Shown piece after piece: positions 1 to 64,000 of a stretch of 64,000 nt of DNA. Numbering within the stretch: position 1 is the stretch's first letter; every line of letters begins with the position of its first letter. Below the pieces are notes generated by a model. It saw nothing but the letters and a program-made list of their open reading frames with translations. It did not search any database and had not been told where the DNA came from. The stretch comes from Alphaproteobacteria bacterium (GTDB lineage: Bacteria; Pseudomonadota; Alphaproteobacteria; UBA8366; Aestuariispiraceae), in NCBI GenBank assembly GCA_024743195.1, contig JANSXE010000001.1, forward strand, positions 124,001 to 188,000, given 5' to 3'. A program made the translations under genes and the position numbers.

Positions 1-1019
1 CGACCGTCGGTGCGCTGGGCCTCCGGCCGGACCAGGGTTTTGGCCTGGAACACGCCGCGCGCCTTGTCGTCGAGCACCCCTTTGAAGGTCTCGCGGCTGA
101 CCGTCTCCGGCGCCGCATGGTCGACGAAGAGCGTATTGTCCAACACCTGCGCATCGTGGCCGAGATAGGCGCCGTCGAGCCGGCAATCGGCGCGCGGGCC
201 CGCCAGCTCCACGCGCAGTTCGCGCCGCGCCAGCGCGGCGCCGAGTTGCAGCACGAAGCCGTCATAGACCGCGCTCTCGTCGAGCCGCAGCGCGCTGGAT
301 GCGATATGGAAGGCCGCATCCGTCTCGTCCTGCAGGACGTAATGGCCGAGGCGCGCGCCGCGGGACAGCGCGATCTCGCTGACGCTGTTCGAGAAGGTCG
401 GGCCGGCGCCGAGGCCCACATGGCTCTCGATCACCGTCGCCGACGCGTTCGCGCCCAGCGTCAGCGCGAGCCGGGGATGGCACGCGGCGGCCTGCTCCGC
501 GCCCTCGTTCGCCGCGATGAAGATCAGGTGCAGCGGCGTCTCCACCATCGCGCCCTCGGCCACATCGATCAGCCAGCCGTCTTCCAGCGCCGCCGTATTG
601 AGCGCGGCGAGCGGCGCGTCGGTGACGCCCGCATCGACGCTGAGCCGATCCGCCAGCGCCGCGTCCCCGTCAGCCAGCGCGGCCGCGAGCGAGCGTACGC
701 GTACGCCCTCCGGCAGGGTGTCGAGATCGGACAGGGCGGCGCAAACGCGGCCGTTGACCAACGTCAGCCGTACGCCCTCAACCGCCAGAGCGTTCTCGGG
801 CACGACCGCCGGCTCGACCACGGGGGAACCTGAAAATCCAAGCTTCCGCAAGCGGTTGAGGTCGGTGAACTTCCACCGCTCAACCCGGCGCGTCGGCAGG
901 CCGGCGGCGGCGTACGCATCGGCCGCGCGGGCGCGAAGCGGGGCGATCGCGTCCGCCTTGGCGCCGCCGGATCGGGCGGCCTCCAGAAAGGGATCGGTGG
1001 GGGCGTCGCTGTGGCTCAT
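1..1019 (-). CDS. sufD: FeS cluster assembly protein SufD (3' end outside window)
   Basis: The reverse frame opens with ATG at 1019 and stays open to base 1, giving about 339 residues of an incomplete protein; the C-terminal part lies beyond the window. The visible part matches the SufD N-terminal region and the start of the beta-helix, including an ERWKFTDL motif early and an HLIF stretch. SufD joins SufB and the ATPase SufC in the SufBC2D scaffold that builds Fe-S clusters in the cytoplasm. It starts 38 bases after the sufC stop, as expected for a suf operon. The assignment rests on motif recognition plus position; SufB is excluded because an intact sufB lies upstream. Confidence 0.9.
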   Translation of the reverse strand, partial: MSHSDAPTDPFLEAARSGGAKADAIAPLRARAADAYAAAGLPTRRVERWKFTDLNRLRKLGFSGSPVVEPAVVPENALAVEGVRLTLVNGRVCAALSDLDTLPEGVRVRSLAAALADGDAALADRLSVDAGVTDAPLAALNTAALEDGWLIDVAEGAMVETPLHLIFIAANEGAEQAAACHPRLALTLGANASATVIESHVGLGAGPTFSNSVSEIALSRGARLGHYVLQDETDAAFHIASSALRLDESAVYDGFVLQLGAALARRELRVELAGPRADCRLDGAYLGHDAQVLDNTLFVDHAAPETVSRETFKGVLDDKARGVFQAKTLVRPEAQRTDG

Positions 1020-1057
1020 CGGGAAATCCATATCACCTGTCAAAGACGGTCCGGCGC

Positions 1058-1810
1058 TCAGGCCGCGTCCACGTAGTCCGCGTAGCCCTTGGCCTCGAGC
1101 TCGTGCGCCAGTTCCTTGCCGCCGGATTTGACGATCCGACCCTTGGACAGCACGTGCACATGGTCCGGCACGATGTAATCGAGCAGCCGCTGATAGTGCG
1201 TGATGACGACGAAGGCGCGCTCGGGGCTGCGCAGCCGGTTGACCCCGTCCGCGACGATCTTCAGCGCGTCGATATCGAGACCGGAATCCGTCTCGTCCAG
1301 GATCGCGAGCCGCGGTTCGAGCACCGCCATCTGCAGCGTCTCGTTGCGCTTCTTCTCGCCGCCGGAGAAGCCGACATTCACGGGGCGCTTCAGCATGTCG
1401 TCGGACATGTTGAGCTCCTTCGCCTTGGCGCGCAGCGCCTTGACGAACTCCATGGCGTCAAGCTCGTCCTCCCCGCGATGCTTGCGGCGGGCGTTGAGCG
1501 CGTGCTTCAGGAAGGTCGTGCCGCCGACGCCCGGCAGCTCGACCGGGTACTGGAAGGCGAGGAACAGGCCCTCGCAGGCGCGCTCCTCCGGCGCCATCTC
1601 CAGGAGGTCCTGACCGTCGTAGGCGACCTCGCCCTCGCTCGGCTCATAGCCTTCGCGGCCGGCGAGCGCGTAGCTCAGCGTCGACTTGCCGGACCCGTTC
1701 GGCCCCATGATGGCGTGCACCTCGCCCGGATTCACGGTCAGGTCCACGCCGTGCAGGATCTCGGTCCCGTCGACCGCGACATGCAGGTTCTTGATCTCCA
1801 GAAGCGCCAT
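1058..1810 (-). CDS. sufC: FeS assembly ATPase SufC
   Basis: A 250-residue ABC-type ATPase of usual SufC length. Walker A (GPNGSGKST) is at residues 36-44, the signature FSGGEKKR at 148-155, and Walker B with the SufC-typical LDETDSGLD begins near 170. SufC powers conformational change of the SufB-SufD scaffold during cluster assembly. ATG at 1808-1810 follows an AAGAG-type ribosome site. It sits between sufB (upstream in transcription) and sufD, but is separated from sufB by 741 bases of repeat DNA, an unusually long gap inside a suf operon. This may mean separate transcription of sufC-sufD or a long structured spacer in one message. Confidence 0.97.
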   Translation of the reverse strand: MALLEIKNLHVAVDGTEILHGVDLTVNPGEVHAIMGPNGSGKSTLSYALAGREGYEPSEGEVAYDGQDLLEMAPEERACEGLFLAFQYPVELPGVGGTTFLKHALNARRKHRGEDELDAMEFVKALRAKAKELNMSDDMLKRPVNVGFSGGEKKRNETLQMAVLEPRLAILDETDSGLDIDALKIVADGVNRLRSPERAFVVITHYQRLLDYIVPDHVHVLSKGRIVKSGGKELAHELEAKGYADYVDAA

Positions 1811-1846
1811 CTCTTCGCTCTCTCTTGCTCTTGTCCGCGGGCGCCG

Positions 1847-1889
1847 CTCATCCTTCGAGACGGCGCTAGCGCGCCTCCTCAGGATGAGG
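1847..1889 (-). repeat. Dispersed palindromic (REP-like) element, left copy
   Basis: A 43-base element with perfect outer arms (ctcatcct 1847-1854, aggatgag 1881-1888) and an inner palindrome gcgctagcgc at 1864-1873. Its reverse complement closely matches the element at 2495-2537 and the pair near 32 kb, with conserved pieces cctgagga and gtctcgaagg. It lies just upstream of the sufC start and forms the left boundary of the 33-bp minisatellite. Such elements are common dispersed repeats in alphaproteobacterial genomes. It could fold into a hairpin in the suf transcript. Confidence 0.75.
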
Positions 1890-1897
1890 CTCTTGGC

Positions 1898-2490
1898 CCC
1901 TTACCTCTCTTCGGCCCGGCGCCGCTCGGCCCCTTGCCTCTCTCGGCTCCCGGCGCCGCTCGGCCGCTTGCCGCTCACGGCCCCCGGCGTCGCCCGGCCG
2001 CTTGCGTCTCCCGGCCCCGGCGTCGCCCGGCCGCTTGCCTCTCACGGCCCCGGCGTCGCTCGGCTGCTTGCCTCTCACGGCCCCGGCGTCGCCCGGCCGC
2101 TTGCCTCTCCCGGCCCCCGCGTCGCTCGCCCCCTTGCCTCTCACGGCCCCCGCGTCGCTCGGCCGCTTGCCTCTCACGGCCCCGGCGTCGCCCGGCCGCT
2201 TGCCTCTCCCGGCCCCCGCGTCGCTCGGCCCCTAGCCTCTCTCGGCCCCGGCGTCGTTCGGCCCCTTGCCTCTCCCGGCCCCCGCGTCGCTCGGCCCCTT
2301 GCCTCTCTCGGCTCCCGGCGCCGCTCGGCCGCTTGCCTCTCCCGGTCCCGGCGCCGCTCGGCCCCTCGCCTCTCTCGGCCCCGGCGTCGTTCGACCCCTC
2401 GCCTCTCTCGGCCCCGGCGTCGTTCGGCCCCTTGCCTCTCTCGGCCCCGGCGTCGTTCGGCTCCTTGCCTCTCTCGGCCCGGCGTCGCCC
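1898..2490. repeat. 33-bp minisatellite, about 18 copies, between sufB and sufC
   Basis: Direct reading shows a near-perfect tandem array with a 33-base period; a typical unit is built from ggccgcttgcctctcac followed by ggccccggcgtcgctc. The landmark ttgcctctc recurs at about 2002, 2035, 2068, 2101, 2134, 2167, 2200, 2233, 2266, 2299, 2333, 2367, 2400, 2433 and 2466, with a few 34-base units that shift the phase. Variation between units is mostly single C/T or G/C changes. Because 33 is a multiple of three, long open frames with an 11-residue repeat appear on both strands; the 34-base units break them, so I read the array as non-coding. It occupies the sufB-sufC gap. Confidence 0.93.
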
Positions 2491-2494
2491 GGCT

Positions 2495-2537
2495 CCTCAT
2501 CCTGAGGAGCGGCCGCCAGGCCGCGTCTCGAAGGATG
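2495..2537 (+). repeat. Dispersed palindromic (REP-like) element, right copy
   Basis: This element carries cctcatcctgaggag at its left end and gtctcgaaggatg at its right end around a central GC palindrome (gcggccgcc...ggccgc). It is the inverse-oriented partner of 1847-1889, so the two elements bracket the minisatellite as an inverted pair. It ends 15 bases before the sufB stop codon region at 2552. Same family as the two elements at 31987-32120. Confidence 0.75.
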
Positions 2538-2551
2538 CGGGCGCATTCGCC

Positions 2552-4018
2552 TCAGCCGACGCTGCCCTCCAGCGAAATGCCGATCAGCTTCTGCGCCTCG
2601 ACCGCGAACTCCATCGGCAGGGTCTGCATGACCTCCTTGCAGAAGCCGTTCACGATCAGGGCGATCGCCTCCTCCTCGCCGATCCCGCGGGACAGGCAGT
2701 AGAAGAGCTGGTCTTCGCTGATGCGGCTGGTCGTCGCCTCATGCTCAAGCTTGGCGGTGCGATTGCGGCTTTCGATGTAGGGGATGGTGTGCGCCCCGCA
2801 TCGCGCGCCGATCAGCAGGCTGTCGCACTGCGTGAAGTTGCGCGCCCCGTCGGCGTTCGGCAGCACCCGCACCAGCCCGCGATAGGTCTGGTCCGCCCGG
2901 CCCGCCGAGATGCCCTTGGAGATGATCCGCGAGCGGGTGTTCTTCCCGATATGGATCATCTTAGTGCCGGTGTCGGCCTGCTGACGGTTGTTGGTGATGG
3001 CGACCGAATAGAACTCGCCGACCGAATTGTCGCCCTGCAGGATGCAGCTCGGATACTTCCAGGTGATGGCCGAGCCGGTCTCCACCTGGGTCCAGGAAAT
3101 CTTCGAGTTCCGCCCGCGGCAGGCGCCGCGCTTGGTGACGAAGTTGTAGATGCCGCCGCGACCCTCCTCGTCGCCCGGATACCAGTTCTGGACGGTGGAG
3201 TATTTGATCTCCGCATCGTCGAGCGCGATCAGTTCGACGACCGCTGCATGGAGCTGGTTCTGGTCGCGCTGCGGGGCGGTGCAGCCTTCCAGGTAGCTGA
3301 CATAGGAGCCCTTGTCGGCGACGATCAGCGTGCGCTCGAACTGGCCCGTCTCCTCCGCATTGATGCGGAAATAGGTGGAGAGCTCCATCGGGCAGGTCAC
3401 ACCCGGCGGAATGTAGACGAAGCTGCCGTCGGTGAAGACGGCGGAGTTCAGACAGGCGTGCTTGTTGTCCGAATAGGGGACGACGGAGCCGAGATACTTC
3501 TTCACCAGCTCCGGATGGGTCTGCACGGCCTCGGAGATCGAGCAGAAGACGATGCCCTGCTCCTCCAGCGTCTTCTTGTAGGTGGTCGCGACCGAGACGC
3601 TGTCGAACACCGCGTCGACCGCCACTCTGGGCGCGCCTTCGACGCCGGCCAGCACCTCCTGCTCGCGCAGCGGAATGCCCAGCTTCTCGTAGGTCTCGAG
3701 GATCTTGGGATCGACCTCGTCCAGGCTCTTTGGCCCGTCCTGCTTCGGCGCGGCGTAGTAGTAGATGTCCTGATAGTCGATCGGCGGCACGTCGACCTTC
3801 TGCCAAGCCGGCTCCGGCATCTCTTTCCACATGGCGAAGGCCTTCAGGCGCCATTCGGTCAGCCACTCCGGCTCGCCTTTCTTGGCGGAGATCATGCGCA
3901 CGATCTCCTCGTCCACCCCTTTGGGCAGACGGTCCATCTCGATGTCGGTGGAGAAGCCGGCCTCGTACTTCTGGCCGAGCTTCTGGACCTTCTCGATGGT
4001 TTCAGTCGTCGCCGCCAT
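2552..4018 (-). CDS. sufB: FeS cluster assembly scaffold SufB
   Basis: A 488-residue protein of normal SufB length. Family landmarks include the N-terminal [11 protein letters not shown] motif, [15 protein letters not shown], a C-rich central beta-helix, and near the C-terminus [16 protein letters not shown] containing the conserved Cys thought to hold the nascent cluster, followed by HEATTSRIS. SufB is the cluster scaffold of the SufBC2D complex. ATG at 4016-4018 starts 46 bases after the upstream Rrf2 regulator stops, so the two are probably co-transcribed. Downstream the operon is interrupted by the minisatellite before sufC. Confidence 0.97.
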
Positions 4019-4064
4019 GCTTCGTCACCACTCCGCTAAGGGTCTGTCGTTCGCGTCCCGAGTC

Positions 4065-4535
4065 TCAAGCGTCCGCCGGCGCGGCGGCCTTCGCCGCACG
4101 CGGTCGGCCGAAATTGATCGCCGCATCTTCTTGCGCCGACGTCAGATCGGCCAAGGTCACCGCGTCTAGCGCGCCCTTCACCGCCTCGTTGACCCGCTCC
4201 CAATGGCCGCGGATCGGGCACAGGCTCTCAACCGCGCAGTTATCGTCCGAACCCTCCACGCAGGCGGTCAGGGCCACCGGCCCGTCGAGCGCGGTGATGA
4301 TCTCCGTCACCGTCACCTGCTCGGGCGCGCGCTCCAGGCTGTAGCCGCCCTGCACGCCGCGGTGCGAAGCGATCAGTCCCCCGCGCGTCAACAGTTTCAG
4401 GGTCTTGGCGACCGTCGGCTGCGGCAGGCCGGTGCGCTGGGCCATCTCGACCGCGGTCACGAGTTCGCCCGGCTGGCGCGCCATGCGGCTCAGCACCACG
4501 ACCCCGTAATCCGCCATCCGGCTCAGCTTGAACAT
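4065..4535 (-). CDS. Rrf2-family SUF operon regulator
   Basis: A 156-residue Rrf2-type winged-helix repressor. The helix-turn-helix lies at about residues 25-55 (TAVEMAQRTGLPQPTVAKTL region), with the GGLIASHRGVQGGY wing at 52-65. Cys92, Cys100 and Cys106 are placed like the Fe-S ligands of this family, so cluster occupancy likely sets DNA binding. It belongs to the SUF-system regulator branch found directly before sufB in many proteobacteria. ATG at 4533-4535 follows GAGAGG. A perfect 6-base inverted repeat at 4584-4602 upstream is a candidate operator for autoregulation of the suf operon. Confidence 0.9.
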   Translation of the reverse strand: MFKLSRMADYGVVVLSRMARQPGELVTAVEMAQRTGLPQPTVAKTLKLLTRGGLIASHRGVQGGYSLERAPEQVTVTEIITALDGPVALTACVEGSDDNCAVESLCPIRGHWERVNEAVKGALDAVTLADLTSAQEDAAINFGRPRAAKAAAPADA

Positions 4536-4583
4536 GCGCGCCTCTCGGCTCTTCCCGCCTCGCTTTGCGAGGGGTTCTCAAAT

Positions 4584-4602
4584 CAGGACCGCAATCGTCC
4601 TG
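4584..4602. promoter_or_regulatory. Inverted repeat, candidate Rrf2 operator
   Basis: The arms caggac (4584-4589) and gtcctg (4597-4602) form a perfect dyad around a 7-base centre, and flanking a/t-rich bases extend the symmetry. It sits 49 bases upstream of the Rrf2 gene start, in an otherwise GC-rich stretch, next to the only AT-rich patch (gatatgtag) of this gap. Position and symmetry suggest binding by the Rrf2 regulator; the sequence alone does not prove it. Confidence 0.45.
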
Positions 4603-4650
4603 TTTCGGGATATGTAGCAAGCGCGCGCCGAAAGGCAAGCGGAAATCGGA

Positions 4651-4857
4651 TCAGTTCTCGTGAATCCAGCGCCGCAGCACGCGGGCGAGGCTTTCGGGAT
4701 CGCGCTCCATCTCGCGGGCGATGACGTCGAGCGCCGCCGCGACGCGCCGGTTCTTCGCGGCGCCGCGCCGATAGGCCTGCTCGATCGCGCGGGCGTCCAA
4801 CGCCCGCGGCGCAGGCGGGGGCGGCCGGTTCAGCGGGTCGATCGGGGGGCGGGCCAT
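4651..4857 (-). CDS. Small conserved-looking protein of unknown function
   Basis: A 68-residue open frame (ATG 4855-4857) between the ferredoxin gene and the Rrf2 regulator, on the same strand. The N-terminus is Pro-rich (MARPPIDPLNRPPPPAPRA), followed by a predicted helical, Arg/Ala-rich half ending in DPESLARVLRRWIHEN. That tail resembles the short C-terminal motor-binding motif of flagellar FliF, but no flagellar genes are nearby, and I would not assign that role. Codon usage has the strong third-position GC of its neighbours, which supports coding. No function can be given. Confidence 0.5.
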   Translation of the reverse strand: MARPPIDPLNRPPPPAPRALDARAIEQAYRRGAAKNRRVAAALDVIAREMERDPESLARVLRRWIHEN

Positions 4858-4975
4858 ACCGGTATGCTAGCACCGAGCGTCGGGGGGCGCGAGGCGCGAA
4901 CGGCGGGCGCAGCCCGCAAGTCGCCCCGCCGCGTCTCCAAAGCCTGCGAAAGCAGATAGCTCCCGAGTTGCGGGC

Positions 4976-5073
4976 CGTCATCCCGGGCGACGCGCAGCGG
5001 AGACCCGGGAGCCAGAGCGGACGGCCTTATCGGCGCGTCCGTCCCTGGATTCCCGCCTTCGCGGGAATGACGG
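4976..5073. repeat. Dispersed intergenic repeat (second family) in a gene-free gap
   Basis: The gap 4858-5155 contains no gene. Most of it is a mobile-looking repeat that begins cgtcatcccgggcgacgcgc and ends tcccgccttcgcgggaatgacg. The two ends carry gtcat...atgac inverted termini, and the right end holds its own hairpin (cccgc-cttc-gcggg). Repeats of this form are scattered between genes in many alphaproteobacteria. A related, more diverged copy is at 32152-32263. Confidence 0.7.
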
Positions 5074-5155
5074 GAACGGCTTCCTGGACTGCAAGACAGC
5101 CGGGTCTGCGCCGTCCCGCCCTGCGCCGATCGACTGCGTTCTATCGACTGCGTTC

Positions 5156-5473
5156 TCAGCTGTCTTCCGGCACCCGGAAGCGGATGCCGTCGATCGCGTC
5201 GCTGACGCGGATCTGGCAGGTCAGACGCGAGGTCTTGGTCAGGCCGAAGGCGAGGTCGAGCATGTCCTCCTCGTCCTCGCTGGGGGCGTCGAGTTTGTCG
5301 TACCAGCTCTGGTCCTCGACCACCATGTGGCAGGTCGCACAGGCGAGCGAGCCCTCGCAGGCCGCCTCGATGTCGATGTCGTTGGCGGTCGCCACCTCCA
5401 TCACCGACAGGCCGGGCTGCGCCTCGACCTCGGTTTCACTGCCGTCGCGGTTGATGAAGGTGATCTTGGCCAT
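5156..5473 (-). CDS. fdx: [2Fe-2S] ferredoxin, adrenodoxin/ISC type
   Basis: A 106-residue ferredoxin. Cluster ligands Cys39, Cys45, Cys48 and Cys86 show the C-x5-C-x2-C-x37-C spacing of adrenodoxin-like ferredoxins. The ISC-type member donates electrons during Fe-S cluster assembly; a role with a cytochrome P450 is the alternative. I chose ATG at 5471-5473 rather than the longer open frame to 5542 because AAGAGGG lies at good distance before it and the protein then begins MAKITFINRDG, as family members do. It lies 161 bases after the IscS-like gene, so it may have its own promoter (5565-5593). Confidence 0.93.
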   Translation of the reverse strand: MAKITFINRDGSETEVEAQPGLSVMEVATANDIDIEAACEGSLACATCHMVVEDQSWYDKLDAPSEDEEDMLDLAFGLTKTSRLTCQIRVSDAIDGIRFRVPEDS

Positions 5474-5564
5474 CGCGCTCGACCCTCTTGTTCCTGTCCG
5501 TTGCGTTCGTCGTCCGACCCGCGCGCCGCCGGTCCAGCCCACCGCCCGCGCAAAAAACGCGCCT

Positions 5565-5593
5565 TACATGGTTGCAGCGGCCCGGTCTGTCAA
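5565..5593 (-). promoter_or_regulatory. Possible promoter of the ferredoxin gene
   Basis: On the reverse strand a perfect TTGACA (complement of 5588-5593) is followed after 17 bases by CATGTA, a poor -10 match. A small hairpin with a six-base A/T loop (gcgc-aaaaaa-cgcgc, about 5549-5562) lies between this and the gene. The perfect -35 in very GC-rich DNA is the main argument. Confidence 0.3.
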
Positions 5594-5634
5594 AGGGGAA
5601 TTTACCGGAAACGCGCCCGCGGTTGCGCGCCGGC

Positions 5635-6828
5635 TCAGGCTGCGCCGCGCCGGGCGCGCAGGCGGTTGACCGCGGCGACCAGCCGGTCGGCCGCGACCTC
5701 AACCTCCTCCTCCGTGGTGAAGCGGCCGAGCCCGAGCCGCACGGACGCCGCCACCTTGCCGGCTTCGAGCCCCAGCGCCTGCAGCACATGGCTCGCCCCC
5801 GGCGCGCCCGACGAACAGGCGGACCCCGAACTGACCGACAGCCCGTCGAGCGCCGCCAACAGCTCCTGCCCCTCGAGGCCCGGGATGGTGACGTTCAGAT
5901 TGCCGGGGATGCGCTGTGCGCGCGAGCCGTTGAGGAAGAGGCCGTCGATCTCCGCCTCGAGCCTCGCCAGCAGGCGGTCGCGCAGTGCGGTAAGACGCGC
6001 CGCCTCCGCATCGCGCTCACGCCGCGCGATCTCCGCGGCCTTGCCGAGGCCGACGCAGAGCGGCGTCGGCAGCGTGCCGGCGCGCAGCCCCTTCTCCTGC
6101 CCGCCGCCGTCCATCAGCGGCTCAAGCTGGACCTTGGGCCTGCGTCGGCGGATATAGAGCGCGCCGACGCCCTTCGGCCCGTAGATCTTATGGCCGGAGA
6201 CGCTCATCAGATCGATCCCCAGCGCCTCGACGTCGAGCGGGATCTTGCCGAAGGCCTGCGCCGCATCCGTATGCAGCCAGGCCCCGACGGCGCGGGCGCG
6301 CTTGGAGATCTCCGCCAGCGGCTGAATCACGCCGATCTCGTTGTTGACCGCCATGATTGAGACCAGGGCCGTGCGCTCGTCCAGCGCCGCTTCCAGCGCG
6401 TCCGGATCGATCAGCCCGTCGCGGCCGATCCCGAGGCGCACGACCTCGAAGCCTTCTCGCTCCAGTCGGGCGGCGCTTTCCAGCACGCATTTGTGCTCGC
6501 TCGCGACGGTCACGATGCGGTCGCGGCCTTCCGCCTCGCGCCGCCAGCGCCCGACGCCTTTGATCGCCAGATTATTGCTTTCCGTCGCGCCGGAGGTGAA
6601 CAGGATCTCGCGCCCTTTGGCGCCGATCTCGGCGGCCACCGCCTCGCGGGCGGCGTCGACCGCTTCGGCGGCGTCCCAGCCGTACTTGTGCTCCGCCGAG
6701 TGGGGGTTGCCGAAACGCTCGAAGAACCAGGGCGTCATGGCGTCGACGACGCGCGGGTCGGTCGGCGTGGTCGCCTGATAGTCGAGATAGATCGGCTGCG
6801 CCGGGCGGTTGGTCGTCTCTTGGCTCAT
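5635..6828 (-). CDS. iscS: Cysteine desulfurase, IscS-like
   Basis: A 397-residue class V PLP enzyme that removes sulfur from cysteine as an enzyme-bound persulfide for cluster assembly. The cofactor Lys is K214 in MSVSGHKIYGPKG; the His of SEHKCVLES near 112 stacks on PLP; the mobile-loop catalytic cysteine is C338 in GSACSSGAPGASH. It starts only 12 bases after the stop of a second desulfurase, so the two are clearly co-transcribed. It is the one most like IscS proper. No iscU, iscA or hsc genes lie beside it, so it may feed the SUF scaffold downstream. Confidence 0.93.
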   Translation of the reverse strand: MSQETTNRPAQPIYLDYQATTPTDPRVVDAMTPWFFERFGNPHSAEHKYGWDAAEAVDAAREAVAAEIGAKGREILFTSGATESNNLAIKGVGRWRREAEGRDRIVTVASEHKCVLESAARLEREGFEVVRLGIGRDGLIDPDALEAALDERTALVSIMAVNNEIGVIQPLAEISKRARAVGAWLHTDAAQAFGKIPLDVEALGIDLMSVSGHKIYGPKGVGALYIRRRRPKVQLEPLMDGGGQEKGLRAGTLPTPLCVGLGKAAEIARRERDAEAARLTALRDRLLARLEAEIDGLFLNGSRAQRIPGNLNVTIPGLEGQELLAALDGLSVSSGSACSSGAPGASHVLQALGLEAGKVAASVRLGLGRFTTEEEVEVAADRLVAAVNRLRARRGAA

Positions 6829-6840
6829 GATCCGACTGAT

Positions 6841-7986
6841 TTAGGCGGCCTGCGCCTTCGCCGCCAGCTTTTCGTAGGCGGCGAGGAAGCGATCGACGTC
6901 GGCGGCGCTGCTGGCCCATCCCAGGCTGACGCGGATCGCCGCGCCCGCCCAAGCGTCCGGCCACCCCATCGCGTGCAGCACATGGCTGCGCGTCACCTTG
7001 CCCGACGAGCAGGCTGCGCCCGCGCTGACGGCGACGCCGGCGAGATCGAGCGCCATCACCTGCTTCTCCGCCGCGAGCCCCGCGAGCGCGAGGCAACTCG
7101 TACTGCCGACGCGGGGCGCCCGCTCGCCGGCGATGCGAACGGCCGGGGCGATCCGCTTCGCGCCCGCCTCCAGCCGGTCGCGCAATGCCGCGACCCGCGC
7201 GATCTCCTCCGGCCAGCGCTCGGCCAGTTCCGCAGCCGCCGCGCCGAAGCCGGCGATTCCTGGCAGATTCTCCGTGCCGGCGCGGCGGCGGCGCTCCTGC
7301 CCGCCGCCCAGCGCTTCGGCCTGCAAGGGCGCGCCGTCGCGGACCAGCAGCGCGCCGACGCCCGGCGGCCCGCCCATCTTGTGCCCGGAAAGGCTGAGAT
7401 AATCCGCCGCCGCCCAGATCGGCCGCAGATCGACGCGTCCGGCCGCCTGAACCGCATCGACATGCAGGCGGGCGCCGGCGGCGCGCACCCGCTGCGCGAC
7501 CGCGTCTATGGGCTGGATCACCCCGGTCTCGTTGTTGACGGCCATCACCGAGACCAACGTCGTCGGGCCGGGCCGCGCGTCCGCCGCAGCCTCGACCGGC
7601 CCGAGCGCGGCGTCCAGCGCCTCCAGATCAATCAACCCCGCCTCATCGACCGGCAGGATTTCCCGGTCGGACCGGGCCGCCAGCACCGCGTCATGCTCCA
7701 CCGCGCTGACCAGCACCCGCTCGGCCCCGGTTGCGCGCAGCGCCAGATTGTCCGCTTCCGTCGCCCCGGAGGTGAAGACCACTTCGGCCGGATCCGCCCC
7801 GGCCAGCGCCGCGACCGCGCGGCGCGCGCGCTCCAGGATCGCGTGGGCCGCGCGTCCCGCCGCATGGATCGACGACGGGTTGCCGGGGGCTCCCAGCGCC
7901 TGGGCGGCCGCCTGGGCGGCCGCCGGGCGGCACGGGGCCGTCGCATTGTAGTCGAGATAGGCGGTCGCCTTGCCGGCCGCGCCCAT
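6841..7986 (-). CDS. Second cysteine desulfurase, NifS/IscS-like
   Basis: A 381-residue paralogue of the following gene with the PLP lysine K203 (SLSGHKMGGPPG) and an active-site loop cysteine C326 (AGAACSSGKVTRSH). It is shorter and more Ala-rich than the IscS-like neighbour. I took ATG at 7984-7986, preceded by AAGGAG at ideal spacing, instead of the open frame reaching 8070; the product then begins MGAAGKATAYLDYNATAP, as in the family. Tandem desulfurases after an iscR-type gene occur in Rhodospirillales-like genomes; whether this one serves a separate acceptor (for example tRNA thiolation) cannot be seen. Confidence 0.88.
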   Translation of the reverse strand: MGAAGKATAYLDYNATAPCRPAAAQAAAQALGAPGNPSSIHAAGRAAHAILERARRAVAALAGADPAEVVFTSGATEADNLALRATGAERVLVSAVEHDAVLAARSDREILPVDEAGLIDLEALDAALGPVEAAADARPGPTTLVSVMAVNNETGVIQPIDAVAQRVRAAGARLHVDAVQAAGRVDLRPIWAAADYLSLSGHKMGGPPGVGALLVRDGAPLQAEALGGGQERRRRAGTENLPGIAGFGAAAAELAERWPEEIARVAALRDRLEAGAKRIAPAVRIAGERAPRVGSTSCLALAGLAAEKQVMALDLAGVAVSAGAACSSGKVTRSHVLHAMGWPDAWAGAAIRVSLGWASSAADVDRFLAAYEKLAAKAQAA

Positions 7987-8107
7987 GGTCGTCGCTCCTT
8001 CCGTTCGGACGCGAGCCCTGCGCGGGCCCCGTCGCGTCAGGAGGTAGCTTAGCCGACGGCGCCCACGCAAGCGCGCGGCGCGGGTCGCTCGGGCGCGGCT
8101 GCCCGGT

Positions 8108-8587
8108 CTATTCGCCGGCGGCGAGCATGTCGGGCGCGTCGTCCGAGCGCGACGCCAGCGCGCCCGACAGCACGTCGTCGAGCGAAACCCGGGTCAGGAA
8201 GGCCTCGACCTCCTCTCCCAGGGCGCGCCAGAGATCGTGCGTGACGCACGGCTCGGCCATCGCGCCGCTCGCGTTGGCGGCGCAGCGGCAAGAGCGCGGA
8301 TCGCCGGGCGCGCATCGAGAGGAGGCTCCCGACTCCTCGACCGCCCGGACGATGTCGGCGATCGGAATGGCGTCGTGATCGCGCGCCAGCAGATAGCCGC
8401 CTCCGGGCCCCCGCACGCTCTTCACCAAGCCGGCGCGCCGCATCCGGGCGAACAGCTGCTCCAAATAGGACAGCGAGATGTCCTGACGCTCGGCGATGTC
8501 CGCGAGCGGCACCGGACGCGCCGATTGGCGCGCCGCCAGTTCCGCCAACGCCATCACCGCATAGCGGCCTTTGGTCGTCAGCTTCAT
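8108..8587 (-). CDS. iscR: Rrf2-family transcriptional regulator, IscR-like
   Basis: A 159-residue Rrf2 regulator starting MKLTTKGRYAVMAL, the usual IscR opening. GGAGG lies five bases before ATG 8585-8587, which decides against the much longer open frame to 8821. The winged helix covers residues 1-75. Candidate cluster ligands are Cys92, Cys100, Cys102, Cys114 and His117 within the CVTHDLW motif; compared with E. coli IscR (C92, C98, C104, H107) the loop is longer and has an extra Cys. It heads the two-desulfurase cluster and probably controls it in response to Fe-S demand. The 255-base gap upstream has two gttgcggt direct repeats (8655-8662, 8673-8680) that might be sites. Confidence 0.85.
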   Translation of the reverse strand: MKLTTKGRYAVMALAELAARQSARPVPLADIAERQDISLSYLEQLFARMRRAGLVKSVRGPGGGYLLARDHDAIPIADIVRAVEESGASSRCAPGDPRSCRCAANASGAMAEPCVTHDLWRALGEEVEAFLTRVSLDDVLSGALASRSDDAPDMLAAGE

Positions 8588-8842
8588 CGAACCTCCACAG
8601 CCTTCCGACGCCCGGGCGATCTCGCGTCGCCTCCGCGTCGGCGCACCCCGCCTCGTTGCGGTCGCCCGCCCTGTTGCGGTTGAAAGAAACGGCGGGCGCG
8701 CCGCGCGCACTCCGACCGTCACCCGCCAGCGAGGTAGCGCGCGGAAAATGCCTGTCCAGCCCGAAGCCGGAAAAATGCTGGGGAGACCGGGAAGGAAGCG
8801 CGCGCAAGGGGGCGCGCGCAAACGCGCCCGGACGTGCGTCGG

Positions 8843-9604
8843 CTATCGGCGGCCCGGCGAAGCGGCCTCGCCGCCCGTCTCGTCGCCGTAGGAGCCTGCG
8901 GGAGGCGGCGCCGCGCCCCCGGATTCGCTCAGACGGCTTTCGAGGTCCTTGACCTGCGCTTCGAGCGTGGCGACCTGTCGCATCAGCCCTTCGATGGCGC
9001 GCGCCGCCGGATCGGGAAGATCCTGAAGCGGCGTGCCGTAGGGGGCGAAGCCGTCCGATTTGCGCGCGGCCCGGCTGATCACGACCTTGGCCGGAATGCC
9101 GGCGACGGTCGCGCCTTCCGGGACGGCCTTCACGACCACCGCATTGGCGCCGACGCGGGCGCCCTTGCCGACCGTGATCGGCCCCAGAATTTGCGCGCCG
9201 GAGCCGACGATGACGCCGTCCTCCAGCGTCGGGTGACGCTTCTGGCAGCGCTGCTCGTCGGACGCCTCCGCCGGCGAAACGCCGCCGAGCGTGACGTCGT
9301 GATAGAGCGTCACGTCGTCGCCGATTTCCGCCGTCTCGCCGATCACAACGCCCATGCCGTGGTCGATGAAGAAGCGCTCGCCGATGGTGGCGCCCGGATG
9401 GATCTCCACCCCGGTCAGCCAGCGGGCCAATTGCGAAATCCCGCGCGCCAGCAGATGCCAGTCCGCGCGATAGAGCCGATTGGCCAGCCGATAGGCCTGC
9501 ACCGCGTGAAAGGCGGGGTAGAACAGCACGACTTCAAGCCGCGAGCGCGCCGCAGGGTCGCGCGCGATCATGCCGTCGATTTCGTCACGAAGCCTGTCGA
9601 ACAT
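8843..9604 (-). CDS. cysE: Serine O-acetyltransferase CysE
   Basis: A 253-residue left-handed beta-helix acetyltransferase that makes O-acetylserine, the carbon precursor of cysteine. Family landmarks are [25 protein letters not shown], and hexapeptide repeats ending with VAGIPAKVV; a coiled C-terminal tail follows (about residues 215-253). ATG 9602-9604 preceded by AAGGA is preferred to the long open frame to 9790. It transcribes toward the iscR and desulfurase genes, which fits a supply of cysteine for sulfur mobilisation, though the 255-base gap argues against a single operon. Confidence 0.92.
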
Positions 9605-9930
9605 CGGATCCTTGCCTCCGCTGGCGCGCCCTGCCTCCGGACGCCCCCCGACCCCGCTTTCCGGGTCGGATCCGGACGGCGCGCGCCGTCGCAACCGTGC
9701 GTTTGCCGTTCGATCCCGCCGCCCAGCCGGCGCGCATCTTCGCGCCGTCGCCGTCAGGACCGGCTTGCCGAAACGCCCCCTCTTCGACAAGGTTCCAAAT
9801 TGCCGTCAACTTCACTACATATACGCGGGCGGCGGCTGCGGTCAAGGCGGCCGCCATGAAAGCTCAAGTATCTCAAGCTGTTGGACGGGCGCCACGCTGC
9901 GGCGCCTTTGCGCGTCGCGAAGGGAACCCG
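9605..9930. other. Divergent intergenic region between cysE and an alpha/beta hydrolase
   Basis: These 326 bases separate divergent genes and hold no credible gene. Most is GC-rich; the relatively AT-rich patch at about 9795-9826 (ccaaattgccgtcaacttca and the following ctacatatac) is the likely promoter zone for one or both sides. No clear paired -35/-10 could be assigned. Confidence 0.4.
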
Positions 9931-10596
9931 ATGCCTGAAGTCATCATCAACGGCCCGGAGGGCCGGCTCGAAGGGCGCTACACCCATGGGGAGGCGCCGA
10001 ACGCGCCGATCGCGCTGTTCCTGCATCCGCACCCGGTGCATGGCGGCACGATGAACAACAAGGTCGTCTACGAACTCTACCACACCTTCGCGAAACGGGG
10101 CTTTTCCTGCCTGCGCTTCAATTTCCGCGGCGTCGGCCGCAGCCAAGGCGAGTTCGCCCGCGGCGAGGGCGAACTGTCCGACGCGGCCTCCGCGCTCGAC
10201 TGGCTGCAGACCTACAACGAGAACGCGTCCGGCTGCTGGATCGCCGGTTTTTCCTTCGGCGCCTGGATCGCGATGCAGCTTCTGATGCGCCGGCCGGAGA
10301 TCGTGGGCTTCGTCGCCGTCGCCCCGCCCGCCGGGAAGGAGGATTTCAGCTTCCTCGCGCCCTGCCCCTCCTCGGGCCTGATCGTCAACGGCTCCGAGGA
10401 CCAGCTCTATGCGCCGGAGCAGACGACGAAGCTGGTCGACAAGCTGCGGCAGCAGAAGGGCATCACCATCTCGCATGAAGTGATCCAGGGCGCGAACCAC
10501 TTCTTCAGCGACAAGGTGAGCGAACTGGGCGACGTGGTCGGCGGCTATGTCGACGACCGACAGGGCGACGGCGCGAGCAAGCGCAAGACCGGCTGA
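9931..10596 (+). CDS. Alpha/beta hydrolase, dienelactone-hydrolase-like
   Basis: A 221-residue single-domain alpha/beta hydrolase. The HPHPVHGG motif at 32-39, the nucleophile elbow GFSFGAW with Ser108, Asp157 after an IVNGSED strand and His190 in GANHFF make a full catalytic triad. This type is widespread in alphaproteobacteria and often stands near isc/suf genes without a known substrate. ATG 9931 follows GAAGGGA. It converges with anmK, 21 bases apart. Confidence 0.85.
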   Translation: MPEVIINGPEGRLEGRYTHGEAPNAPIALFLHPHPVHGGTMNNKVVYELYHTFAKRGFSCLRFNFRGVGRSQGEFARGEGELSDAASALDWLQTYNENASGCWIAGFSFGAWIAMQLLMRRPEIVGFVAVAPPAGKEDFSFLAPCPSSGLIVNGSEDQLYAPEQTTKLVDKLRQQKGITISHEVIQGANHFFSDKVSELGDVVGGYVDDRQGDGASKRKTG

Positions 10597-10617
10597 GCGG
10601 ACGCCCGACGCGGAGCG

Positions 10618-11748
10618 TCAGCCCACCGCAGCCGCCGGCGGATCGGCGCGGCGCGGATGGACGAGCCGGCCGCCGACGGTGGGCGCGGCGACGCCCGTCG
10701 TCTCCGGAAAGCTGATCGGCAGACCGGCGAGGCGGCGCACCGCCATGTAGGCGAAGGCTTCCGCTTCCAGCACGTCGCCGTCGGCGCCGAGCGCCTCCAC
10801 CGGTTCGACCGGCGCGGCCAGCCGTTGCCTCAAAGCGCGCATGATCTCCGGATTGCGGCGCCCGCCGCCGGTCACGAACCAGCGCGCTGGCGGCCGTGTC
10901 ACCAGCGCCGCGCCGCGCGCAACCGCCTCCACCAGAAACGCCACGAGGGTCGCCGCCGCATCCTCGGTCGACAGCCGCTCCACCGGCGTCGTGTCGAAGG
11001 CGTTGCGATCCAGCGACTTCGGATAGGGCGCGGCGAAATAGGGATGGTCCAGCATCGCCGCCAGCGCCGCGTCGTCGACCCGGCCGGCTGCGGCGAGGCG
11101 CCCGTTCGCATCCATCCGCGCGCCGAGGCGCCGCGCAACCAGATCGTCGATCGGCGCGTTGCCCGGTCCAGTGTCGAAGCCGATCGGCGCGGCGTCCAGC
11201 GCCTCGACCACGGTCAGGTTCGAAACCCCGCCGACATTCAGGAAGCCGATCGGCGGCTCCGCCCCGCCGGCGGCGGCGAGCGCGCGGTGGTAGACCGGCG
11301 CGAAGGGCGCGCCGTGGCCGCCGGCCGCCATGTCCGCCGCGCGGAAGTCGAACACGACCGGCAGACCCAGCCGGTCGGCCATCGCCTGCCCGTCGCCCAG
11401 TTGCCAGGTCCAACCCGACCGGCCGCCCTCCGGCGGCTGATGGAAGATCGTCTGACCGTGGAAGCCGACCACGTCCACGTCCGCCACCGTCAGTCCGGCC
11501 TCCGCCATCAGCGCCTCGACGGCGGCGATGTGCGCCTGGGTCACGCCGGTCTCGGCCTCCGCCGTCAGTGCGTCCGGCGCGCGCGCGGACAGACAGCGCG
11601 CAAGCGTCTCGCGCAACGCCGCGTCGTAGGCGGCGCTCGCGGAGCGGCCGCGCGTCAGGCGCCCCGCGCCGTCCGTCTCCAGGATCGCGGCGTCGACGCC
11701 GTCCATCGACGTCCCGCTCATCAGGCCGATCGCGCGTCGGATCGTCAT
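10618..11748 (-). CDS. anmK: Anhydro-N-acetylmuramic acid kinase AnmK
   Basis: A 376-residue sugar kinase of the AnmK family. The N-terminal [12 protein letters not shown] is the signature, followed by [20 protein letters not shown] and NVGGVSNLT; the C-terminal part has a [12 protein letters not shown] motif. The enzyme both hydrates and phosphorylates 1,6-anhydroMurNAc released in cell-wall turnover, giving MurNAc-6-phosphate for recycling. It is divergent from tyrS, an arrangement common in this class. ATG 11746-11748. Confidence 0.95.
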
Positions 11749-11921
11749 GTAGCGTCCTCTCTCAACCAGACCCGGCCAGCGCGTTGAGCCGCCGGAGAAG
11801 CCATGCTAAAGCCCGCTGCCGCCGCGGCGCGGCGCACAGAGGACGACGCCTGCATCATGCGGGCGACCACGGCGCGCGACAAGGCGGGCGATCAGATCAG
11901 GCAAGACGGGCTCAGGGCATC

Positions 11922-13184
11922 ATGGCTGGCGGCTTTCGATCCGACTTCCTGCGCGCGATGGACGCGCGCGGCTTCATCCAGGACGTAACACATCCGGAAG
12001 AGCTGGACGCGCTTCTGTGCGCGCCGGCGCCCGTCGCCGCCTATATCGGCTTCGACGCGACCGCGACCTCGCTGCACGCCGGCAGCCTCGTCCAGATCAT
12101 GATGCTGCGCTGGCTTCAGAAGACCGGGCACAAGCCGGTGGTCCTGATGGGCGGCGGCACCACCAAGGTGGGCGACCCCACGGGCCGGGATTCGGCGCGC
12201 AAACTTCTGAGCGAGGATGAGATCGCGGCCAACATCGCCGGCATCAAGACCGTCTTCCAGAAGTACCTCGCCTTCGGCGACGGGCCGACGGACGCGGTGA
12301 TGGTGAACAACGCGGACTGGCTCGACGGGCTGAACTATCTGACCTTCCTGCGCGATTACGGGCGGCATTTCTCGGTCAATCGGATGCTGAGCTTCGACTC
12401 GGTGAAGCTGCGGCTCGAGCGCGAGCAGCCGATGAGCTTCCTGGAGTTCAACTACATGATCCTCCAGGCCTATGACTTCCTGGAGCTGAATCGCCGCTTC
12501 TCGGTGCGCCTCCAGATGGGCGGCTCGGACCAGTGGGGCAATATCGTCAACGGCGTGGAGCTGGGCCGGCGCGTCGACGAGGCCGCCCTGTTCGGACTGA
12601 CCACGCCGTTGCTGACCAAGTCCAGCGGCGAGAAGATGGGCAAGACCGCCGACGGCGCCGTCTGGCTCAACGCCGACAAGCTCAGCCCCTACGCCTATTG
12701 GCAGTTCTGGCGCAATACGGAGGACGCGGATGTCGGCCGCTTCCTGAAGCTCTTCACCGAGTTGCCGCTGGACGAGATCGATCGCTTGGCCGCGCTCGAC
12801 GGCGCGGAGATCAACGAGGCCAAGAAGGTGCTGGCGCACGAGGCGACCGCGATGTGCCACGGCGAGGCGGCCGCCCTGGAGGCCGCCGAGACCGCGCGGC
12901 GCACCTTCGAGGAGGGCGGGGTCGGCGAGGCCCTGCCGCGCATCGAGATTTCGCGCGCCGACATCGACGCCGGACGCGTGGGCCTGCTGCAGGCGCTGGT
13001 GCAGGCCGGGCTCGCCGCGTCGAACGGCGACGCGCGCCGGCAGGTCCAGGGCGGCGCCGTGCGCATCAACGACGAAAAGGTCGCGGACCCCGCGCGCACG
13101 CTCACGGCCGCCGACGTCGGGACCGACGGCGTGATCAAGCTGTCGATCGGCAAGAAACGCCACGCGCTGGCGGCCCCGGTCTGA
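11922..13184 (+). CDS. tyrS: Tyrosyl-tRNA synthetase
   Basis: A 420-residue class I synthetase. The HIGH equivalent is HAGS at residues 52-55 and the KMSKS equivalent is KMGKT at 238-242; GGSDQWGNI marks the tyrosine pocket and a C-terminal S4 domain ([20 protein letters not shown]) ends the protein. An open frame extends far upstream, but ATG 11922 gives the normal TyrS N-terminus beginning at residues [13 protein letters not shown]. It converges with the large AsmA-like gene at a gap of seven bases. Confidence 0.96.
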
Positions 13185-13191
13185 CCCCGGC

Positions 13192-16100
13192 TCAGTTTCC
13201 CTGCGAGTCGCGCGGCCCCGGCTCGGGCGGCGCGTCCGGGTCGCGCGGCGTCGGCGCGCCGAACAGGTCGCGCAGGAACCCGGGGGCCAGCACCGACAGC
13301 GGATTGACCGCGACGCGCGGCTCCTCAATCGGCCCCTCGATCGCATAGTTGGCGGCGAACAGCCCCTCTCCGCCGGTCAGGATCTGGCCCAGGATCGGGA
13401 TCGCCTTCAGCACCTGGTTGATCGAGTACATCGGCGCGACCGTGCCTTTGAGCGCGAGCGCGTCCGTTTCCAGATCGACCGTTCCGTCGACCGTGATGCC
13501 GATCGCCCCGCCATAGGCGCGCGCGTCGCTCAGGGTCAGCACGCCCTCATCGTAGACGAAGTCGGTTTCCGCCTTGTCGAAATCCAACCCGGACTGGGTG
13601 AGCGACGAGAGGACGCCGGTCAGCGACATGAACTCCAGGAGCTTGGCCAGAACCGGCGCGCGCTCCAGCGTGAAACGCTCGATCGTCGCGCGGCCCGAGA
13701 GTGGCGCGCCCGGCGCCGCCTGCTCGCCCTCGATCAGAAGCGCGCCGCCGGCGATCCGCGCCGTCCAATCGAGCGCCGAGAGCGCGCCGCCGGCGTTGTC
13801 CGACGCAACCCGCAAGCGCTGCACGCCCCCGCCGTCCGGTGCGAAATCGACCGCTACGGCGCCGCCGTCCGGAATCCGCGCGTCGAGTTGAAGCGCGCGC
13901 AGATGCTCTCCGTCATGCTCGAGATCCAGCGCCACCGCCTCGAAGCGCCGGCCCGCATCGTCGGTCACGGCGTCGAAACGCGCGGCAAGGGCGATCGGCG
14001 GGCCGGGGGCCTCCTCCGCATCCGGGTGAGGCGCCGCCGCCTCGGCCTCCGCTTCGTCCTCGTCGCCGATCAGGCCGGAGACGTCGATCGACGTCCCGGA
14101 GAGCTCGACCGCATAGACGCCGTCGGATCCGCGCCGCACGGTTCCGCGCATCGCATGCGGCCCGTAGGTCAACCGATTGAGATCGAGGCGCGTAAGCCCG
14201 GAAAAGTCCCGCGGCGCGGCGAGCGAAAGCTCCGCCTCCAGACCCGCCCAGGGGACGCCCCCCTCAGAGCCCGGGGCCGCCTCCAGACGCAGCCGGGTGA
14301 GCTGGTAGTCGCCGGCGACGGGGATCGTCAACTCGGCCTCCAGCTGCGCCGCCCGGCCCGGCGGCTTCGCCCAGTTCAATCGATCGAGGTCGACGGCCGT
14401 CTCCGTCAGGTCGGCCGCGAGGGTCAAGCGCTCTTCCCCCGACCGCGCGACGCGATAGTCGAGCGCCGCGCCGACCGGCCCGGTCAGCACGTCGGAGACG
14501 GCGAGGCCGAACGAGGCGAGTTCGGCCGCGCTGGGACGCCCTTCCAGGGACATGCTGCGGGCGAACGGCGCCTCATCCTCGAAATTCTCGCGCCAGACGA
14601 GCGCCGTCTCGACGCCGTCGAGCGCAACCGCGCCGGAGACGTCCAGACCTGCATTGTCGATGAAGAGATCCACGGCGTCCGCGGTGACCGTCAGGTCCAG
14701 GGTCGGCTCCTGCACTCGAACGCCAGCCAGCTCCGCCGTGGCCTCGAAACGCACGTCGCTCCCCTGCAACTCGTCGATCAGCGGGAACGAGAAACGGGTG
14801 CGGGTCTTGGACGTTCCCGCGATCTGCGAGGCGTCGAGGCCGAGCTCCGACACGAACCGGAAGGGCTCCGCATCCAGCAGCGCCAGCGCATCCGGGACCG
14901 GCGCGTCGAGGGCCAAATCTATGGCGATCACTTGATCCGGATTCTGGAAGCCCGTGATCTCGATCCGCCCCTCCTCAACCGCAATGGCGCCGACCGCGCC
15001 AGAGACGAGATCGATGTCGAAGCGCTCCAGATCGAAGGTCGCGCGGCCCGAAACGCCCTCCGCCGGGGTCAAGGGCGCGAGGTAGTCGACCACGGCGTCA
15101 CGAAAGGCGATCTCACCGCCGAGACGCTCGAACGCGATAGGCGGCTCCGGCGCGCTCAGGGCCGCGGCCAGCGCCGCCGCGTCGGTGATCTCCGGCGCCG
15201 TCACCGCCAGGTCAAGTCGGGCTTCATCCACCGACGCGCGCGGGATGTTCGGGACGACCCAGTCGCGCGCGTCGATCGCGACGCTCGGCGGCCAGAAGGC
15301 GTCGAGCTGCTGCATCGGCAGGTCCGTGAGCCGCGCGTCGAGACGGCCCGACAGGCCGTTCGCGGAATCCATCGCGGCCGATCCGGCGAGCGAAAGGCGC
15401 GGTCCGCCGAGATCGACGGTGAGCGCGCCGATCTCCGCCGAGAGCGCGCCGTCGGCCCCGCGCGCCAGCGTCGCCTGCGCCTCCGCGCCGAAGATCACGA
15501 GCCCGTCCGGAAAGAACGCCGGCGCGAGCACCACGCCCTGGCGCGCCGCGAGGTCGGCGTCCAGGCTGAAGCGGCCGTCCGAGGTCCGGTATCGAAAGGC
15601 CGCCGCACCGGTCAGCGGCGCATCGAGCGCCCCGATCGCCGCCAGGGCCGGCGCAGCATCGGCGAGCCGGGCCGGCTCCAGCCGGTCGATGACGAGTTCG
15701 CCGGCGACTTCCTCCGGCTCGCCTTCCGAATAGCCGAGATGGGTTGCAGCGAGCTGAAGCGTTGCGAAGGGCGTCTCCATGCGGGCGGTCGCCGCGAGCG
15801 GCCGGGCCGCCCCGTCGAGGTCGAGCGTCGCCTCGAGGTCGGCCCGCTGCTCGGCCGGCAGCCAATCGGCGAGCGGCGGCGCGATGCGGCCGATCGCGCC
15901 GAGCGGCGCCTCGCGCACCGTCGCGGTCACCGAGAAGAGGTCCTCGCCATAAACGTGGGTCAGCGACGCGGAGACGCTGCTTTCCCCCTCCGTCAGAAGC
16001 AGGCGGCCGGAGAGCTTGCCGTCCAGGCCCTCTTGGTCGCGCACCATCACGGCGTTGATGTCGCGCCCGCGCCAGACCCGGTTCGTGACGCGGTTGATGA

Positions 16101-16680
16101 ACCAGATCCGGCTGTTCGTCAGCACGATCCGGGTCAGGCCGCCCAACAGCCCCTCGCCGTCCGGCGGGCGACCCAACTGATCGATCACCGAACGGGGCAG
16201 CAGCGCCCCTTGAACCGCGGGCGCGGCGCCCGTCCCCTCCGGCCCTTCGGTCGGCTCCGTCGCCGGATTGACCGCAAACGCCAGTCGGCCGTCCTGACGC
16301 TGAATGAGAACGAGTTGCGCGTCCAGCAGGTCGACGCTGGTCGGACGCACCGTTCCTTCGGCGACGTCGACGATCGAGAGCCCGACGGCGAGCCGCGGCA
16401 GCGCCGCGATCTCGCGGCCCTCGGCGTCGCTCAGGATCACATCGCGGGCGACCAGATCGACCGCGCGCTCCCAGCCGCCCCAGGTCAGTTCCGTATCGCC
16501 GATCGCGACGCGCAGCGCCGAGCCCGGCGGGTTCAGCGCATCCTCGATGGTCGAGGTCAGGAAGGTCAGGGAGACCGGACCGCTGGACAGCCGCCACACC
16601 GCCGCCCCGGCAAGCAGAACCGCGCCCACGATCAGGAAGGCGGCGATTTCGAGCAACAGGCGGCGCAGGCGTATTCGCAT
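13192..16680 (-). CDS. Giant AsmA/YhdP-like envelope protein (DUF3971)
   Basis: A 1162-residue protein with one N-terminal membrane segment (about residues 8-30, LLLEIAAFLIVGAVLLAG core) and a huge periplasmic part of repeating beta-strand character. The YhdP/DUF3971 and AsmA2 features include the early ELTWGGWERAVDLVARDV stretch and the C-terminal DFVYDEGVLTLSDARAYGG and YAIEGPIEEPRVAVNPLS region. Proteins of this fold are thought to form bridges carrying phospholipid between inner and outer membranes. ATG 16678-16680 with AGGA upstream is preferred to GTG 16683. A proline-rich tail ends the protein. Confidence 0.88.
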   Translation of the reverse strand: MRIRLRRLLLEIAAFLIVGAVLLAGAAVWRLSSGPVSLTFLTSTIEDALNPPGSALRVAIGDTELTWGGWERAVDLVARDVILSDAEGREIAALPRLAVGLSIVDVAEGTVRPTSVDLLDAQLVLIQRQDGRLAFAVNPATEPTEGPEGTGAAPAVQGALLPRSVIDQLGRPPDGEGLLGGLTRIVLTNSRIWFINRVTNRVWRGRDINAVMVRDQEGLDGKLSGRLLLTEGESSVSASLTHVYGEDLFSVTATVREAPLGAIGRIAPPLADWLPAEQRADLEATLDLDGAARPLAATARMETPFATLQLAATHLGYSEGEPEEVAGELVIDRLEPARLADAAPALAAIGALDAPLTGAAAFRYRTSDGRFSLDADLAARQGVVLAPAFFPDGLVIFGAEAQATLARGADGALSAEIGALTVDLGGPRLSLAGSAAMDSANGLSGRLDARLTDLPMQQLDAFWPPSVAIDARDWVVPNIPRASVDEARLDLAVTAPEITDAAALAAALSAPEPPIAFERLGGEIAFRDAVVDYLAPLTPAEGVSGRATFDLERFDIDLVSGAVGAIAVEEGRIEITGFQNPDQVIAIDLALDAPVPDALALLDAEPFRFVSELGLDASQIAGTSKTRTRFSFPLIDELQGSDVRFEATAELAGVRVQEPTLDLTVTADAVDLFIDNAGLDVSGAVALDGVETALVWRENFEDEAPFARSMSLEGRPSAAELASFGLAVSDVLTGPVGAALDYRVARSGEERLTLAADLTETAVDLDRLNWAKPPGRAAQLEAELTIPVAGDYQLTRLRLEAAPGSEGGVPWAGLEAELSLAAPRDFSGLTRLDLNRLTYGPHAMRGTVRRGSDGVYAVELSGTSIDVSGLIGDEDEAEAEAAAPHPDAEEAPGPPIALAARFDAVTDDAGRRFEAVALDLEHDGEHLRALQLDARIPDGGAVAVDFAPDGGGVQRLRVASDNAGGALSALDWTARIAGGALLIEGEQAAPGAPLSGRATIERFTLERAPVLAKLLEFMSLTGVLSSLTQSGLDFDKAETDFVYDEGVLTLSDARAYGGAIGITVDGTVDLETDALALKGTVAPMYSINQVLKAIPILGQILTGGEGLFAANYAIEGPIEEPRVAVNPLSVLAPGFLRDLFGAPTPRDPDAPPEPGPRDSQGN

Positions 16681-16913
16681 CACGTCCTAGAGGTGGCGGG
16701 CGGGGGCGGCGCCGGTCAAGGGGCTGGGCTGCGACCACGGCGCGCACGCCGTCTGTCCAGCCCCCCCGAATTCATCCGCCGGTCGAGGGGCGCTTGACCA
16801 TCATAACCGCTTCGCGCAGCTTTGACAGGATCGCATCGCCGGACCCGGCGCCCACCGGCGCGACGCGATCCGGTCGTCCCGCCCTAAGCCTCCGCGCCGA
16901 GAGCCCTCTCCCG

Positions 16914-19900
16914 ATGTCCGACTTCGCCCTATCGATCGACACGGCCGCGCAGCCCGTCCCGGTGAACGGCGGGGCCGGGCGCGCCGCCCTGGAACGCTTG
17001 ACCGACGCCCTGGAGCGCCTGGGAGACGACGAAAGCGACGGCCCGGCGGCGACACGCCTGAGGGCCGCGCTCCTCGAGGACGCGGAAGGCCCCGTCGCGA
17101 CGCTCTTCGCCAATGCGCTGGCGCTCAGCCCGTATCTCACGGCGTTGGCGGCGCGCGAGGCGGGGTTTCTCGCCCGCCTGTGCGCGGAAGGGCCCGACGC
17201 GGCCGTCGCCCAGGCGCTGGCCCTCGCAGGGCCGGACGGACGCCTTCCCGACACGCAGGAGACCGGGCCCGAAGGCCTCAAGGACCTGATGCGCCGACTG
17301 CGCGTCGCCAAGCGCCGCGTCGCCCTGGGGATTGCGATCGCAGACCTCGCCGGCGCTTGGCCGCTGGAACGCGTGACCGAAGCCCTGAGCGATCTGGCGG
17401 ACGCCGCGCTGGACAGCGCCATCGCCCATGTCCTGAGCGAGCTGACGGCCGCGCCGTGCGGCGGCGACGGCTGCGGGCTGGTCGCGCTCGGCATGGGCAA
17501 GCTGGGGGCGCGGGAGCTCAACTACTCCTCCGACATCGACATCATCCTGCTGTACGAGCCGGAGCGCGTGGCCGGGATCGCGCCCGACCGCCTGCGCCAG
17601 GACATGGTGCGCGCCGCGCGCACGCTGATGCGGATCATGGATGAGCGCACGGCCGACGGCTACGTCTTCCGAACCGACCTGCGCCTTCGGCCGGACCCGA
17701 GCGTGACGCCGCTCGCCGTCACCGTCCGGGCGGCCGAGACCTACTACGAGAGCCTCGGCCAGAACTGGGAGCGCGCGGCCATGATCAAGGCGCGCCCGGT
17801 CGCCGGGGACAAGGCGCTGGGGGCGGAATTCCTGGGTCATATCCGGCCCTTCGTCTGGCGCAAGCATCTGGACTTCGCGGCGATCAGCGACATCCAGTCG
17901 ATCAAACGCCAGATCAACGCCTTCCGAGGCGGCGGGCGCATCGCAATGGAAGGCCACGACGTGAAAATCGGCCGCGGCGGAATCCGCGAGATCGAGTTTT
18001 TCGTCCAGACCCAGCAACTCATCTGGGGCGGCCGGGAGCCCGCCTTGCGCACCCGGCGCACGCTGGAGGGGCTGCAAGCGCTGGCCGCGGAAGGGCACGC
18101 CGCCCCGGCGGCGGCGGAGGATATGGCCCGCTGCTATCGGTTCCTGCGCACGCTGGAGCACCGCCTCCAGATGGTGAACGACGAGCAGACCCAGACTCTG
18201 CCGGAGGCGCCGGAGAAGCTCGTCGAGATCGCCGCCTTCATGGGCTTCGAGACGCTCGACCGCTTCCGGGCTGCGGCGCGCGCGACCATGGAGACGGTCG
18301 AAGGCCATTACGCGCGCCTGTTCGAGGAGGCGCCGGAGCTGGGCGGCGGCGGCGCGCTCTCCTTCACCGGGACGGACGACGATCCGGACACGATCCGCAC
18401 CATCGCCGACATGGGCTTCAAGGAGCCGAGCCGCGTCGCCGGCCGCATCCGGGTGTGGCATCACGGGCGCTATCGCGCCACGCGCAGCGAACGCTCGCGT
18501 CAGATCCTGACCGAGCTGACGCCGCGCCTGCTGCAGGCCTTGGCCGACACCGCCGACCCGGACGAGGCCTTCAGCCGGTTCGACGCCTTCCTCGGCGGGC
18601 TGCCGGCGGGCGTGCAGCTCTTCTCCCTGTTCTACGCCAACCCGGACCTGCTCGATCTGGTGGCGGACATCCTGGGCAGCGCGCCGCGCCTGGCGGAGTG
18701 GCTGGCGCGCAAGCCGATCCTGCTGGACGCCGTCCTGTCGCCGGACTTCTTCGATCCGCTGGAGGATGTCGAGGCGCTGGAAACGCAGTTGGCCGACGCG
18801 CTCGGCCAGGCGCGCGACTTCCAGGACGTCATGGACCTGACGCGGCGCTGGGCGAACGACCGGAAGTTCCAGAACGGCCTGCAGCTTCTGCGCGGGGCGG
18901 CGCGGCCGCGCGACGCCGCCCGCCATCTCAGCGCGATCGCGGAGGTCTCGCTGGGCGCCCTCCTGCAGGCGGTCGAGGAGGAGTTCACCCAAAGCCACGG
19001 ACGCGTTCCGGGCGGCGGCCTCGCCGTCGTGGCGATGGGCAAGTTCGGGGGACGGGAGCTGATGCCGCGCTCCGACCTGGATCTCGTCTTCGTCTACGAC
19101 CATGCGCCCGACGCCGAGGGGTCGGACGGGCCGAAGCCGCTCGGACCGGCCGTCTACTATCTCCGGCTCTGCCAGCGGCTCGTCACCGCGATCGCCAGCG
19201 AGACCGGCGAGGGCAAACTGTTCGAAGTCGACTCCCGCCTGCGCCCGGACGGCAAGTCCGGGCCGCTCGCCACGCAATTCGCCACCTTCGACGCCTATTA
19301 CCGCGGGACCCCGGAAAAGCCGGGCGGCGACGCCTGGACCTGGGAGCATATGGCGCTGACCCGGGCCCGGGCAGCCGTGGGCCCGGACTGGCTGTGCGAG
19401 AAGATCGACGCCTCGATCGCCGCCAATCTGGATCAGGCGCGCGATCCCGAGACGCTGCTGCGCGACATCGCGGCCATGCGCCGGCGCATCGCAAAGGAGT
19501 TCCCGGGCAAATCCCCCTGGGACGTGAAGTACCGGCCGGGCGGGTTGGTCGATGTGGAGTTCGCCGCGCAATATCTGCAGCTTCGCTCCGGCGGGAGCGG
19601 CGCCCCGGTGTTCTCGCCCAGCACGGCGGAGGCGCTGGAGCGCCTTCGCGAGGCCGGCTGCCTGGACGCCGACGCTACCGCGGATCTTCAGGCGGGCCTC
19701 GCCTTGTGGCGCCGGCTGCAGATCGCGCTGCGCCTCACCGCCGCGGAAGGCGTCTTCGATGCCGAGAGCGCGCCCGAGGGACAGCGCCGGGTCTTGGTGC
19801 GGATCGCCGAAGCTGAGGATTTCGACGCCCTGACCCGGCGCATGGAGGCCGCCGCGGACGCCGTCGCCACGCGCTTCGCCGCGTTGGTGACGGGGCCTGC

Positions 19901-19925
19901 CGACGCACTCGATCCGGACGGCTGA
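16914..19925 (+). CDS. glnE: Bifunctional glutamine synthetase adenylyl-/deadenylyltransferase GlnE
   Basis: A 1003-residue protein with two nucleotidyltransferase domains: GMGKLGARELNYSSDID at about 191-207 and AMGKFGGRELMPRSDLD at about 708-724, each followed by its helical domain. GlnE adds AMP to glutamine synthetase or removes it according to PII and glutamine, tuning ammonium assimilation. A TTG-started frame runs from 16794; I chose ATG 16914, giving a normal N-terminus, but the ribosome site is weak and a nearby start is possible. Divergent from the AsmA-like gene. Confidence 0.94.
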   Translation: MSDFALSIDTAAQPVPVNGGAGRAALERLTDALERLGDDESDGPAATRLRAALLEDAEGPVATLFANALALSPYLTALAAREAGFLARLCAEGPDAAVAQALALAGPDGRLPDTQETGPEGLKDLMRRLRVAKRRVALGIAIADLAGAWPLERVTEALSDLADAALDSAIAHVLSELTAAPCGGDGCGLVALGMGKLGARELNYSSDIDIILLYEPERVAGIAPDRLRQDMVRAARTLMRIMDERTADGYVFRTDLRLRPDPSVTPLAVTVRAAETYYESLGQNWERAAMIKARPVAGDKALGAEFLGHIRPFVWRKHLDFAAISDIQSIKRQINAFRGGGRIAMEGHDVKIGRGGIREIEFFVQTQQLIWGGREPALRTRRTLEGLQALAAEGHAAPAAAEDMARCYRFLRTLEHRLQMVNDEQTQTLPEAPEKLVEIAAFMGFETLDRFRAAARATMETVEGHYARLFEEAPELGGGGALSFTGTDDDPDTIRTIADMGFKEPSRVAGRIRVWHHGRYRATRSERSRQILTELTPRLLQALADTADPDEAFSRFDAFLGGLPAGVQLFSLFYANPDLLDLVADILGSAPRLAEWLARKPILLDAVLSPDFFDPLEDVEALETQLADALGQARDFQDVMDLTRRWANDRKFQNGLQLLRGAARPRDAARHLSAIAEVSLGALLQAVEEEFTQSHGRVPGGGLAVVAMGKFGGRELMPRSDLDLVFVYDHAPDAEGSDGPKPLGPAVYYLRLCQRLVTAIASETGEGKLFEVDSRLRPDGKSGPLATQFATFDAYYRGTPEKPGGDAWTWEHMALTRARAAVGPDWLCEKIDASIAANLDQARDPETLLRDIAAMRRRIAKEFPGKSPWDVKYRPGGLVDVEFAAQYLQLRSGGSGAPVFSPSTAEALERLREAGCLDADATADLQAGLALWRRLQIALRLTAAEGVFDAESAPEGQRRVLVRIAEAEDFDALTRRMEAAADAVATRFAALVTGPADALDPDG

Positions 19926-20039
19926 GCGGACTTGCGCCGCGGGGCGCGTCGCCTATCTCACAGTCTGGCGGTCGGGCCCGACCGCGATCTGGGGGTCTTT
20001 CGACCCGCAACCGGCAACCAACGAGAGGGACTTCAGACG

Positions 20040-20504
20040 ATGGCGATCAGCGAAGGCGATGCGGCTCCGGATTTCACCATGGCGACGGACGGCGGCGGCT
20101 CGGTGAGCCTGGCCGATCTGAAGGGGCAATGGGTGGTTCTTTACTTCTACCCGCGCGACGACACGCCAGGCTGCACCAAGGAGGCCTGCGGCTTCCGCGA
20201 TTCGATCGCCGAGTTCGAGGGGCTGAACGCCAAGGTGATCGGCGTCTCCCGCGACAGCGTCGCCAAGCACGACAAGTTCAAGGCCAAATACGATCTGCCC
20301 TTCACGCTGGCGGCGGACGAGGACGGCGCCGTCTGCGAGGCGTACGGCGTCTGGGTGGAGAAGACCATGTACGGTAAGAAGTCGATGGGGATCGAACGCT
20401 CCACCTTCCTGATCGACCCGACCGGCAAGATCGCCAAGCTCTGGCGCAAGGTGAAGGTTCCCGGCCACGTCGACGCCGTGCGCGAGTCGCTGCAGGCCGC
20501 CTGA
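20040..20504 (+). CDS. bcp: Thioredoxin-dependent peroxiredoxin (Bcp/PrxQ)
   Basis: A 154-residue PrxQ-type peroxiredoxin. The peroxidatic Cys45 and likely resolving Cys50 are in PRDDTPGCTKEAC, the classic C-x4-C arrangement. It reduces hydrogen and organic peroxides with thioredoxin. AGAGGGA lies well placed before ATG 20040. It follows glnE by 114 bases on the same strand and precedes the DUF455 gene by 115 bases, as in many Rhodospirillales-like genomes. Confidence 0.96.
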   Translation: MAISEGDAAPDFTMATDGGGSVSLADLKGQWVVLYFYPRDDTPGCTKEACGFRDSIAEFEGLNAKVIGVSRDSVAKHDKFKAKYDLPFTLAADEDGAVCEAYGVWVEKTMYGKKSMGIERSTFLIDPTGKIAKLWRKVKVPGHVDAVRESLQAA

Positions 20505-20619
20505 GGCGGCGACGGGCGGACCCGGCCGGGACCTTGCGTCGGCCCGACCGCTCCCCATCTGAAACGGGCGGCCGCCGGCCGCGGATGTGGGATCGATTGC
20601 ACGACGGCGCGGAGGGCGG

Positions 20620-21513
20620 ATGCGAAGCGCGGACATCGGACTTGGCCCCGAGGGAGCGGGCGACGCGCCGCCGCCCGGGCTGGAGGCGGCGCGCGGCGCG
20701 GCGGGCCTCAGCGACCTCGCGGTCCTGGTGCTGCGGGAGCCGGAGCCGCGGCGCAAGGCCGAAATGGCGCGCTACGCCGCCGCCCGGTGGCTGCGGCGCG
20801 ACATCGACGGGATCGGCGCGGCTGCGCCGCCCGACCGCCCCGCCCGCCCCGAGAGGCCGGAGCTTCTGCCGCCGGCCAAGATGCCGCGGCGCAAGATCGG
20901 CGCCGCGCCGGAGGGGCGGATCGCGCTGCTGCACGCCGTCGCCCATATCGAACTCAACGCCATCGACCTCGCCTTCGACATGGTCGCGCGCTTCGCCGGC
21001 GTCGGCATGCCGACCGGCTTCTTCGACGATTGGGTGACGATCGGCGACGACGAGGCGCGTCATTTCCAGCTTCTCGACAACCGGTTGGCGGCCCTCGGGG
21101 CGCGCTACGGCGACCTGCCGGCGCATGACGGGCTCTGGCGGGCCGCGATGGAGACGGCGGACGATCTGCTCAACCGCCTCGCCGTCGTGCCCATGGTGTT
21201 GGAGGCCCGCGGCCTGGACGTGACGCCCGGGATGATCGCGAAACTAAGCGCCGCCGGCGATTCGGAGAGCGCCGCCGTCCTGACGATCATCCATGACGAG
21301 GAGATCGGCCATGTCGCCGCAGGACGCCGATGGTTCGAGCATCTTTGCGAAGTCCGCGGGCTGGAGCCCGTCGCGACCTGGCGCGCCATCGTGGCGGAGC
21401 GCTTCCGCGGCGGTCTGAAGCCGCCCTTCAACAGCGAGAGCCGGTCGCTCGCCGGCTTCGCGGAAGCCTACTACACGCCGCCGCCGGAGGCCGGTGAAGG
21501 CGGCGCTTCCTAG
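20620..21513 (+). CDS. DUF455 ferritin-like domain protein
   Basis: A 297-residue protein of the DUF455 family, a ferritin-like helical bundle related to MiaE. Candidate di-iron ligands include the HAVAHIELNAIDLAFD helix, DDEARHFQL, and IIHDEEIGHV near the C-terminus, which give the expected E/H pairs. Function is unknown for the family; a diiron oxidase or hydroxylase role is a guess. ATG 20620 with GGAGG just upstream is preferred to GTG 20587. It is followed after six bases by the ABC membrane gene, suggesting co-transcription. Confidence 0.85.
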   Translation: MRSADIGLGPEGAGDAPPPGLEAARGAAGLSDLAVLVLREPEPRRKAEMARYAAARWLRRDIDGIGAAAPPDRPARPERPELLPPAKMPRRKIGAAPEGRIALLHAVAHIELNAIDLAFDMVARFAGVGMPTGFFDDWVTIGDDEARHFQLLDNRLAALGARYGDLPAHDGLWRAAMETADDLLNRLAVVPMVLEARGLDVTPGMIAKLSAAGDSESAAVLTIIHDEEIGHVAAGRRWFEHLCEVRGLEPVATWRAIVAERFRGGLKPPFNSESRSLAGFAEAYYTPPPEAGEGGAS

Positions 21514-21519
21514 CCCGCC

Positions 21520-22590
21520 ATGCGCCCGAACCAGGACGGTCGAGCGGCAGCGGATCAGGCGCCGCGGCCTCTTCCCGCCTCGCTCTATCGCTTCGTCTGG
21601 CGCGAAAGCGGCCGACGCCAGGTCCTTCTGGCGCTGTTGACGGTCGTGGTCTTTCCCCTGTCGCTGGCCCCACTGGAGCTTCAGCGGCGGATCGTCAACA
21701 ACGCCATCAAAGACCCGAATGTCGAGCTTCTGATCACGCTCTGCGTCATCTATCTCGGCGCGGCGATCGCCCATGCGCTGGTGAAATTCGCACGGAACAT
21801 GGCCGTCGGCGTGATCTCCGAACAGGTGACGCGCAATCTCAGGCTGCGGATCATCCATTGGGTCGACCCTCTAGCGCCGAACGACGACCAACTGTCCGAC
21901 GACGCGAACCGGCCGTCCGGCCACGAAGGCGCGGCCGTCTCGCTGACCGCCGGAGAGGCGGAGAAGGTGGGCGGCTTCGCCGGCGACGCCCTGTCCCAGC
22001 CGCTGCTTCAGGGCGGGGTCATGGTCTCGGTGCTCGGCTATATGATCTGGGTCGACTGGCGCATGGCGTTGGCCGCGCTCGGCGTCTACATCCCGGCGGC
22101 GCTGCTCGCCCCGTTGGTGCAGCGGCGGATCAACGGCCATGTGGCCCGCAAGACGGACTTGATGCGCACGCTCGGCGACGTCATGACGGGCGGCGACGGC
22201 GGCGCGAAAACCGACCCGGCCCGGCAGGCCGAGGACGCCCCGCCCAGATCCCGCCAGGCGAACCGGCCGGAGCTCTTGACCCTCGATGTGCTGAAGGCGC
22301 GGCTTTGGATCTTCCTCTACAAGTTCGGCTTCAAGGCCCTCAACAATCTGATGAGCGAATTCGGTCGCCTCGTGGTGCTGTTCGTCGGCGGCTGGTTCGT
22401 GATCCAGGGCGAGACGGAAGTCGGCGTCATCGTCGCCTTCCTGTCGGGACTGGAGAAGGTTTCGGACCCCGCGCGGGAGCTCTTGAATTTCTATCGGCAA
22501 CTCAGCCAGGCGCGGGTTCAGTACGGCCAGTTGCGCCGCGGCGTCGGCGACGGCCCGCCGGCGGAGCGCGCCGGCGCCCAAAGCGGATGA
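21520..22590 (+). CDS. ABC exporter transmembrane domain without ATPase domain
   Basis: A 356-residue membrane protein matching the type I ABC exporter membrane domain, with about six hydrophobic segments (first two near residues 36-52 and 70-88) and coupling-helix-like pieces. No Walker A, signature or Walker B follows; the frame ends soon after NFYRQLSQARVQYGQL, where exporters normally pass into the nucleotide-binding domain. There is no separate ATPase gene beside it. A charged insert (about residues 223-250) interrupts the membrane part. It may pair with an ATPase encoded elsewhere or have lost transport function. Six bases downstream of the DUF455 gene. Confidence 0.8.
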   Translation: MRPNQDGRAAADQAPRPLPASLYRFVWRESGRRQVLLALLTVVVFPLSLAPLELQRRIVNNAIKDPNVELLITLCVIYLGAAIAHALVKFARNMAVGVISEQVTRNLRLRIIHWVDPLAPNDDQLSDDANRPSGHEGAAVSLTAGEAEKVGGFAGDALSQPLLQGGVMVSVLGYMIWVDWRMALAALGVYIPAALLAPLVQRRINGHVARKTDLMRTLGDVMTGGDGGAKTDPARQAEDAPPRSRQANRPELLTLDVLKARLWIFLYKFGFKALNNLMSEFGRLVVLFVGGWFVIQGETEVGVIVAFLSGLEKVSDPARELLNFYRQLSQARVQYGQLRRGVGDGPPAERAGAQSG

Positions 22591-22616
22591 CGGCGCGGCG
22601 GCCGAGCCGCTATAAG
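22587..22616 (+). promoter_or_regulatory. Candidate promoter placing rlmJ on a near-leaderless transcript
   Basis: ATGACG (22587-22592), 18 bases, then TATAAG (22611-22616) give a reasonable sigma-70-type pair. The rlmJ ATG at 22625 starts eight bases after the -10 box, so a normal start site would leave an untranslated leader of only about two bases. There is no Shine-Dalgarno sequence before this ATG, which agrees with leaderless translation. Confidence 0.35.
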
Positions 22617-22624
22617 CGCCCTCG

Positions 22625-23470
22625 ATGAATTACCGCCACGCCTTTCACGCCGGCAATTTCGCCGACGTCCTGAAGCACTGGGTTCTGCTGCTGATCCTGG
22701 AGCGGCTCGCCGCCAAGCCGAAGCCCTTCTTCGTGCTGGACACGCACGCCGGCGCCGGCTTCTACGATCTGGCGCGCGAAGCTGCGGGGCGCACCGGCGA
22801 GGCGGCGCAGGGGATCGGCCGGCTGTTGGCCGACCGCGCCAGCGCGCCGCAGAGCCTCGACCCCTATCTCGACGCCGTGGCGCGCCTGAACGCCGGCGAG
22901 CCGGCGCTGCGCTGGTATCCGGGCTCGCCCTATCTGATCGCCGAGCGGCTCCGCCCGCAGGATCGTCTGATCGCCTGCGACCTGCAGCCCGACGAGCACC
23001 GGGCGCTGCGGGAGACGCTGGCCCCCTTCCCGCGCGCCAAGGCCCTGAACGGCGACGGCTATGCGGCCGCGCCCTCCATGCTGCCGCCGCCGGAGCGGCG
23101 CGGGCTGCTGTTGATCGACCCGCCGTTCGAGAGCCGCACCGAGTTCGAGGCCGTGGCGAAGGCCGCGGCTCGGGCGCACAAGCGCTTCCCACAGGGCGCG
23201 ACGCTGCTGTGGCATCCGATCAAGGACCCGGCGGCCGTCGACGCCTTCCGCGCCGCCCTGCCCCGCCCGGCGGGAGGGTTGGCCGCGGTCGATCTCGCGG
23301 TCGCCGCGCCGCGGCGCGACGGGCCGATGACCGCCTGCGGCCTGACGCTGCTCAATCCGCCCTTCGGGGTGACGGCGCAGGTCGAGGCCGACCTTCCGGC
23401 GCTGGCGGAGCGACTCGCCTCAGGTCCCGGCGCGGGCGGACGCGTCGAATGGTTGGCGCCCCCCGCCTGA
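22625..23470 (+). CDS. rlmJ: 23S rRNA (adenine(2030)-N(6))-methyltransferase RlmJ
   Basis: A 281-residue methyltransferase starting MNYRHAFHAGNFADVLKHW, the hallmark opening of RlmJ, with SAM-binding LDTHAGAG near 38-45 and the catalytic motif DPPFE at 165-169 (N6-adenine methylases carry D/N-PP-Y/F). It methylates A2030 of 23S rRNA; the E. coli enzyme was also linked to use of DNA as nutrient. The ATG has no ribosome site, see the promoter entry. It converges with the lipoprotein gene. Confidence 0.95.
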   Translation: MNYRHAFHAGNFADVLKHWVLLLILERLAAKPKPFFVLDTHAGAGFYDLAREAAGRTGEAAQGIGRLLADRASAPQSLDPYLDAVARLNAGEPALRWYPGSPYLIAERLRPQDRLIACDLQPDEHRALRETLAPFPRAKALNGDGYAAAPSMLPPPERRGLLLIDPPFESRTEFEAVAKAAARAHKRFPQGATLLWHPIKDPAAVDAFRAALPRPAGGLAAVDLAVAAPRRDGPMTACGLTLLNPPFGVTAQVEADLPALAERLASGPGAGGRVEWLAPPA

Positions 23471-23475
23471 CGGGA

Positions 23476-24069
23476 TCAGCCGGAGGGCGCCCGCGCCGCC
23501 GTCGCCTCGATGATCCGGGCGCACAGATGGTTCATGGCCGACGCCGCCATCCTTTCCTCGTCCGTGAAACTGTCCGGAAGGGCGAAGGTCGCGGCCGTCG
23601 TCTCCCGCCAATACCCGACCCGTTCGCCGGCCGCCGCATCGACGAGGCGCAGGTCCGCGGTCACGTCGCCGCGCCAGCCGAAGACCGTCAGGTCGCGCAG
23701 GATCGTGAAGGCGCCGTGCATCACGAAATCCGCCTCCAGCCGCTCGGCCAGATCGACATATTCCGCGTCCTCCAAGCCGAACACGCGCTCCATCTCGTAG
23801 CCGGCGCCGGCGACCGCCTGAAGCGCCCGCTCGCGCGGAACGAACCGGAAGACGTTGCGCGCCGCCAGGCACTCGACCAGTTGATCGTAGGCGAAGCGGG
23901 CGGTCGCATAATCCTTGGTGTACCAGGGCAGCAGCGCCGCGGTCGGCGCCGGACCGGGGCGCACGGTCATTGGCGGCGGCCCTTCGGGCGTCGCCGTCAC
24001 GCACCCCGAGGACGTGACCGTCAAGACCAGCAGCGCCGCGACGGCGACGCGGCGTCCGATAGAGCGCAT
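23476..24069 (-). CDS. Putative lipoprotein of unknown function
   Basis: A 197-residue protein with a signal peptide and lipobox ending in SSGC near residue 22 (hydrophobic VAVAALLVLTVTSSGC), so it is probably lipid-anchored in the envelope. The mature part has a mixed alpha/beta look with DYATARFAYDQLVECLAARN, a pattern reminiscent of periplasmic proteins that bind or sense envelope components, but I recognise no named family. ATG 24067-24069 with AAGGGG at good spacing is chosen over the TTG six bases upstream. Confidence 0.75.
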   Translation of the reverse strand: MRSIGRRVAVAALLVLTVTSSGCVTATPEGPPPMTVRPGPAPTAALLPWYTKDYATARFAYDQLVECLAARNVFRFVPRERALQAVAGAGYEMERVFGLEDAEYVDLAERLEADFVMHGAFTILRDLTVFGWRGDVTADLRLVDAAAGERVGYWRETTAATFALPDSFTDEERMAASAMNHLCARIIEATAARAPSG

Positions 24070-24179
24070 ATCCAATCCCCTTTTCCCGTCGTGACCGAGC
24101 GGAGGGGACGGCTACCCGCTTTCGGCCGCCGATGCGTTGATCCAGCGCAACGCGCCCTGGACGCGTTGCACGGCGCGCG

Positions 24180-25388
24180 CTACTCCGCCGCGCGGGCGAG
24201 CGTTTCCGGCGCCGCGGCGAGGCTGGCGACCGCGGCCTCGAGCGCGCCGGCGCCGATCGGGACGCCGAGGCGCTTGAGCCCAAGATCGATCACCGCAAGG
24301 CCGCCCAGCACCATCGGCTCGTTGATGTCGCCCATATGACCGATGCGGAAGGCCTTGCCCTCCATCCGCCCGAGCCCGCCGGAGACCGAGACGCCGTAGC
24401 GCTCGCGCGCCAGGCCGCGGAGGCTTTCGGGATCGAATCCGTCGGGGACCAGCACGGTGGTCACGCTGTCCGCGCGGCTTTCCGGCCGGAGCGCATTGAA
24501 GGCGAGCGCGCCGCCCTCGGCCCAAACGGCGACCGCGGCGCGGACCGCTTCAGCAAGCCGTCGATGGCGGGCGACGGCGCCGGCCAGCGTCTCCTCGGCC
24601 AGCATCCGCACCGCCTCGTCGAGCGCGAAGATCAGATGCTCCGGCGCGGTGCCGCAGAAGCGCTTGTAGTGCGGGCCCGACAGCCGCTCCGCCCAGTCCC
24701 AATAGCGCCGCGGCGTCGACGCGGCGGCGGCGGCGGCCTGCGCCTTGTCGTTGGCGGCGACGAGTGCGAGGCCCGGCGGCGTCATCAGCCCCTTCTGCGA
24801 GGCCGCGACCGTCACGTCGACGCCCCAGGCGTCCATGCGGTACTCGGTCGTGCCCAGCGAAGCGATCACGTCGACCATGAAGAGCGCGTCGTGTCCGGCC
24901 GCGTCGATCGCCGCGCGGACGGCCTGCACGTCGCTGGTGACGGAGGCGGCGGTGTCCGTATGCACCATCAGCACCGCCTTGATCTCGCCCATGGCGTCGG
25001 CCTTCAACGCGGCCTCCACGGCGGCGGGGTCGATCGGCGTGCGCCAATCGTTCGGGATCGTGCGGCATCGGACGCCCAGCGCTTCGGCCAAGACGCGCCA
25101 GCCTTCGGAGAACTGCCCCACCTCCGGGATCAGGACCGCATCGCCGGGCGACAGCGTGTTCGCCAGCGCCGCCTCCCAGGCGCCGTGCCCGTTGGCGGCG
25201 TAGAGGAAGACCGGATGCGTCGTCTCGAAGAGCGCGCGCACGTCCTGGAACAGACGGTCGCTCAGCGCGACGAACTCCGGCCCCGAAAAATCGATCGGCT
25301 GGCGGTGCATGGCGGCCAGGATGCGTTCCGGCACCGGGGTCGGGCCCGGAACCATCAGCAGCTCCCGTCCTCTTTTTACGGTGGTCAT
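24180..25388 (-). CDS. Class V aminotransferase, serine-glyoxylate / alanine-glyoxylate type
   Basis: A 402-residue fold-type I PLP enzyme. MVPGPTPVPERILAAMHRQPIDFSG is the family N-terminus (first part shown), ANGHGAWEAALANTL binds the cofactor, and the PLP lysine is in ASQKGLMTPPGLAL. Such enzymes transfer an amino group from serine or alanine to glyoxylate; purine catabolic ureidoglycine-type activities are alternatives. ATG 25386-25388 is used rather than the frame to 25502. It is divergent from the EamA operon, whose dehalogenase could yield glycolate, one oxidation step from glyoxylate, so a metabolic link is possible but unproven. Confidence 0.85.
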   Translation of the reverse strand: MTTVKRGRELLMVPGPTPVPERILAAMHRQPIDFSGPEFVALSDRLFQDVRALFETTHPVFLYAANGHGAWEAALANTLSPGDAVLIPEVGQFSEGWRVLAEALGVRCRTIPNDWRTPIDPAAVEAALKADAMGEIKAVLMVHTDTAASVTSDVQAVRAAIDAAGHDALFMVDVIASLGTTEYRMDAWGVDVTVAASQKGLMTPPGLALVAANDKAQAAAAAASTPRRYWDWAERLSGPHYKRFCGTAPEHLIFALDEAVRMLAEETLAGAVARHRRLAEAVRAAVAVWAEGGALAFNALRPESRADSVTTVLVPDGFDPESLRGLARERYGVSVSGGLGRMEGKAFRIGHMGDINEPMVLGGLAVIDLGLKRLGVPIGAGALEAAVASLAAAPETLARAAE

Positions 25389-25561
25389 CGCGTAAGGCCC
25401 TTCAATCGCAACGCGCGTATGATAAGTACCGCATCGAGCCGGCCGGTCAACGCCGCAGGCGCAGGCGCGGCGTGGTCTCAGGGTTGATCCCCGGCGGCGC
25501 ATCTATTTGTCCCGAACCGGGCTTTCGTGCGCCCGGACCGGCAGGTAAGGTCCGCCGCACC

Positions 25562-26521
25562 ATGCGAGACGGATCCCCCGACAGCGCCGCCGAGGCGACG
25601 CCGCGCTATCTCGGTCTGCCCGAAGAACGGCTGGCCGGCCTTCTGTTGTTCGCAACCCCGCTGTTCTTCAGCGCCAACATCCTGGTCGCCAAGGCGGTCG
25701 CGGATCTGGTTCCGCCGGTGGCGCTGGCCTTCTGGCGCTGGGCGCTGACCTTCGCGATCCTCGCGGTCCTGGTGGGTCCGCGGCTGTGGGCGCGGCGCGC
25801 CGACATCGCGCGCGAGTGGAAGGATGTGCTGCTGCTCGGCGCCTTGGGCATGGGGGTCTGCGGCGCCTTCGTCTACATCGCCGCCGACACGACCAGCGCC
25901 ACCAACATCGGCCTGATCTATTCCGCGGCCCCGGTGCTGATCATCCTGCTCTCCGGCCTGATCTATGGGGAGACGCTGTCCGGCCGGCAGATCGCGGGCG
26001 TTACGGCCAGCCTCGCCGGCGTGCTCTGGATCATCGCGCGCGGCGATCCGGGCGTCTTCCTGACGCTCGACTTCACGACGGGGGATTTGTGGATCGTCGC
26101 CGCCATGATCGGCTGGGCGGTCTATTCGGTGTTGCTGCGCCACCGCCGGAGCGCGCTCGGCATCACCACCCGCTTCGCAGCAATCGTCGGCGGGGGGTGC
26201 CTCGTCCTCGCCCCCTTCGCCGTATGGGAGGCGCTGGCGGTCGGCCCGCCGACGCTGACGGCGAAGACGGTCGGCGTCGTGCTGTTCCTGGCGGTCTTCG
26301 CCTCCTTCCTGGCCTATCAGATCTACGCCTTCGTGCAGCGCTCGCTCGGCGCCGGGCGGACCAGCCTGCTCATGTATCTGATCCCGGTCTACAATTCGGC
26401 GCTCGCCTGGGCGTTGCTCGGGGAGCAGTTGGCGGCGTACCATCTGGTCGGCGCGGCGCTGGTGTTGCCCGGCATCTATCTGGCCACGCGCAATCCCCGG
26501 CCGCCCGCGGCCGGCCGCTAG
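25562..26521 (+). CDS. EamA-family (DMT) transporter
   Basis: A 319-residue integral membrane protein with two EamA repeats and about ten hydrophobic segments. The first repeat begins near residue 25 (LLLFATPLFFSANILVAKAV), the second near 165 (DLWIVAAMIGWAVYSVLL), and the segment ending LGAGRTSLLMYLIPVYNSALAW is typical of the second repeat. These proteins export amino acids and other small metabolites; the substrate cannot be told. It is the first gene of a forward operon, 24 bases before the dehalogenase-like hydrolase. ATG 25562 has a weak ribosome site. Confidence 0.85.
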   Translation: MRDGSPDSAAEATPRYLGLPEERLAGLLLFATPLFFSANILVAKAVADLVPPVALAFWRWALTFAILAVLVGPRLWARRADIAREWKDVLLLGALGMGVCGAFVYIAADTTSATNIGLIYSAAPVLIILLSGLIYGETLSGRQIAGVTASLAGVLWIIARGDPGVFLTLDFTTGDLWIVAAMIGWAVYSVLLRHRRSALGITTRFAAIVGGGCLVLAPFAVWEALAVGPPTLTAKTVGVVLFLAVFASFLAYQIYAFVQRSLGAGRTSLLMYLIPVYNSALAWALLGEQLAAYHLVGAALVLPGIYLATRNPRPPAAGR

Positions 26522-26545
26522 TCTTTCCGGAAAGGATCGCCCCTG

Positions 26546-27472
26546 ATGCTCGACGGCTTCGAGAGCGCGCGGATCGAGGTGGGCCCGGGCCCGGAGATGG
26601 GCCAGGAAGAGGGCGCGAACGCGCTCTCGCTGCACGTCCGTCAGGGCGGCGAGGGCCCGCCGCTCCTGCTGCTGCACGGCTATCCGCAGACCGGCGCCAT
26701 GTGGGCGCCCGTCGCGGCCGAGCTGGCCAAGCGCTTCCGGCTGGTGATCCCGGACCTGCGCGGCTACGGCCGCTCCGACAAGCCGGCGTCGGACGCGGAC
26801 CACGCCGCCTATTCCAAGCGCGCCATGGCGGGCGACATGCTGCGCCTGATGAGCGCGCTCGGTCATGAGCGCTTCCAGGCCGCCGGCCACGACCGCGGCG
26901 GCCGGGTGCTGCATCGGCTGTGCCTCGACGCGCCGGAGCGGGTGGCGCGCGCCGCGGTCCTGGACATCGCGCCGACCGCGCACGTCTTCCAGACCACGGA
27001 CAAACGCTTGGCCACCGCCTATTACCACTGGTTCTTCCTGATCCAGCCGGCGCCCTTCCCGGAGCGGCTGATCGGGGCCGACCCGATCTATTTCCTACAT
27101 CACACGTTGGGCGGTTGGGGCTCGGGCCTGGACGCCTTCGCGCCGGAAGCCCTCGCGGAATACGAGGCGGCGTTCAGCGATCCGGAGACGATCCGCGCGA
27201 CCTGCGAGGACTATCGCGCGGCCGCCGCCATCGACCTCGCCCACGACGCCGCCGACGCGGACCGGCGCATCCAATGCCCGCTGCTCGCGCTCTGGGGGTC
27301 GAACGGCGTGGTTGACCGCCTCTACGACGTATTGGCAACCTGGGAGCGGAAAGCCGACCACGTCTCCGGCCGCGCCGTCGAGGCCGGCCACTTCCTGGTC
27401 GAGGAGGCCCCGCGCGAGACGCTGGAGGCGTTCCTCGATTTCTTCGAAACCGACGAAAAAAACACGGGGTGA
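26546..27472 (+). CDS. Haloacetate (fluoroacetate) dehalogenase-like alpha/beta hydrolase
   Basis: A 308-residue alpha/beta hydrolase. The nucleophile elbow is GHDRGGR with Asp116, so the enzyme uses an Asp nucleophile like dehalogenases and epoxide hydrolases. Residues matching those I recall for fluoroacetate dehalogenase RPA1163 are all present: Asp116, Arg117, Arg120, Asp140, the halide-pocket His161-Trp162 in YYHWFFLIQPAPFPE, Tyr223 and catalytic His282. The HW pair and following QPAPFPE separate this group from epoxide hydrolases. It would turn haloacetate into glycolate plus halide; natural substrate unproven. GGAAAGGA precedes ATG 26546; it lies within the EamA-to-M24 operon. Confidence 0.82.
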   Translation: MLDGFESARIEVGPGPEMGQEEGANALSLHVRQGGEGPPLLLLHGYPQTGAMWAPVAAELAKRFRLVIPDLRGYGRSDKPASDADHAAYSKRAMAGDMLRLMSALGHERFQAAGHDRGGRVLHRLCLDAPERVARAAVLDIAPTAHVFQTTDKRLATAYYHWFFLIQPAPFPERLIGADPIYFLHHTLGGWGSGLDAFAPEALAEYEAAFSDPETIRATCEDYRAAAAIDLAHDAADADRRIQCPLLALWGSNGVVDRLYDVLATWERKADHVSGRAVEAGHFLVEEAPRETLEAFLDFFETDEKNTG

Positions 27473-27474
27473 GC

Positions 27475-27645
27475 ATGTCCGACGACAGCGATCAGGAGCG
27501 CCGCAGCGCCGAACGGCGCGGCCAGGAGCGCCGCACGGGCGATCGGCGCAAAGCCGACGCCGTGGGCTGGACCGGCGCAGAGCGCCGCCAGGGCGACCGC
27601 AGAGACGGCGATCGCCGCCAAAGCGTCCGCCGCACCGACGACTAG
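27475..27645 (+). CDS. Small Arg/Asp/Glu-rich repeat protein (56 residues), unknown function
   Basis: A short gene starting two bases after the hydrolase stop (TGAGCATG) and ending TAG at 27643-27645. The product is almost entirely an imperfect repeat of the form E/D-R-R-x-x (ERRSAERRGQERRTGDRRK, then ERRQGDRRDGDRRQSVRR), highly charged and probably helical or disordered, with a single WTG spacer between two repeat blocks. Tight coupling to its neighbours and third-position GC bias support a real gene. Similar ERRxGDRR strings appear as linkers in signalling proteins, but as a stand-alone protein I know no function. Confidence 0.65.
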   Translation: MSDDSDQERRSAERRGQERRTGDRRKADAVGWTGAERRQGDRRDGDRRQSVRRTDD

Positions 27646-27677
27646 CCGCGCCTCAGCGAATCGAAAGGATCGCCGCC

Positions 27678-28406
27678 ATGGCCGACGACGCTTACCAGCA
27701 GGAGCGCGAGGACCTCGCCGCCGCCTTCCGATGGACGGCGCGCCACGGCATGCATGAGGGGATCGCGAACCATTTCAGCCTCGCCGTCTCCGAAGACGGC
27801 TCGAAGTTCCTGCTCAACCCTTACGGCGTGCATTTCAGCCGCATGAAGGCCAGCGACCTGATGCTGATGGACGCGAGTGCGGAGCCGGACCCGGATGACG
27901 ACCGGGTGGACCCGACGGCTTTCGCGATCCACGGGGCCTTGCACCGCAACGTCCCCCAGGCGCGCTGCATCCTGCATCTGCACCCGAAGTACGGCACCGT
28001 GCTGGCCTCGCTGGCCGACAGCGCGATCCCGCCGATCGACCAGAACAGCATGCGCTTCTACGAGCGGGTCGCGATCGACGACGGCTATGACGGCATGGGG
28101 CTCGGCGAGGAGGCGGAGCGGCTGTCGCGCACGCTCGGCAACAAGTCGGTGCTGATGATGGGCAATCACGGCGTCATGACGGTCGCCGACACGGTCGCCC
28201 GCGCCTTCGACGAGATGGTCTATCTCGAACGCGCCTGCGAGACCGTGGTCACCGCCTACATGACCGGCAAGGAACTGCGCGTCGCCCCGCATGCGGTGGC
28301 CGCCAAGACGGCCCAGCAATGGGCCGACTATCCCGGCTTCAGCGACAAGCACTTCCAGGCGCTCAAAGGCATCCTCGACGCGGAGGAGCCGGAGTACCGG
28401 CAGTAA
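27678..28406 (+). CDS. Class II aldolase/adducin-domain protein
   Basis: A 242-residue single class II aldolase/adducin domain. The metal-binding HLHPKYG stretch (about residues 98-104) supplies the His-x-His pair, and GNHGVMTVADTVARAF near 165 gives the third His region. The catalytic Glu seen in fuculose-phosphate aldolase is not evident, as in many uncharacterised members (FAIHGALHR instead), so the reaction may differ from aldol cleavage. AAAGGA precedes ATG 27678. It follows the small repeat gene by 32 bases and precedes the M24 gene by 189 bases. Confidence 0.85.
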   Translation: MADDAYQQEREDLAAAFRWTARHGMHEGIANHFSLAVSEDGSKFLLNPYGVHFSRMKASDLMLMDASAEPDPDDDRVDPTAFAIHGALHRNVPQARCILHLHPKYGTVLASLADSAIPPIDQNSMRFYERVAIDDGYDGMGLGEEAERLSRTLGNKSVLMMGNHGVMTVADTVARAFDEMVYLERACETVVTAYMTGKELRVAPHAVAAKTAQQWADYPGFSDKHFQALKGILDAEEPEYRQ

Positions 28407-28595
28407 CGGCGCAAAGACCGCCAAGGCGCTCCGTTCCAGCACAGGTGCGGGCGGCTTCCCCCTTCAAACTTCCTGTTCACGGGGGAGCGCTCTCGCGCCG
28501 GTCGAACCGGTCGCAATCGCGTCGCGATTGGAGCGGACGGCGGCGCGCCGGCGGGCCCAGCATCGGCGAAACGGTCGATGCTGGGAGGCGTTCCG

Positions 28596-29840
28596 ATGCC
28601 GTTGGAAGGCGAAAGCACCCGCGCCGCGCGCCAGCACGGCGCGATGGAGTACACCACCCCGCCCGTCGATCTCGACGCGGTGCGGCTCGAGCGGCTGGGC
28701 CGCATTCGGGCGGAGCTGAAGCGCCGTGGGCTGCCCGCCGCCCTGTTCCTCGACCAGATCAACTGCCGCTACGCGACCGACGCCACCAACATGCAGATCT
28801 GGTGCTCGCACTACGAGGCGCGCTCTGTCTTCGTGGCGGCCGAGGGACCGTGCATCCTGTTCGACTACGCGAACCTGCCGCATCTGGCCGAGGAGCTGCC
28901 GACCCTCGACGAGTACCGGGCGATGTCCACCTTCTACTATTTCACCGCCGGCGCGCGGGCGGAGGAGCGCGCCGGCGAGTTCGCCCGCCAGATCGCAGAC
29001 CTGATGCGCGCCCATGGGCAGGGCGACCGGCGGCTCGCCGTCGACCGTCTGGGCGCGCTCGGCGTCGCGGCGCTGGCGCATCAGGGGATCGAGGTCGTCG
29101 ACGGCGAGGCGGTGGCGGAGCAGGCCCGCGCGGTCAAGTCGGCCGACGAGGTCGCGCTGATGCGCGCCGCCATCGCCGCCTGTGAGGAGGGCTGCCAGGC
29201 GATGTGGGAGGCGCTCGAGCCCGGCGTCACCGAAAACGCGCTCTGGGCCAAGCTGCACGAGGCGAACATCCGCCTCGGCGGGGAGTGGATCGAGACGCGC
29301 CTCCTCTCCGCCGGCCCGCGCACCAACCCCTGGTTCCGGGAATGCTCCATGCGGCCGATCGAGGCGGGCGAGGTCGTCAGCTTCGACACCGACCTGATCG
29401 GCCCCTACGGCTATTGCGCCGACATCTCGCGCGCCTGGCTGTGCGGCGGCGGCGCGCCGAGCCCGGACCAGGCCGACCTGATGGCCCGGGCGCGCGATCA
29501 GATCGCCCACAACACGGCCATTCTGAAGCCGGGCAAGAGCTTCCGCGAGGTCTCGATGGAGGCCTTCGACGTCGGCGAGGCGTTCCTCTCCAACCGCTAT
29601 CCCAGCCTGATCCACGGGGTCGGGCTGGCCGACGAATGGCCCTCCATCAAGCACGCCCAGGATTTCGACGCCAAGGGCTATGACGGGGTGCTGGTCCCCG
29701 GCATGACGCTCTGCGTCGAGAGCTATATCGGCCGCGAGGGCGGCAAGGAGGGCGTGAAGCTCGAGGAGCAGGTCTTGATCACCGAGGACGGGGTCGAGAC
29801 CCTGTCGCGCTATCCGCTGGGCTTCGATCCGACGGTTTGA
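28596..29840 (+). CDS. M24-fold protein, candidate DMSP lyase DddP
   Basis: A 414-residue protein with creatinase-like N-domain and M24 catalytic fold. Metal-ligand candidates are Asp264, Asp266 (SFDTD), Asp276 (CADIS), His340, Glu375 (CVESY) and Glu390 (KLEEQVLI). Their spacing (2, 10, 64, 35, 15) equals that of the iron ligands I recall for DddP of Ruegeria (295, 297, 307, 371, 406, 421), and Asp346 falls at the DddP catalytic Asp377 position; Tyr335 matches Tyr366. M24 peptidases have a second His where this protein has ADEWP. GGGAGG before ATG 28596 sets the start. The 3' end overlaps the MFS gene by 31 bases. Peptidase remains the alternative. Confidence 0.75.
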   Translation: MPLEGESTRAARQHGAMEYTTPPVDLDAVRLERLGRIRAELKRRGLPAALFLDQINCRYATDATNMQIWCSHYEARSVFVAAEGPCILFDYANLPHLAEELPTLDEYRAMSTFYYFTAGARAEERAGEFARQIADLMRAHGQGDRRLAVDRLGALGVAALAHQGIEVVDGEAVAEQARAVKSADEVALMRAAIAACEEGCQAMWEALEPGVTENALWAKLHEANIRLGGEWIETRLLSAGPRTNPWFRECSMRPIEAGEVVSFDTDLIGPYGYCADISRAWLCGGGAPSPDQADLMARARDQIAHNTAILKPGKSFREVSMEAFDVGEAFLSNRYPSLIHGVGLADEWPSIKHAQDFDAKGYDGVLVPGMTLCVESYIGREGGKEGVKLEEQVLITEDGVETLSRYPLGFDPTV

Positions 29841-30970
29841 GTCCGCCGCGCGGCGATGCGCGGCAGCGCGACGGCGCCGGCGACGAGATAGAAGAACGCC
29901 AGGGCGAGATAGAGCCCCTCCGCCCCGAGCAGCGCGAGCGCGCCCCCGGCGAGCCCCGGCGCGACGGTGGAGGCGAGCGCATAAACGCCGGCGAAGAGCG
30001 CCACTGCGCCCGTGAGCGAAGCGCCGTCGAAGCGGTCGCCGATCAGCGTCAGCGCCCCGGTGTAGAGCGCGTAGTTGGTCCCGCCCCAGACGGCCATCAG
30101 CGCCAGCGCGGCGATCGGGTGCGCGCCCCAGGGCGCCGCCATCGCAACCGCGCCCAGCGCCGACAGGGCGACGCACAGCGCGAGCGTGACGCGGCGGCCA
30201 TGGCGGTCGAGCGCCCAGCCCACCACCGGCTGGGCGGCGATCAACCCGATGTGGAACACGGAGGCCAGCAGCGCCCCGCGCGCCGCGCCCTCCCCCCGTT
30301 CGATCGCGATCACCGGCAGCAGGCTGATCATGATCGCATCCACCATCGACGCCACGGCGACCAGCAGGAAGGCGCCCGGCGCCGCAACCAGCAAGGCGCG
30401 CCAACCGCCGAGCGTCGGCGGGGACACCCGCCGGTCGATCTCCGGCGCCGCGGGGCCGAAGGGGATCAGGGCCAGCAGCGTCGCCGCCGCACAGCCCCCC
30501 AGAAGCAGGACCGGCCGGTCCGCGAACAGCGCCACCGCCGCGGGTCCGAGCGCGAATCCGACCGCGTTCGCCGCCGTATACCAACCAAGCACGCGCCCGC
30601 GCTGCTCCGGCCGGCACAGGCTGTTGAGCGCGGTTTCGCACACCACGAACATGAAGTTCGCGCCGATCCCGAGCGCCATGCGCGCCGCCAGCACCGGCCA
30701 GTAGTCCTGCGTCAACGCCATGGCGACGAGCGATCCCGCCATGACGACGACGCCCAGAAGGATCGTGCGACCCGCGCCGACGCGCCGCACGCACGGCCCC
30801 GTCAGCAGCACCCCGAGCATCAGGCCCACGCCGGTGCCGGCCGCATTGAGCCCGTTGCGGAAGCTGTCGACCTGATCGGCCAGCACCACGCCTAAGAGCG
30901 GATAGGTCGTGCCGATGGCCAGGCCGTAGATCAGGATGCCGACGATCAGACCAAGCAGAATCGGACGCAT
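29810..30970 (-). CDS. MFS transporter
   Basis: A 386-residue major facilitator with about 12 hydrophobic segments. The cytoplasmic loop motif between segments 2 and 3 reads GPCVRRVGAGRTILLG, and the second half has its counterpart WALDRHGRRVTLAL, as expected for a duplicated six-segment fold. Substrate unknown; it resembles the YbfB/YcaD-like branch of sugar- or drug-type exporters. It is divergent from a LysR regulator, so that regulator may control it, and it converges on the DddP-like gene with a 31-base overlap. Confidence 0.85.
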   Translation of the reverse strand: MRPILLGLIVGILIYGLAIGTTYPLLGVVLADQVDSFRNGLNAAGTGVGLMLGVLLTGPCVRRVGAGRTILLGVVVMAGSLVAMALTQDYWPVLAARMALGIGANFMFVVCETALNSLCRPEQRGRVLGWYTAANAVGFALGPAAVALFADRPVLLLGGCAAATLLALIPFGPAAPEIDRRVSPPTLGGWRALLVAAPGAFLLVAVASMVDAIMISLLPVIAIERGEGAARGALLASVFHIGLIAAQPVVGWALDRHGRRVTLALCVALSALGAVAMAAPWGAHPIAALALMAVWGGTNYALYTGALTLIGDRFDGASLTGAVALFAGVYALASTVAPGLAGGALALLGAEGLYLALAFFYLVAGAVALPRIAARRTQTVGSKPSG

Positions 30971-31031
30971 GGGGCGGACCCTCCTTAAGCGGGTGAAGCC
31001 GTCCGATTAACCATTCACATCAGGCACCCCA

Positions 31032-31046
31032 CAAACGATGTGTTTG
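31032..31046. promoter_or_regulatory. Dyad in the MFS-LysR intergenic region
   Basis: caaac (31032-31036) and gtttg (31042-31046) form a perfect inverted repeat with a five-base centre in the AT-richest part of the 109-base gap between divergent genes. LysR-type regulators bind short interrupted dyads of about 15 bases, so this is a reasonable binding site. It starts 34 bases before the LysR start codon at 31080. Confidence 0.35.
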
Positions 31047-31079
31047 CGTTCAAGAGATACTTTTCGTTACCCTCAGAGC

Positions 31080-32030
31080 ATGCGCGACATCCCCAACCTG
31101 AACGGCGTGCGGGCCTTCGAAGCGGCGGCCCGCCATGGCGGCTTCAAGGCCGCGGCCGAGGAGTTGGGAGTCACGCCGGCGGCCGTCAGCCGGCACATCC
31201 GCAATCTGGAGCGTACGTTGGGCGTCGCGCTGTTCGAGCGGCACGCCCGTCACGTCACGCTGACGGCGGAGGGCGGCCGCTTCGCCGTCACCGCCTCGGA
31301 GGCGCTCTCCTCGCTCGCGCTGGCGAGCCGAGGGCTACGCGGCGCGCGCGGCGGGGAGCGCGTGGTGGTGGACGTCGATTCGGAGGTGATGCTGACCTGG
31401 CTGGCGCCGCGGCTCGACGAGGCGGCGCTGAAGGACATGGGCGTTCAGCTCGACCTGCGCGCCCGCCCCGACCCGCCGCGGCTCGCGCTGGGGGAGGCCG
31501 ACCTCGCGATCACCTGGGGCGCCCAGACCAGCAATGGCTTCAAGAGCGAGTTGTTCCTGGACTACGCCGCCTTCCCGGTCGCCGCTCCAGCGCTCGACCC
31601 GCCGCGCGGCGAGGACGCCGAAACCCTCGCGGCCTTCTTGCGTGACCAACGTCTGCTTCACGACCGCGGGCTCTACTGGTGGCGGCGCGCCTGCACGGCT
31701 TTGGGGATGCGCGCGGAAGAGGCGCGCGACCATGTGTTCCTGAACCGCTCCTATCTCTGCCTGGACGCGGCCGAGCGCGGGCTGGGCGTGGCGATCGGCG
31801 ACGACATGACCTATTGGGAGTCGCTGAAGGCGGGACGCCTCCTGCGCCTCGCCGCGCCGACCCTGAAGAGCCGGGAGCGGCACTACCTCCTCACCCCCGA
31901 CAACCGCCCCACGGCGCCGCCCGTGCGCCGCGTCGTCGACTGGCTTCGGGCGCAGGCCGAGGCGCACCGCAAGGCGGTGGCCGCGGCCTCGCCCTTCGAG
32001 ACGGGCGCTCGCGCGCGCCCCTCAGGGTGA
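31080..32030 (+). CDS. LysR-family transcriptional regulator (GcvA-like)
   Basis: A 316-residue LysR protein. The N-terminal helix-turn-helix runs about 10-55 (AFEAAARHGGFKAAAEELGVT, then AVSRHIRNLE), and a periplasmic-binding-like effector domain follows. N-terminal NLNGVRAFEAAARHGGF is typical of the GcvA/AmpR branch. ATG 31080 is used instead of the upstream alternative at 31038. Its last 14 codons (SPFETGARARPSG and stop) lie inside a REP-like palindrome, so the native C-terminus has been replaced or extended by repeat DNA. Divergent from the MFS gene, its most likely target. Confidence 0.87.
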   Translation: MRDIPNLNGVRAFEAAARHGGFKAAAEELGVTPAAVSRHIRNLERTLGVALFERHARHVTLTAEGGRFAVTASEALSSLALASRGLRGARGGERVVVDVDSEVMLTWLAPRLDEAALKDMGVQLDLRARPDPPRLALGEADLAITWGAQTSNGFKSELFLDYAAFPVAAPALDPPRGEDAETLAAFLRDQRLLHDRGLYWWRRACTALGMRAEEARDHVFLNRSYLCLDAAERGLGVAIGDDMTYWESLKAGRLLRLAAPTLKSRERHYLLTPDNRPTAPPVRRVVDWLRAQAEAHRKAVAAASPFETGARARPSG

Positions 32031-32032
32031 GG
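31987..32032 (-). repeat. REP-like palindromic element forming the 3' end of the LysR gene
   Basis: The element carries cccttcgagacggg on the left and cctcagggtgagg on the right around a gcgctcgcgcgc centre, matching the 1847-1889 element in order and orientation. The LysR stop codon (32028-32030) is made by its right end. It forms an inverted pair with 32063-32120. Confidence 0.7.
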
Positions 32033-32062
32033 CCTTGAGCGTCCGGCCAAAGCAGCGAGCCC

Positions 32063-32120
32063 TGATCCTGAGGAACCATTAGACGCGCTTCGCCGCCAAC
32101 GGCCCCGTCTTTCGAGGCGA
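32063..32120 (+). repeat. REP-like palindromic element, degenerate
   Basis: Contains tgatcctgagga at its left and cgtctttcgaggcg at its right, the family ends, around a longer and more diverged centre. Orientation is opposite to 31987-32032, so the two make an inverted pair like the one flanking the minisatellite. Confidence 0.5.
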
Positions 32121-32151
32121 CGCATCGGAACTGGGCGCCCCGCCGTCCTGT

Positions 32152-32263
32152 CGTCGTCCCGGACGGCCGTCAGGGCGATCCGGGGTCCAGGAGCGGCCGG
32201 CGCCGACGGCGGAAGTGGCTCTGGAATTCGGCTCTCCGCTGCGCTGAGGCCGGGATGACCGAG
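32152..32263. repeat. Dispersed intergenic repeat (second family), diverged copy
   Basis: Begins cgtcgtcccggacggccgtc and ends gctgcgctgaggccgggatg, with gtcgtc...gatgac-type inverted ends like the element at 4976-5073. Together with the two REP-like elements it fills the 300-base gap between the LysR gene and aspS; no gene is seen there. Confidence 0.6.
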
Positions 32264-32330
32264 GAGCCGCATGACGGGCCAAGAGCCCTCATCCCGAGCG
32301 TCCAGCAGACGCCCGGCGGCTGACCGCGTC

Positions 32331-34118
32331 TCAGCCCTGCTTCACCTCGGGCGGCAGGTGCAGCTTGACGTGGACGTCGCGGAGTTGCTGGTCGGAGACC
32401 GGCGAGGGCGCGCCCATCATCAGATCCTGCGCCATCTGGTTCATCGGGAAGGCGATGACCTCGCGGATGTTGTCGGCGCCCGCCAGCAGCATGACGATCC
32501 GGTCGATGCCCGGGGCCGAGCCGCCGTGCGGCGGCGCGCCCAGCTTCATCGCGTTGATCATGCCGCCGAAGCGCTCGTCGACGACCTCCGGCCCGTGGCC
32601 GGCGATCTCGAAGGCCTTGTACATCACCTCCGGCAGATGGTTCCGGATCGCGCCGGAGGAGAGCTCCACCCCGTTGCAGACGATGTCGTACTGATAGGCC
32701 TTGATGTCGAGCGGGTCCTTGCTCTCCAACGCCTCCATGCCGCCCTGGGGCATCGAGAAGGGGTTGTGCGAGAAGTCGATCTTGCCCTGCGCCTCGTCGA
32801 ACTCGAACATCGGGAAATCGACGATCCAACAGAACTTGAACTCCCCCTCGGGGATCAAGTCCAGCTCCTCGGCGATCCTGGTGCGGGCCTGGCCGGCGAA
32901 GGCGGCGGCCGCGCCCGGTTTGCCGCAGACGAAGAAGCAGGCGTCGCCGGGGCCGAGCCTGGCGGCTTCCGCGATCTTCGCGATGCGCCCTTCATCCAGG
33001 TTCTTGGCGATCGGGCCGGCGGGGCCGTCCTCCTTCCAGACGATGTAGCCGAGGCCCGGCTGCCCCTCCTTCTGGGCCCAGCTGTTCAGCTTGTCGAAGA
33101 AGCTGCGCGGCTGGCCGGCGGTTCCCGGCGCGGGGATCGCGCGCACGACCGCGCCCTCCGACACCAGCCGCGCGAAGATCTTGAAGTCGGAGCCGGCGAA
33201 GGCCTCCGACACGTCGGCGATCACCAGCGGGTTGCGCAGGTCGGGCTTGTCGGAGCCGTATTTCAGCATCGCCTCGTCATAGGCGATGCGCGGGAACGGC
33301 GGCGCCGTCACCTGCCGGCCGTCCGCGAACTCCTCGAACACGCCGTGCAGGATCGGCTCGATCGCGGCGAAGACGTCCTCTTGCGTCACGAAGCTCATCT
33401 CGAAGTCGAGCTGATAGAACTCGCCCGGGCTGCGGTCGGCGCGCGCGTCCTCGTCGCGGAAGCAGGGCGCGATCTGGAAGTAGCGGTCGAAACCCGCCAT
33501 CATCAGGAGCTGCTTGAACTGCTGCGGCGCCTGGGGCAGCGCGTAGAACTGCCCCGGATGCAGCCGCGAGGGCACCAGGAAGTCGCGCGCGCCCTCCGGG
33601 CTGGAGGCGGTCAGGATCGGCGTCTGGAACTCGCGGAAGCCCTGCTCCACCATGCGCCGGCGGATCGACGAGATGATGTCGGCGCGCAGCTTGATGTTGG
33701 CGTGCATGTCCTCGCGCCGCAGGTCGAGGAACCGGTTCTTGAGGCGGATCTCCTCCGGATAGCCGGCGTCCTGGTTGACCGGCATGGGCAGGGGCGCGGC
33801 GCGGCTGAGCACGTCCGCGCTCTCAACCTTCAACTCCACCTCGCCGGTCGGGACCTTCGGGTTCACCGTCTCGGGCGAGCGCTGCACGACGCGGCCGTAG
33901 AGGGAGACGACCGATTCCAGGCTCAACGCCTCCAACTCCGCGAACAGCGGGCTCGAGCTGTCGACCACGCACTGGGTGATCCCGTGATCGTCGCGCAGAT
34001 CGACGAAGAGCAGATTGCCGTGGTCGCGCTTGCGATGGATCCAGCCGGCGAGCCGAACCTCCGCATCCGCGTGGGAAAGGCGCAGGGCGCCACAGTCGTG
34101 CGTGCGATAGGGATGCAT
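32331..34118 (-). CDS. aspS: Aspartyl-tRNA synthetase
   Basis: A 595-residue bacterial class IIb synthetase. An N-terminal OB fold begins [20 protein letters not shown] and includes [23 protein letters not shown] in two parts; the FLDLRRE region is motif 2-like, [18 protein letters not shown] is motif 2, and the C-terminal [16 protein letters not shown] is motif 3. A GAD insertion domain typical of bacterial AspRS sits between. Alphaproteobacterial AspRS is often non-discriminating and charges tRNA-Asn too, which depends on GatCAB elsewhere. GGAG lies upstream of ATG 34118. Confidence 0.97.
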
Positions 34119-34240
34119 CGAAGCGCGCTCCGAGAAAACCGGGTGATCGGGAAAGCGTCGGAAAACCGGGCGGGAAAGGGCCTTGTCGGCCCCCGTTTGT
34201 CAAGGGGCGGCATCGGGACGCGGCGCGGACAGGCTGGACC

Positions 34241-35389
34241 TCAGCGGTCCCCCTCTCCCCCGAGCCGCGCCGCAATATAGCCCTGGAACTCCCGCAGGCT
34301 CCGCTCCATCCAACTGAGCGGGCCGGGCCGTGACAAGGGCGCGGCGACGCCGCGGTGGATGCTCTCCACCAGCCCGCGGTCCTCGTCGTTCACCTGATCG
34401 AAGAAGGCCACGGTCTCGCTCAGATAGGCCTCCATGTCGGGCAGCGCCGCCAGCCGCTCCGGCGCGATCGAGGCGCCGAAGCGCACATGCACCTGATCCA
34501 CCGTCCGCGGCATCAGGGAAAGCCACCAGAGATGGTCGGGCGCGAGCACGAACATGAAGGCGGGAAAGACCGTCGGCATGAGGGAGGTGAAGCGCAGATC
34601 GCCGTGAAGATGACGATTGTCCGGCGCGGCGACGCCGTAGACGGCGTCCGGGTCTTTCGGGAAGGTCTGGCAGGTGTAGGCCGGGTGCGGCGGATGCGGG
34701 AAGCGGACGTCCTCGATCGGGCACCAGGCTCCGACGGTGCGGCGGTGCGCCACGGGGAGGTGATAGCTCTCCATGAAATTCTCGGCCAAGAGCTTCCAGT
34801 TGGTGCGCCAGAGATGGTCCTGGGTTGCGACCTGGACATAGCCTTCCGGCCGATAGGGGGCGACGGCCTCGCTCAGCGGCGCGAGGCGGGCGGCCAGATC
34901 CGGCGGATCGTCCGCCAGCGTCGCGAAGATCCAGCCGGCCCATTCGACGCAGGCGATCTCCGGCAGGCGATAGGCCGATTTGTCGAGCCCCTTCATCTGC
35001 GGCGCGCCGACGAGCCGGCCGTCGATCCCGTAGGTCCAGCCGTGATAGGGGCAGGAGAAGCGCTTGCCGCAGCGCCCGGACTGCGGCCCTTCCGGCAGCA
35101 GCAGCATCATGCGATGAAGGCAGACATTGGCGAAACAGCGGATCGAGCCGTCCGCTTGCCGGATCGCGACGATCGGCTGGTCGTTGATCTGATAGGTCAG
35201 ATAGGCGCCCGGCTCGCGGAGCGCGTCGGCCCGGCCGAGGCAGAGCCACTCGGTGGCGAAGATCCGCTCCCGCTCCATCGCGAGGAAATCCGGGTCGATA
35301 TAGGCCGCACGCGGCATGATGCGCGCGCGGTCCGCGGGGGCGTCGGCCAAGGCCGCGATTTCGGCCAGCGTTTCCTGAAGCGGCGCCAT
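34241..35389 (-). CDS. Rieske oxygenase large subunit, possibly acting on a quaternary amine
   Basis: A 382-residue ring-hydroxylating-type oxygenase. The Rieske ligands are Cys90, His92, Cys113 and His116 (CLHR, CPYHGW). The mononuclear iron site is ENFMESYHLPVAH with His210 and His215. The residue linking the two sites, normally Asp, is Glu207 here, as I recall for carnitine and choline monooxygenases and the glycine-betaine demethylase group. So a quaternary-ammonium substrate is more likely than an aromatic ring. No small subunit or reductase gene is adjacent, so a partner must be encoded elsewhere. Upstream of it in transcription lies an outer-membrane barrel gene. Confidence 0.82.
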   Translation of the reverse strand: MAPLQETLAEIAALADAPADRARIMPRAAYIDPDFLAMERERIFATEWLCLGRADALREPGAYLTYQINDQPIVAIRQADGSIRCFANVCLHRMMLLLPEGPQSGRCGKRFSCPYHGWTYGIDGRLVGAPQMKGLDKSAYRLPEIACVEWAGWIFATLADDPPDLAARLAPLSEAVAPYRPEGYVQVATQDHLWRTNWKLLAENFMESYHLPVAHRRTVGAWCPIEDVRFPHPPHPAYTCQTFPKDPDAVYGVAAPDNRHLHGDLRFTSLMPTVFPAFMFVLAPDHLWWLSLMPRTVDQVHVRFGASIAPERLAALPDMEAYLSETVAFFDQVNDEDRGLVESIHRGVAAPLSRPGPLSWMERSLREFQGYIAARLGGEGDR

Positions 35390-35479
35390 CGGATGGGCCC
35401 TCCGGCCCGCCGCGGCGTCCCACTCGCCGGCCCGGACCGGGGAGGAGTGTGCGCCGCTCGCGCGCGGCGCGCAATCGGT

Positions 35480-36175
35480 TCAGAACCGGTAAAGGACCGA
35501 GAAGACCAGATCGTGCGAGACGTAGGTGTCGGCGTCGAGCGTCTCGCCGCCGGCCATAACGCCGCTCTCCACCTCGCCCATGTCGAGATAGCGGTAGCTG
35601 AGCTCGGTCCCCCAATGGCGCGAAATCTCGTAATCGACGCCGACCATGGCGCCGAGCGCGAGATTGTCGGTCGAGTTCTCGGTCGTGGTCTGGGCGGCGC
35701 CCGAGATCGGGGTGCGCTCGATGTCCGAGGTGTTGCGCGACCAGCCGATGCTGGCCCCGATGAAGGGGGTCCAGGCGCTGTCGGTGCGGATTTCCCAGGC
35801 GGCGCTGACCAACGCCATGGTCGAGGCGAGGTTGTTCTCGTACCCCACCCGCGTGCCGCCGTTGTCGCGCACGTCGAAATCCATGCGGAAGCGGTAGGCG
35901 AGCTCCGCCTCCAGCCGGAGCGGCGTCTCGCCGAAGCGGTAGCCCACCACCCCGCCGGCCGCCGCCGTCGGATCCTCGGTGTTGTTGTCCAGACGGGCGC
36001 CGACGAAGCCGGTGGTGCTGATGTCCTCGACCGACGACTGCCCGCCGATCAGGCGCAGCCCGACATAGGCGCCCTCGCGCGCCTGCTGGGCCGAGGCCTC
36101 GCCGACCCCGGCGACGCCGATCACCGCCAGGACTGCGGCCGCGCAGCCCTTCACCAAGAAACGACGGCTCCCCAT
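35480..36175 (-). CDS. Outer-membrane beta-barrel protein
   Basis: A 231-residue precursor with a cleavable signal peptide (MGSRRFLVKGCAAAVLAVIG core, cleavage near the ASAQQ site) followed by alternating hydrophobic strands typical of an OmpA/OMP-b-brl barrel of about eight strands. It ends in LVFSVLYRF with a terminal Phe, the outer-membrane assembly signal. Several in-frame ATGs exist; ATG 36173-36175 is chosen because AGGGGG lies nine bases upstream and the signal peptide is then compact. Function unknown; porin or adhesin-like roles are possible. Confidence 0.8.
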   Translation of the reverse strand: MGSRRFLVKGCAAAVLAVIGVAGVGEASAQQAREGAYVGLRLIGGQSSVEDISTTGFVGARLDNNTEDPTAAAGGVVGYRFGETPLRLEAELAYRFRMDFDVRDNGGTRVGYENNLASTMALVSAAWEIRTDSAWTPFIGASIGWSRNTSDIERTPISGAAQTTTENSTDNLALGAMVGVDYEISRHWGTELSYRYLDMGEVESGVMAGGETLDADTYVSHDLVFSVLYRF

Positions 36176-36263
36176 CGAGGCCATCCCCCTCATTCCCCAA
36201 ATCTCCAACAACCGCGGTTCTTTAGCGCGAAAGCGCGGCGAAGTCGAGCCCGCGGGCGCGCCC

Positions 36264-37103
36264 TCACGCCTCGGCGTAGGCGTTGGCCCAATCGTCCACC
36301 GGGCTGTCGTCCAGGCGAAACTTCGCGCTGTCGTCCTTGAAATCGTGCGGATGGACCATCACCCGCTCGGCGTCGATCAGCACGACGGCGTAGGCCGGCG
36401 GCTCGAAGCTGCCCCAAGCGGTGTCCGGATCGTCGAAGTCGAGCCAGCACTGATGGTTCAGCCCGCGAATCGAGGAGACCGGAATCCCCCGCCAGCTCCC
36501 CATGACCGGCCGATGCACATGGCCGAAGAAGAGATGGCGGATGCGCGCGCGATGCGGCGCGAGCACCGACCAGAAAGCCGAGCGCTCGTTCAATCCCATC
36601 TGGTCCAGGTGCTTGAGTCCGATATCGAAGGGCGGGTGGTGCATGAACAGAAAAACGTCCGCGCCCTCCTCCTCGGCCTCCTCGAGCCGCTCGGCGAGCC
36701 AGGTGCGGCGCATCGTGCAGTACCAGCCGGCGTGCGTGCCTTCCAGCACCGTATCGAGGAAGATCATGTGCCCGGCCGGCGTCTTGCGTCGCGCCTGGAT
36801 GAAGCCGTTGGCGTCGCGCGGATGGTTTGGGAAGCAGGCGGCGAAGGTCTCCCGGTGATCGTGATTGCCGATCAGAAGCTGCAGCGGCGGGGTCAACGGC
36901 GCCAGAGTCTGCTTCAGGCTTTCGAAGGTTTCCGGCTCGCCCCAGTGGGTCAGGTCGCCGGTCATGACCACGAGGTCCGCATCGGCGTGCCGCCGGTTGA
37001 TGTCGGCCGCCGCCTCGGCCAGGACGGCCTGCGGATCGCCGCCGTAGAGCGTCTTGCCCGGCGGCACCAGATGAGGGTCGGTCAGATGGATCAGCTTCAT
37101 CAT
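36264..37103 (-). CDS. Calcineurin-like metallophosphoesterase (CpdA/GpdQ-type)
   Basis: A 279-residue phosphodiesterase of the CpdA/GpdQ type. Dimetal ligands: Asp-x-His in HLTDPHL near residue 10, GDLTHWG, GNHDHRE, then HHPPFD and FGHVHRPV in the usual order. Likely substrates are cyclic nucleotides or glycerophosphodiesters; which one is not visible. The start is MMKLIHL at ATG 37101-37103. It is divergent from the sbtA operon. Confidence 0.88.
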   Translation of the reverse strand: MMKLIHLTDPHLVPPGKTLYGGDPQAVLAEAAADINRRHADADLVVMTGDLTHWGEPETFESLKQTLAPLTPPLQLLIGNHDHRETFAACFPNHPRDANGFIQARRKTPAGHMIFLDTVLEGTHAGWYCTMRRTWLAERLEEAEEEGADVFLFMHHPPFDIGLKHLDQMGLNERSAFWSVLAPHRARIRHLFFGHVHRPVMGSWRGIPVSSIRGLNHQCWLDFDDPDTAWGSFEPPAYAVVLIDAERVMVHPHDFKDDSAKFRLDDSPVDDWANAYAEA

Positions 37104-37288
37104 GGCGCTGCGACGCTCCCGTGCGGGGAAGATGGAAACCGCGGCCTGTAGCAGGCGTCCGTGACAGTATCGCGACGACCGCGCGGCCGCCAGCGCCCGT
37201 TGACGCTCGCCCCTCAATCGCTATGAAGCGGGGGACGGGCGCGACGCACGCTTGTCGCGCCCAGACCAGAGGGGGAAGTCGCCGCGCC

Positions 37289-38266
37289 ATGGATCTGTCG
37301 CTCGCCGCCGGAAATCTGCTCTCGCCGCCGGTTCTGTTCTTCGCGCTCGGCGTGGCGGCGGCGCTCGTCCGCTCGGATTTGAGCGTGCCGGAGGCCGTGG
37401 CGAAAGCGCTGTCGCTCTATCTCATGCTGGCGATCGGCTTCAAGGGCGGGGCCGCGGCGTCGGAACACGGGCTGGGCGCGGACCTGGCGCTCGTCATCGC
37501 GGCGGCTGCGGCGCTCAGCTTCACGATCCCCTTCCTCGCCTTCGGTTTCCTGCGGACGACGACCGGGATCGGGCGCATCGACGCGGCGGCGATCGCCGCC
37601 CATTACGGCTCGATCTCCATCGTCACCTTCATCGCCGCAACCACGGCGCTGACCGCGGCCGGCGTCGACTATCCGGGCATCATGGTGGCCGCCGCCGCCG
37701 CGATGGAGGTGCCGGCGATCGCGACCGCCCTGCTTCTGGCGCGCAGCGGCGCGTCGGCGGGAGAGCGGGTGGAGGGCGAGACGCCCTGGCGCGAGGTGCT
37801 GCTGAACGGCTCCGTGGTGCTGCTGGTGGGCGCCTTCATCATCGGCGTCGCGACCGGCGAGAAGGGCTTCGAGAGCGTCGCGCCCTTCATCGTCGACCCC
37901 TTCAAGGGCGTGCTGTGCCTGTTCCTGCTGGATATGGGCCTGGTGGCGGGGCGCGAATTGCGCCAGGTGCGCAAGCGGCTGACCCCAGCGCTGTTGGGAT
38001 TCGGCCTCTACATGCCGCCGATCGGCGGGACGATCGGAGCCGCGGCGGGCTGGCTGATCGGCCTAGACGCCGGGGGAATTGCGCTGCTTGCGACGCTGTC
38101 GGCCAGCGCCTCCTATATCGCGGTGCCGGCGGCGATGCGGCTCGCGCTGCCGGAGGCCAAGCCCTCCCTCTATCTTACGCTGTCGCTTGCGATTACCTTT
38201 CCTTTCAACCTGACCATCGGCATCCCGCTCTACATCAAGCTGGGATCCGTGCTGGCCGGCGGCTGA
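37289..38266 (+). CDS. sbtA: Sodium-dependent bicarbonate transporter SbtA-like
   Basis: A 325-residue membrane protein with about ten hydrophobic segments, of the Sbt_1 (DUF897) family. Landmarks include YLMLAIGFKGGAAASEHG, AHYGSISIVTFIAATTAL (the inner repeat containing a polar bend), and LFLLDMGLVAGRELR. The family includes cyanobacterial SbtA, which imports bicarbonate with Na+. AGAGGGGGA precedes ATG 37289. It is followed after 28 bases by a PII-like gene, the SbtB arrangement, which greatly supports the assignment. No carboxysome or RuBisCO genes are in the window. Confidence 0.85.
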   Translation: MDLSLAAGNLLSPPVLFFALGVAAALVRSDLSVPEAVAKALSLYLMLAIGFKGGAAASEHGLGADLALVIAAAAALSFTIPFLAFGFLRTTTGIGRIDAAAIAAHYGSISIVTFIAATTALTAAGVDYPGIMVAAAAAMEVPAIATALLLARSGASAGERVEGETPWREVLLNGSVVLLVGAFIIGVATGEKGFESVAPFIVDPFKGVLCLFLLDMGLVAGRELRQVRKRLTPALLGFGLYMPPIGGTIGAAAGWLIGLDAGGIALLATLSASASYIAVPAAMRLALPEAKPSLYLTLSLAITFPFNLTIGIPLYIKLGSVLAGG

Positions 38267-38294
38267 GCCGGCGCCGGGAGGAGACCGCCGCGTC

Positions 38295-38615
38295 ATGGAA
38301 GACCTGCCCACCTACGCCAAGAAGCGGGTCTCGATCATCATCGAGGCGCCGTTCCTGAACCGCCTGCTCGACCTGCTCGACCGGCTGGAGGTTCCCGGCT
38401 ACTCCGCCATGCCGATCCTGGCGGGACGCGGCCAGGACGGCAGTTGGCGGCGCGACGCGCTCTCGTCGGACGCCGGCCGCATGATCAGCGTCGTCGTGGT
38501 GATCGACGAGAGCAAGGTCTCCGACCTGCTGCGCGAGATCAAACGGGTGCTCGACCGCCAGATGGGCATCGTCACCGTTGGCGACGTCCAGGTTCTGCGG
38601 CCGGAGCATTTCTGA
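38295..38615 (+). CDS. sbtB: PII-like signalling protein SbtB
   Basis: A 106-residue ferredoxin-like PII-family protein: RVSIIIEAPFLNRLLDLLDRLEVPGYS (two halves of the first beta-alpha-beta), GRGQDGSWRRD as T-loop, ISVVVVIDESKVSDLLREIKR and VTVGDVQVLRPEHF. The C-terminal redox-switch tail of some cyanobacterial SbtB proteins is absent. SbtB binds SbtA and senses adenine nucleotides including cAMP, gating the transporter. Position directly after sbtA, in the same operon, makes SbtB much more likely than nitrogen-regulatory GlnB. Confidence 0.82.
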   Translation: MEDLPTYAKKRVSIIIEAPFLNRLLDLLDRLEVPGYSAMPILAGRGQDGSWRRDALSSDAGRMISVVVVIDESKVSDLLREIKRVLDRQMGIVTVGDVQVLRPEHF

Positions 38616-38627
38616 GGGCCCGGGACG

Positions 38628-38885
38628 ATGCCCGCCCAAGCATCGGGGGCCCGTCGCTACATGGTGGTCGAGCGCTTTCGGCCCGGCAAGATGGCGGCGG
38701 CGTATGAGCGCTTCCGCACGCAGGGCCGCCTGCTGCCCGACGGGCTCCGCTACGTCGACTCCTGGCTCGACCCCGAGGCCGCGGTCTGTTTTCAACTGAT
38801 GGAGACCGAGGACCCCGCCCTGTTCGCCGCCTGGACCGCCGCGTGGGACGATCTGGTCGCGTTCGACATCCATCCCCTTGCCTAG
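38628..38885 (+). CDS. DUF3303-family protein
   Basis: An 85-residue protein starting 12 bases after sbtB. RRYMVVERFRPGKMAAAYERF, the RLLPDGLRYVDSWLD segment and a C-terminal WTAAWDDLVAFDI stretch match DUF3303, a small ferredoxin-like (dimeric alpha/beta barrel) family without known role. Its placement makes it a third member of the sbtAB operon; a link to bicarbonate handling is only positional. Confidence 0.75.
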   Translation: MPAQASGARRYMVVERFRPGKMAAAYERFRTQGRLLPDGLRYVDSWLDPEAAVCFQLMETEDPALFAAWTAAWDDLVAFDIHPLA

Positions 38886-38958
38886 GGTCGGCCCGGCGAA
38901 GATTGTTGCCGAAGCCAGCGCCTATCCCGCAGACTTCCGACACGCTTGAGGAGCCGCG

Positions 38959-39748
38959 ATGCAGGGCCTGATCGATCTCGACCGTTATCCGCTCGACCGG
39001 CCGGGCGGGCCGGGCTGGCGCCGGCTGATCGACGCCGCGCGCGCCGCCCTGGCGGACGACGGCATGGTCACCTTGCCGGGCTTCATGACCCCTGGCGCGC
39101 GTGACGAGACTCTCGGCCTGTTGCGGCCGCGCTGGAAGACGGACGCCTTCCGCCACGCCCGGCGTCACACCGTCTATTTCGACCCCGAGGCCTCGGGCGC
39201 GCCGCCCGGACACCCGGTTCGGCTCGAGGTCGAGACCGTCAACCGCACGCTGTGCGCCGACCAGATGGCGGGCGCGCCGCTTCTGCGGCTCTATGGCTCG
39301 CCGGATCTGGCCGCCTTCCTGGCCGACGCGCTCGGCAAGCCGGCCCTTTATCCGATGAGGGATCCCCTGGCCCGGGTGAACGTCATGCGCTACGACGTGG
39401 ACGAGGCGCTGAACTGGCGCTTCGACCGGTCGGAGTTCACCGTGACCCTGATGCTGCAGGCGCCGGAGGACGGCGGCGTCTTCGAGTATCGACGCGATCT
39501 GCGCAGCGCGAGCGACCCGAATTTCGACGGCGTGGCGCGCCTGCTCGCCGGCGCCGATCCCGCCGTGGGGCGCCTGACGCTCGCCCCGGGCGCGCTGAAC
39601 ATCTTCCTTGGGCGGAACACCGCGCACCGGGCGACGCCGGTGCAGGGCCCCGCGCGCGCGCATCGTCGCCGTCCTGTCTTTCTACGAGCGCCCGGGCGTC
39701 GCCTTCAGCGCGGCGGAGCGCATCGGCTTCTGCGGGCGCGCCGCCTGA
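38959..39748 (+). pseudogene. HalD/BesD-like 2OG-Fe(II) oxygenase, frameshifted and lacking a metal ligand
   Basis: The first frame encodes a HalD/BesD-type 2-oxoglutarate oxygenase (MQGLIDLDRYPLDRPGGPGW, NRTLCADQM, LQAPEDGGVFEYRRDLRS, LAPGALNIFLGRNTAHR). At the (CG)5C run 39651-39661 the true C-terminus passes to another frame, where ARIVAVLSFYERPGVAFS and ERIGFCGRAA end at TGA 39746-39748; the original frame instead reads an unlike Arg/Pro-rich tail to 39795. The first iron ligand is also changed: family members have NWHFD but here it is NWRFD (codon cgc 39418-39420, one base from cac). Two lesions suggest a decayed gene; a sequencing error at the CG run is possible for the first. Confidence 0.7.
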
Positions 39749-39791
39749 CGCCGCCTTCCCAAGCCGACGAAAAGCCGCTAAACCCCAGGCC

Positions 39792-40982
39792 ATGAGCGCT
39801 GCATCTCCAGACCATCCCATCGCCGACAGCGACGAATTGGCCGACTTCTGCGCGGACCTGCGCCGCCACGCCTATGTCTGCGTCGACACCGAGTTCATCC
39901 GCGACAAGACCTATTGGCCACAGCTCTGCCTGATCCAGTTGTCGGCCGCCGCCGACGGCGATCCGGACGACGGACCGGCCGCCTGCGTCGACGTGCTGGC
40001 CGAGGGGCTCGACCTGCAGCCGGTCTACGATCTGTTGGCGGACGAGCGCGTGCTGAAGGTGTTCCACGCCGCACGGCAGGATTTGGAGATCTTCTTCATC
40101 CGCACCGGCCGCGTGCCGGCCCCGATCTTCGACACCCAAGTCGCGGCGATGGTCTGCGGCTATGGCGACCAGGTCGGCTACGAGGCGCTGGTGCGCAAGA
40201 TCTGCCGCAGCGAGCTCGACAAGAGCTCGCGCTTCACCGATTGGGCGGCGCGCCCGCTCGAGGCGAAGCAATTGCGCTACGCCCAGGCGGACGTGACGCA
40301 TCTGCGCCGCATCTATGAGAGCCTCGCCGGCCAGCTTGAGAAGAGCGGCCGCGCGGACTGGCTGACCGAGGAGATGGGCGTCCTGACCAATCCCGAGACC
40401 TACCGCACCGATCCGGACGAGGCCTGGCGGCGGCTCAAGCACCGCAACGCCAAGCCGCGGATGCTGGCGGTGCTGAAGGAGGTCGCCGCCTGGCGCGAGC
40501 GCGAGGCGCAGAGCCGCGACGTGCCGCGCAACCGCATCCTGCGCGACGATTCGCTGCTCGACGTCGCGGCGAGCGCCCCGACCGACGGCAAGGCGTTGAA
40601 GCGCATCCGCGGCCTGCCCGGCGGTTTCGCCGACGGCAAGTTCGGGGCCGCCGTGCTGGCCGCCGTCGAGCGCGGTCTCGCCCTGCCGAAAGAGGCGCGT
40701 CCGGTGGTCGAACGCTCGGAGCCGCTGCCGAGCACGCTGCAGCCGTTGGTCGACCTCCTGAAGGTGCTGTTGAAGGCGAACGCCGCGCAGGCCGGCGTCG
40801 CCAGCAGGCTCGTCGCGAACGCCGACGATCTGGAGCGGATCGCCGCCGACGACGCCGCCGACGTGCCGGCGCTGAAGGGCTGGCGGCGCAAGCTCTTCGG
40901 CGATCAGGCGCTGGCCCTGAAACACGGCCAGATCGCATTGACCGCCGGACCGGACGGGGTCGAGTTGATCCAGCGGGACTGA
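39792..40982 (+). CDS. rnd: Ribonuclease D
   Basis: A 396-residue 3'-5' exoribonuclease that trims tRNA and other stable RNAs. The DEDD exonuclease motifs are CVDTEFIRD (D31/E33 region), FHAARQDLEIF and YAQADVTHLRRIYE, followed by an HRDC domain at about 210-290. ATG 39792 lies in the tail of the broken oxygenase frame. The neighbourhood aspS, rnd, ppx, ppk, hda is typical of this bacterial group. Confidence 0.95.
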   Translation: MSAASPDHPIADSDELADFCADLRRHAYVCVDTEFIRDKTYWPQLCLIQLSAAADGDPDDGPAACVDVLAEGLDLQPVYDLLADERVLKVFHAARQDLEIFFIRTGRVPAPIFDTQVAAMVCGYGDQVGYEALVRKICRSELDKSSRFTDWAARPLEAKQLRYAQADVTHLRRIYESLAGQLEKSGRADWLTEEMGVLTNPETYRTDPDEAWRRLKHRNAKPRMLAVLKEVAAWREREAQSRDVPRNRILRDDSLLDVAASAPTDGKALKRIRGLPGGFADGKFGAAVLAAVERGLALPKEARPVVERSEPLPSTLQPLVDLLKVLLKANAAQAGVASRLVANADDLERIAADDAADVPALKGWRRKLFGDQALALKHGQIALTAGPDGVELIQRD

Positions 40983-41103
40983 CCGGCTCGCGCGTCGCGG
41001 CCCCCTCGCCCACCCCACCGCAGGGACTGGCGGGTCGCCCGACGCATGGTACACTCCGGCGCGAACGCAGATATCGGGTCGTCGCACCCCTCAGGGAGAT
41101 CGC

Positions 41104-42414
41104 ATGCGCACGGTCGCAGCCATCGCTCTCGCGCTCTTCGTAGCCGGCGCCGGGCTCGCCACCTATCTGGCGGGCGGCGGCAAGGTCGGACTGACGATGA
41201 TCCCCGGGCTGGAGGACGTCGCCCTCGAGTTCGGCTGGATCGAGGAGACGACGCCGCCCAAGGCCTCTCCGACCGCTGCGGCGAACGCATCATCGCCGGC
41301 GTCCGCCGCGGTGGCGGGACGCGCGCTGGCCGCCGAGCCCGCGGCGGGCGCCGCCGGCGGGGAGGCGCCGCCCGAGGTCTCGCCCGCGGCCGGTCCGGGA
41401 GGGGCCGGCGGCGACGCCAGCCGGCTGTTCGACGTACCGGGGCGCGACGCGGCCCGGGCCGCCGGGGGAGAGGGCGCCGCGCCCCTCTTCGCGATGCCGG
41501 TGGTCTGCCGGCCCGGCGTCGACTGCCTGGTGCAGAGCTTCGTCGACGCCGCGCCCGGCGACGCCTTCCGGGATTTCACCTGCGGAGCCCTGACCTACGA
41601 CGATCACAAGGGCACGGACATCCGCCTGCCGAGCCATGTGGAGTTGGAGCGCGGCTACACCGTCGTCGCCGCCGCGCCGGGCCGGGTGATCGCCGTGCGC
41701 GACGGCATGCCGGACGCGAACTTCAATCTGTTCGGTCGCGAGGCGGTGACCGACCGCGGCCTGGGCAACGTCGTCGGCATCGACCACGGCGGCGGCTGGC
41801 GAACCTTCTACGGCCATATGAAGCGCGGCAGCCTGACGGTTCGCGAGGGGCAGCAGGTGGAGGCCGGCCAGCCCATCGGCCAGATCGGCCTGTCCGGGCT
41901 GACGGAGTTCCCGCACCTGCATTTCCAGATCATGCGGGACGAGACCCCCGTCGACCCCTACACGGGGCTGGACTTCGAGGGCGGCTGCGGCCTGGAGGGC
42001 GAAAGCCTGTGGGCCCCGGCGGCGGCTCAGGCGCTGAAGTACCCGCGCACGCTGCTGCTGCGCCTCGGCTTTTCGGACATGGTGCTGAACAAGCCGGCGG
42101 TCGAATACATGCTGTTCAAGCGCGACGGCGTGCCGGCGGCCAATCGGGCGCTCATCCTGCACGCGCACCTGACCGGGCTGTTGGAAGGCGATCGGGCCGA
42201 AGTGCGCATCTTCGCGCCCGACGGCTCGATCTTCGCGCAGGCCGGCGTCGACATCGACCAAGCGGTGCAGTCCCGCATTCTGCGCGTCGGCAAGCGCGAT
42301 CTGGCGGCGCCGCCGGCGCCCGGCCTCTATCGCGGCGAACTGCGCTATTTCCGCGCCGGCGAGGACGGCCCGGTTCAGCTCTTCGAGGCGAGCGAGACGG
42401 TCGCGGTCGAGTAG
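41104..42414 (+). CDS. M23 family metallopeptidase (LytM domain), exported
   Basis: A 436-residue protein with an N-terminal signal or anchor (MRTVAAIALALFVAGAGLAT), a variable Ala-rich stretch, and a LytM domain. Zinc ligands are H168 and D172 in HKGTD and H273 of the H271-L-H273 pair, so the active site looks intact. It likely cuts peptide crossbridges in peptidoglycan or serves as a division activator. GGGAGA precedes ATG 41104. It converges with ppx. Confidence 0.85.
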   Translation: MRTVAAIALALFVAGAGLATYLAGGGKVGLTMIPGLEDVALEFGWIEETTPPKASPTAAANASSPASAAVAGRALAAEPAAGAAGGEAPPEVSPAAGPGGAGGDASRLFDVPGRDAARAAGGEGAAPLFAMPVVCRPGVDCLVQSFVDAAPGDAFRDFTCGALTYDDHKGTDIRLPSHVELERGYTVVAAAPGRVIAVRDGMPDANFNLFGREAVTDRGLGNVVGIDHGGGWRTFYGHMKRGSLTVREGQQVEAGQPIGQIGLSGLTEFPHLHFQIMRDETPVDPYTGLDFEGGCGLEGESLWAPAAAQALKYPRTLLLRLGFSDMVLNKPAVEYMLFKRDGVPAANRALILHAHLTGLLEGDRAEVRIFAPDGSIFAQAGVDIDQAVQSRILRVGKRDLAAPPAPGLYRGELRYFRAGEDGPVQLFEASETVAVE

Positions 42415-42454
42415 CGCGCGCCCGTTCGACGGCCCCGGTCGACGCTGGCCCGGG

Positions 42455-43978
42455 TCAGGCCCGGACGACCTCCGCCGTACGGTTGAGCGCCTTGGCGAGG
42501 CTGCCCAGACGGCGCTCGACGACCTCGCCGACCAGATGCTCGCCGCCGCTCGGCGCCGTCAGCCGCAGGACGGCGTCGTCCCGCATCACGCCGAAACGCC
42601 CGAGTTCGGCCGTCATGCCGCCGGACAGCGTGAAGGCGAGCCGCATGGCGAGGCCGATCGCGCGGGCGTGCTCGATCCGCTCCGGCGGCAGCAGCGCGCG
42701 CAGGGCCTTGAAGGCGTCCGTCTCGCCGTCGGGCATGCTGTAGCGCGCCGCGACGGCCGCGCCGACGAAGGCGCGCCCCGGGTGGTCGATCCCGACCACC
42801 GGCAGGCGCATCACCCGCATCAGGGCGTGCTCGGCCCGATAGTCCGGATGCTCCCACCGCGCGATGTCGGAGAGCATGCAGGCGGCGCGGCGCAAACGCC
42901 GCTCCTCCGCCGTCTCGTCGGGAAACAGCGGGCCGATCCAGTCGAACAGCTCCGAACCGCCGACGGCGAGCGCGCGCTCGTGCGCGACGACGTGCGAGCA
43001 GGCGCTGAACAGCGGGTCTTCGGCGCGCTGCTCCGGGCTCAACCGGTCGAACAGGCAGCCCTCGCGCAACCCGTTCGCGGAGAAGACGATCTCTTTCGGC
43101 TGCAGCCGGTCGATCACCCGATGCAGCAGCATCGACGCGTAGGGGAGCGTCTCGAGGCGGCGCTTGCTGACGCCGTGCACCTTCTGCAGCGTCCCCGGCG
43201 AGAGCTTGGCGACGAAGCCGGCGAAATCCGCCGCCTTGTCGGCGCTGACGGCGTAATGGTGGATGATGCGCAGCGGATAGTCGGTCTGGATCATGTGCAG
43301 GCGCGCGAAGCTGCGCCAGGCGCCGCCGACGACGTAGAAGCTCTTGCCCTTGGCGCGGTCGAGCCAGGGAACGGCCGCGAGCTTCTCGTCGATCAGCTCT
43401 TTCGCCTTGGCGGGCTTCGCCACAAGCTTCGAATCGAGGCGCAACGGGCCGAGCGGCAAGGTCGCCTGCTCGCCCGTCTCGCCCGCGGCGAGGGCGACGA
43501 GCTCCAGACTGCCGCCGCCGAGGTCGCCCATCACGCCATCCGCCTCCGGCGTGCCGGCCAAGACCCCGAGACCGGAGAGCCGCGCCTCCTCCTCGCCCGA
43601 CAGGATCTCGATGTCGCGGCCGCAGAGGTCGCGCGCCCGCTCCACGAAGTCGCGGCCGTTCGACGCCTCGCGCACCGCCGCTGTCGCCAGCAGATCGACC
43701 CGCCCGACGCCCATCGCCTGCGTCACGTCCATGAAGCGCGGCAGGGCCTGCAAGGCCTGCTCGACCCCGTCGGGGGACAGCATCCCGGTGGCGTCCAGAT
43801 CCCGCCCCAGCCCGCACAGCAGCTTCTCGTTGAAGACCGGCAAGGGCGCGCGGTCCGAGGATTCGTAGACCACCAGCCGGATGGAATTCGAGCCGATGTC
43901 CACAACGGCCGCCGGCGGCGGCTTGGCCGCGCCGGAGGCCGACTGCGCGTCACGGGGCGTCGGGGCCGTAATCGTCAT
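42455..43978 (-). CDS. ppx: Ppx/GppA exopolyphosphatase
   Basis: A 507-residue ASKHA-fold phosphatase. Phosphate-loop motif DIGSNSIRLVVYE near residues 27-39, LSGEEEARLSGLGV (about 127-140), and GDLGGGSLELVALA near 150 fit Ppx/GppA, and a C-terminal HD-like part carries HVVAHERA and the DIARWEHPDYRAEH motif. It releases terminal phosphate from polyphosphate or hydrolyses pppGpp. It starts 44 bases after ppk, so both are in one operon and likely balance polyphosphate level. Confidence 0.92.
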   Translation of the reverse strand: MTITAPTPRDAQSASGAAKPPPAAVVDIGSNSIRLVVYESSDRAPLPVFNEKLLCGLGRDLDATGMLSPDGVEQALQALPRFMDVTQAMGVGRVDLLATAAVREASNGRDFVERARDLCGRDIEILSGEEEARLSGLGVLAGTPEADGVMGDLGGGSLELVALAAGETGEQATLPLGPLRLDSKLVAKPAKAKELIDEKLAAVPWLDRAKGKSFYVVGGAWRSFARLHMIQTDYPLRIIHHYAVSADKAADFAGFVAKLSPGTLQKVHGVSKRRLETLPYASMLLHRVIDRLQPKEIVFSANGLREGCLFDRLSPEQRAEDPLFSACSHVVAHERALAVGGSELFDWIGPLFPDETAEERRLRRAACMLSDIARWEHPDYRAEHALMRVMRLPVVGIDHPGRAFVGAAVAARYSMPDGETDAFKALRALLPPERIEHARAIGLAMRLAFTLSGGMTAELGRFGVMRDDAVLRLTAPSGGEHLVGEVVERRLGSLAKALNRTAEVVRA

Positions 43979-44022
43979 GGGTAAGGAACGAACTCGCTTG
44001 CTGCGCTGCGAACCGTGCGCGG

Positions 44023-46344
44023 CTAGCCGCGCTTGGCCGCGCCGGTCTTGCCGCGGCCGCGGGACGCCGTCTTGCCCGCCCCGGCCTTGGAGCCGGCGAG
44101 GCTCGCCTTGCGCGCCCGGCGGATCGCCTTTCCGCGGCCGGAGAGACTGGGATTGGTCATGAAGAAGACGTGGCAGTTGAAGCCCTTGCCGACCGGTTCG
44201 TCGCGCACGAAAGAGCCGTCCGGCTCCAGGTCCCAGGTCTGCGCCTCGTCGTTGAGGTTGGCGTACATCACCTGCTCCAGAATCTGTCGCTTAACGGTCT
44301 GATTCTGGATCGGAACCAACGATTCGACGCGCCGGTCCAGATTGCGCGGCATCCAATCGGCGGAGGAGATGAACACCTCCGCGTCGAGCGAGGGCAGCCC
44401 ATGACCTGAGCCGAAGCAGACCACGCGGCTGTGCTCGAGGAAGCGGCCGACGATGCTCTTCACCCGGATGTTCTCGCTCAACCCCTCGATGCCGGCGCGC
44501 AGGCAGCAAATGCCGCGGATCACGAGGTCGATCTGCACGCCGGCGCGGCTCGCCTCGTAGAGGGCGTCGATCAATTCGCCGTCGACCAGGTTGTTGACCT
44601 TCACCCAGATCTGCGCCGGCCGGCCGGCCTTGGCGTGCTCGATTTCGCCCTTGATCCCGTCGAGGAGCCGCTTGCGCAGGGCCAGCGGCGCAAGCGACAG
44701 ACGCTCCATCTCCTCCGGCGTGGCGTAGCCGGTCATGTAGTTGAAGGCGCGCGCCGCGTCGCGGGCCAGCCCAGGCTCGCAGGTGAAATAGCTGAGATCG
44801 GTGTAGATCTTCGCCGTGATCGGGTGGTAGTTGCCGGTCCCGTAATGCACATAGGTGCGCAGTCCCGACCCCTCGCGCCGCACCACCATCGACACCTTGG
44901 CGTGGGTCTTCAGGTCCACGAAGCCGTAGACCACCTGCACGCCCGCGCGCTCCAGGTCGCGCGCCCAGCGGATGTTCGCGGCCTCGTCGAAGCGCGCCTT
45001 CAGCTCGACCAGCGCGGTCACGGATTTTCCGGCCTCCGCCGCCTCGCTGAGAGCGGCGATGATCGGCGAATCCTTGGAGGTGCGGTAGAGCGTCTGCTTG
45101 ATCGCGATGACGGCCGGATCCTGCGCCGCCTGCCGCAGAAACTGGACCACCACGTCGAAGCTCTCATAGGGGTGGTGGACGATGATGTCCTTGGCGCGGA
45201 TGGCCGCGAAGCAGTCGCCGCCATAGTCCCGGATGCGCTCGGGAAAACGGGCGTTGAAGGGTTCGAACAGCAGATCGCGCCGCTGGTCCACGATCAGTTG
45301 GCTGGCGTCGGCGAGGCCGAGTATGCCCTCGACCGCGAACACGTCCTCGGCGTCCGCATTGAGCTGATCGATCACGAAGTCCCGGAGGTCTTCGGGCGTC
45401 GTCGCCTCAATCTTCAGGCGAATCACGTGGCCGCGGCGGCGGCGGCGCAGCATGCTCTCGAAGGTGCGGACCAGGTCCTCCGCCTCCTCGTCGATCTCCA
45501 TGTCGCTGTCCCGGATGATCCGGAACATGCCCTTGCCGGTGACCTCGAAGCCCGGGAACAGCCGGTCGAGATAGAGGCCGATCACCCGCTCCAACGCGAT
45601 GAAGCGGATCTTCTGACCAGGCAGCCGGACGAAGCGATCGATGTTGCTGGGGATCGGAAGCAGACCGTTCATATGCTTCTCGTCCTGCGGACGCAGCAAC
45701 TCCAGCGCCAGCACCAGCCCCTTGTTCGGGATGAAGGGGAACGGGTGCGCCGGATCGACGGCGAGCGGCGTCAGCGCGGGAAAGATCTGCTCCAGGAACC
45801 AGCCGTCTAGCCAGGTCCGCTCGCGCTGCGTCAACTCCTCCGGCTCCAGCACGAAGAGATCCGCCTTGCGCAGTTCGTCGGTGACGACGCGCCATATGTC
45901 CTGCTGCTGGGCCATCAGCCGCCCCGCCTCCTCGGCGATGGCGGCGAGCTGCTGCGCGGGCGTCAGCCCGTCCTGGCTGGGCGAGGAGATGCCGGCGGAG
46001 ACCTGCCCTTTCAGGCCGGCCACACGCACCATGTAGAACTCGTCCAGATTGCTGGCGGAGATAGACAGGAAGCGCAGCCGCTCCAGCAGCGGATGCTGGG
46101 GATTCATCGCCTCCTCCAGCACGCGCGTGTTGAAGGCGAGCCAGGAGAGCTCCCGGTTCATGAAGCGCTTGGGCCCGAAATCCCGAACCGACTTGGCCTG
46201 CTTGCGCTCGTCCTCGATAAGCTTGGCGACCTCGCCCGGCGCGGGAACCGGCCCCCCGCTCGATCCGCTCGGCGACGGCGACAAGGCGGCCTGGTGGGCG
46301 GCCTCCTCATCGAGCGCGGTGCTGCTGTCTCGGCTGTCTGTCAC
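44023..46344 (-). CDS. ppk: Polyphosphate kinase 1
   Basis: A 773-residue PPK1 that polymerises the terminal phosphate of ATP into polyphosphate at the membrane. Landmarks are [17 protein letters not shown] near the N-terminus, [19 protein letters not shown], the autophosphorylated-His region [13 protein letters not shown], and [18 protein letters not shown]. Start is GTG 46342-46344 with GGGAGAAG well spaced upstream. A Lys/Arg/Gly-rich tail ([21 protein letters not shown]) ends the protein. First gene of the ppk-ppx operon and divergent from the SixA-type phosphatase. Confidence 0.97.
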
Positions 46345-46526
46345 GCGATCTTCTCCCGACCCGGCTATGCTTAGAAGGCGCTGGCCCTTCCGTAAAGACG
46401 AACTGTGACAGCTTCATGGAGACGCGAGCCGCCGGCAAGCCGGCGACTAGATTACCACGCCTTCGCCGTGATAGTGAGCGCGGGACCGCGGAATGCATTG
46501 CGGCGGACACGATGACCGGAGGCCCG

Positions 46527-47051
46527 ATGCTCACGCTCTTCCTGCTGCGCCACGCGAAATCGAGCTGGTCCGACGCGGGCATGGCCGACTTCGACCGGCC
46601 GCTCGCCTCGCGCGGGGTCAAGGCGGCGCCGAAGATCGGATCCTATATGGCCGAGGCGGGTTTCGCACCGGACCTGATCCTGTGCTCGTCCGCCCAGCGC
46701 GCGCGGGAGACCCTGGCGCTCGTGCTGCCATTCCTGAAGGAAGAGCCGACCATCCGAATCACCCGCGCGATCTATGAAGCCGACGGGGAGGAAGATCTGC
46801 TCGCCGTCCTTGCAGAGCTGGCGCCGGACGAGTCGGCCCGGGTGATGCTGATCGGCCACAATCCCGCGATGCAAGACCTGGCCGTCGCGCTCGCCGGCGC
46901 GGGCGCGCCGGACGACCGCGCGGCGCTGGCGCAGAAATACCCGACGGCCGGATTGGCGGTCCTGACCTTCGACGGGGCGGACGGCTGGGCCGGACTCGCG
47001 CCCGGCGCGGGCCTGCTCACCCACTTCGTGCGCCCGAGGGAGCTTGAATGA
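46527..47051 (+). CDS. SixA-type histidine phosphatase
   Basis: A 174-residue histidine phosphatase-fold protein. Phosphate-pocket RHAKSSWSDAG holds His9 and Arg8, DFDRPLASRGV and the second pocket LIGHNP near residue 112 complete the pattern of SixA. Targets in the group are phosphohistidine on proteins or small phosphates. ATG 46527 is preceded by GGAGG; the longer frame from 46416 lacks one. The 3' end overlaps the CYTH-CHAD gene on the other strand by 35 bases. It lies between ppk and CYTH-CHAD, inside the polyphosphate neighbourhood. Confidence 0.85.
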   Translation: MLTLFLLRHAKSSWSDAGMADFDRPLASRGVKAAPKIGSYMAEAGFAPDLILCSSAQRARETLALVLPFLKEEPTIRITRAIYEADGEEDLLAVLAELAPDESARVMLIGHNPAMQDLAVALAGAGAPDDRAALAQKYPTAGLAVLTFDGADGWAGLAPGAGLLTHFVRPRELE

Positions 47052-48630
47052 TCGCGTCCTTCGCATCCTCCGTCGCCACAGCGCCCGTCTCCCAATAGAC
47101 CGGCAACGCCCGGAACCGCGCCCAGCTCTCGGCCAGATTGGCGAGCCCCGCCTCGATCTTGCGCGCCTGATGGCCTTCGACCAACGCGACCGCCTCCGGA
47201 TTGAGCACCTGCGCCGGGTCCTCGGCGCCGTCGGCCAGTTCCTGCAGCAACCGATGCGCCACCGCCGCGTCGTTGAGCCCGCCCAGGCAATCCTGCAGCT
47301 TCTTCGTCGCCTGTAGGAAGGGGCCCACCCGCTTCTTCGGGTAGAGGCTGCGGAAGAACTCGACGGCGTAGCGCAGCTTCTTGATCTCGATGCGCAATTC
47401 ATGCAGCGCCTCGGTCTCCAGCGCCGTCGGGTCCGCGCCCGCATCGTCCAGAACCACCTTATAGCGGGCCGCCAACAGGTCGTGCGCGAAGCTTCCCACC
47501 GGCAGGGCTTCGGCCGCGGGATTCGCGGTGTCGCCCCAGCTTTCCAGGTCCAGCAGGAGATGCTGGAAGCGCTTGCGGTCTAGCGCGGCGACGGCGCGCT
47601 TGTAGCCGCGCTTGCGCTTCTTGCCGGCGCGCTTGGCCAGCGCCTTGAGGCCGGGATGCTCCGGACGCTCGGCCAACACAGGGGCCAGCGTCTCGTCCAG
47701 AAAGACATCCCAATCGCGCGCGGGATTGGTCTGCTGCTGCATCCAACGAAGCGGTTTGGCGAGCCGCTTGCGCGGTCCCTCCTCGATCACCGGCCTGAAG
47801 GCCGAAAGCGCGGCGCGCATGCGGCGCACCGCGACCCGCGCCTGATGGACGCCTTCCGGGTCTGCGCCGGCGCGGATCACCGAATCGTTCGCCAGCACCT
47901 GCGCGACGCCGAGCCGCAGGATCTGGGCCAGCGCGGCGCGCACGCTCATCTCCGGTTCGAACGCCGGCTCCTCCGCCTTCTTCGGCGCCGGCTCCCGACC
48001 GAGGAACAGGGCGTAGCCGCGCGCGGCCTTGCTCTCGCCGCCGATGCGGAACGGAATGCGCGCCCGCAATTCCCGGGCGAAGTCGAGCAGCGCCGTCGGC
48101 TCGCCCCGCTTCAATTCAAGCTCCGCCTCGAGGATCGGCCGAACGCCGCCGGCGTCCGGGGCGCCGCAGCCGACGCTGCGAATCTCGCCGACGTCGAGCG
48201 CGACCTCGATCAGCGACCCGCCCGCCTCGACCAGCCACAGCGTGCGCTTCACATCGGTGGAGAAGACGGCCGTCAGCGCCTTGTCGCCGATGGCGGCGCG
48301 CACGCTCTCTGCGGCGGCTGGATCATCGATCAGCGCCAGATCGGGCGTCGTCCCGCGGATCGGCGCCGTGACCTCGACGCGGGTCTGAAGGCCGCCCGCG
48401 GGGCCGACGGCCGCCTTCAGCGTCTGCACGCGGCGGCGCCCTTCCTGACGCACCCGCAGGGCCGCGCCGGCGCGCTTCAGATCCAGGTCCGCCGTATCGA
48501 AATAGACGGCGATCAGACGCTCGTTGCGGGCCCGAGCCATCTTGCGCCGCTGCAACAGGGCATCGCGCCGGAGCCGCGCCGCGGCCCGGCCCTCCAAGGT
48601 CAGCTTGAGTTCGATCTCCCGCTCCGACAT
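47017..48630 (-). CDS. CYTH-CHAD fusion: inorganic triphosphatase with polyphosphate-binding domain
   Basis: A 537-residue protein. The N-terminal CYTH domain (about 1-205) has the ExExK motif at E5-I-E7-L-K9 of a triphosphate tunnel enzyme. The C-terminal CHAD domain (about 235-520) is helical and rich in conserved His and Arg/Lys, such as GVHQARVAVRRMRAAL and LHELRIEIKKLRYAVEFF; CHAD is known to bind polyphosphate. So it probably hydrolyses tripolyphosphate or is targeted to polyphosphate granules. Adjacent to ppk-ppx. Its own possible promoter gives a leaderless start (see 48637-48667). Confidence 0.92.
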   Translation of the reverse strand: MSEREIELKLTLEGRAAARLRRDALLQRRKMARARNERLIAVYFDTADLDLKRAGAALRVRQEGRRRVQTLKAAVGPAGGLQTRVEVTAPIRGTTPDLALIDDPAAAESVRAAIGDKALTAVFSTDVKRTLWLVEAGGSLIEVALDVGEIRSVGCGAPDAGGVRPILEAELELKRGEPTALLDFARELRARIPFRIGGESKAARGYALFLGREPAPKKAEEPAFEPEMSVRAALAQILRLGVAQVLANDSVIRAGADPEGVHQARVAVRRMRAALSAFRPVIEEGPRKRLAKPLRWMQQQTNPARDWDVFLDETLAPVLAERPEHPGLKALAKRAGKKRKRGYKRAVAALDRKRFQHLLLDLESWGDTANPAAEALPVGSFAHDLLAARYKVVLDDAGADPTALETEALHELRIEIKKLRYAVEFFRSLYPKKRVGPFLQATKKLQDCLGGLNDAAVAHRLLQELADGAEDPAQVLNPEAVALVEGHQARKIEAGLANLAESWARFRALPVYWETGAVATEDAKDAIIQAPSGARSG

Positions 48631-48636
48631 CGCTCT

Positions 48637-48667
48637 TTTATAAGAGAGGTGCAGGCGTAGTAATCAA
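48637..48667 (-). promoter_or_regulatory. Candidate promoter for CYTH-CHAD gene, leaderless arrangement
   Basis: On the reverse strand TTGATT (complement of 48662-48667) and TATAAA (complement of 48637-48642) are separated by 19 bases. The start ATG (48630) begins six bases beyond the -10 box, so transcription would start at or next to the ATG. The -10 box is also in the palindrome ctcttataaaagag. An alternative reading of AAGAG as a ribosome site remains. Confidence 0.3.
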
Positions 48668-48717
48668 ACGGAAAGCGAGCCGTCATATAACTTTCATTCA
48701 ACCGTAACAGGAAACCC

Positions 48718-49497
48718 TCATAGCGTGCCGGGATAAGCGCCGCCGTCCATCAACAGGTTCTGGCCTGTCACGAAACCGGCATGGACGCTGCACAAATAGG
48801 CGCAGGTGCGGCCGAACTCGTCCGGCGATCCGACGCGCCCGGCGGGGTTCGTCTCGCCCATCTCGCGCAGCACCTCCTCGACGGGACGCCCTTCCTTCTC
48901 CGCGCGCGCCGCCGCCGTGCTGCGCAAGCGATCGGTGTCGAAGGGCCCCGGCAGCAGGCCGTTTATGGTGACGTTGCGCCGCACCGTTTCGCGCGCCAGA
49001 CCGGCGACGAACCCGGTCAACCCGGCCCGCGCGCCGTTCGACAGACCCAGGATCGGGATCGGCGCCTTCACCGCCGCCGAGGTGATGTTGACGATGCGCC
49101 CGAAGCGCCGATCCATCATGCCGTCGACGACCGCCTTGATCAGCAGGATCGGGGTCAGCATGTTGGCGTCCACCGCCTTGATCCAATCGTCCCGCTCCCA
49201 GTCGCGGAAGTCGCCCGGCGGCGGGCCGCCGGCGTTGTTGACCAGGATGTCCGGGTCCGGACAGGCGGCGAGGACGGCGTTGCGTCCGGCCTCGGTCGTC
49301 ACGTCGCAGGCGACCGGTGTGACGGACACGCCGTGGGCCGCGGCGATCGTTTCAGCCGTCGCCTCCAGCGCGTCGGCGCCGCGCGCATTGATCACCAGAT
49401 CGACGCCTTCGGCCGCCAGCGCCTCCGCACAGGCGCGGCCAAGCCCCTTGGACGCCGCGCACACGATGGCCTTGCGGCCCGTCAGTCCCAGATCCAT
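48718..49497 (-). CDS. SDR-family oxidoreductase with altered catalytic motif
   Basis: A 259-residue Rossmann-fold SDR: cofactor motif CAASKGLGRACA (13-24), NNAGG at 87-91, catalytic-type Ser140 in INITSAAVK. In place of the usual Tyr-x3-Lys, the sequence is S153-N-G-A-R157 (GLSNGARAGLTGF), so both proton-transfer residues are changed. A subfamily with SNxARA is known from sequence, but what it catalyses is unclear; a non-redox or alternative mechanism is possible. It closely follows hda (35 bases), in one likely operon. Confidence 0.82.
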   Translation of the reverse strand: MDLGLTGRKAIVCAASKGLGRACAEALAAEGVDLVINARGADALEATAETIAAAHGVSVTPVACDVTTEAGRNAVLAACPDPDILVNNAGGPPPGDFRDWERDDWIKAVDANMLTPILLIKAVVDGMMDRRFGRIVNITSAAVKAPIPILGLSNGARAGLTGFVAGLARETVRRNVTINGLLPGPFDTDRLRSTAAARAEKEGRPVEEVLREMGETNPAGRVGSPDEFGRTCAYLCSVHAGFVTGQNLLMDGGAYPGTL

Positions 49498-49532
49498 CCC
49501 ACTTGCTCCTTGTCTATAAGGTCGGCGTCCGT

Positions 49533-50231
49533 TCAGCCGTCTGCCGCGTCCTCCAGATCCTCAAGCGCCCGCCGGGCCAGCGGCTGGGTGATCGCCTTGC
49601 GCTCCGCCAGGGCCAGCCGGTCGAGCCGCTCGACCAGCCGCCCCGCCGCCTCGAAGCTGCGCGGCATCCTTAGCGTCAGGTAATCGATCACCGCCGGATC
49701 GACCGGCAACTGCCGATCCGAGAACAGCTTGCCCAGCACCGCCGCCAGCAGCCGGTCGTCCGGCGCGCCGAGCGCCGCCGCCGGCGCCGCCTTGAGCCGC
49801 GTGATCAGATCCGGCGGGCCGATGCGCCACGCCGCCGGCGCCGCGCGCGCCGCGATCAGCAGCGTCCCGCCGCGCTCGCGCATCAGATTGTAGAGATGAA
49901 ACAGCGCCTCCGGCTCCCGCGCCGCCTCCACGTCGTCCACGGCGACCGCCCGCCGATCCCCGAGGCGCGCGTCGAGCCCCGCGACCGCAAGCTCCGCCGC
50001 CGGCCACACCGGCGCCCCGGCGGCGGCGGCCCACACATGCAGCAGGTGCGTCTTGCCGGCGCCGGGCGGGCCGTGGATCAGCAGCGCAGACCCCGGCCAG
50101 TCCGGCCACCGGTCGATCCAGGCGACGGCCTCCTCGTTGCAGGGCGCGACCAGGAAATCCACGCGCCCCCGCGCCGGGCGGTGCGGCAGCGCGAGCGGCA
50201 GTTGAACCGGCTTTGCGGCGGAAGGCGTCAT
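49533..50231 (-). CDS. hda: DnaA-related regulatory inactivator Hda/HdaA
   Basis: A 232-residue AAA+ protein lacking the DNA-binding domain of DnaA. The N-terminus KPVQLPLALP carries the QLPLALP clamp-binding motif, followed by Walker A GPPGAGKTH near 54-62, VAVDDVEA as Walker B and an arginine-finger-type helix LITRLKAAP. It promotes hydrolysis of DnaA-ATP when bound to the beta-clamp, so limiting reinitiation. ATG 50229-50231 gives the clamp motif at the very start; the frame to 50303 is not used. It follows the DUF2066 gene by 41 bases. Confidence 0.9.
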   Translation of the reverse strand: MTPSAAKPVQLPLALPHRPARGRVDFLVAPCNEEAVAWIDRWPDWPGSALLIHGPPGAGKTHLLHVWAAAAGAPVWPAAELAVAGLDARLGDRRAVAVDDVEAAREPEALFHLYNLMRERGGTLLIAARAAPAAWRIGPPDLITRLKAAPAAALGAPDDRLLAAVLGKLFSDRQLPVDPAVIDYLTLRMPRSFEAAGRLVERLDRLALAERKAITQPLARRALEDLEDAADG

Positions 50232-50272
50232 GCGTTGACCGCAGGGTTGTTGGGGCGACCGGGCGCCGGGCG

Positions 50273-51511
50273 CTATTGCGCGCCGGCCCTGCGCAGGCTC
50301 CAACCTGAGGCGTCCTCGGTCAAGGCGAGCGTGAGGCCGTTCTGCAGCAGCGCATTCTGGAACTGGTAGATGTCGCCGACATATTCGACCTCGAAGGCCG
50401 CCTCCCGGATGGTCGTCCGGGCGAGCGCCACCCGCTTGACCGGCGCCGAGGCCTCCAGCCCCCGGCGGACCGCCACCAGATCGTCGATCCCGGTGAGCGG
50501 CGCGCTCAAGATCAGGACCGTGGCCCCCAGATCGAAGCGCAACAGATTGTCCCGGGTCCAGGCCTCCTCCAGCAAGTCGGCGACGCCGTCGACCGCGGCG
50601 CGATAGAGCGCCGTTTCCGGGTCTTCCTCGCGCCCGGCCATCGGATCCGCGGCCTCCTCAAGGGCCCCGGCCTCCGCAGACGTCCCGGCCGCCGCCGGGT
50701 CCGCCGCAACGTCCGGGGCCGACGCGGGCGGTTCGGGCGGGAAGGCCGCAACGATGGAGACGGGCGACCAGCCGGGCGCCGCAACGTCGATCGCGACCGT
50801 CAGGCTGGCGCCGTCGGCCGCCGGCTCGGCGACGGCGACCACCGCGCCGCCGGCGCCGTGCTGCGCGGCGAGGGCTGCGAGCGCCTCCTCATCCCGGGCC
50901 AGCGCCGTCTCGGCGTCGATCGCCGCGATGTCGCCGAGGTCGCCCAAGGGCGCGATCAGCGGCGCCAGCCCTTCCGGCGGCGGCGCAGCCATCCAGGCGT
51001 CGAGCCAGGGGTTGGGGCCGCTCCACAGCACCGCCGCGCCGCCGGGCGCCCGCCAGACCGGGACGACCACGAGCGGGCGCGCCTCGGTTTCGGCGTAGGC
51101 GACGCCCTCGCGCCGCAACAGCGCCCGCACGGCGTCCGGCTGGAAGCGGATGGTCAATTCCGCCAGATACCGGCCGCCGCCGAACTTCTCGGACTCGAAG
51201 GAGACGTCGCGGATCAGGAACTCCAGCCGATCGGGGGAAAGCAGCGGCAACCGCTCGGCGTCGCGGGCGACCGTCAAGCGCTCGAACAGCGTGGCGAAGG
51301 CTTCCTGCTTGGCCCCCGCGACGCCCGCCCGTTTGGCGCTCACCTCGTCCGCACCGGTCGCGTCGACCGCCACCCGGGAGACGGTATAGACGTCGCCCGT
51401 GACCGCGGCCGCCGGCTTGGCCGAGAGCGCCAACCCCGCCGCAGCGAGGAGCCCACAGAGCGCGGCCGGTCCGAAGACCGTCCGGTGACCCGCCAGACGC
51501 CGCAGCAGCAT
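50273..51511 (-). CDS. DUF2066 domain protein, exported
   Basis: A 412-residue protein with a signal peptide (RTVFGPAALCGLLAAAGLAL, cleavage near KPAAAV) and a DUF2066 domain in the mature part (VTGDVYTVSRVAVDATGADEV, LIRDVSFESEKFGGGRYLAELTIRF in two pieces). Proteins of this family stand between hda and purM in many proteobacteria but have no fixed role. An acidic Ala/Pro-rich linker lies near residues 270-310. ATG 51511 with GGGAG upstream is chosen over GTG 51532. It is divergent from purM. Confidence 0.83.
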   Translation of the reverse strand: MLLRRLAGHRTVFGPAALCGLLAAAGLALSAKPAAAVTGDVYTVSRVAVDATGADEVSAKRAGVAGAKQEAFATLFERLTVARDAERLPLLSPDRLEFLIRDVSFESEKFGGGRYLAELTIRFQPDAVRALLRREGVAYAETEARPLVVVPVWRAPGGAAVLWSGPNPWLDAWMAAPPPEGLAPLIAPLGDLGDIAAIDAETALARDEEALAALAAQHGAGGAVVAVAEPAADGASLTVAIDVAAPGWSPVSIVAAFPPEPPASAPDVAADPAAAGTSAEAGALEEAADPMAGREEDPETALYRAAVDGVADLLEEAWTRDNLLRFDLGATVLILSAPLTGIDDLVAVRRGLEASAPVKRVALARTTIREAAFEVEYVGDIYQFQNALLQNGLTLALTEDASGWSLRRAGAQ

Positions 51512-51564
51512 TGCAAAACGCTCCCTTTTCACTATGGTCCCGGCGACATCTTCCGCGGCCCCGT

Positions 51565-51596
51565 TTGCGAACCGCCGACCCGCGCTGACCTATATA
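51565..51596 (+). promoter_or_regulatory. Possible purM promoter
   Basis: TTGCGA (51565-51570) and TATATA (51591-51596) are separated by 20 bases, longer than usual. The TATATA box stands out in GC-rich DNA between divergent genes. A GGAGG at 51612 lies too far from the purM GTG to be its ribosome site. Confidence 0.3.
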
Positions 51597-51647
51597 GCGC
51601 GTCGCGTCGCACGGAGGCCATAGCCGACCGGAAAGCGACCCGGACCC

Positions 51648-52748
51648 GTGAGCCCGACAGACCCCGCCTCCCCGGACCGACCGAACGACCCGGCCGCCGG
51701 CCGCCTCACCTACGCCGACGCCGGCGTCGACATCGACGCGGGCAATGCGTTGGTCGACCGCATCAAGCCGCTCGCCAAGGCGACGCGGCGTCCCGGCGCG
51801 GACGGAGCCCTCGGCGGGTTCGGCGCGCTGTTCGACCTGAAGGCCGCCGGCTACGAGGACCCGATCCTGGTGTCGGGAACCGACGGCGTCGGCACTAAGC
51901 TGAAGCTCGCCATCGAGGCGGATCGGCATGAGGGCGTCGGCGTCGACCTGGTCGCCATGTGCGTCAACGATCTGGTCGTGCAGGGGGCGGAGCCGCTGTT
52001 CTTCCTCGACTATTTCGCGACCGGCCGGTTGTCGGTCGAGACGGCCGCGGCGGTCGTCGAGGGGATCGCGGCGGGCTGCAAACAATCGGGCTGCGCGCTG
52101 ATCGGGGGCGAGACGGCGGAAATGCCGGGCATGTACGCCGACGGGCATTACGATCTTGCCGGCTTCGCGGTCGGCGCGGTGGAGCGCGCGCAGCTGATCG
52201 ACGGGACCAGGACGGCGACCGGCGACGTGCTGCTCGGCCTCGCCTCCAGCGGCCCGCACTCCAACGGCTACAGCCTGATCCGCAGGATCGTGGAGCGCAG
52301 CGGGCTCGCGCTCGACGACGCCGCGCCCTTCGATCCCGAGCGGAGCCTGGGCGCGGCGCTGCTGACGCCGACGCGGCTCTATGTGCGCGCCTGCCTCGAC
52401 GCGATCGCGGCCGGCGGCGGCGGCGTGCACGCGCTCTGCCACATCACCGGCGGCGGCTTCTATGAGAACCTGCCGCGGGTGACGGGGCCCGATCTCGCCT
52501 GCGCGGTGGAGCGAAGCTGGACCCCGCCGGCCGTCTTCGACTGGCTGGCCGAGGTCGGCCGGGTCACGGCGCACGAGATGCACCGCACCTTCAATTGCGG
52601 GATCGGCATGGTGCTGGCCGTCGCGCCCGACGCGGCGGCCCCGGTGCGCGCCGCGCTGGAAGCGGCCGGGGAGACGGTCTACGAGATCGGCGCGCTGACG
52701 CCGCGCGGCGACGGGTCCGCGGTGCGCATCGCAGGCGTCGACGCCTGA
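51648..52748 (+). CDS. purM: Phosphoribosylformylglycinamidine cyclo-ligase PurM
   Basis: A 366-residue AIR synthetase that closes the imidazole ring in de novo purine synthesis. Signature pieces are [62 protein letters not shown] and [16 protein letters not shown]. Start is GTG 51648 with no clear Shine-Dalgarno; a GTG start is common for purM in this group but the exact start is uncertain. It overlaps purN by one base (TGATG), so the two are translationally coupled. Confidence 0.96.
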
Positions 52749-53425
52749 TGGCCGAGGCGCGACGGCGGCTTCGGGTCGGGGTGCTGCTCTCCGGCGGCGG
52801 CACCAATTTCCAGGCGCTGCTGGACGCCTGCGCCGACCCGGACTTCCCGGCCGAGATCGTGTTGGCGCTGTCCAACAACGCCGACGCTTTCGGTCTGGAG
52901 CGCGCGCGGCGCGCCGGGGTGGCGACCGCGGTCGTCGACCATCGCCCCTATGCGACCCGCGAGGCGTTCGAGGCCGACATCCAACGGGCGCTCGACGCGG
53001 CCGGGGTCGAGGTGGTCTGCCTCGCCGGCTTCCTGCGCGTGCTGACCGCCGGGTTCGTGGAAGCCTGGCGCGACCGGATGCTGAACATCCACCCCTCGCT
53101 CTTGCCCGCCTACAAGGGGCTGCACACCCACCGCCGGGCCTTGGCGGACGGGGCGCGATTGCACGGCTGCACGGTGCATGTCGTGCGCCCCGCGCTGGAC
53201 GACGGCCCGCTGATCGTCCAGGCGGAGGTCCCGGTTCTGCCGGACGACGACGAGGAGACGCTGGCGGCCCGCGTTCTCGCCCGCGAGCATGTGATCTATC
53301 CGCTTGCGCTGCGCCTCTTGGGCGAGGGTCGGGTCCGAGTCGTCGACGACGGCGTCGAGATCGACGGCGCCTCCGGACCGCTGCGCCTCGCCTGGGAGGC
53401 GGACGCGTCTCAGGGCGCCGACTGA
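52748..53425 (+). CDS. purN: Phosphoribosylglycinamide formyltransferase PurN
   Basis: A 225-residue GAR transformylase using 10-formyl-tetrahydrofolate. VGVLLSGGGTNFQALLDAC, the catalytic NIHPSLLPAYKGLHTHRRA with Asn/His, and ALDDGPLIVQAEVPV with the catalytic Asp are all present. Its ATG overlaps the purM stop. A 60-base gap then separates it from the converging hypothetical gene. Confidence 0.95.
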   Translation: MAEARRRLRVGVLLSGGGTNFQALLDACADPDFPAEIVLALSNNADAFGLERARRAGVATAVVDHRPYATREAFEADIQRALDAAGVEVVCLAGFLRVLTAGFVEAWRDRMLNIHPSLLPAYKGLHTHRRALADGARLHGCTVHVVRPALDDGPLIVQAEVPVLPDDDEETLAARVLAREHVIYPLALRLLGEGRVRVVDDGVEIDGASGPLRLAWEADASQGAD

Positions 53426-53486
53426 CGCGCCCGGCGCGCCTGTCTTCTCTGAGAGACCGGAGTCGGAGGCGCACGGCGCGTCGACG

Positions 53487-53951
53487 TTAGGCCGCGATTG
53501 ACGCCGGGCTGCGCCCCAACCCCAGAAGCAACTCGCTGACCGTCGGATCGTCCGGCCCGCCGGCCATCGGAAGGATGCATAGGCTGAAGCCGGGCTCGCA
53601 GGCGGCGCCCGGCCAGGCCTCGGTCGGCAGCAGGCGCGGCCGGCCGTCGATAACGGCCTCGCACAACGCCATGAGCGCGGGATCGGGACCGAGCCGGCGG
53701 CCAAGCAGACGCACGCCGAGCGCCGGTTCGATCGACGCGCCGCAGCGGCGCACGACGAAGCGGCCGTAAGGCTCGACCTGCAGCCAGGCGCCAAAGGGGC
53801 CAAGCACGTCGCAGCCGGACAATCCGTCCAGAGCGGCCGCCGGCGCGGCCCCGTCCAAGACGCAGCCGCGCGTCCAATGCGCGAGCCAATCCTCGGCGTC
53901 CGGCGCCGCCAGGGACCAAGACAGGTCGAACCGATCCAGAACCGTGTCCAT
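53487..53951 (-). CDS. Hypothetical protein, possible PAS-like fold
   Basis: A 154-residue protein from ATG 53949-53951 without signal peptide or membrane segment. The middle (GPFGAWLQVEPYGRFVVRRCGASIEPALG) and the later LRLLGRRLGPDP pattern resemble the small PAS-like domain of short alphaproteobacterial proteins that sense or bind small ligands, but I cannot name the family with confidence. Codon bias supports coding. It converges with purN. Confidence 0.6.
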   Translation of the reverse strand: MDTVLDRFDLSWSLAAPDAEDWLAHWTRGCVLDGAAPAAALDGLSGCDVLGPFGAWLQVEPYGRFVVRRCGASIEPALGVRLLGRRLGPDPALMALCEAVIDGRPRLLPTEAWPGAACEPGFSLCILPMAGGPDDPTVSELLLGLGRSPASIAA

Positions 53952-54170
53952 GCGAAGGCCCTCTTTGCTTGTGACAGAGCGTCAGTATCGGCCGCGCCCC
54001 TTAACAAATGGTTGCGCCGCGAAAGCGCGCGAATCCGACGCCCGGGGCGCCGAGTTCGCTTGAGCCCCCAGCCGGCTTGGGTAAAATCACCGCCGATTTC
54101 ACGAACGCGTCCGTCCGTCTGCATGGGCGGCGCGGCGAGAACGCCTTCAGGGGTATTGAGGAAGATGACC

Positions 54171-54311
54171 ATGGCGCATGACGACGAGCTGGAGTTCAAC
54201 CGCGCACCGCGCGAGCACCTGCAGACCTACGGCAACTTCGGCCGGCTGATGACCGTCGCGACGGTCCTGACGGTCATCGTCCTGGCGTTGATGGCCTTCT
54301 TCCTGGTCTGA
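54171..54311 (+). CDS. aa3-type cytochrome c oxidase subunit IV
   Basis: A 46-residue protein with one membrane helix (GRLMTVATVLTVIVLALMAFFLV, second half of the protein). The soluble N-terminus and single helix match bacterial aa3-type cytochrome c oxidase subunit IV, a small accessory subunit of the terminal oxidase complex. It is not near oxidase genes here. ATG 54171 with GAGGA at good spacing is chosen over ATG 54165. A perfect terminator hairpin follows 45 bases after the stop. Confidence 0.82.
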   Translation: MAHDDELEFNRAPREHLQTYGNFGRLMTVATVLTVIVLALMAFFLV

Positions 54312-54355
54312 TCGGCGCCGACTGATCGGAAGCGCGGCTCCGGCCGCGCGCACGC

Positions 54356-54386
54356 GACGCCGCCCCGGCGATGCCGGGGCGGCGTC
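54356..54386 (+). terminator. Rho-independent-type terminator hairpin
   Basis: A perfect 14-base stem (gacgccgccccggc / gccggggcggcgtc) with a gat loop, followed by ttgcgttt. It lies just after the cytochrome oxidase subunit IV gene and ends its short transcript. Confidence 0.75.
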
Positions 54387-54430
54387 TTGCGTTTCGCGTC
54401 GGTCCTTGCGTTGCCGACTGTCGGGGCGGG

Positions 54431-54498
54431 GGCTGGGCTTCGGGCAGGGCTGGGCTTCGGGCAGGGCTGGGCTTCGGGAGGGGCTGGGCTTCGCTGCG
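54431..54498 (+). repeat. 17-bp tandem repeat, four copies
   Basis: Four adjacent units of ggctgggcttcgggcag at 54431, 54448, 54465 and 54482, with the last two diverging at their 3' ends (gggagg, gctgcg). It lies in the gene-free stretch 54312-54702 between two terminators; the rest of that stretch shows nothing recognisable. It is unrelated in sequence to the 33-bp array. Confidence 0.85.
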
Positions 54499-54628
54499 GG
54501 GCGAAGCGGTCAGCGGCGGCTGCCAAGCTCCAACATAAAGCCTGTCCTGGGCGACGGCGCGCCGCACGGCGCGCAGGCGTCGCACACAGGCGACTCCCGC
54601 ATCGACGCCAAGGGGCGTCGGACGAGAA

Positions 54629-54662
54629 AGGGCCGCCGTCCCCGCATGGGGGCGGCGGCCCT
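54629..54662 (-). terminator. Terminator hairpin of ndk
   Basis: Reading on the reverse strand, a 15-base arm pair agggccgccg...cggcggccct around a four-base loop is followed by CTTTCTC, a weak pyrimidine tail. It is 41 bases after the ndk stop (54703). Confidence 0.65.
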
Positions 54663-54702
54663 CAGAATTCCGCGCACGGCGCCCTGCCGGGGCGCGCGGG
54701 CG

Positions 54703-55125
54703 TCAGCCGACGATTTCGACGCCGGCGAAGAAGTAGGCGATCTCGATCGCCGCATTCTCCTGCGAGTCCGAGCCATGCACCGAGTTGGCCTCGACCGACT
54801 CGCCGTAGAGCTTGCGGATCGTGCCGTCGTCGGCGTTCGCCGGGTTGGTCGCGCCCATCACCTCGCGGTTCTTGGCCACGGCGTTCTCACCTTCCAGAAC
54901 CTGCACGACGACCGGACCGGACGTCATGAAGGCCACCAGATCATTGTAGAAGGCGCGCTCCTTGTGGACGGCGTAGAAGGTCTCCGCCTGCTCCTTGGTG
55001 AGCTGCAGACGCTTCTGGGCGACGATGCGCAGCCCGGCGTCTTCCAGCATCGCGTTGATCTTGCCGGTCAGATTGCGCCGGGTGGCGTCCGGCTTGATGA
55101 TCGAGAGGGTCCGTTCGTCGGCCAT
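54703..55125 (-). CDS. ndk: Nucleoside diphosphate kinase
   Basis: A 140-residue NDK that exchanges gamma phosphates among nucleoside triphosphates. The phosphohistidine is His117 in [10 protein letters not shown], and [10 protein letters not shown] at the N-terminus and [15 protein letters not shown] are family marks. ATG 55123-55125. Divergent from the ABC-F gene; a clear terminator follows. Confidence 0.97.
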
Positions 55126-55301
55126 TGCGTTTCGGTCCTTAAGCCCATTTTCGATTCAGCATATCGCGTCTTCGCCGGGGAATTCCGCGGCTTCGCGCAG
55201 CCCCCGGCCGCGAACCGCGCGCCTTATAGACGCCCCCGAACAACGGGGCAAGCCTTGCCGGACGGCTTGCAAAGCCCGGCCAAGCTGCTATGCGAGCGGC
55301 G

Positions 55302-57224
55302 ATGCTGATCCTGAACGACATCACGCTGCGCGCCGGCGGGCGCGTGCTGCTGGACGGGGCCTCCGCGCAGATCCCCGACGGCCGGCGCATCGGTCTTGTC
55401 GGGCGCAACGGGACCGGCAAGACGACGTTGCTGCGCCTGATCCTGGGCGAGATCGCGCCGGACGGCGGCGCGGTGCGCACAGGCGCGCGCGAGACCATCG
55501 GCGCGGTCGCGCAGGAGGCGCCGATGGACGACCGGCCGCCGCTGGCCCATGTGCTGGCCGCCGACCGGCGGCTGGCCGAGCTGACCGCCGCCGTCGAGGA
55601 GGAGCGCGATCCGCACCGCATCGGGGAGCTGCACGCGCGGCTCGCCGACCTCGGCGCCCATCGCGCGGAGGCGCGCGCCGCGCGCATCCTGGCGGGCCTC
55701 GGCTTCGACGAGGCGGCTCAGGCCCGGCCGGTGCGGGAGTTCTCGGGCGGTTGGCGGATGCGGGTCGCGCTCGCCGGCGCGCTGTTCGCGGAGCCCGACA
55801 TCCTGTTGCTCGACGAGCCGACCAACCATCTGGACCTGGAAAGCGCGCTCTGGCTGGAAGGCTATCTCGCCAGCTATCCGCGCACGCTGATCCTGGTCAG
55901 CCACGACCGCGGGCTGCTGAACCGCATCCCGACGGAGATCCTGCATCTGGGGGACAAGCGCCTGACGCTCTACAAGGGCGGCTACGACGCCTTCGAGGAC
56001 CGCCGGCGCGAACAGCAGGCCCAGAACCGCGCGCTGCAGGCCAAGCAGGAAGCCCAGCGCCGCCACATCATGAGCTTCGTCGACCGGTTCCGCTACAAGG
56101 CGTCCAAGGCGCGCCAGGCGCAGTCTCGCTTGAAGATGCTGGAGCGGATGGAGCCGATCGCGATGGCCGCCGAGGATCCGACCATCGCCTTCGAGCTGCC
56201 GAAACCGGACATCCTGCCGCCGCCGATCGTGACGATGGAGGAGGTCTCGGTCGGCTACGATGCGGCGCGGCCGGTGCTGAAGCGCCTCGACCTGCGGCTC
56301 GACATGGACGACCGGATCGCGCTCTTGGGCGCCAACGGCAACGGCAAGACGACGCTGTTGAAGCTGTTCGCCGGCAAGCTGAAGCCGCTCGACGGGAAGC
56401 TGCGCCGGCCGTCCAAGCTGGAAGTCGGCTATTTCGCCCAGAACTCGCTGGAGGAGCTGAGGCCGGAACTGACGGGCCTGGAGCATCTGCAGGCGCTGGA
56501 GCCGATGGCGACGGAGACCAAGCTGCGCGCGCATCTCGGCCGGTTCGGCTTCCCGCAGCAGATGGCGGACACCCAGATCGCCAAACTCTCGGGCGGCGAG
56601 AAGGCGCGGCTCGCGCTCGCCGTCATCTGCCGCAAGAACCCCCATCTGCTGCTGCTGGACGAGCCCACCAACCATCTCGACATTGACAGCCGTCAGGCTC
56701 TGATCGAGGCGCTGGCGGACTATGAGGGCGCGGTCGTTCTGGTGACTCACGATCCCTATCTGGTGGAGGCGACGGCGGACCGGCTTTGGCTCGTCAAGGA
56801 CGGCGGCTGCGCGCCGTTCGAGGGCGACATGGCGGACTATCGCCGAATGCTGGAGCGGGAGCGCCGCGCCGCGCGGGCGGAAGAGAAGGCCGCGAGCGCG
56901 CCCGCCCCGACCGCGCCTGCGGCGGAAGCCCGACCGGACCGCCGCGCGCGCGCCCAGCAGCGCGAGCGCCTCGCGCCGCTGCGCAAGGCGGCCGCCGACA
57001 TGGAGGCCCGCATCGAGACGCTGACCGCCGAGAAGGCGAAGATCGACGCCCGTCTCGCCGACCCCGCGACCTACGACGCCGGGGCCGAGCGGATCGCGGA
57101 GCTGACGCGGCTTTCTAGCGATCTGGCCCGCGCGATCGAGAGCGCCGAGCAGGCCTGGCTTACCGCCCACGAGGCCCTGGAGGCCGCCCAGGACGCCGCC
57201 CAGCAAGGCGCGCAAGCGCAGTAG
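55302..57224 (+). CDS. ABC-F family ATPase (Uup/YheS-like)
   Basis: A 640-residue soluble protein with two ABC cassettes: first Walker A GRNGTGKTT (about 36-44), signature EFSGGW and LLLDEPTNHLDLES; second GANGNGKTT, signature LSGGEKARL, LLLDEPTNHLDIDS. Between them a charged linker (about 230-300) and a C-terminal coiled coil (about 540-625, rich in Arg/Glu). No membrane segments. ABC-F proteins act on ribosomes or other translation targets; this one is most like YheS/Uup. ATG 55302 (MLILND) is chosen over ATG 55290. Confidence 0.9.
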   Translation: MLILNDITLRAGGRVLLDGASAQIPDGRRIGLVGRNGTGKTTLLRLILGEIAPDGGAVRTGARETIGAVAQEAPMDDRPPLAHVLAADRRLAELTAAVEEERDPHRIGELHARLADLGAHRAEARAARILAGLGFDEAAQARPVREFSGGWRMRVALAGALFAEPDILLLDEPTNHLDLESALWLEGYLASYPRTLILVSHDRGLLNRIPTEILHLGDKRLTLYKGGYDAFEDRRREQQAQNRALQAKQEAQRRHIMSFVDRFRYKASKARQAQSRLKMLERMEPIAMAAEDPTIAFELPKPDILPPPIVTMEEVSVGYDAARPVLKRLDLRLDMDDRIALLGANGNGKTTLLKLFAGKLKPLDGKLRRPSKLEVGYFAQNSLEELRPELTGLEHLQALEPMATETKLRAHLGRFGFPQQMADTQIAKLSGGEKARLALAVICRKNPHLLLLDEPTNHLDIDSRQALIEALADYEGAVVLVTHDPYLVEATADRLWLVKDGGCAPFEGDMADYRRMLERERRAARAEEKAASAPAPTAPAAEARPDRRARAQQRERLAPLRKAAADMEARIETLTAEKAKIDARLADPATYDAGAERIAELTRLSSDLARAIESAEQAWLTAHEALEAAQDAAQQGAQAQ

Positions 57225-57352
57225 GCGCCTTTCACCGGCGCTGACAATCGCGTGATCTGCGGCGGCCGACGCTTGCGCGCGCGGGCGGCCGGGCAAATAT
57301 CGACCTCCGACAGACCAACGCCGGTCCGGCGTCCAGATGGAGGATTGAAAGG

Positions 57353-57835
57353 ATGGCACCGCGTCCCCTCTCCCGCCGTGCAGCGCTTGTCGCCGCGCTC
57401 GCCGCAGCCGTCGCCGCCCCGATCGCGCTTTCCGCCGCCCCGGCCCGCGCCGAGAAGGTGAACCAGAGCTTCCTCGGCGGCGTGGCGATCGAAGGCTACG
57501 ACCCCGTCGCCTATCTCAAGCAGGGGCGGCCGGTCGAAGGCTCGTCCGACTTCACGACGCAGTGGAACGGCGCCGTCTGGCGCTTCGCCAGCGCGGAGAA
57601 CCGCGACGCCTTCTCCGCCGCGCCGGAGACTTACGCCCCCGCCTACGGCGGCTACTGCGCCTGGGCGGTCAGCCAAGGCTATACGGCCAGCATCGACCCC
57701 GACGCGTGGAAGATCGTCGATGGGCGGCTCTACCTCAATTACAACAAATCCATCCAGCAGCGCTGGGAGCAGGACGTTCCCGGGAACATCGCAAAGGGCG
57801 ACGCGAACTGGCCGGAGATCGAGGCCGGGCTGTAG
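57353..57835 (+). CDS. YHS domain protein, exported
   Basis: A 160-residue protein with an RR-containing signal peptide (SRRAALVAALAAAVAAPIAL; Tat-type features) cleaved near ARAEK. The mature part is a YHS-type domain with IEGYDPVAYLKQG and YGGYCAWAVSQG, the single Cys102 at the usual place. YHS domains are thought to bind metal or act in metal resistance; the function here is not known. GAAAGG precedes ATG 57353. A bidirectional terminator follows. Confidence 0.8.
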   Translation: MAPRPLSRRAALVAALAAAVAAPIALSAAPARAEKVNQSFLGGVAIEGYDPVAYLKQGRPVEGSSDFTTQWNGAVWRFASAENRDAFSAAPETYAPAYGGYCAWAVSQGYTASIDPDAWKIVDGRLYLNYNKSIQQRWEQDVPGNIAKGDANWPEIEAGL

Positions 57836-57870
57836 AGCGCCGCGCGCTTTCCTCGCCTTCGCAGGCAAAA

Positions 57871-57904
57871 GAAAACCCCGCATCGGCGACGAGGCGGGGT
57901 TTTC
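57871..57904. terminator. Bidirectional terminator between YHS gene and rne
   Basis: gaaaaccccgc (57871-57881) and gcggggttttc (57894-57904) form a perfect 11-base stem with A-rich and T-rich ends on each strand, serving the two convergent genes. It lies in the 89-base gap between the YHS stop and the rne stop. Confidence 0.9.
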
Positions 57905-57924
57905 TCCGTTCAGGACGCGTCGGC

Positions 57925-60615
57925 TCAGCCGAGCATGCGGTTCCACCAGCCCTTGCGCTTGGGCTTGTCGGCCTTCTTCTCGGTTCCGTCGCTGACGATG
58001 TACTGGTCCAGCGGGTCCGCGGCCGCTTCGGCCGACTCCGGCGGCGCAGGCGCGGGCTCTCCGGCTCCAGCCTCCGCCGGGGCGCCGTTGTTCGCCGCCT
58101 GCGGGGCCGCAGGCTCGGCGGCAGACTCCGGGGCAGGCTCGGCGGCGGTCGGGGGCGCGGGTTCGGCGCTCGGCGGCGCCGCCTCGGGCCCCGCAGGCTC
58201 TTCCGTCTTGCGACGGCGCGCGGGGCGCTTGGCCCGGGCCTTCTTGGCGGGCGCGGGCGCCTCGCCCGCTTCTCCGGCTGCTTCCCCGGCGGTTTCTCCA
58301 GCGGCTTCCCCGCCGGCTTCTCCATCGGCCGCTTCCGGCTCCGGCGCGGTCTTGGCGCTGCGCCGGCGTTTCGGTTTGGGCGCGGCTTCTTCGGCCGCGG
58401 CGGCCGGGGCCGCCATCTCCTCGCCGTCGGAAGCGGGCGTCGTCTCGGAAGCCGCCTCGGCAACAGGCTCGGCGGCCTTGCGGCGGCGCGAAGGGCGCTT
58501 GGCCTTGGCCTTCTTCGCCGGCGCGGCCTCCGCCTCGTCGACGGACCCGCTCGGGGCGTCGGCGGGGGCGTCAGCGGGGGCGTCGGCGGGGGCGTCGCCC
58601 CCCTCCTCCGGCGCAGCGCTCCCGGACGCCGCCGCCTCATCGGCGCCCTCGTCGGCCGTCTCGTCGGCGCCGTCCTCGGGGCGCCGGTTGCGCCGGCGGC
58701 CGCCGCGGCGGCCGCGCTTGCGGCGCTTGCGGGAGCGGTCGCTGTCGCTTTCACCGGCGTCCGCGTCGGCGCTCTCGCGCGCCTCGTCCTCGGCCTCTTC
58801 GGCCTCGGCCGCCTCGGCGGCGCGGTCCGGTTCCTGCTCCTCGCGCGCGCCGTCCTCGTCGCGCCCGCTGCGGCGGCGGCCGCCGCGGCGGGAGCGTTTG
58901 GAGCGGCCGTTCTCCTCGGCCCGTCCGTCGCCGCGGCTGTCCGCGCGGGTCGGCTCCACCACCTGTTCGGCGGCGCCCTCTTCGTCGCTGGCGGTGCGGG
59001 TCAGCTCGAACTTCGGCGGGATCAGCGCCGGATCCGCCTCGATCGTGACGCGGAAGCCGTATTGCTCTTCCATCTCGCCGATCGAGTTGCGCTTGTGGTT
59101 GAGGATGTAGAGCGCGACCTCCACCGGCACCCGCGCCTTGACCACGGCCGAGCGCTTGCGCAACCCCTCCTCCTCGATCGCGCGCAGGCAGATCAGGGCG
59201 GCCGTCTCGGTCGAGGCGATGTAGCCGACGCCGCCGCAGGTCGAACAGGGTTGGCTCATCGCCTCCAACAGGCTGGGCCGCAGCCGCTGCCGCGACATCT
59301 CCATCAGCCCGAAGGCGCTGATCCGGCCGACCTGGATGCGCGCCCGGTCGCGGCGCAGCGATTCCTTCAGCTTGCGTTCGACCTGGGCGACATTGCGGTT
59401 GTCGTCCATGTCGATGAAGTCGATGACGATCAGCCCGGCCAGATCGCGCAGGCGCAGCTGGCGGGCCACCTCCTCCGCGGCCTCCAGGTTGGTCTTGAGC
59501 GCCGTCTCCTCGATATGGCGTTCGCGCGTGGCGCGGCCCGAGTTGACGTCGATCGCCACCAGCGCCTCGGTCTGGTGGATCACGATCGTTCCGCCCGAGC
59601 GCAGCTGCACCTGCGGCTCGTGGATCTGCGCCAACTGCTGCTCCACCTGATAGCGGTGGAACAGCGGGACGCCCTGCTCGTCCTTGTAGCGCTGGACCTT
59701 CTTGGCGTGGCTCGGCACCAGCGCCTTCATGAAGTCCTTGGCGGTCTTGTAGGCCTCCTCCCCGGCGACCAGAACCTCCTCGATATCCTTCGAATAGAGG
59801 TCGCGGATCGAGCGCTTGATGAGGTTCGCCTCCTCATGGATCAGCGCCGGAGCGGTCGATTGCAGCGTGCGCTGCCGGATCTCGTCCCAGAGCTTGAGGA
59901 TATAGTCGAAGTCGCGCTTGATCTCGGCTTTCGAGCGTTCCGCGCCGGCGGTGCGCAGGATCACGGCCATGCCGTCGGGCGTCTCCAACTCCGAGATCAC
60001 GCTCTTCAGGCGCTTGCGGTCCTGGGCGTTGGCGATCTTGCGGCTGACGCCGCCGCCGCGCGAGGTGTTCGGCATCAGCACGCAATAGCGGCCGGCGAGG
60101 CTGAGATAGGTCGTCAGCGCCGCGCCCTTGGTGCCGCGCTCCTCCTTGACCACCTGCACCAGCATCACCTGCCGGCGCTTGATCACCTCCTGGATCTTGT
60201 ATTGCCGCTTCAGGCGCGGGCGACGGCGCTGCGCCTCCTCGACGGCCTCGTCGACCGCCTCGGCGCCGCCCATGTCCTCGACCGGCTCGCCGTCGGGGCC
60301 GCGGCGATCCTCCTCGCCCTCGTCGTCGCCGGCGCCGGGCTCTTCGACCAGATCCTCCCGGTCCGAGACGGGGATGCGATAATAGTCGGGATGGATTTCG
60401 CTGAAGGCCAGGAAACCGTGACGGTTTCCGCCGTACTCCACGAAGGCCGCCTGGAGCGACGGTTCGACCCGCGTCACCTTGGCGAGGTAGATGTTGCCCT
60501 TGAGCTGGACCTTGGTGGTGGTCTCGTAATCGAATTCCTCAAGCTTGTTTCCGCTGACGACCGTAACCCGGGTCTCCTCCGGGTGGGTCGCGTCGATCAA
60601 CATTCTGCGCGTCAT
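57925..60615 (-). CDS. rne: Ribonuclease E
   Basis: An 896-residue RNase E/G endonuclease that begins bulk mRNA decay and rRNA processing. The S1 domain (about 30-160) carries a 45-residue acidic insert (88-133). Catalytic aspartates are Asp356 (VAIDVNSG) and Asp399 (IVIDFIDMDD); the zinc link is Cys457-x2-Cys460. The C-terminal half (about 560-896) is disordered, with Arg-rich RNA-binding patches (SKRSRRGGRRR, RKRRKRGRRGG) and repeated Ala/Asp/Pro and Gly-Glu-Ala strings, ending KRKGWWNRMLG, the conserved alphaproteobacterial end. ATG 60613-60615 with GGAG is chosen. It converges with the YHS gene. Confidence 0.97.
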   Translation of the reverse strand: MTRRMLIDATHPEETRVTVVSGNKLEEFDYETTTKVQLKGNIYLAKVTRVEPSLQAAFVEYGGNRHGFLAFSEIHPDYYRIPVSDREDLVEEPGAGDDEGEEDRRGPDGEPVEDMGGAEAVDEAVEEAQRRRPRLKRQYKIQEVIKRRQVMLVQVVKEERGTKGAALTTYLSLAGRYCVLMPNTSRGGGVSRKIANAQDRKRLKSVISELETPDGMAVILRTAGAERSKAEIKRDFDYILKLWDEIRQRTLQSTAPALIHEEANLIKRSIRDLYSKDIEEVLVAGEEAYKTAKDFMKALVPSHAKKVQRYKDEQGVPLFHRYQVEQQLAQIHEPQVQLRSGGTIVIHQTEALVAIDVNSGRATRERHIEETALKTNLEAAEEVARQLRLRDLAGLIVIDFIDMDDNRNVAQVERKLKESLRRDRARIQVGRISAFGLMEMSRQRLRPSLLEAMSQPCSTCGGVGYIASTETAALICLRAIEEEGLRKRSAVVKARVPVEVALYILNHKRNSIGEMEEQYGFRVTIEADPALIPPKFELTRTASDEEGAAEQVVEPTRADSRGDGRAEENGRSKRSRRGGRRRSGRDEDGAREEQEPDRAAEAAEAEEAEDEARESADADAGESDSDRSRKRRKRGRRGGRRRNRRPEDGADETADEGADEAAASGSAAPEEGGDAPADAPADAPADAPSGSVDEAEAAPAKKAKAKRPSRRRKAAEPVAEAASETTPASDGEEMAAPAAAAEEAAPKPKRRRSAKTAPEPEAADGEAGGEAAGETAGEAAGEAGEAPAPAKKARAKRPARRRKTEEPAGPEAAPPSAEPAPPTAAEPAPESAAEPAAPQAANNGAPAEAGAGEPAPAPPESAEAAADPLDQYIVSDGTEKKADKPKRKGWWNRMLG

Positions 60616-61635
60616 TAACTCCGTCCTCTGCCCGGAAGCGGGCGCGTCGCCGCCGCAACGCCGCCGGGTCTCTCTGCTGGGCGCAGCCGGAGCCCGTCCC
60701 CGTCCCCCGGAACTCCGCCGGACGCACCGAAGATGCGCCGGGGAAGCGGGGACGACGGTCGAGCGAAAACGCACCCGGCCGCCCGGCGCGCGGATGCGCG
60801 TCGGCGGATAGGGTCGGCGTTCGGCTTGCAGGCGCCATGATGAAAAGGGTCAGCCTTTGCTTCGATCGGGCCGCTCGTCGAGTCGGGCTCAGCCGGGATC
60901 GAGCCGTCGCCTCGCATCAAACCAGGGCGAGGCGGCGAGCCGGCGTCGAGGCGCCGGCGCACACAAACCGAGACCGGTGCGTCGGCCCAGGGCGTCTGCC
61001 CGGGGCGCCGACCCACGGCGCCGAGTTGCGGCCCTCGGGTCGGCGGCTCATCGCGCGCCCCCCCGCAGGAAGCTCGATCCGCGACCGCCCGCCATCCCGG
61101 CTGAACGGTCCGATGGTCGTTCGTCACCTATCCGCAGGCCGCCCGCGACGCGCTTTTGGCGCCTCGCTTTCGCGGCGGTCCGCGAAAACCAGTCCGACGT
61201 CACCGGCCGGATATGTCTCCAGCCCGCCAATCCGTCGGTCCAAGGAAGAAGCCCCGACCGTCCCTAGCGCCCGCATCCGACAAAGACCGCACAGGCCCGC
61301 AAGGGGGCGTCGGCGGCGCTGCGGCGCGGCGCTGCGTCGGGTCGTCCCCCGATGGCCTGCGGTCTCGACCCGCCGCAAGTCTGTGATGCGGCGTCGGCGA
61401 GTGCGCGCCTCGGGACCGGGACTCCTTCGCGCGTCACTCTAGACGCATCACCCCTGCGGAGACAAACCTTTAATCGATCGCCATGCGCCGCGCGAGCGTG
61501 CGGCGCGGCGCCGGATTTTCGCCCCAAAGCGGCGCTAGAAGAGCCGGAATCCGGCAGGCGCGGGGCGAAACGGCTTTGAAGTACGCACGCAAATCTGCCA
61601 TACATCTAGCGGTTATCGTCGCGGTGGGGCGCAAC
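60616..61635. other. About 1 kb gene-free region between rne and the amidase gene
   Basis: Divergent genes flank this stretch. It holds several open frames on both strands with no recognisable protein, codon bias unlike the flanking genes, and high Arg/Pro content, so I read it as non-coding. On the reverse strand TTGTCT and TCTAGA (about 61440-61470) are a weak promoter pair for rne and would give an untranslated leader of some 800 bases. An inverted motif cgccatgcgccgcgcgagcg also occurs near 61480. On the forward strand TTGAAG (61574) and CATACA are a weak pair for the amidase. No RNA gene is recognised. Confidence 0.5.
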
Positions 61636-62910
61636 ATGTTCTTGCGAAATGGCGCCGGTCGAGTTCGGACGGCGGCCCGCGATTCCGCGGGCCGCATGAA
61701 AGCGTGCGCGTTGGCGCTCGTCGCCGCGCTCGCCGTCGGCATGGGGGCGCAGGACGCGGCCGCGCAAACGATCGTCGACGCCCGCATGGGCGTGCACGAG
61801 GAGCGCACGCGCTTCGTGCTGGAGTTCGACCGGGCGCAGCCCTATCGCGCCTTCGTCCTGACCGGCCCGAACCGCGCGGTGATCGATCTGCCCGACGTCG
61901 AGTGGCGGGCGGCCGCGCCGCACACCAAGCCGATGGTCGGGCTGGTCGGCAATCTGCGCTACGGGCTGTTCCGGCCGGGCGTGTCGCGCGTGGTGATCGA
62001 CCTCAAAGGGCCGGCGCGCATCGCCAGCCACTTCACCTTGGACGCCGGCGGCGGGTCGGGCCCGCGCATCGTCGTCGACCTTGAGCCGGCGGCCCCCGAC
62101 GTCGCCGCCGCAGAGGAGCCCGTGCAGTCGCCGCAATGGGCGGCCTACGCCGAGCGGCTCGAGAGATCCTCCTCCGCCGTCGCCAGTCTGGCGCCGCCGG
62201 CGTCCGCGGCGGGGGACCGGCGGATCGTGGTCCTCGACCCCGGGCACGGCGGCGTCGATCCGGGCGCCATCGGCGTATCCGGCGTCTACGAAAAAGACAT
62301 CGTGATGGCCATCGCCGGCACGCTGAAGCGCGAGCTGGAGGCGACCGGCCGCTACGAGGTGGTGCTGACCCGCGACCGCGACGTCTATCTGCCGCTGCGC
62401 GAACGCTATCAGGTGGCGCATGACGTGAATGCGGAGCTGTTCGTCTCGCTGCACGCCGATTCGCATCCCAGCCGCAGCCTGCGCGGGGCCTCGGTCTACA
62501 CCCTGTCCGACACCGCCTCCGACGCGGAGGCCGCGGCGCTGGCGGCCAAGGAGAACAAGTCGGACGTCATCGCGGGCGCGGATCTGAGCGGCTACACGGC
62601 CGAGGTCTCCTCGATCCTGATCGATCTCGCCCAGCAGAGCGTCAACGAAAACAGCTGGCATTTCGCCGAGATGCTGGTCGACGATCTGGCGCGCGAGGTG
62701 CGGGTCCTGAACAACACCCACCGCTTCGCCGGCTTCGCGGTGCTGAAGTCGCCGAACGTGCCCTCGGTGCTGGTCGAACTCGGCTATCTCTCCAACCGGG
62801 ACGACGAGAAGCTCCTGCGCACCGACGCCTACCGCGAGCGCGTCTCGCGCGCGCTGACCCGCGCCGTCGACCGCTATTTCGAGCGCCAGGACCGGCTCAG
62901 CCGCTCGTGA
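61636..62910 (+). CDS. amiC: N-acetylmuramoyl-L-alanine amidase with AMIN domain (AmiC-like)
   Basis: A 424-residue exported amidase. A signal peptide (LALVAALAVGMGAQDAAAQ core), an AMIN domain (about 45-150; HEERTRFVLEFDRAQPYRAF) and the zinc Amidase_3 domain follow. Ligands occur in LDPGHGGVDPGA (His), the EKDIVM Glu region and SLHADSHPS (His). It splits the glycan-peptide bond for daughter cell separation. ATG 61636 is preceded by a weak GGTGGGG; ATG 61696, giving a shorter signal peptide, is a real alternative. It is followed by mrcA, as in relatives. Confidence 0.9.
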   Translation: MFLRNGAGRVRTAARDSAGRMKACALALVAALAVGMGAQDAAAQTIVDARMGVHEERTRFVLEFDRAQPYRAFVLTGPNRAVIDLPDVEWRAAAPHTKPMVGLVGNLRYGLFRPGVSRVVIDLKGPARIASHFTLDAGGGSGPRIVVDLEPAAPDVAAAEEPVQSPQWAAYAERLERSSSAVASLAPPASAAGDRRIVVLDPGHGGVDPGAIGVSGVYEKDIVMAIAGTLKRELEATGRYEVVLTRDRDVYLPLRERYQVAHDVNAELFVSLHADSHPSRSLRGASVYTLSDTASDAEAAALAAKENKSDVIAGADLSGYTAEVSSILIDLAQQSVNENSWHFAEMLVDDLAREVRVLNNTHRFAGFAVLKSPNVPSVLVELGYLSNRDDEKLLRTDAYRERVSRALTRAVDRYFERQDRLSRS

Positions 62911-63145
62911 CCCCCTCGCCTGGCCCGTCGCGCCCCGGGCGACGCCGCCCAGAAATCGCCATCGCGCTGTCGCTTTTTTGCGGCGTCTTGGCTATACAGA
63001 GAGAGGTGCGGGCGGCAGGCCCGCGGCCATCGGGGTGGGGGCTCGACGGCGAGGCGCCGCGGTGCGGCGGCGCTCGTCCCGTCTCCGCCTTCTGCGAGGG
63101 GCGGCCTCCGCGAGGGGCCCGGAAAAGGCGCGCGGCGAACCAGAG

Positions 63146-64000
63146 ATGCGAGCGCTGAAACTCTTAGGGGTCCTGGTCGGACTGTTCATCCTGGTCGGCG
63201 CCGCCGGCGTGGGGGCGGCCGTCTATGGCCTGTGGCACTACGGCAAGGACCTGCCGGACTATCGACAACTCGCGGACTACCAGCCGCCGACGGCGACCCG
63301 GGTGCACGCCGGCGACGGGCGCCTGCTGGCCGAATTCGCGACCGAGCGCCGGGTCTTCGTGCCCATCGAGGCGATGCCGCGGCGCGTGCTGCACGGCTTC
63401 ATCGCGGCGGAGGACCAGAACTTCTACCGCCACGCCGGCGTCGATTTCGTCGCGCTGGCCCGCGCGGTCTTCGTCAACATCCAGAACGTGCTCGATAACC
63501 GGCGGCTGATCGGCGCCTCCACCATCACCCAGCAGGTGGCGAAGAATTTCCTGCTGACCAACGAGGTCTCGATCGAGCGCAAGATCCGCGAGGCGATCCT
63601 GGCCTTTCGCATCGAACGCGCGCTGTCGAAGGACCGCATCCTGGAGCTCTATCTGAACGAGATCTATCTCGGCTCCGGCTCCTATGGCGTGGCGGCGGCG
63701 GCGCTGAACTATTTCGACAAGAGCCTGGACGACCTGGCGGTCGAGGAGATCGCCTATCTCGCCGCCCTGCCCAAGGCGCCCAACAACTACCATCCGATTC
63801 GCAAGACCGACGCCGCGATCGCCCGGCGCAACTGGGTGCTCGGCCGCATGCACGAGGAAGGCTTCATCGACGCGGCGACCGAGGCCGAAGCCGCCGCGCG
63901 CCCGCTCGCGGTGCGCCCGCGCAGCGGCGTCGAGACGGTCGAGGCGGACTATTTCCTGGAAGAGGTCCGGCGCGAAATGCTCGACCGCTTCGGCGAGCGC
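63146..64000 (+). CDS. mrcA: Penicillin-binding protein 1A, N-terminal part (continues beyond window)
   Basis: 285 codons from ATG 63146 to the window end. A single membrane anchor (LLGVLVGLFILVGAAGVGAAVYGLW region at residues 6-32, in part) is followed by the GT51 glycosyltransferase domain: AAEDQNFYRHAGVDF with the catalytic Glu, GASTITQQVAKNF, and LELYLNEIYLGSG. The transpeptidase domain lies beyond the window. PBP1A polymerises and crosslinks peptidoglycan. The start has a weak ribosome site (CAGAG). It follows the amidase by 235 bases on the same strand. Confidence 0.9.
   Translation, partial: MRALKLLGVLVGLFILVGAAGVGAAVYGLWHYGKDLPDYRQLADYQPPTATRVHAGDGRLLAEFATERRVFVPIEAMPRRVLHGFIAAEDQNFYRHAGVDFVALARAVFVNIQNVLDNRRLIGASTITQQVAKNFLLTNEVSIERKIREAILAFRIERALSKDRILELYLNEIYLGSGSYGVAAAALNYFDKSLDDLAVEEIAYLAALPKAPNNYHPIRKTDAAIARRNWVLGRMHEEGFIDAATEAEAAARPLAVRPRSGVETVEADYFLEEVRREMLDRFGER

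Follow-up and report, generated by a model that had tools for sequence, protein, structure and literature searches.

A DddP-like protein with the complete DddP active site in a clade separate from the crystallised DMSP lyases

The window, i.e. the whole stretch of 64,000 nucleotides that was analysed, carries a gene for an M24-fold protein resembling the DMSP lyase DddP (Table 1). The frame is open from ATG 28578 or ATG 28596 through the stop ending at 29840, and we consider the second ATG the better start because of the GGGAGG element 7 nt upstream; residue numbers of the window protein count from it. Three genes on the same strand precede it, for an EamA transporter, an alpha/beta hydrolase and a class II aldolase/adducin-like protein, and downstream follow an MFS gene in convergent orientation and a LysR gene, with a Rieske oxygenase gene approximately 4.4 kb beyond the DddP-like gene on the opposite strand. 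No acrylate-pathway gene is present among the nine annotated neighbours, and a promoter and terminator scan returned nothing above shuffles.

Table 1. Features of the locus and aligned active-site positions (window coordinates; residue equivalences refer to RdDddP unless stated).
Feature	Position	Strand	Basis or remark
Class V aminotransferase	24180-25502	-	closest model BhcA (L-aspartate-glyoxylate aminotransferase), 359 bits, cut-off 650
EamA transporter, upstream	25472..26521	+	Pfam
Alpha/beta hydrolase, upstream	26546..27472	+	Pfam
Class II aldolase/adducin-like gene, upstream	27672..28406	+	NF005689, 367 bits, over cut-off 260
Shine-Dalgarno-like GGGAGG	28583..28588	+	7 nt 5' of ATG 28596
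DddP-like M24-fold protein, 414 aa	28596..29840	+	ORF; alternative start ATG 28578
Trp69 = Rl Trp95, taken as conserved substrate-contact Trp	28800..28802	+	alignment
Asp264, metal ligand = Asp295	29385..29387	+	alignment
Asp266, metal ligand = Asp297, residue not conserved with methionine aminopeptidases	29391..29393	+	alignment
Asp276, metal ligand = Asp307	29421..29423	+	alignment
Tyr335 = Tyr366	29598..29600	+	alignment
His340, metal ligand = His371	29613..29615	+	alignment
Asp346, proposed catalytic base = Asp377	29631..29633	+	alignment
Glu375, metal ligand = Glu406	29718..29720	+	alignment
Glu390, metal ligand = Glu421	29763..29765	+	alignment
Rieske ring-hydroxylating oxygenase subunit	34241-35389	-	best NCBIfam GbcA (glycine betaine monooxygenase), 139 bits, cut-off 670
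Sbt_1-type sodium-dependent bicarbonate transporter family protein	37121-38266	+	376 bits

DddP converts DMSP to dimethyl sulfide (DMS) and acrylate, an important step of the marine sulfur cycle. Among NCBIfam models, the best match to the window protein is the DMSP lyase DddP model NF043017 at about 435 bits (434.5-435.1, E 2.8e-130), under its curated equivalog cut-off (435.1 vs 600 bits). A PDB search returned RdDddP (E 1.4e-106) and RlDddP (4.4e-103), to which the protein is 46% and 44% identical, and the next family followed at 2.6e-12. The resemblance to the DddP family is hence far above chance, as judged from the E values of the best NCBIfam and PDB matches. An orthologue with 86-87% identity is encoded in a sister genome, the closest named relative stems from a Kiloniellaceae MAG (84%), and several of the nearest MAGs are marine going by title or lineage, for example REDSEA, ALOHA and SAR324. 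Going by the Kiloniellaceae relative, the window probably stems from a Kiloniellaceae-like alphaproteobacterium.

An AlphaFold2 monomer model of the window protein (33 sequences, pLDDT 89.4, pTM 0.89) superposes on 4rzy with a TM score of 0.90 at 1.7 A in Foldseek, and with Z 47.4 and rmsd 2.3 over 410 aligned residues in VIA-align, where the next family after DddP is Xaa-Pro dipeptidase (Z 34.3). As modelled, the window protein has the DddP fold. Residues 68-70 around Trp69 have pLDDT below 50. In the region of the loop-helix appendix of RdDddP (residues 10-50), the window protein has just 24 residues ahead of the common core; pLDDT is below 50 in the first 9, yet the structural alignment begins at model residue 4. 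The N-terminus is thus shorter than in RlDddP, which has 50 residues ahead of the aligned core.

The metal ligands of RdDddP are reported as Asp295, Asp297, Asp307, His371, Glu406 and Glu421, with Tyr366 and Asp377 as candidate catalytic residues (Hehemann et al., PMC4108388). According to the published accounts, all six ligands (three Asp, two Glu and one His) are required for activity (PMC4108388, PMC5395565), and a review states that the sulfur is held by a Trp and a Tyr and that the two M24 histidines are replaced by Asp and Phe (PMC5395565). All six ligands are present in the window protein, with a spacing of 2, 10, 64, 35 and 15 residues that is identical to RdDddP, as the preliminary description had stated for DddP. 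Its further observations, an Asp at the catalytic position and the loss of the second M24 histidine, were likewise confirmed: the catalytic pair is kept as Tyr335 and Asp346, and Asp346 and Phe247 (position 278 per our own alignment) occupy the M24 histidine positions. Trp69 aligns to the residue that we take to be the substrate-contact Trp95 in RlDddP numbering. Overall, the window protein shares with RdDddP (PDB 4B28) and RlDddP (4RZY) the fold, the six equally spaced ligands and the active-site Trp, Tyr, Asp and Phe, but is only 44-46% identical to them and belongs to a separate clade. Beside the metal ligands, it further shows changes such as Ser for Ala407 (in 86% and 88% of rows) and Glu for Asp422 (in 95% and 94%), which are typical of the clades without being absolute.

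Alternatively, the protein may be an M24 peptidase or an ectoine-hydrolase-like C-N hydrolase, in line with its Pfam matches to Peptidase_M24 and Creatinase_N and with the annotation of relatives as Xaa-Pro peptidase. We regard this as improbable. The M24B peptidases (PepQ, PepE, aminopeptidase P) and the ectoine hydrolase DoeA have the pita-bread fold in common with the window protein, but they possess a five-ligand site and conserved histidines at approximately 20% identity, whereas the window protein has the sixth ligand, Asp266, and Asp346 and Phe247 in place of the M24 histidines; the conserved substrate-binding histidines of M24B peptidases were not found in the alignment. In agreement, the ectoine hydrolase and PepQ models of NCBIfam reach 50 and 42 bits, against 435 for DddP.

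The relationship to the characterised enzymes was analysed in two trees, a quick one with 105 rows and a careful one with 61, which agree in their main clades. The tree set is without 23 further Mesorhizobium-type loci, L002, L040, L046 (partial), L161, L162, L193 and short-flank duplicates. L018, for which the family cluster contains no full-length ORF, stands outside the counts, and L002 and L088 both correspond to the window gene itself. Because L161 duplicates L021 and further loci are close relatives, clade counts are numbers of loci, not of independent lineages. A canonical clade unites the crystallised roseobacter enzymes, the Oceanisphaera type, Ferruginivarius and a canonical copy from the genome of the window (support 100 in the quick and 100/100 in the careful tree), and it is joined with a Mesorhizobium type (98 and 100/99). 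The window protein lies inside another clade of 48 rows (100 and 100/100), the window clade, which consists mostly of MAGs named Gammaproteobacteria, Acidiferrobacteraceae, Arenicellales, SAR324, Thioglobus or Kiloniellaceae, many of them probably marine. A Kiloniellales type groups with it in the quick tree (support 90), a grouping that the careful tree leaves open. A constrained placement of the window protein within the clade of crystallised DddPs is rejected (AU p 1e-90), while a single clade of canonical and window-clade proteins is not (p = 0.071), and a sister relationship of the two is possible. DddP-like genes on MAG contigs assigned to Chloroflexi and Nocardioidaceae (L060, L063) are nested in the rhizobial clade, through horizontal transfer or misbinned contigs.

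The window protein is thus placed outside the clade of the two crystallised DddPs, the result that the preliminary description had named as speaking against its assignment. We do not consider this placement fatal, because the DddP of the scallop symbiont HWgs001, a proven lyase, probably has a short N-terminus as well and is close to the divergent DddP2 of Oceanimonas doudoroffii. Expressed in E. coli, the HWgs001 enzyme is reported to form DMS from DMSP; it is described as closest to O. doudoroffii DddP2 (55%), with DddP1 on a separate branch, and its active-site Asp is printed as D263 (PMC10989825). Going by the residues reported there, it has the same six ligands as the window protein. The first Asp, printed as 263, is at 264 in the window protein and near 295 in the canonical enzymes, and judged from these printed numbers HWgs001 DddP is probably short at the N-terminus like the window protein. 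Short, divergent members of the family hence seem to include DMSP lyases. In G849, a genome from the Oceanisphaera-like genus group, three family copies are present (L209, L213 and L215), two of the canonical type and a short one of the L120 type. In the short copy, the His-to-Glu spacing is 36; a likeness to HWgs001 DddP in this spacing, assuming that the printed E385 should read E375, is suggestive only.

How diagnostic the active site is becomes apparent from its distribution. The ten positions W95, H98, D295, D297, D307, Y366, H371, D377, E406 and E421 are identical in 134 of the 148 family proteins; the 14 that differ include one partial sequence. All ten are kept in every tree-set row of the window clade (48/48), the canonical clade (21/21), the Mesorhizobium type (11/11) and the Kiloniellales type (5/5), and in 5 of the 7 rows of the 'BET' group of plasmid-type relatives, with Arg for His98 in the other 2. 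The 2-10-64-35-15 spacing also occurs in 4 of 4 'P3' paralogues with Gly for Asp377, three of which have all six ligands, and within the window clade the 64 is replaced by 63 in 34 of 48 members and by 68 in 2. The spacing argument of the preliminary description is therefore correct for the window protein and weaker as evidence for DddP than proposed: as paralogues without the catalytic Asp have the spacing, we reject it as a diagnostic of DddP. The signature rather marks a whole superclade and not only proven DMSP lyases.

The 4.17 Mb assembly that holds the window (contig C15:124001-188000) was scanned with the DddP model, revealing four strong family members, at C31:59465 (603.7 bits), in the window (434.5), at C20:170272 (349.1) and at C14:94067 (291.2); three more matches are weak, at less than 25 bits. 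The copy on C31 (L001, G000:C31:59465-60775) shares family and catalytic residues with the window protein at 48% identity, but unlike it exceeds the 600-bit cut-off and falls within the canonical clade. With a canonical copy elsewhere in the genome, the window copy may have another job. In the two lower-scoring copies (L003, G000:C20:170272-171474; L004, G000:C14:94067-95227), Gly is found at the catalytic Asp377 position, and L004 additionally has Gly for the ligand Asp297. Four copies, two of them without the catalytic Asp, could also point to the window gene being a redundant or decaying paralogue without distinct function. This is highly improbable considering its open frame, the retention of all catalytic residues, the 86-87% identical orthologue in the sister genome and the widespread clade. 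Regarding other DMSP enzymes, the best DmdA-like match in the genome scores 370 bits, under the cut-off of 410, and there is one match to the cupin DMSP_lyase domain (83 bits), a Pfam family that does not discriminate, as it is over its cut-off in 13 of the 14 genomes given.

Based on the shared fold and the same complete active site, we propose that the window protein operates with the chemistry of DddP, i.e. elimination from an onium carboxylate, which we consider likely from sequence and model. It would be a cytosolic, homodimeric lyase with a two-metal centre, probably of iron, in which the metal would hold the substrate carboxylate, and Trp69 and Tyr335 the onium head. Asp346 would then take the alpha proton, upon which the beta bond would break to give acrylate and a neutral methylated leaving group; with DMSP as substrate, the products would be DMS and acrylate. 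Dimer, metal identity and elimination chemistry are carried over by analogy from the work on RdDddP and RlDddP, and DMSP is the presumed substrate. The identification as DddP is upheld for family, metal site, Tyr/Asp pair and fold, but not by the score (435 vs 600 bits) or the position outside the canonical clade. That DMSP is cleaved at a meaningful rate is an assumption towards which we lean only slightly, and the protein should be called DddP-like rather than DddP, pending an assay. A literature search by titles and opening lines, covering native and promiscuous substrates of DddP, Kiloniellaceae, Mesorhizobium/Rhizobium and beta-alanine betaine, brought up no test of a window-clade protein.

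The gene context of the relatives bears on the substrate. Clusters of neighbouring genes were named from one or few annotated members and from plasmid annotation. Within 9 kb, an MttB-like methyltransferase is encoded at 14 of the 52 window-clade loci and at 29 of the 34 loci of the Mesorhizobium type; among the window-clade loci, 6 further have a FAD/GcvT-domain gene and 4 a choline dehydrogenase. One or more genes from the methylated-amine set are found at 19/52 window-clade, 32/34 Mesorhizobium-type, 5/8 BET, 1/5 Kiloniellales-type, 2/5 P3, 2/5 unplaced and 2/13 roseobacter-type loci, and at 5/10 other canonical loci, there mostly a BCCT transporter. Of 23 genomes searched for MttB, 19 belong to the window clade; 15 of these together contain 115 copies in 42.1 Mb, or 134 in 59.6 Mb if the four from the own family (19 in 17.5 Mb) are included. 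At these densities, the window-clade flanks, 636 kb in total, would be expected to contain approximately 1.7 (15 genomes) or 1.4 copies (with the own family), compared to the 14 of 52 loci observed, an enrichment without a fair P value because the loci are related. Seven plasmid stretches were viewed, selected from the 60 that were listed out of 327 records. In five, the relative lies among genes for MttB, sarcosine oxidase, Rieske oxygenase, betaine-homocysteine methyltransferase, hydroxyproline epimerase, and BCCT or glycine betaine ABC transporters; relatives with the same active site occur inside such betaine clusters in rhizobia and a soil bacterium. The other two lack methylated-amine genes, one of them being a canonical Oceanisphaera dddP with a TRAP transporter.

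At L037, L040, L041 and L043, clusters of an acyl-CoA ligase and an enoyl-CoA hydratase flank the gene, accompanied in three by a choline dehydrogenase cluster. In the one member annotated from each cluster, the ligase matches NDP-forming acyl-CoA ligase at 240 bits and the hydratase crotonobetainyl-CoA hydratase at 321 bits, each below the cut-off, and the choline dehydrogenase exceeds its own. A ligase and a hydratase beside the lyase fit what would be needed if an unsaturated acid were released, for acrylate and betaine products alike. As a separate observation, L010, L012, L013 and L017 share a gammaproteobacterial block, annotated on L010 and recognised in the others by similarity cluster, of a subtilase (S8), the DddP-like protein, a membrane dipeptidase (M19), an approximately 580-residue protein that matched no NCBIfam or Pfam model, DUF3726 and an MFS transporter.

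These contexts raise the possibility that the window protein is a DddP-fold lyase or hydrolase of a nitrogen betaine, converting for example beta-alanine betaine to trimethylamine and acrylate, or acting on another quaternary amine, with DMSP at most a side substrate. We regard this as a serious alternative, though on balance the less likely one. The MttB counts at window-clade and Mesorhizobium-type loci, the five plasmid clusters and the ligase, hydratase and choline dehydrogenase genes argue for it, but the loci are related and their counts not independent trials, 38 of the 52 window-clade loci are without an MttB cluster within 9 kb (some flanks being short), and the two remaining plasmid stretches lack such genes or hold a canonical dddP. 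Moreover, the five MttB genes of the own genome are all distant from the window gene, the nearest approximately 142 kb off, and the window protein shares its active site with proven DMSP lyases.

The immediate neighbourhood of the window gene was compared for conservation, using seven neighbours against the other loci at E 1e-8. Relatives of the alpha/beta hydrolase (35-39%) occur at the same distance in three window-clade loci of another genus of the family. A Rieske relative of 25-30% recurs in two window-clade loci, and the class V aminotransferase and LysR in one each; the aldolase, EamA and MFS neighbours recur in none of the window-clade loci compared. A 59% relative of the aldolase adjoins the DddP-like gene of L183, from another family group, on the opposite strand. 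In a genome of the same genus (L157), the gene is flanked by a PaaG-type hydratase and a leucyl aminopeptidase, and none of the seven neighbours is matched beside it. An acrylate pathway at L157 was considered and rejected, as the enoyl-CoA hydratase directly upstream scores as PaaG (397 bits, over the cut-off of 345).

Extending the betaine reading to the clade, we put forward as a speculative proposal, which we think rather unlikely, that the large sister clade (Gammaproteobacteria, SAR324 and Kiloniellaceae, many probably marine) comprises DddP-like lyases whose DddP-type active site serves to cleave nitrogen betaines; the methylated amine and unsaturated acid so formed would feed nearby MttB, demethylase and acyl-CoA genes. 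If so, DMSP cleavage by DddP would represent one specialisation of an older betaine-lyase family, and counts of dddP in oceans and sediments would be inflated by enzymes that produce no DMS in nature. The latter point depends on how dddP is counted. Under a published rule of 40% identity and 70% coverage, applied here against RdDddP or RlDddP, all 34 Mesorhizobium-type and 5 Kiloniellales-type proteins pass, as do, narrowly (40.0-45.8%), all 52 located window-clade proteins; identity limits of this kind cannot tell the clades apart. An E value of 1e-30 is likewise reached by each of the 131 family proteins compared, also by those lacking the catalytic Asp, in BLAST against RdDddP and RlDddP only; the published 1e-30 threshold is described as that of an HMM search. 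A sediment survey reports Mesorhizobium and Pseudomonas as prominent dddP carriers and predicts dddP in 37.8% of the bacteria in its sediments on average (PMC7039863). In another study, most hits are reported to group with ratified enzymes, and both environmental DddPs made were active (PMC8520302); as reported, this phylogeny check and the two active enzymes may speak against an overcount. If the window and Mesorhizobium-type clades do not cleave DMSP, dddP estimates are too high, and if they do, DMS production extends to SAR324, sponge-symbiont and rhizobial lineages. The genome of the window, with its four family members, represents a ready test case.
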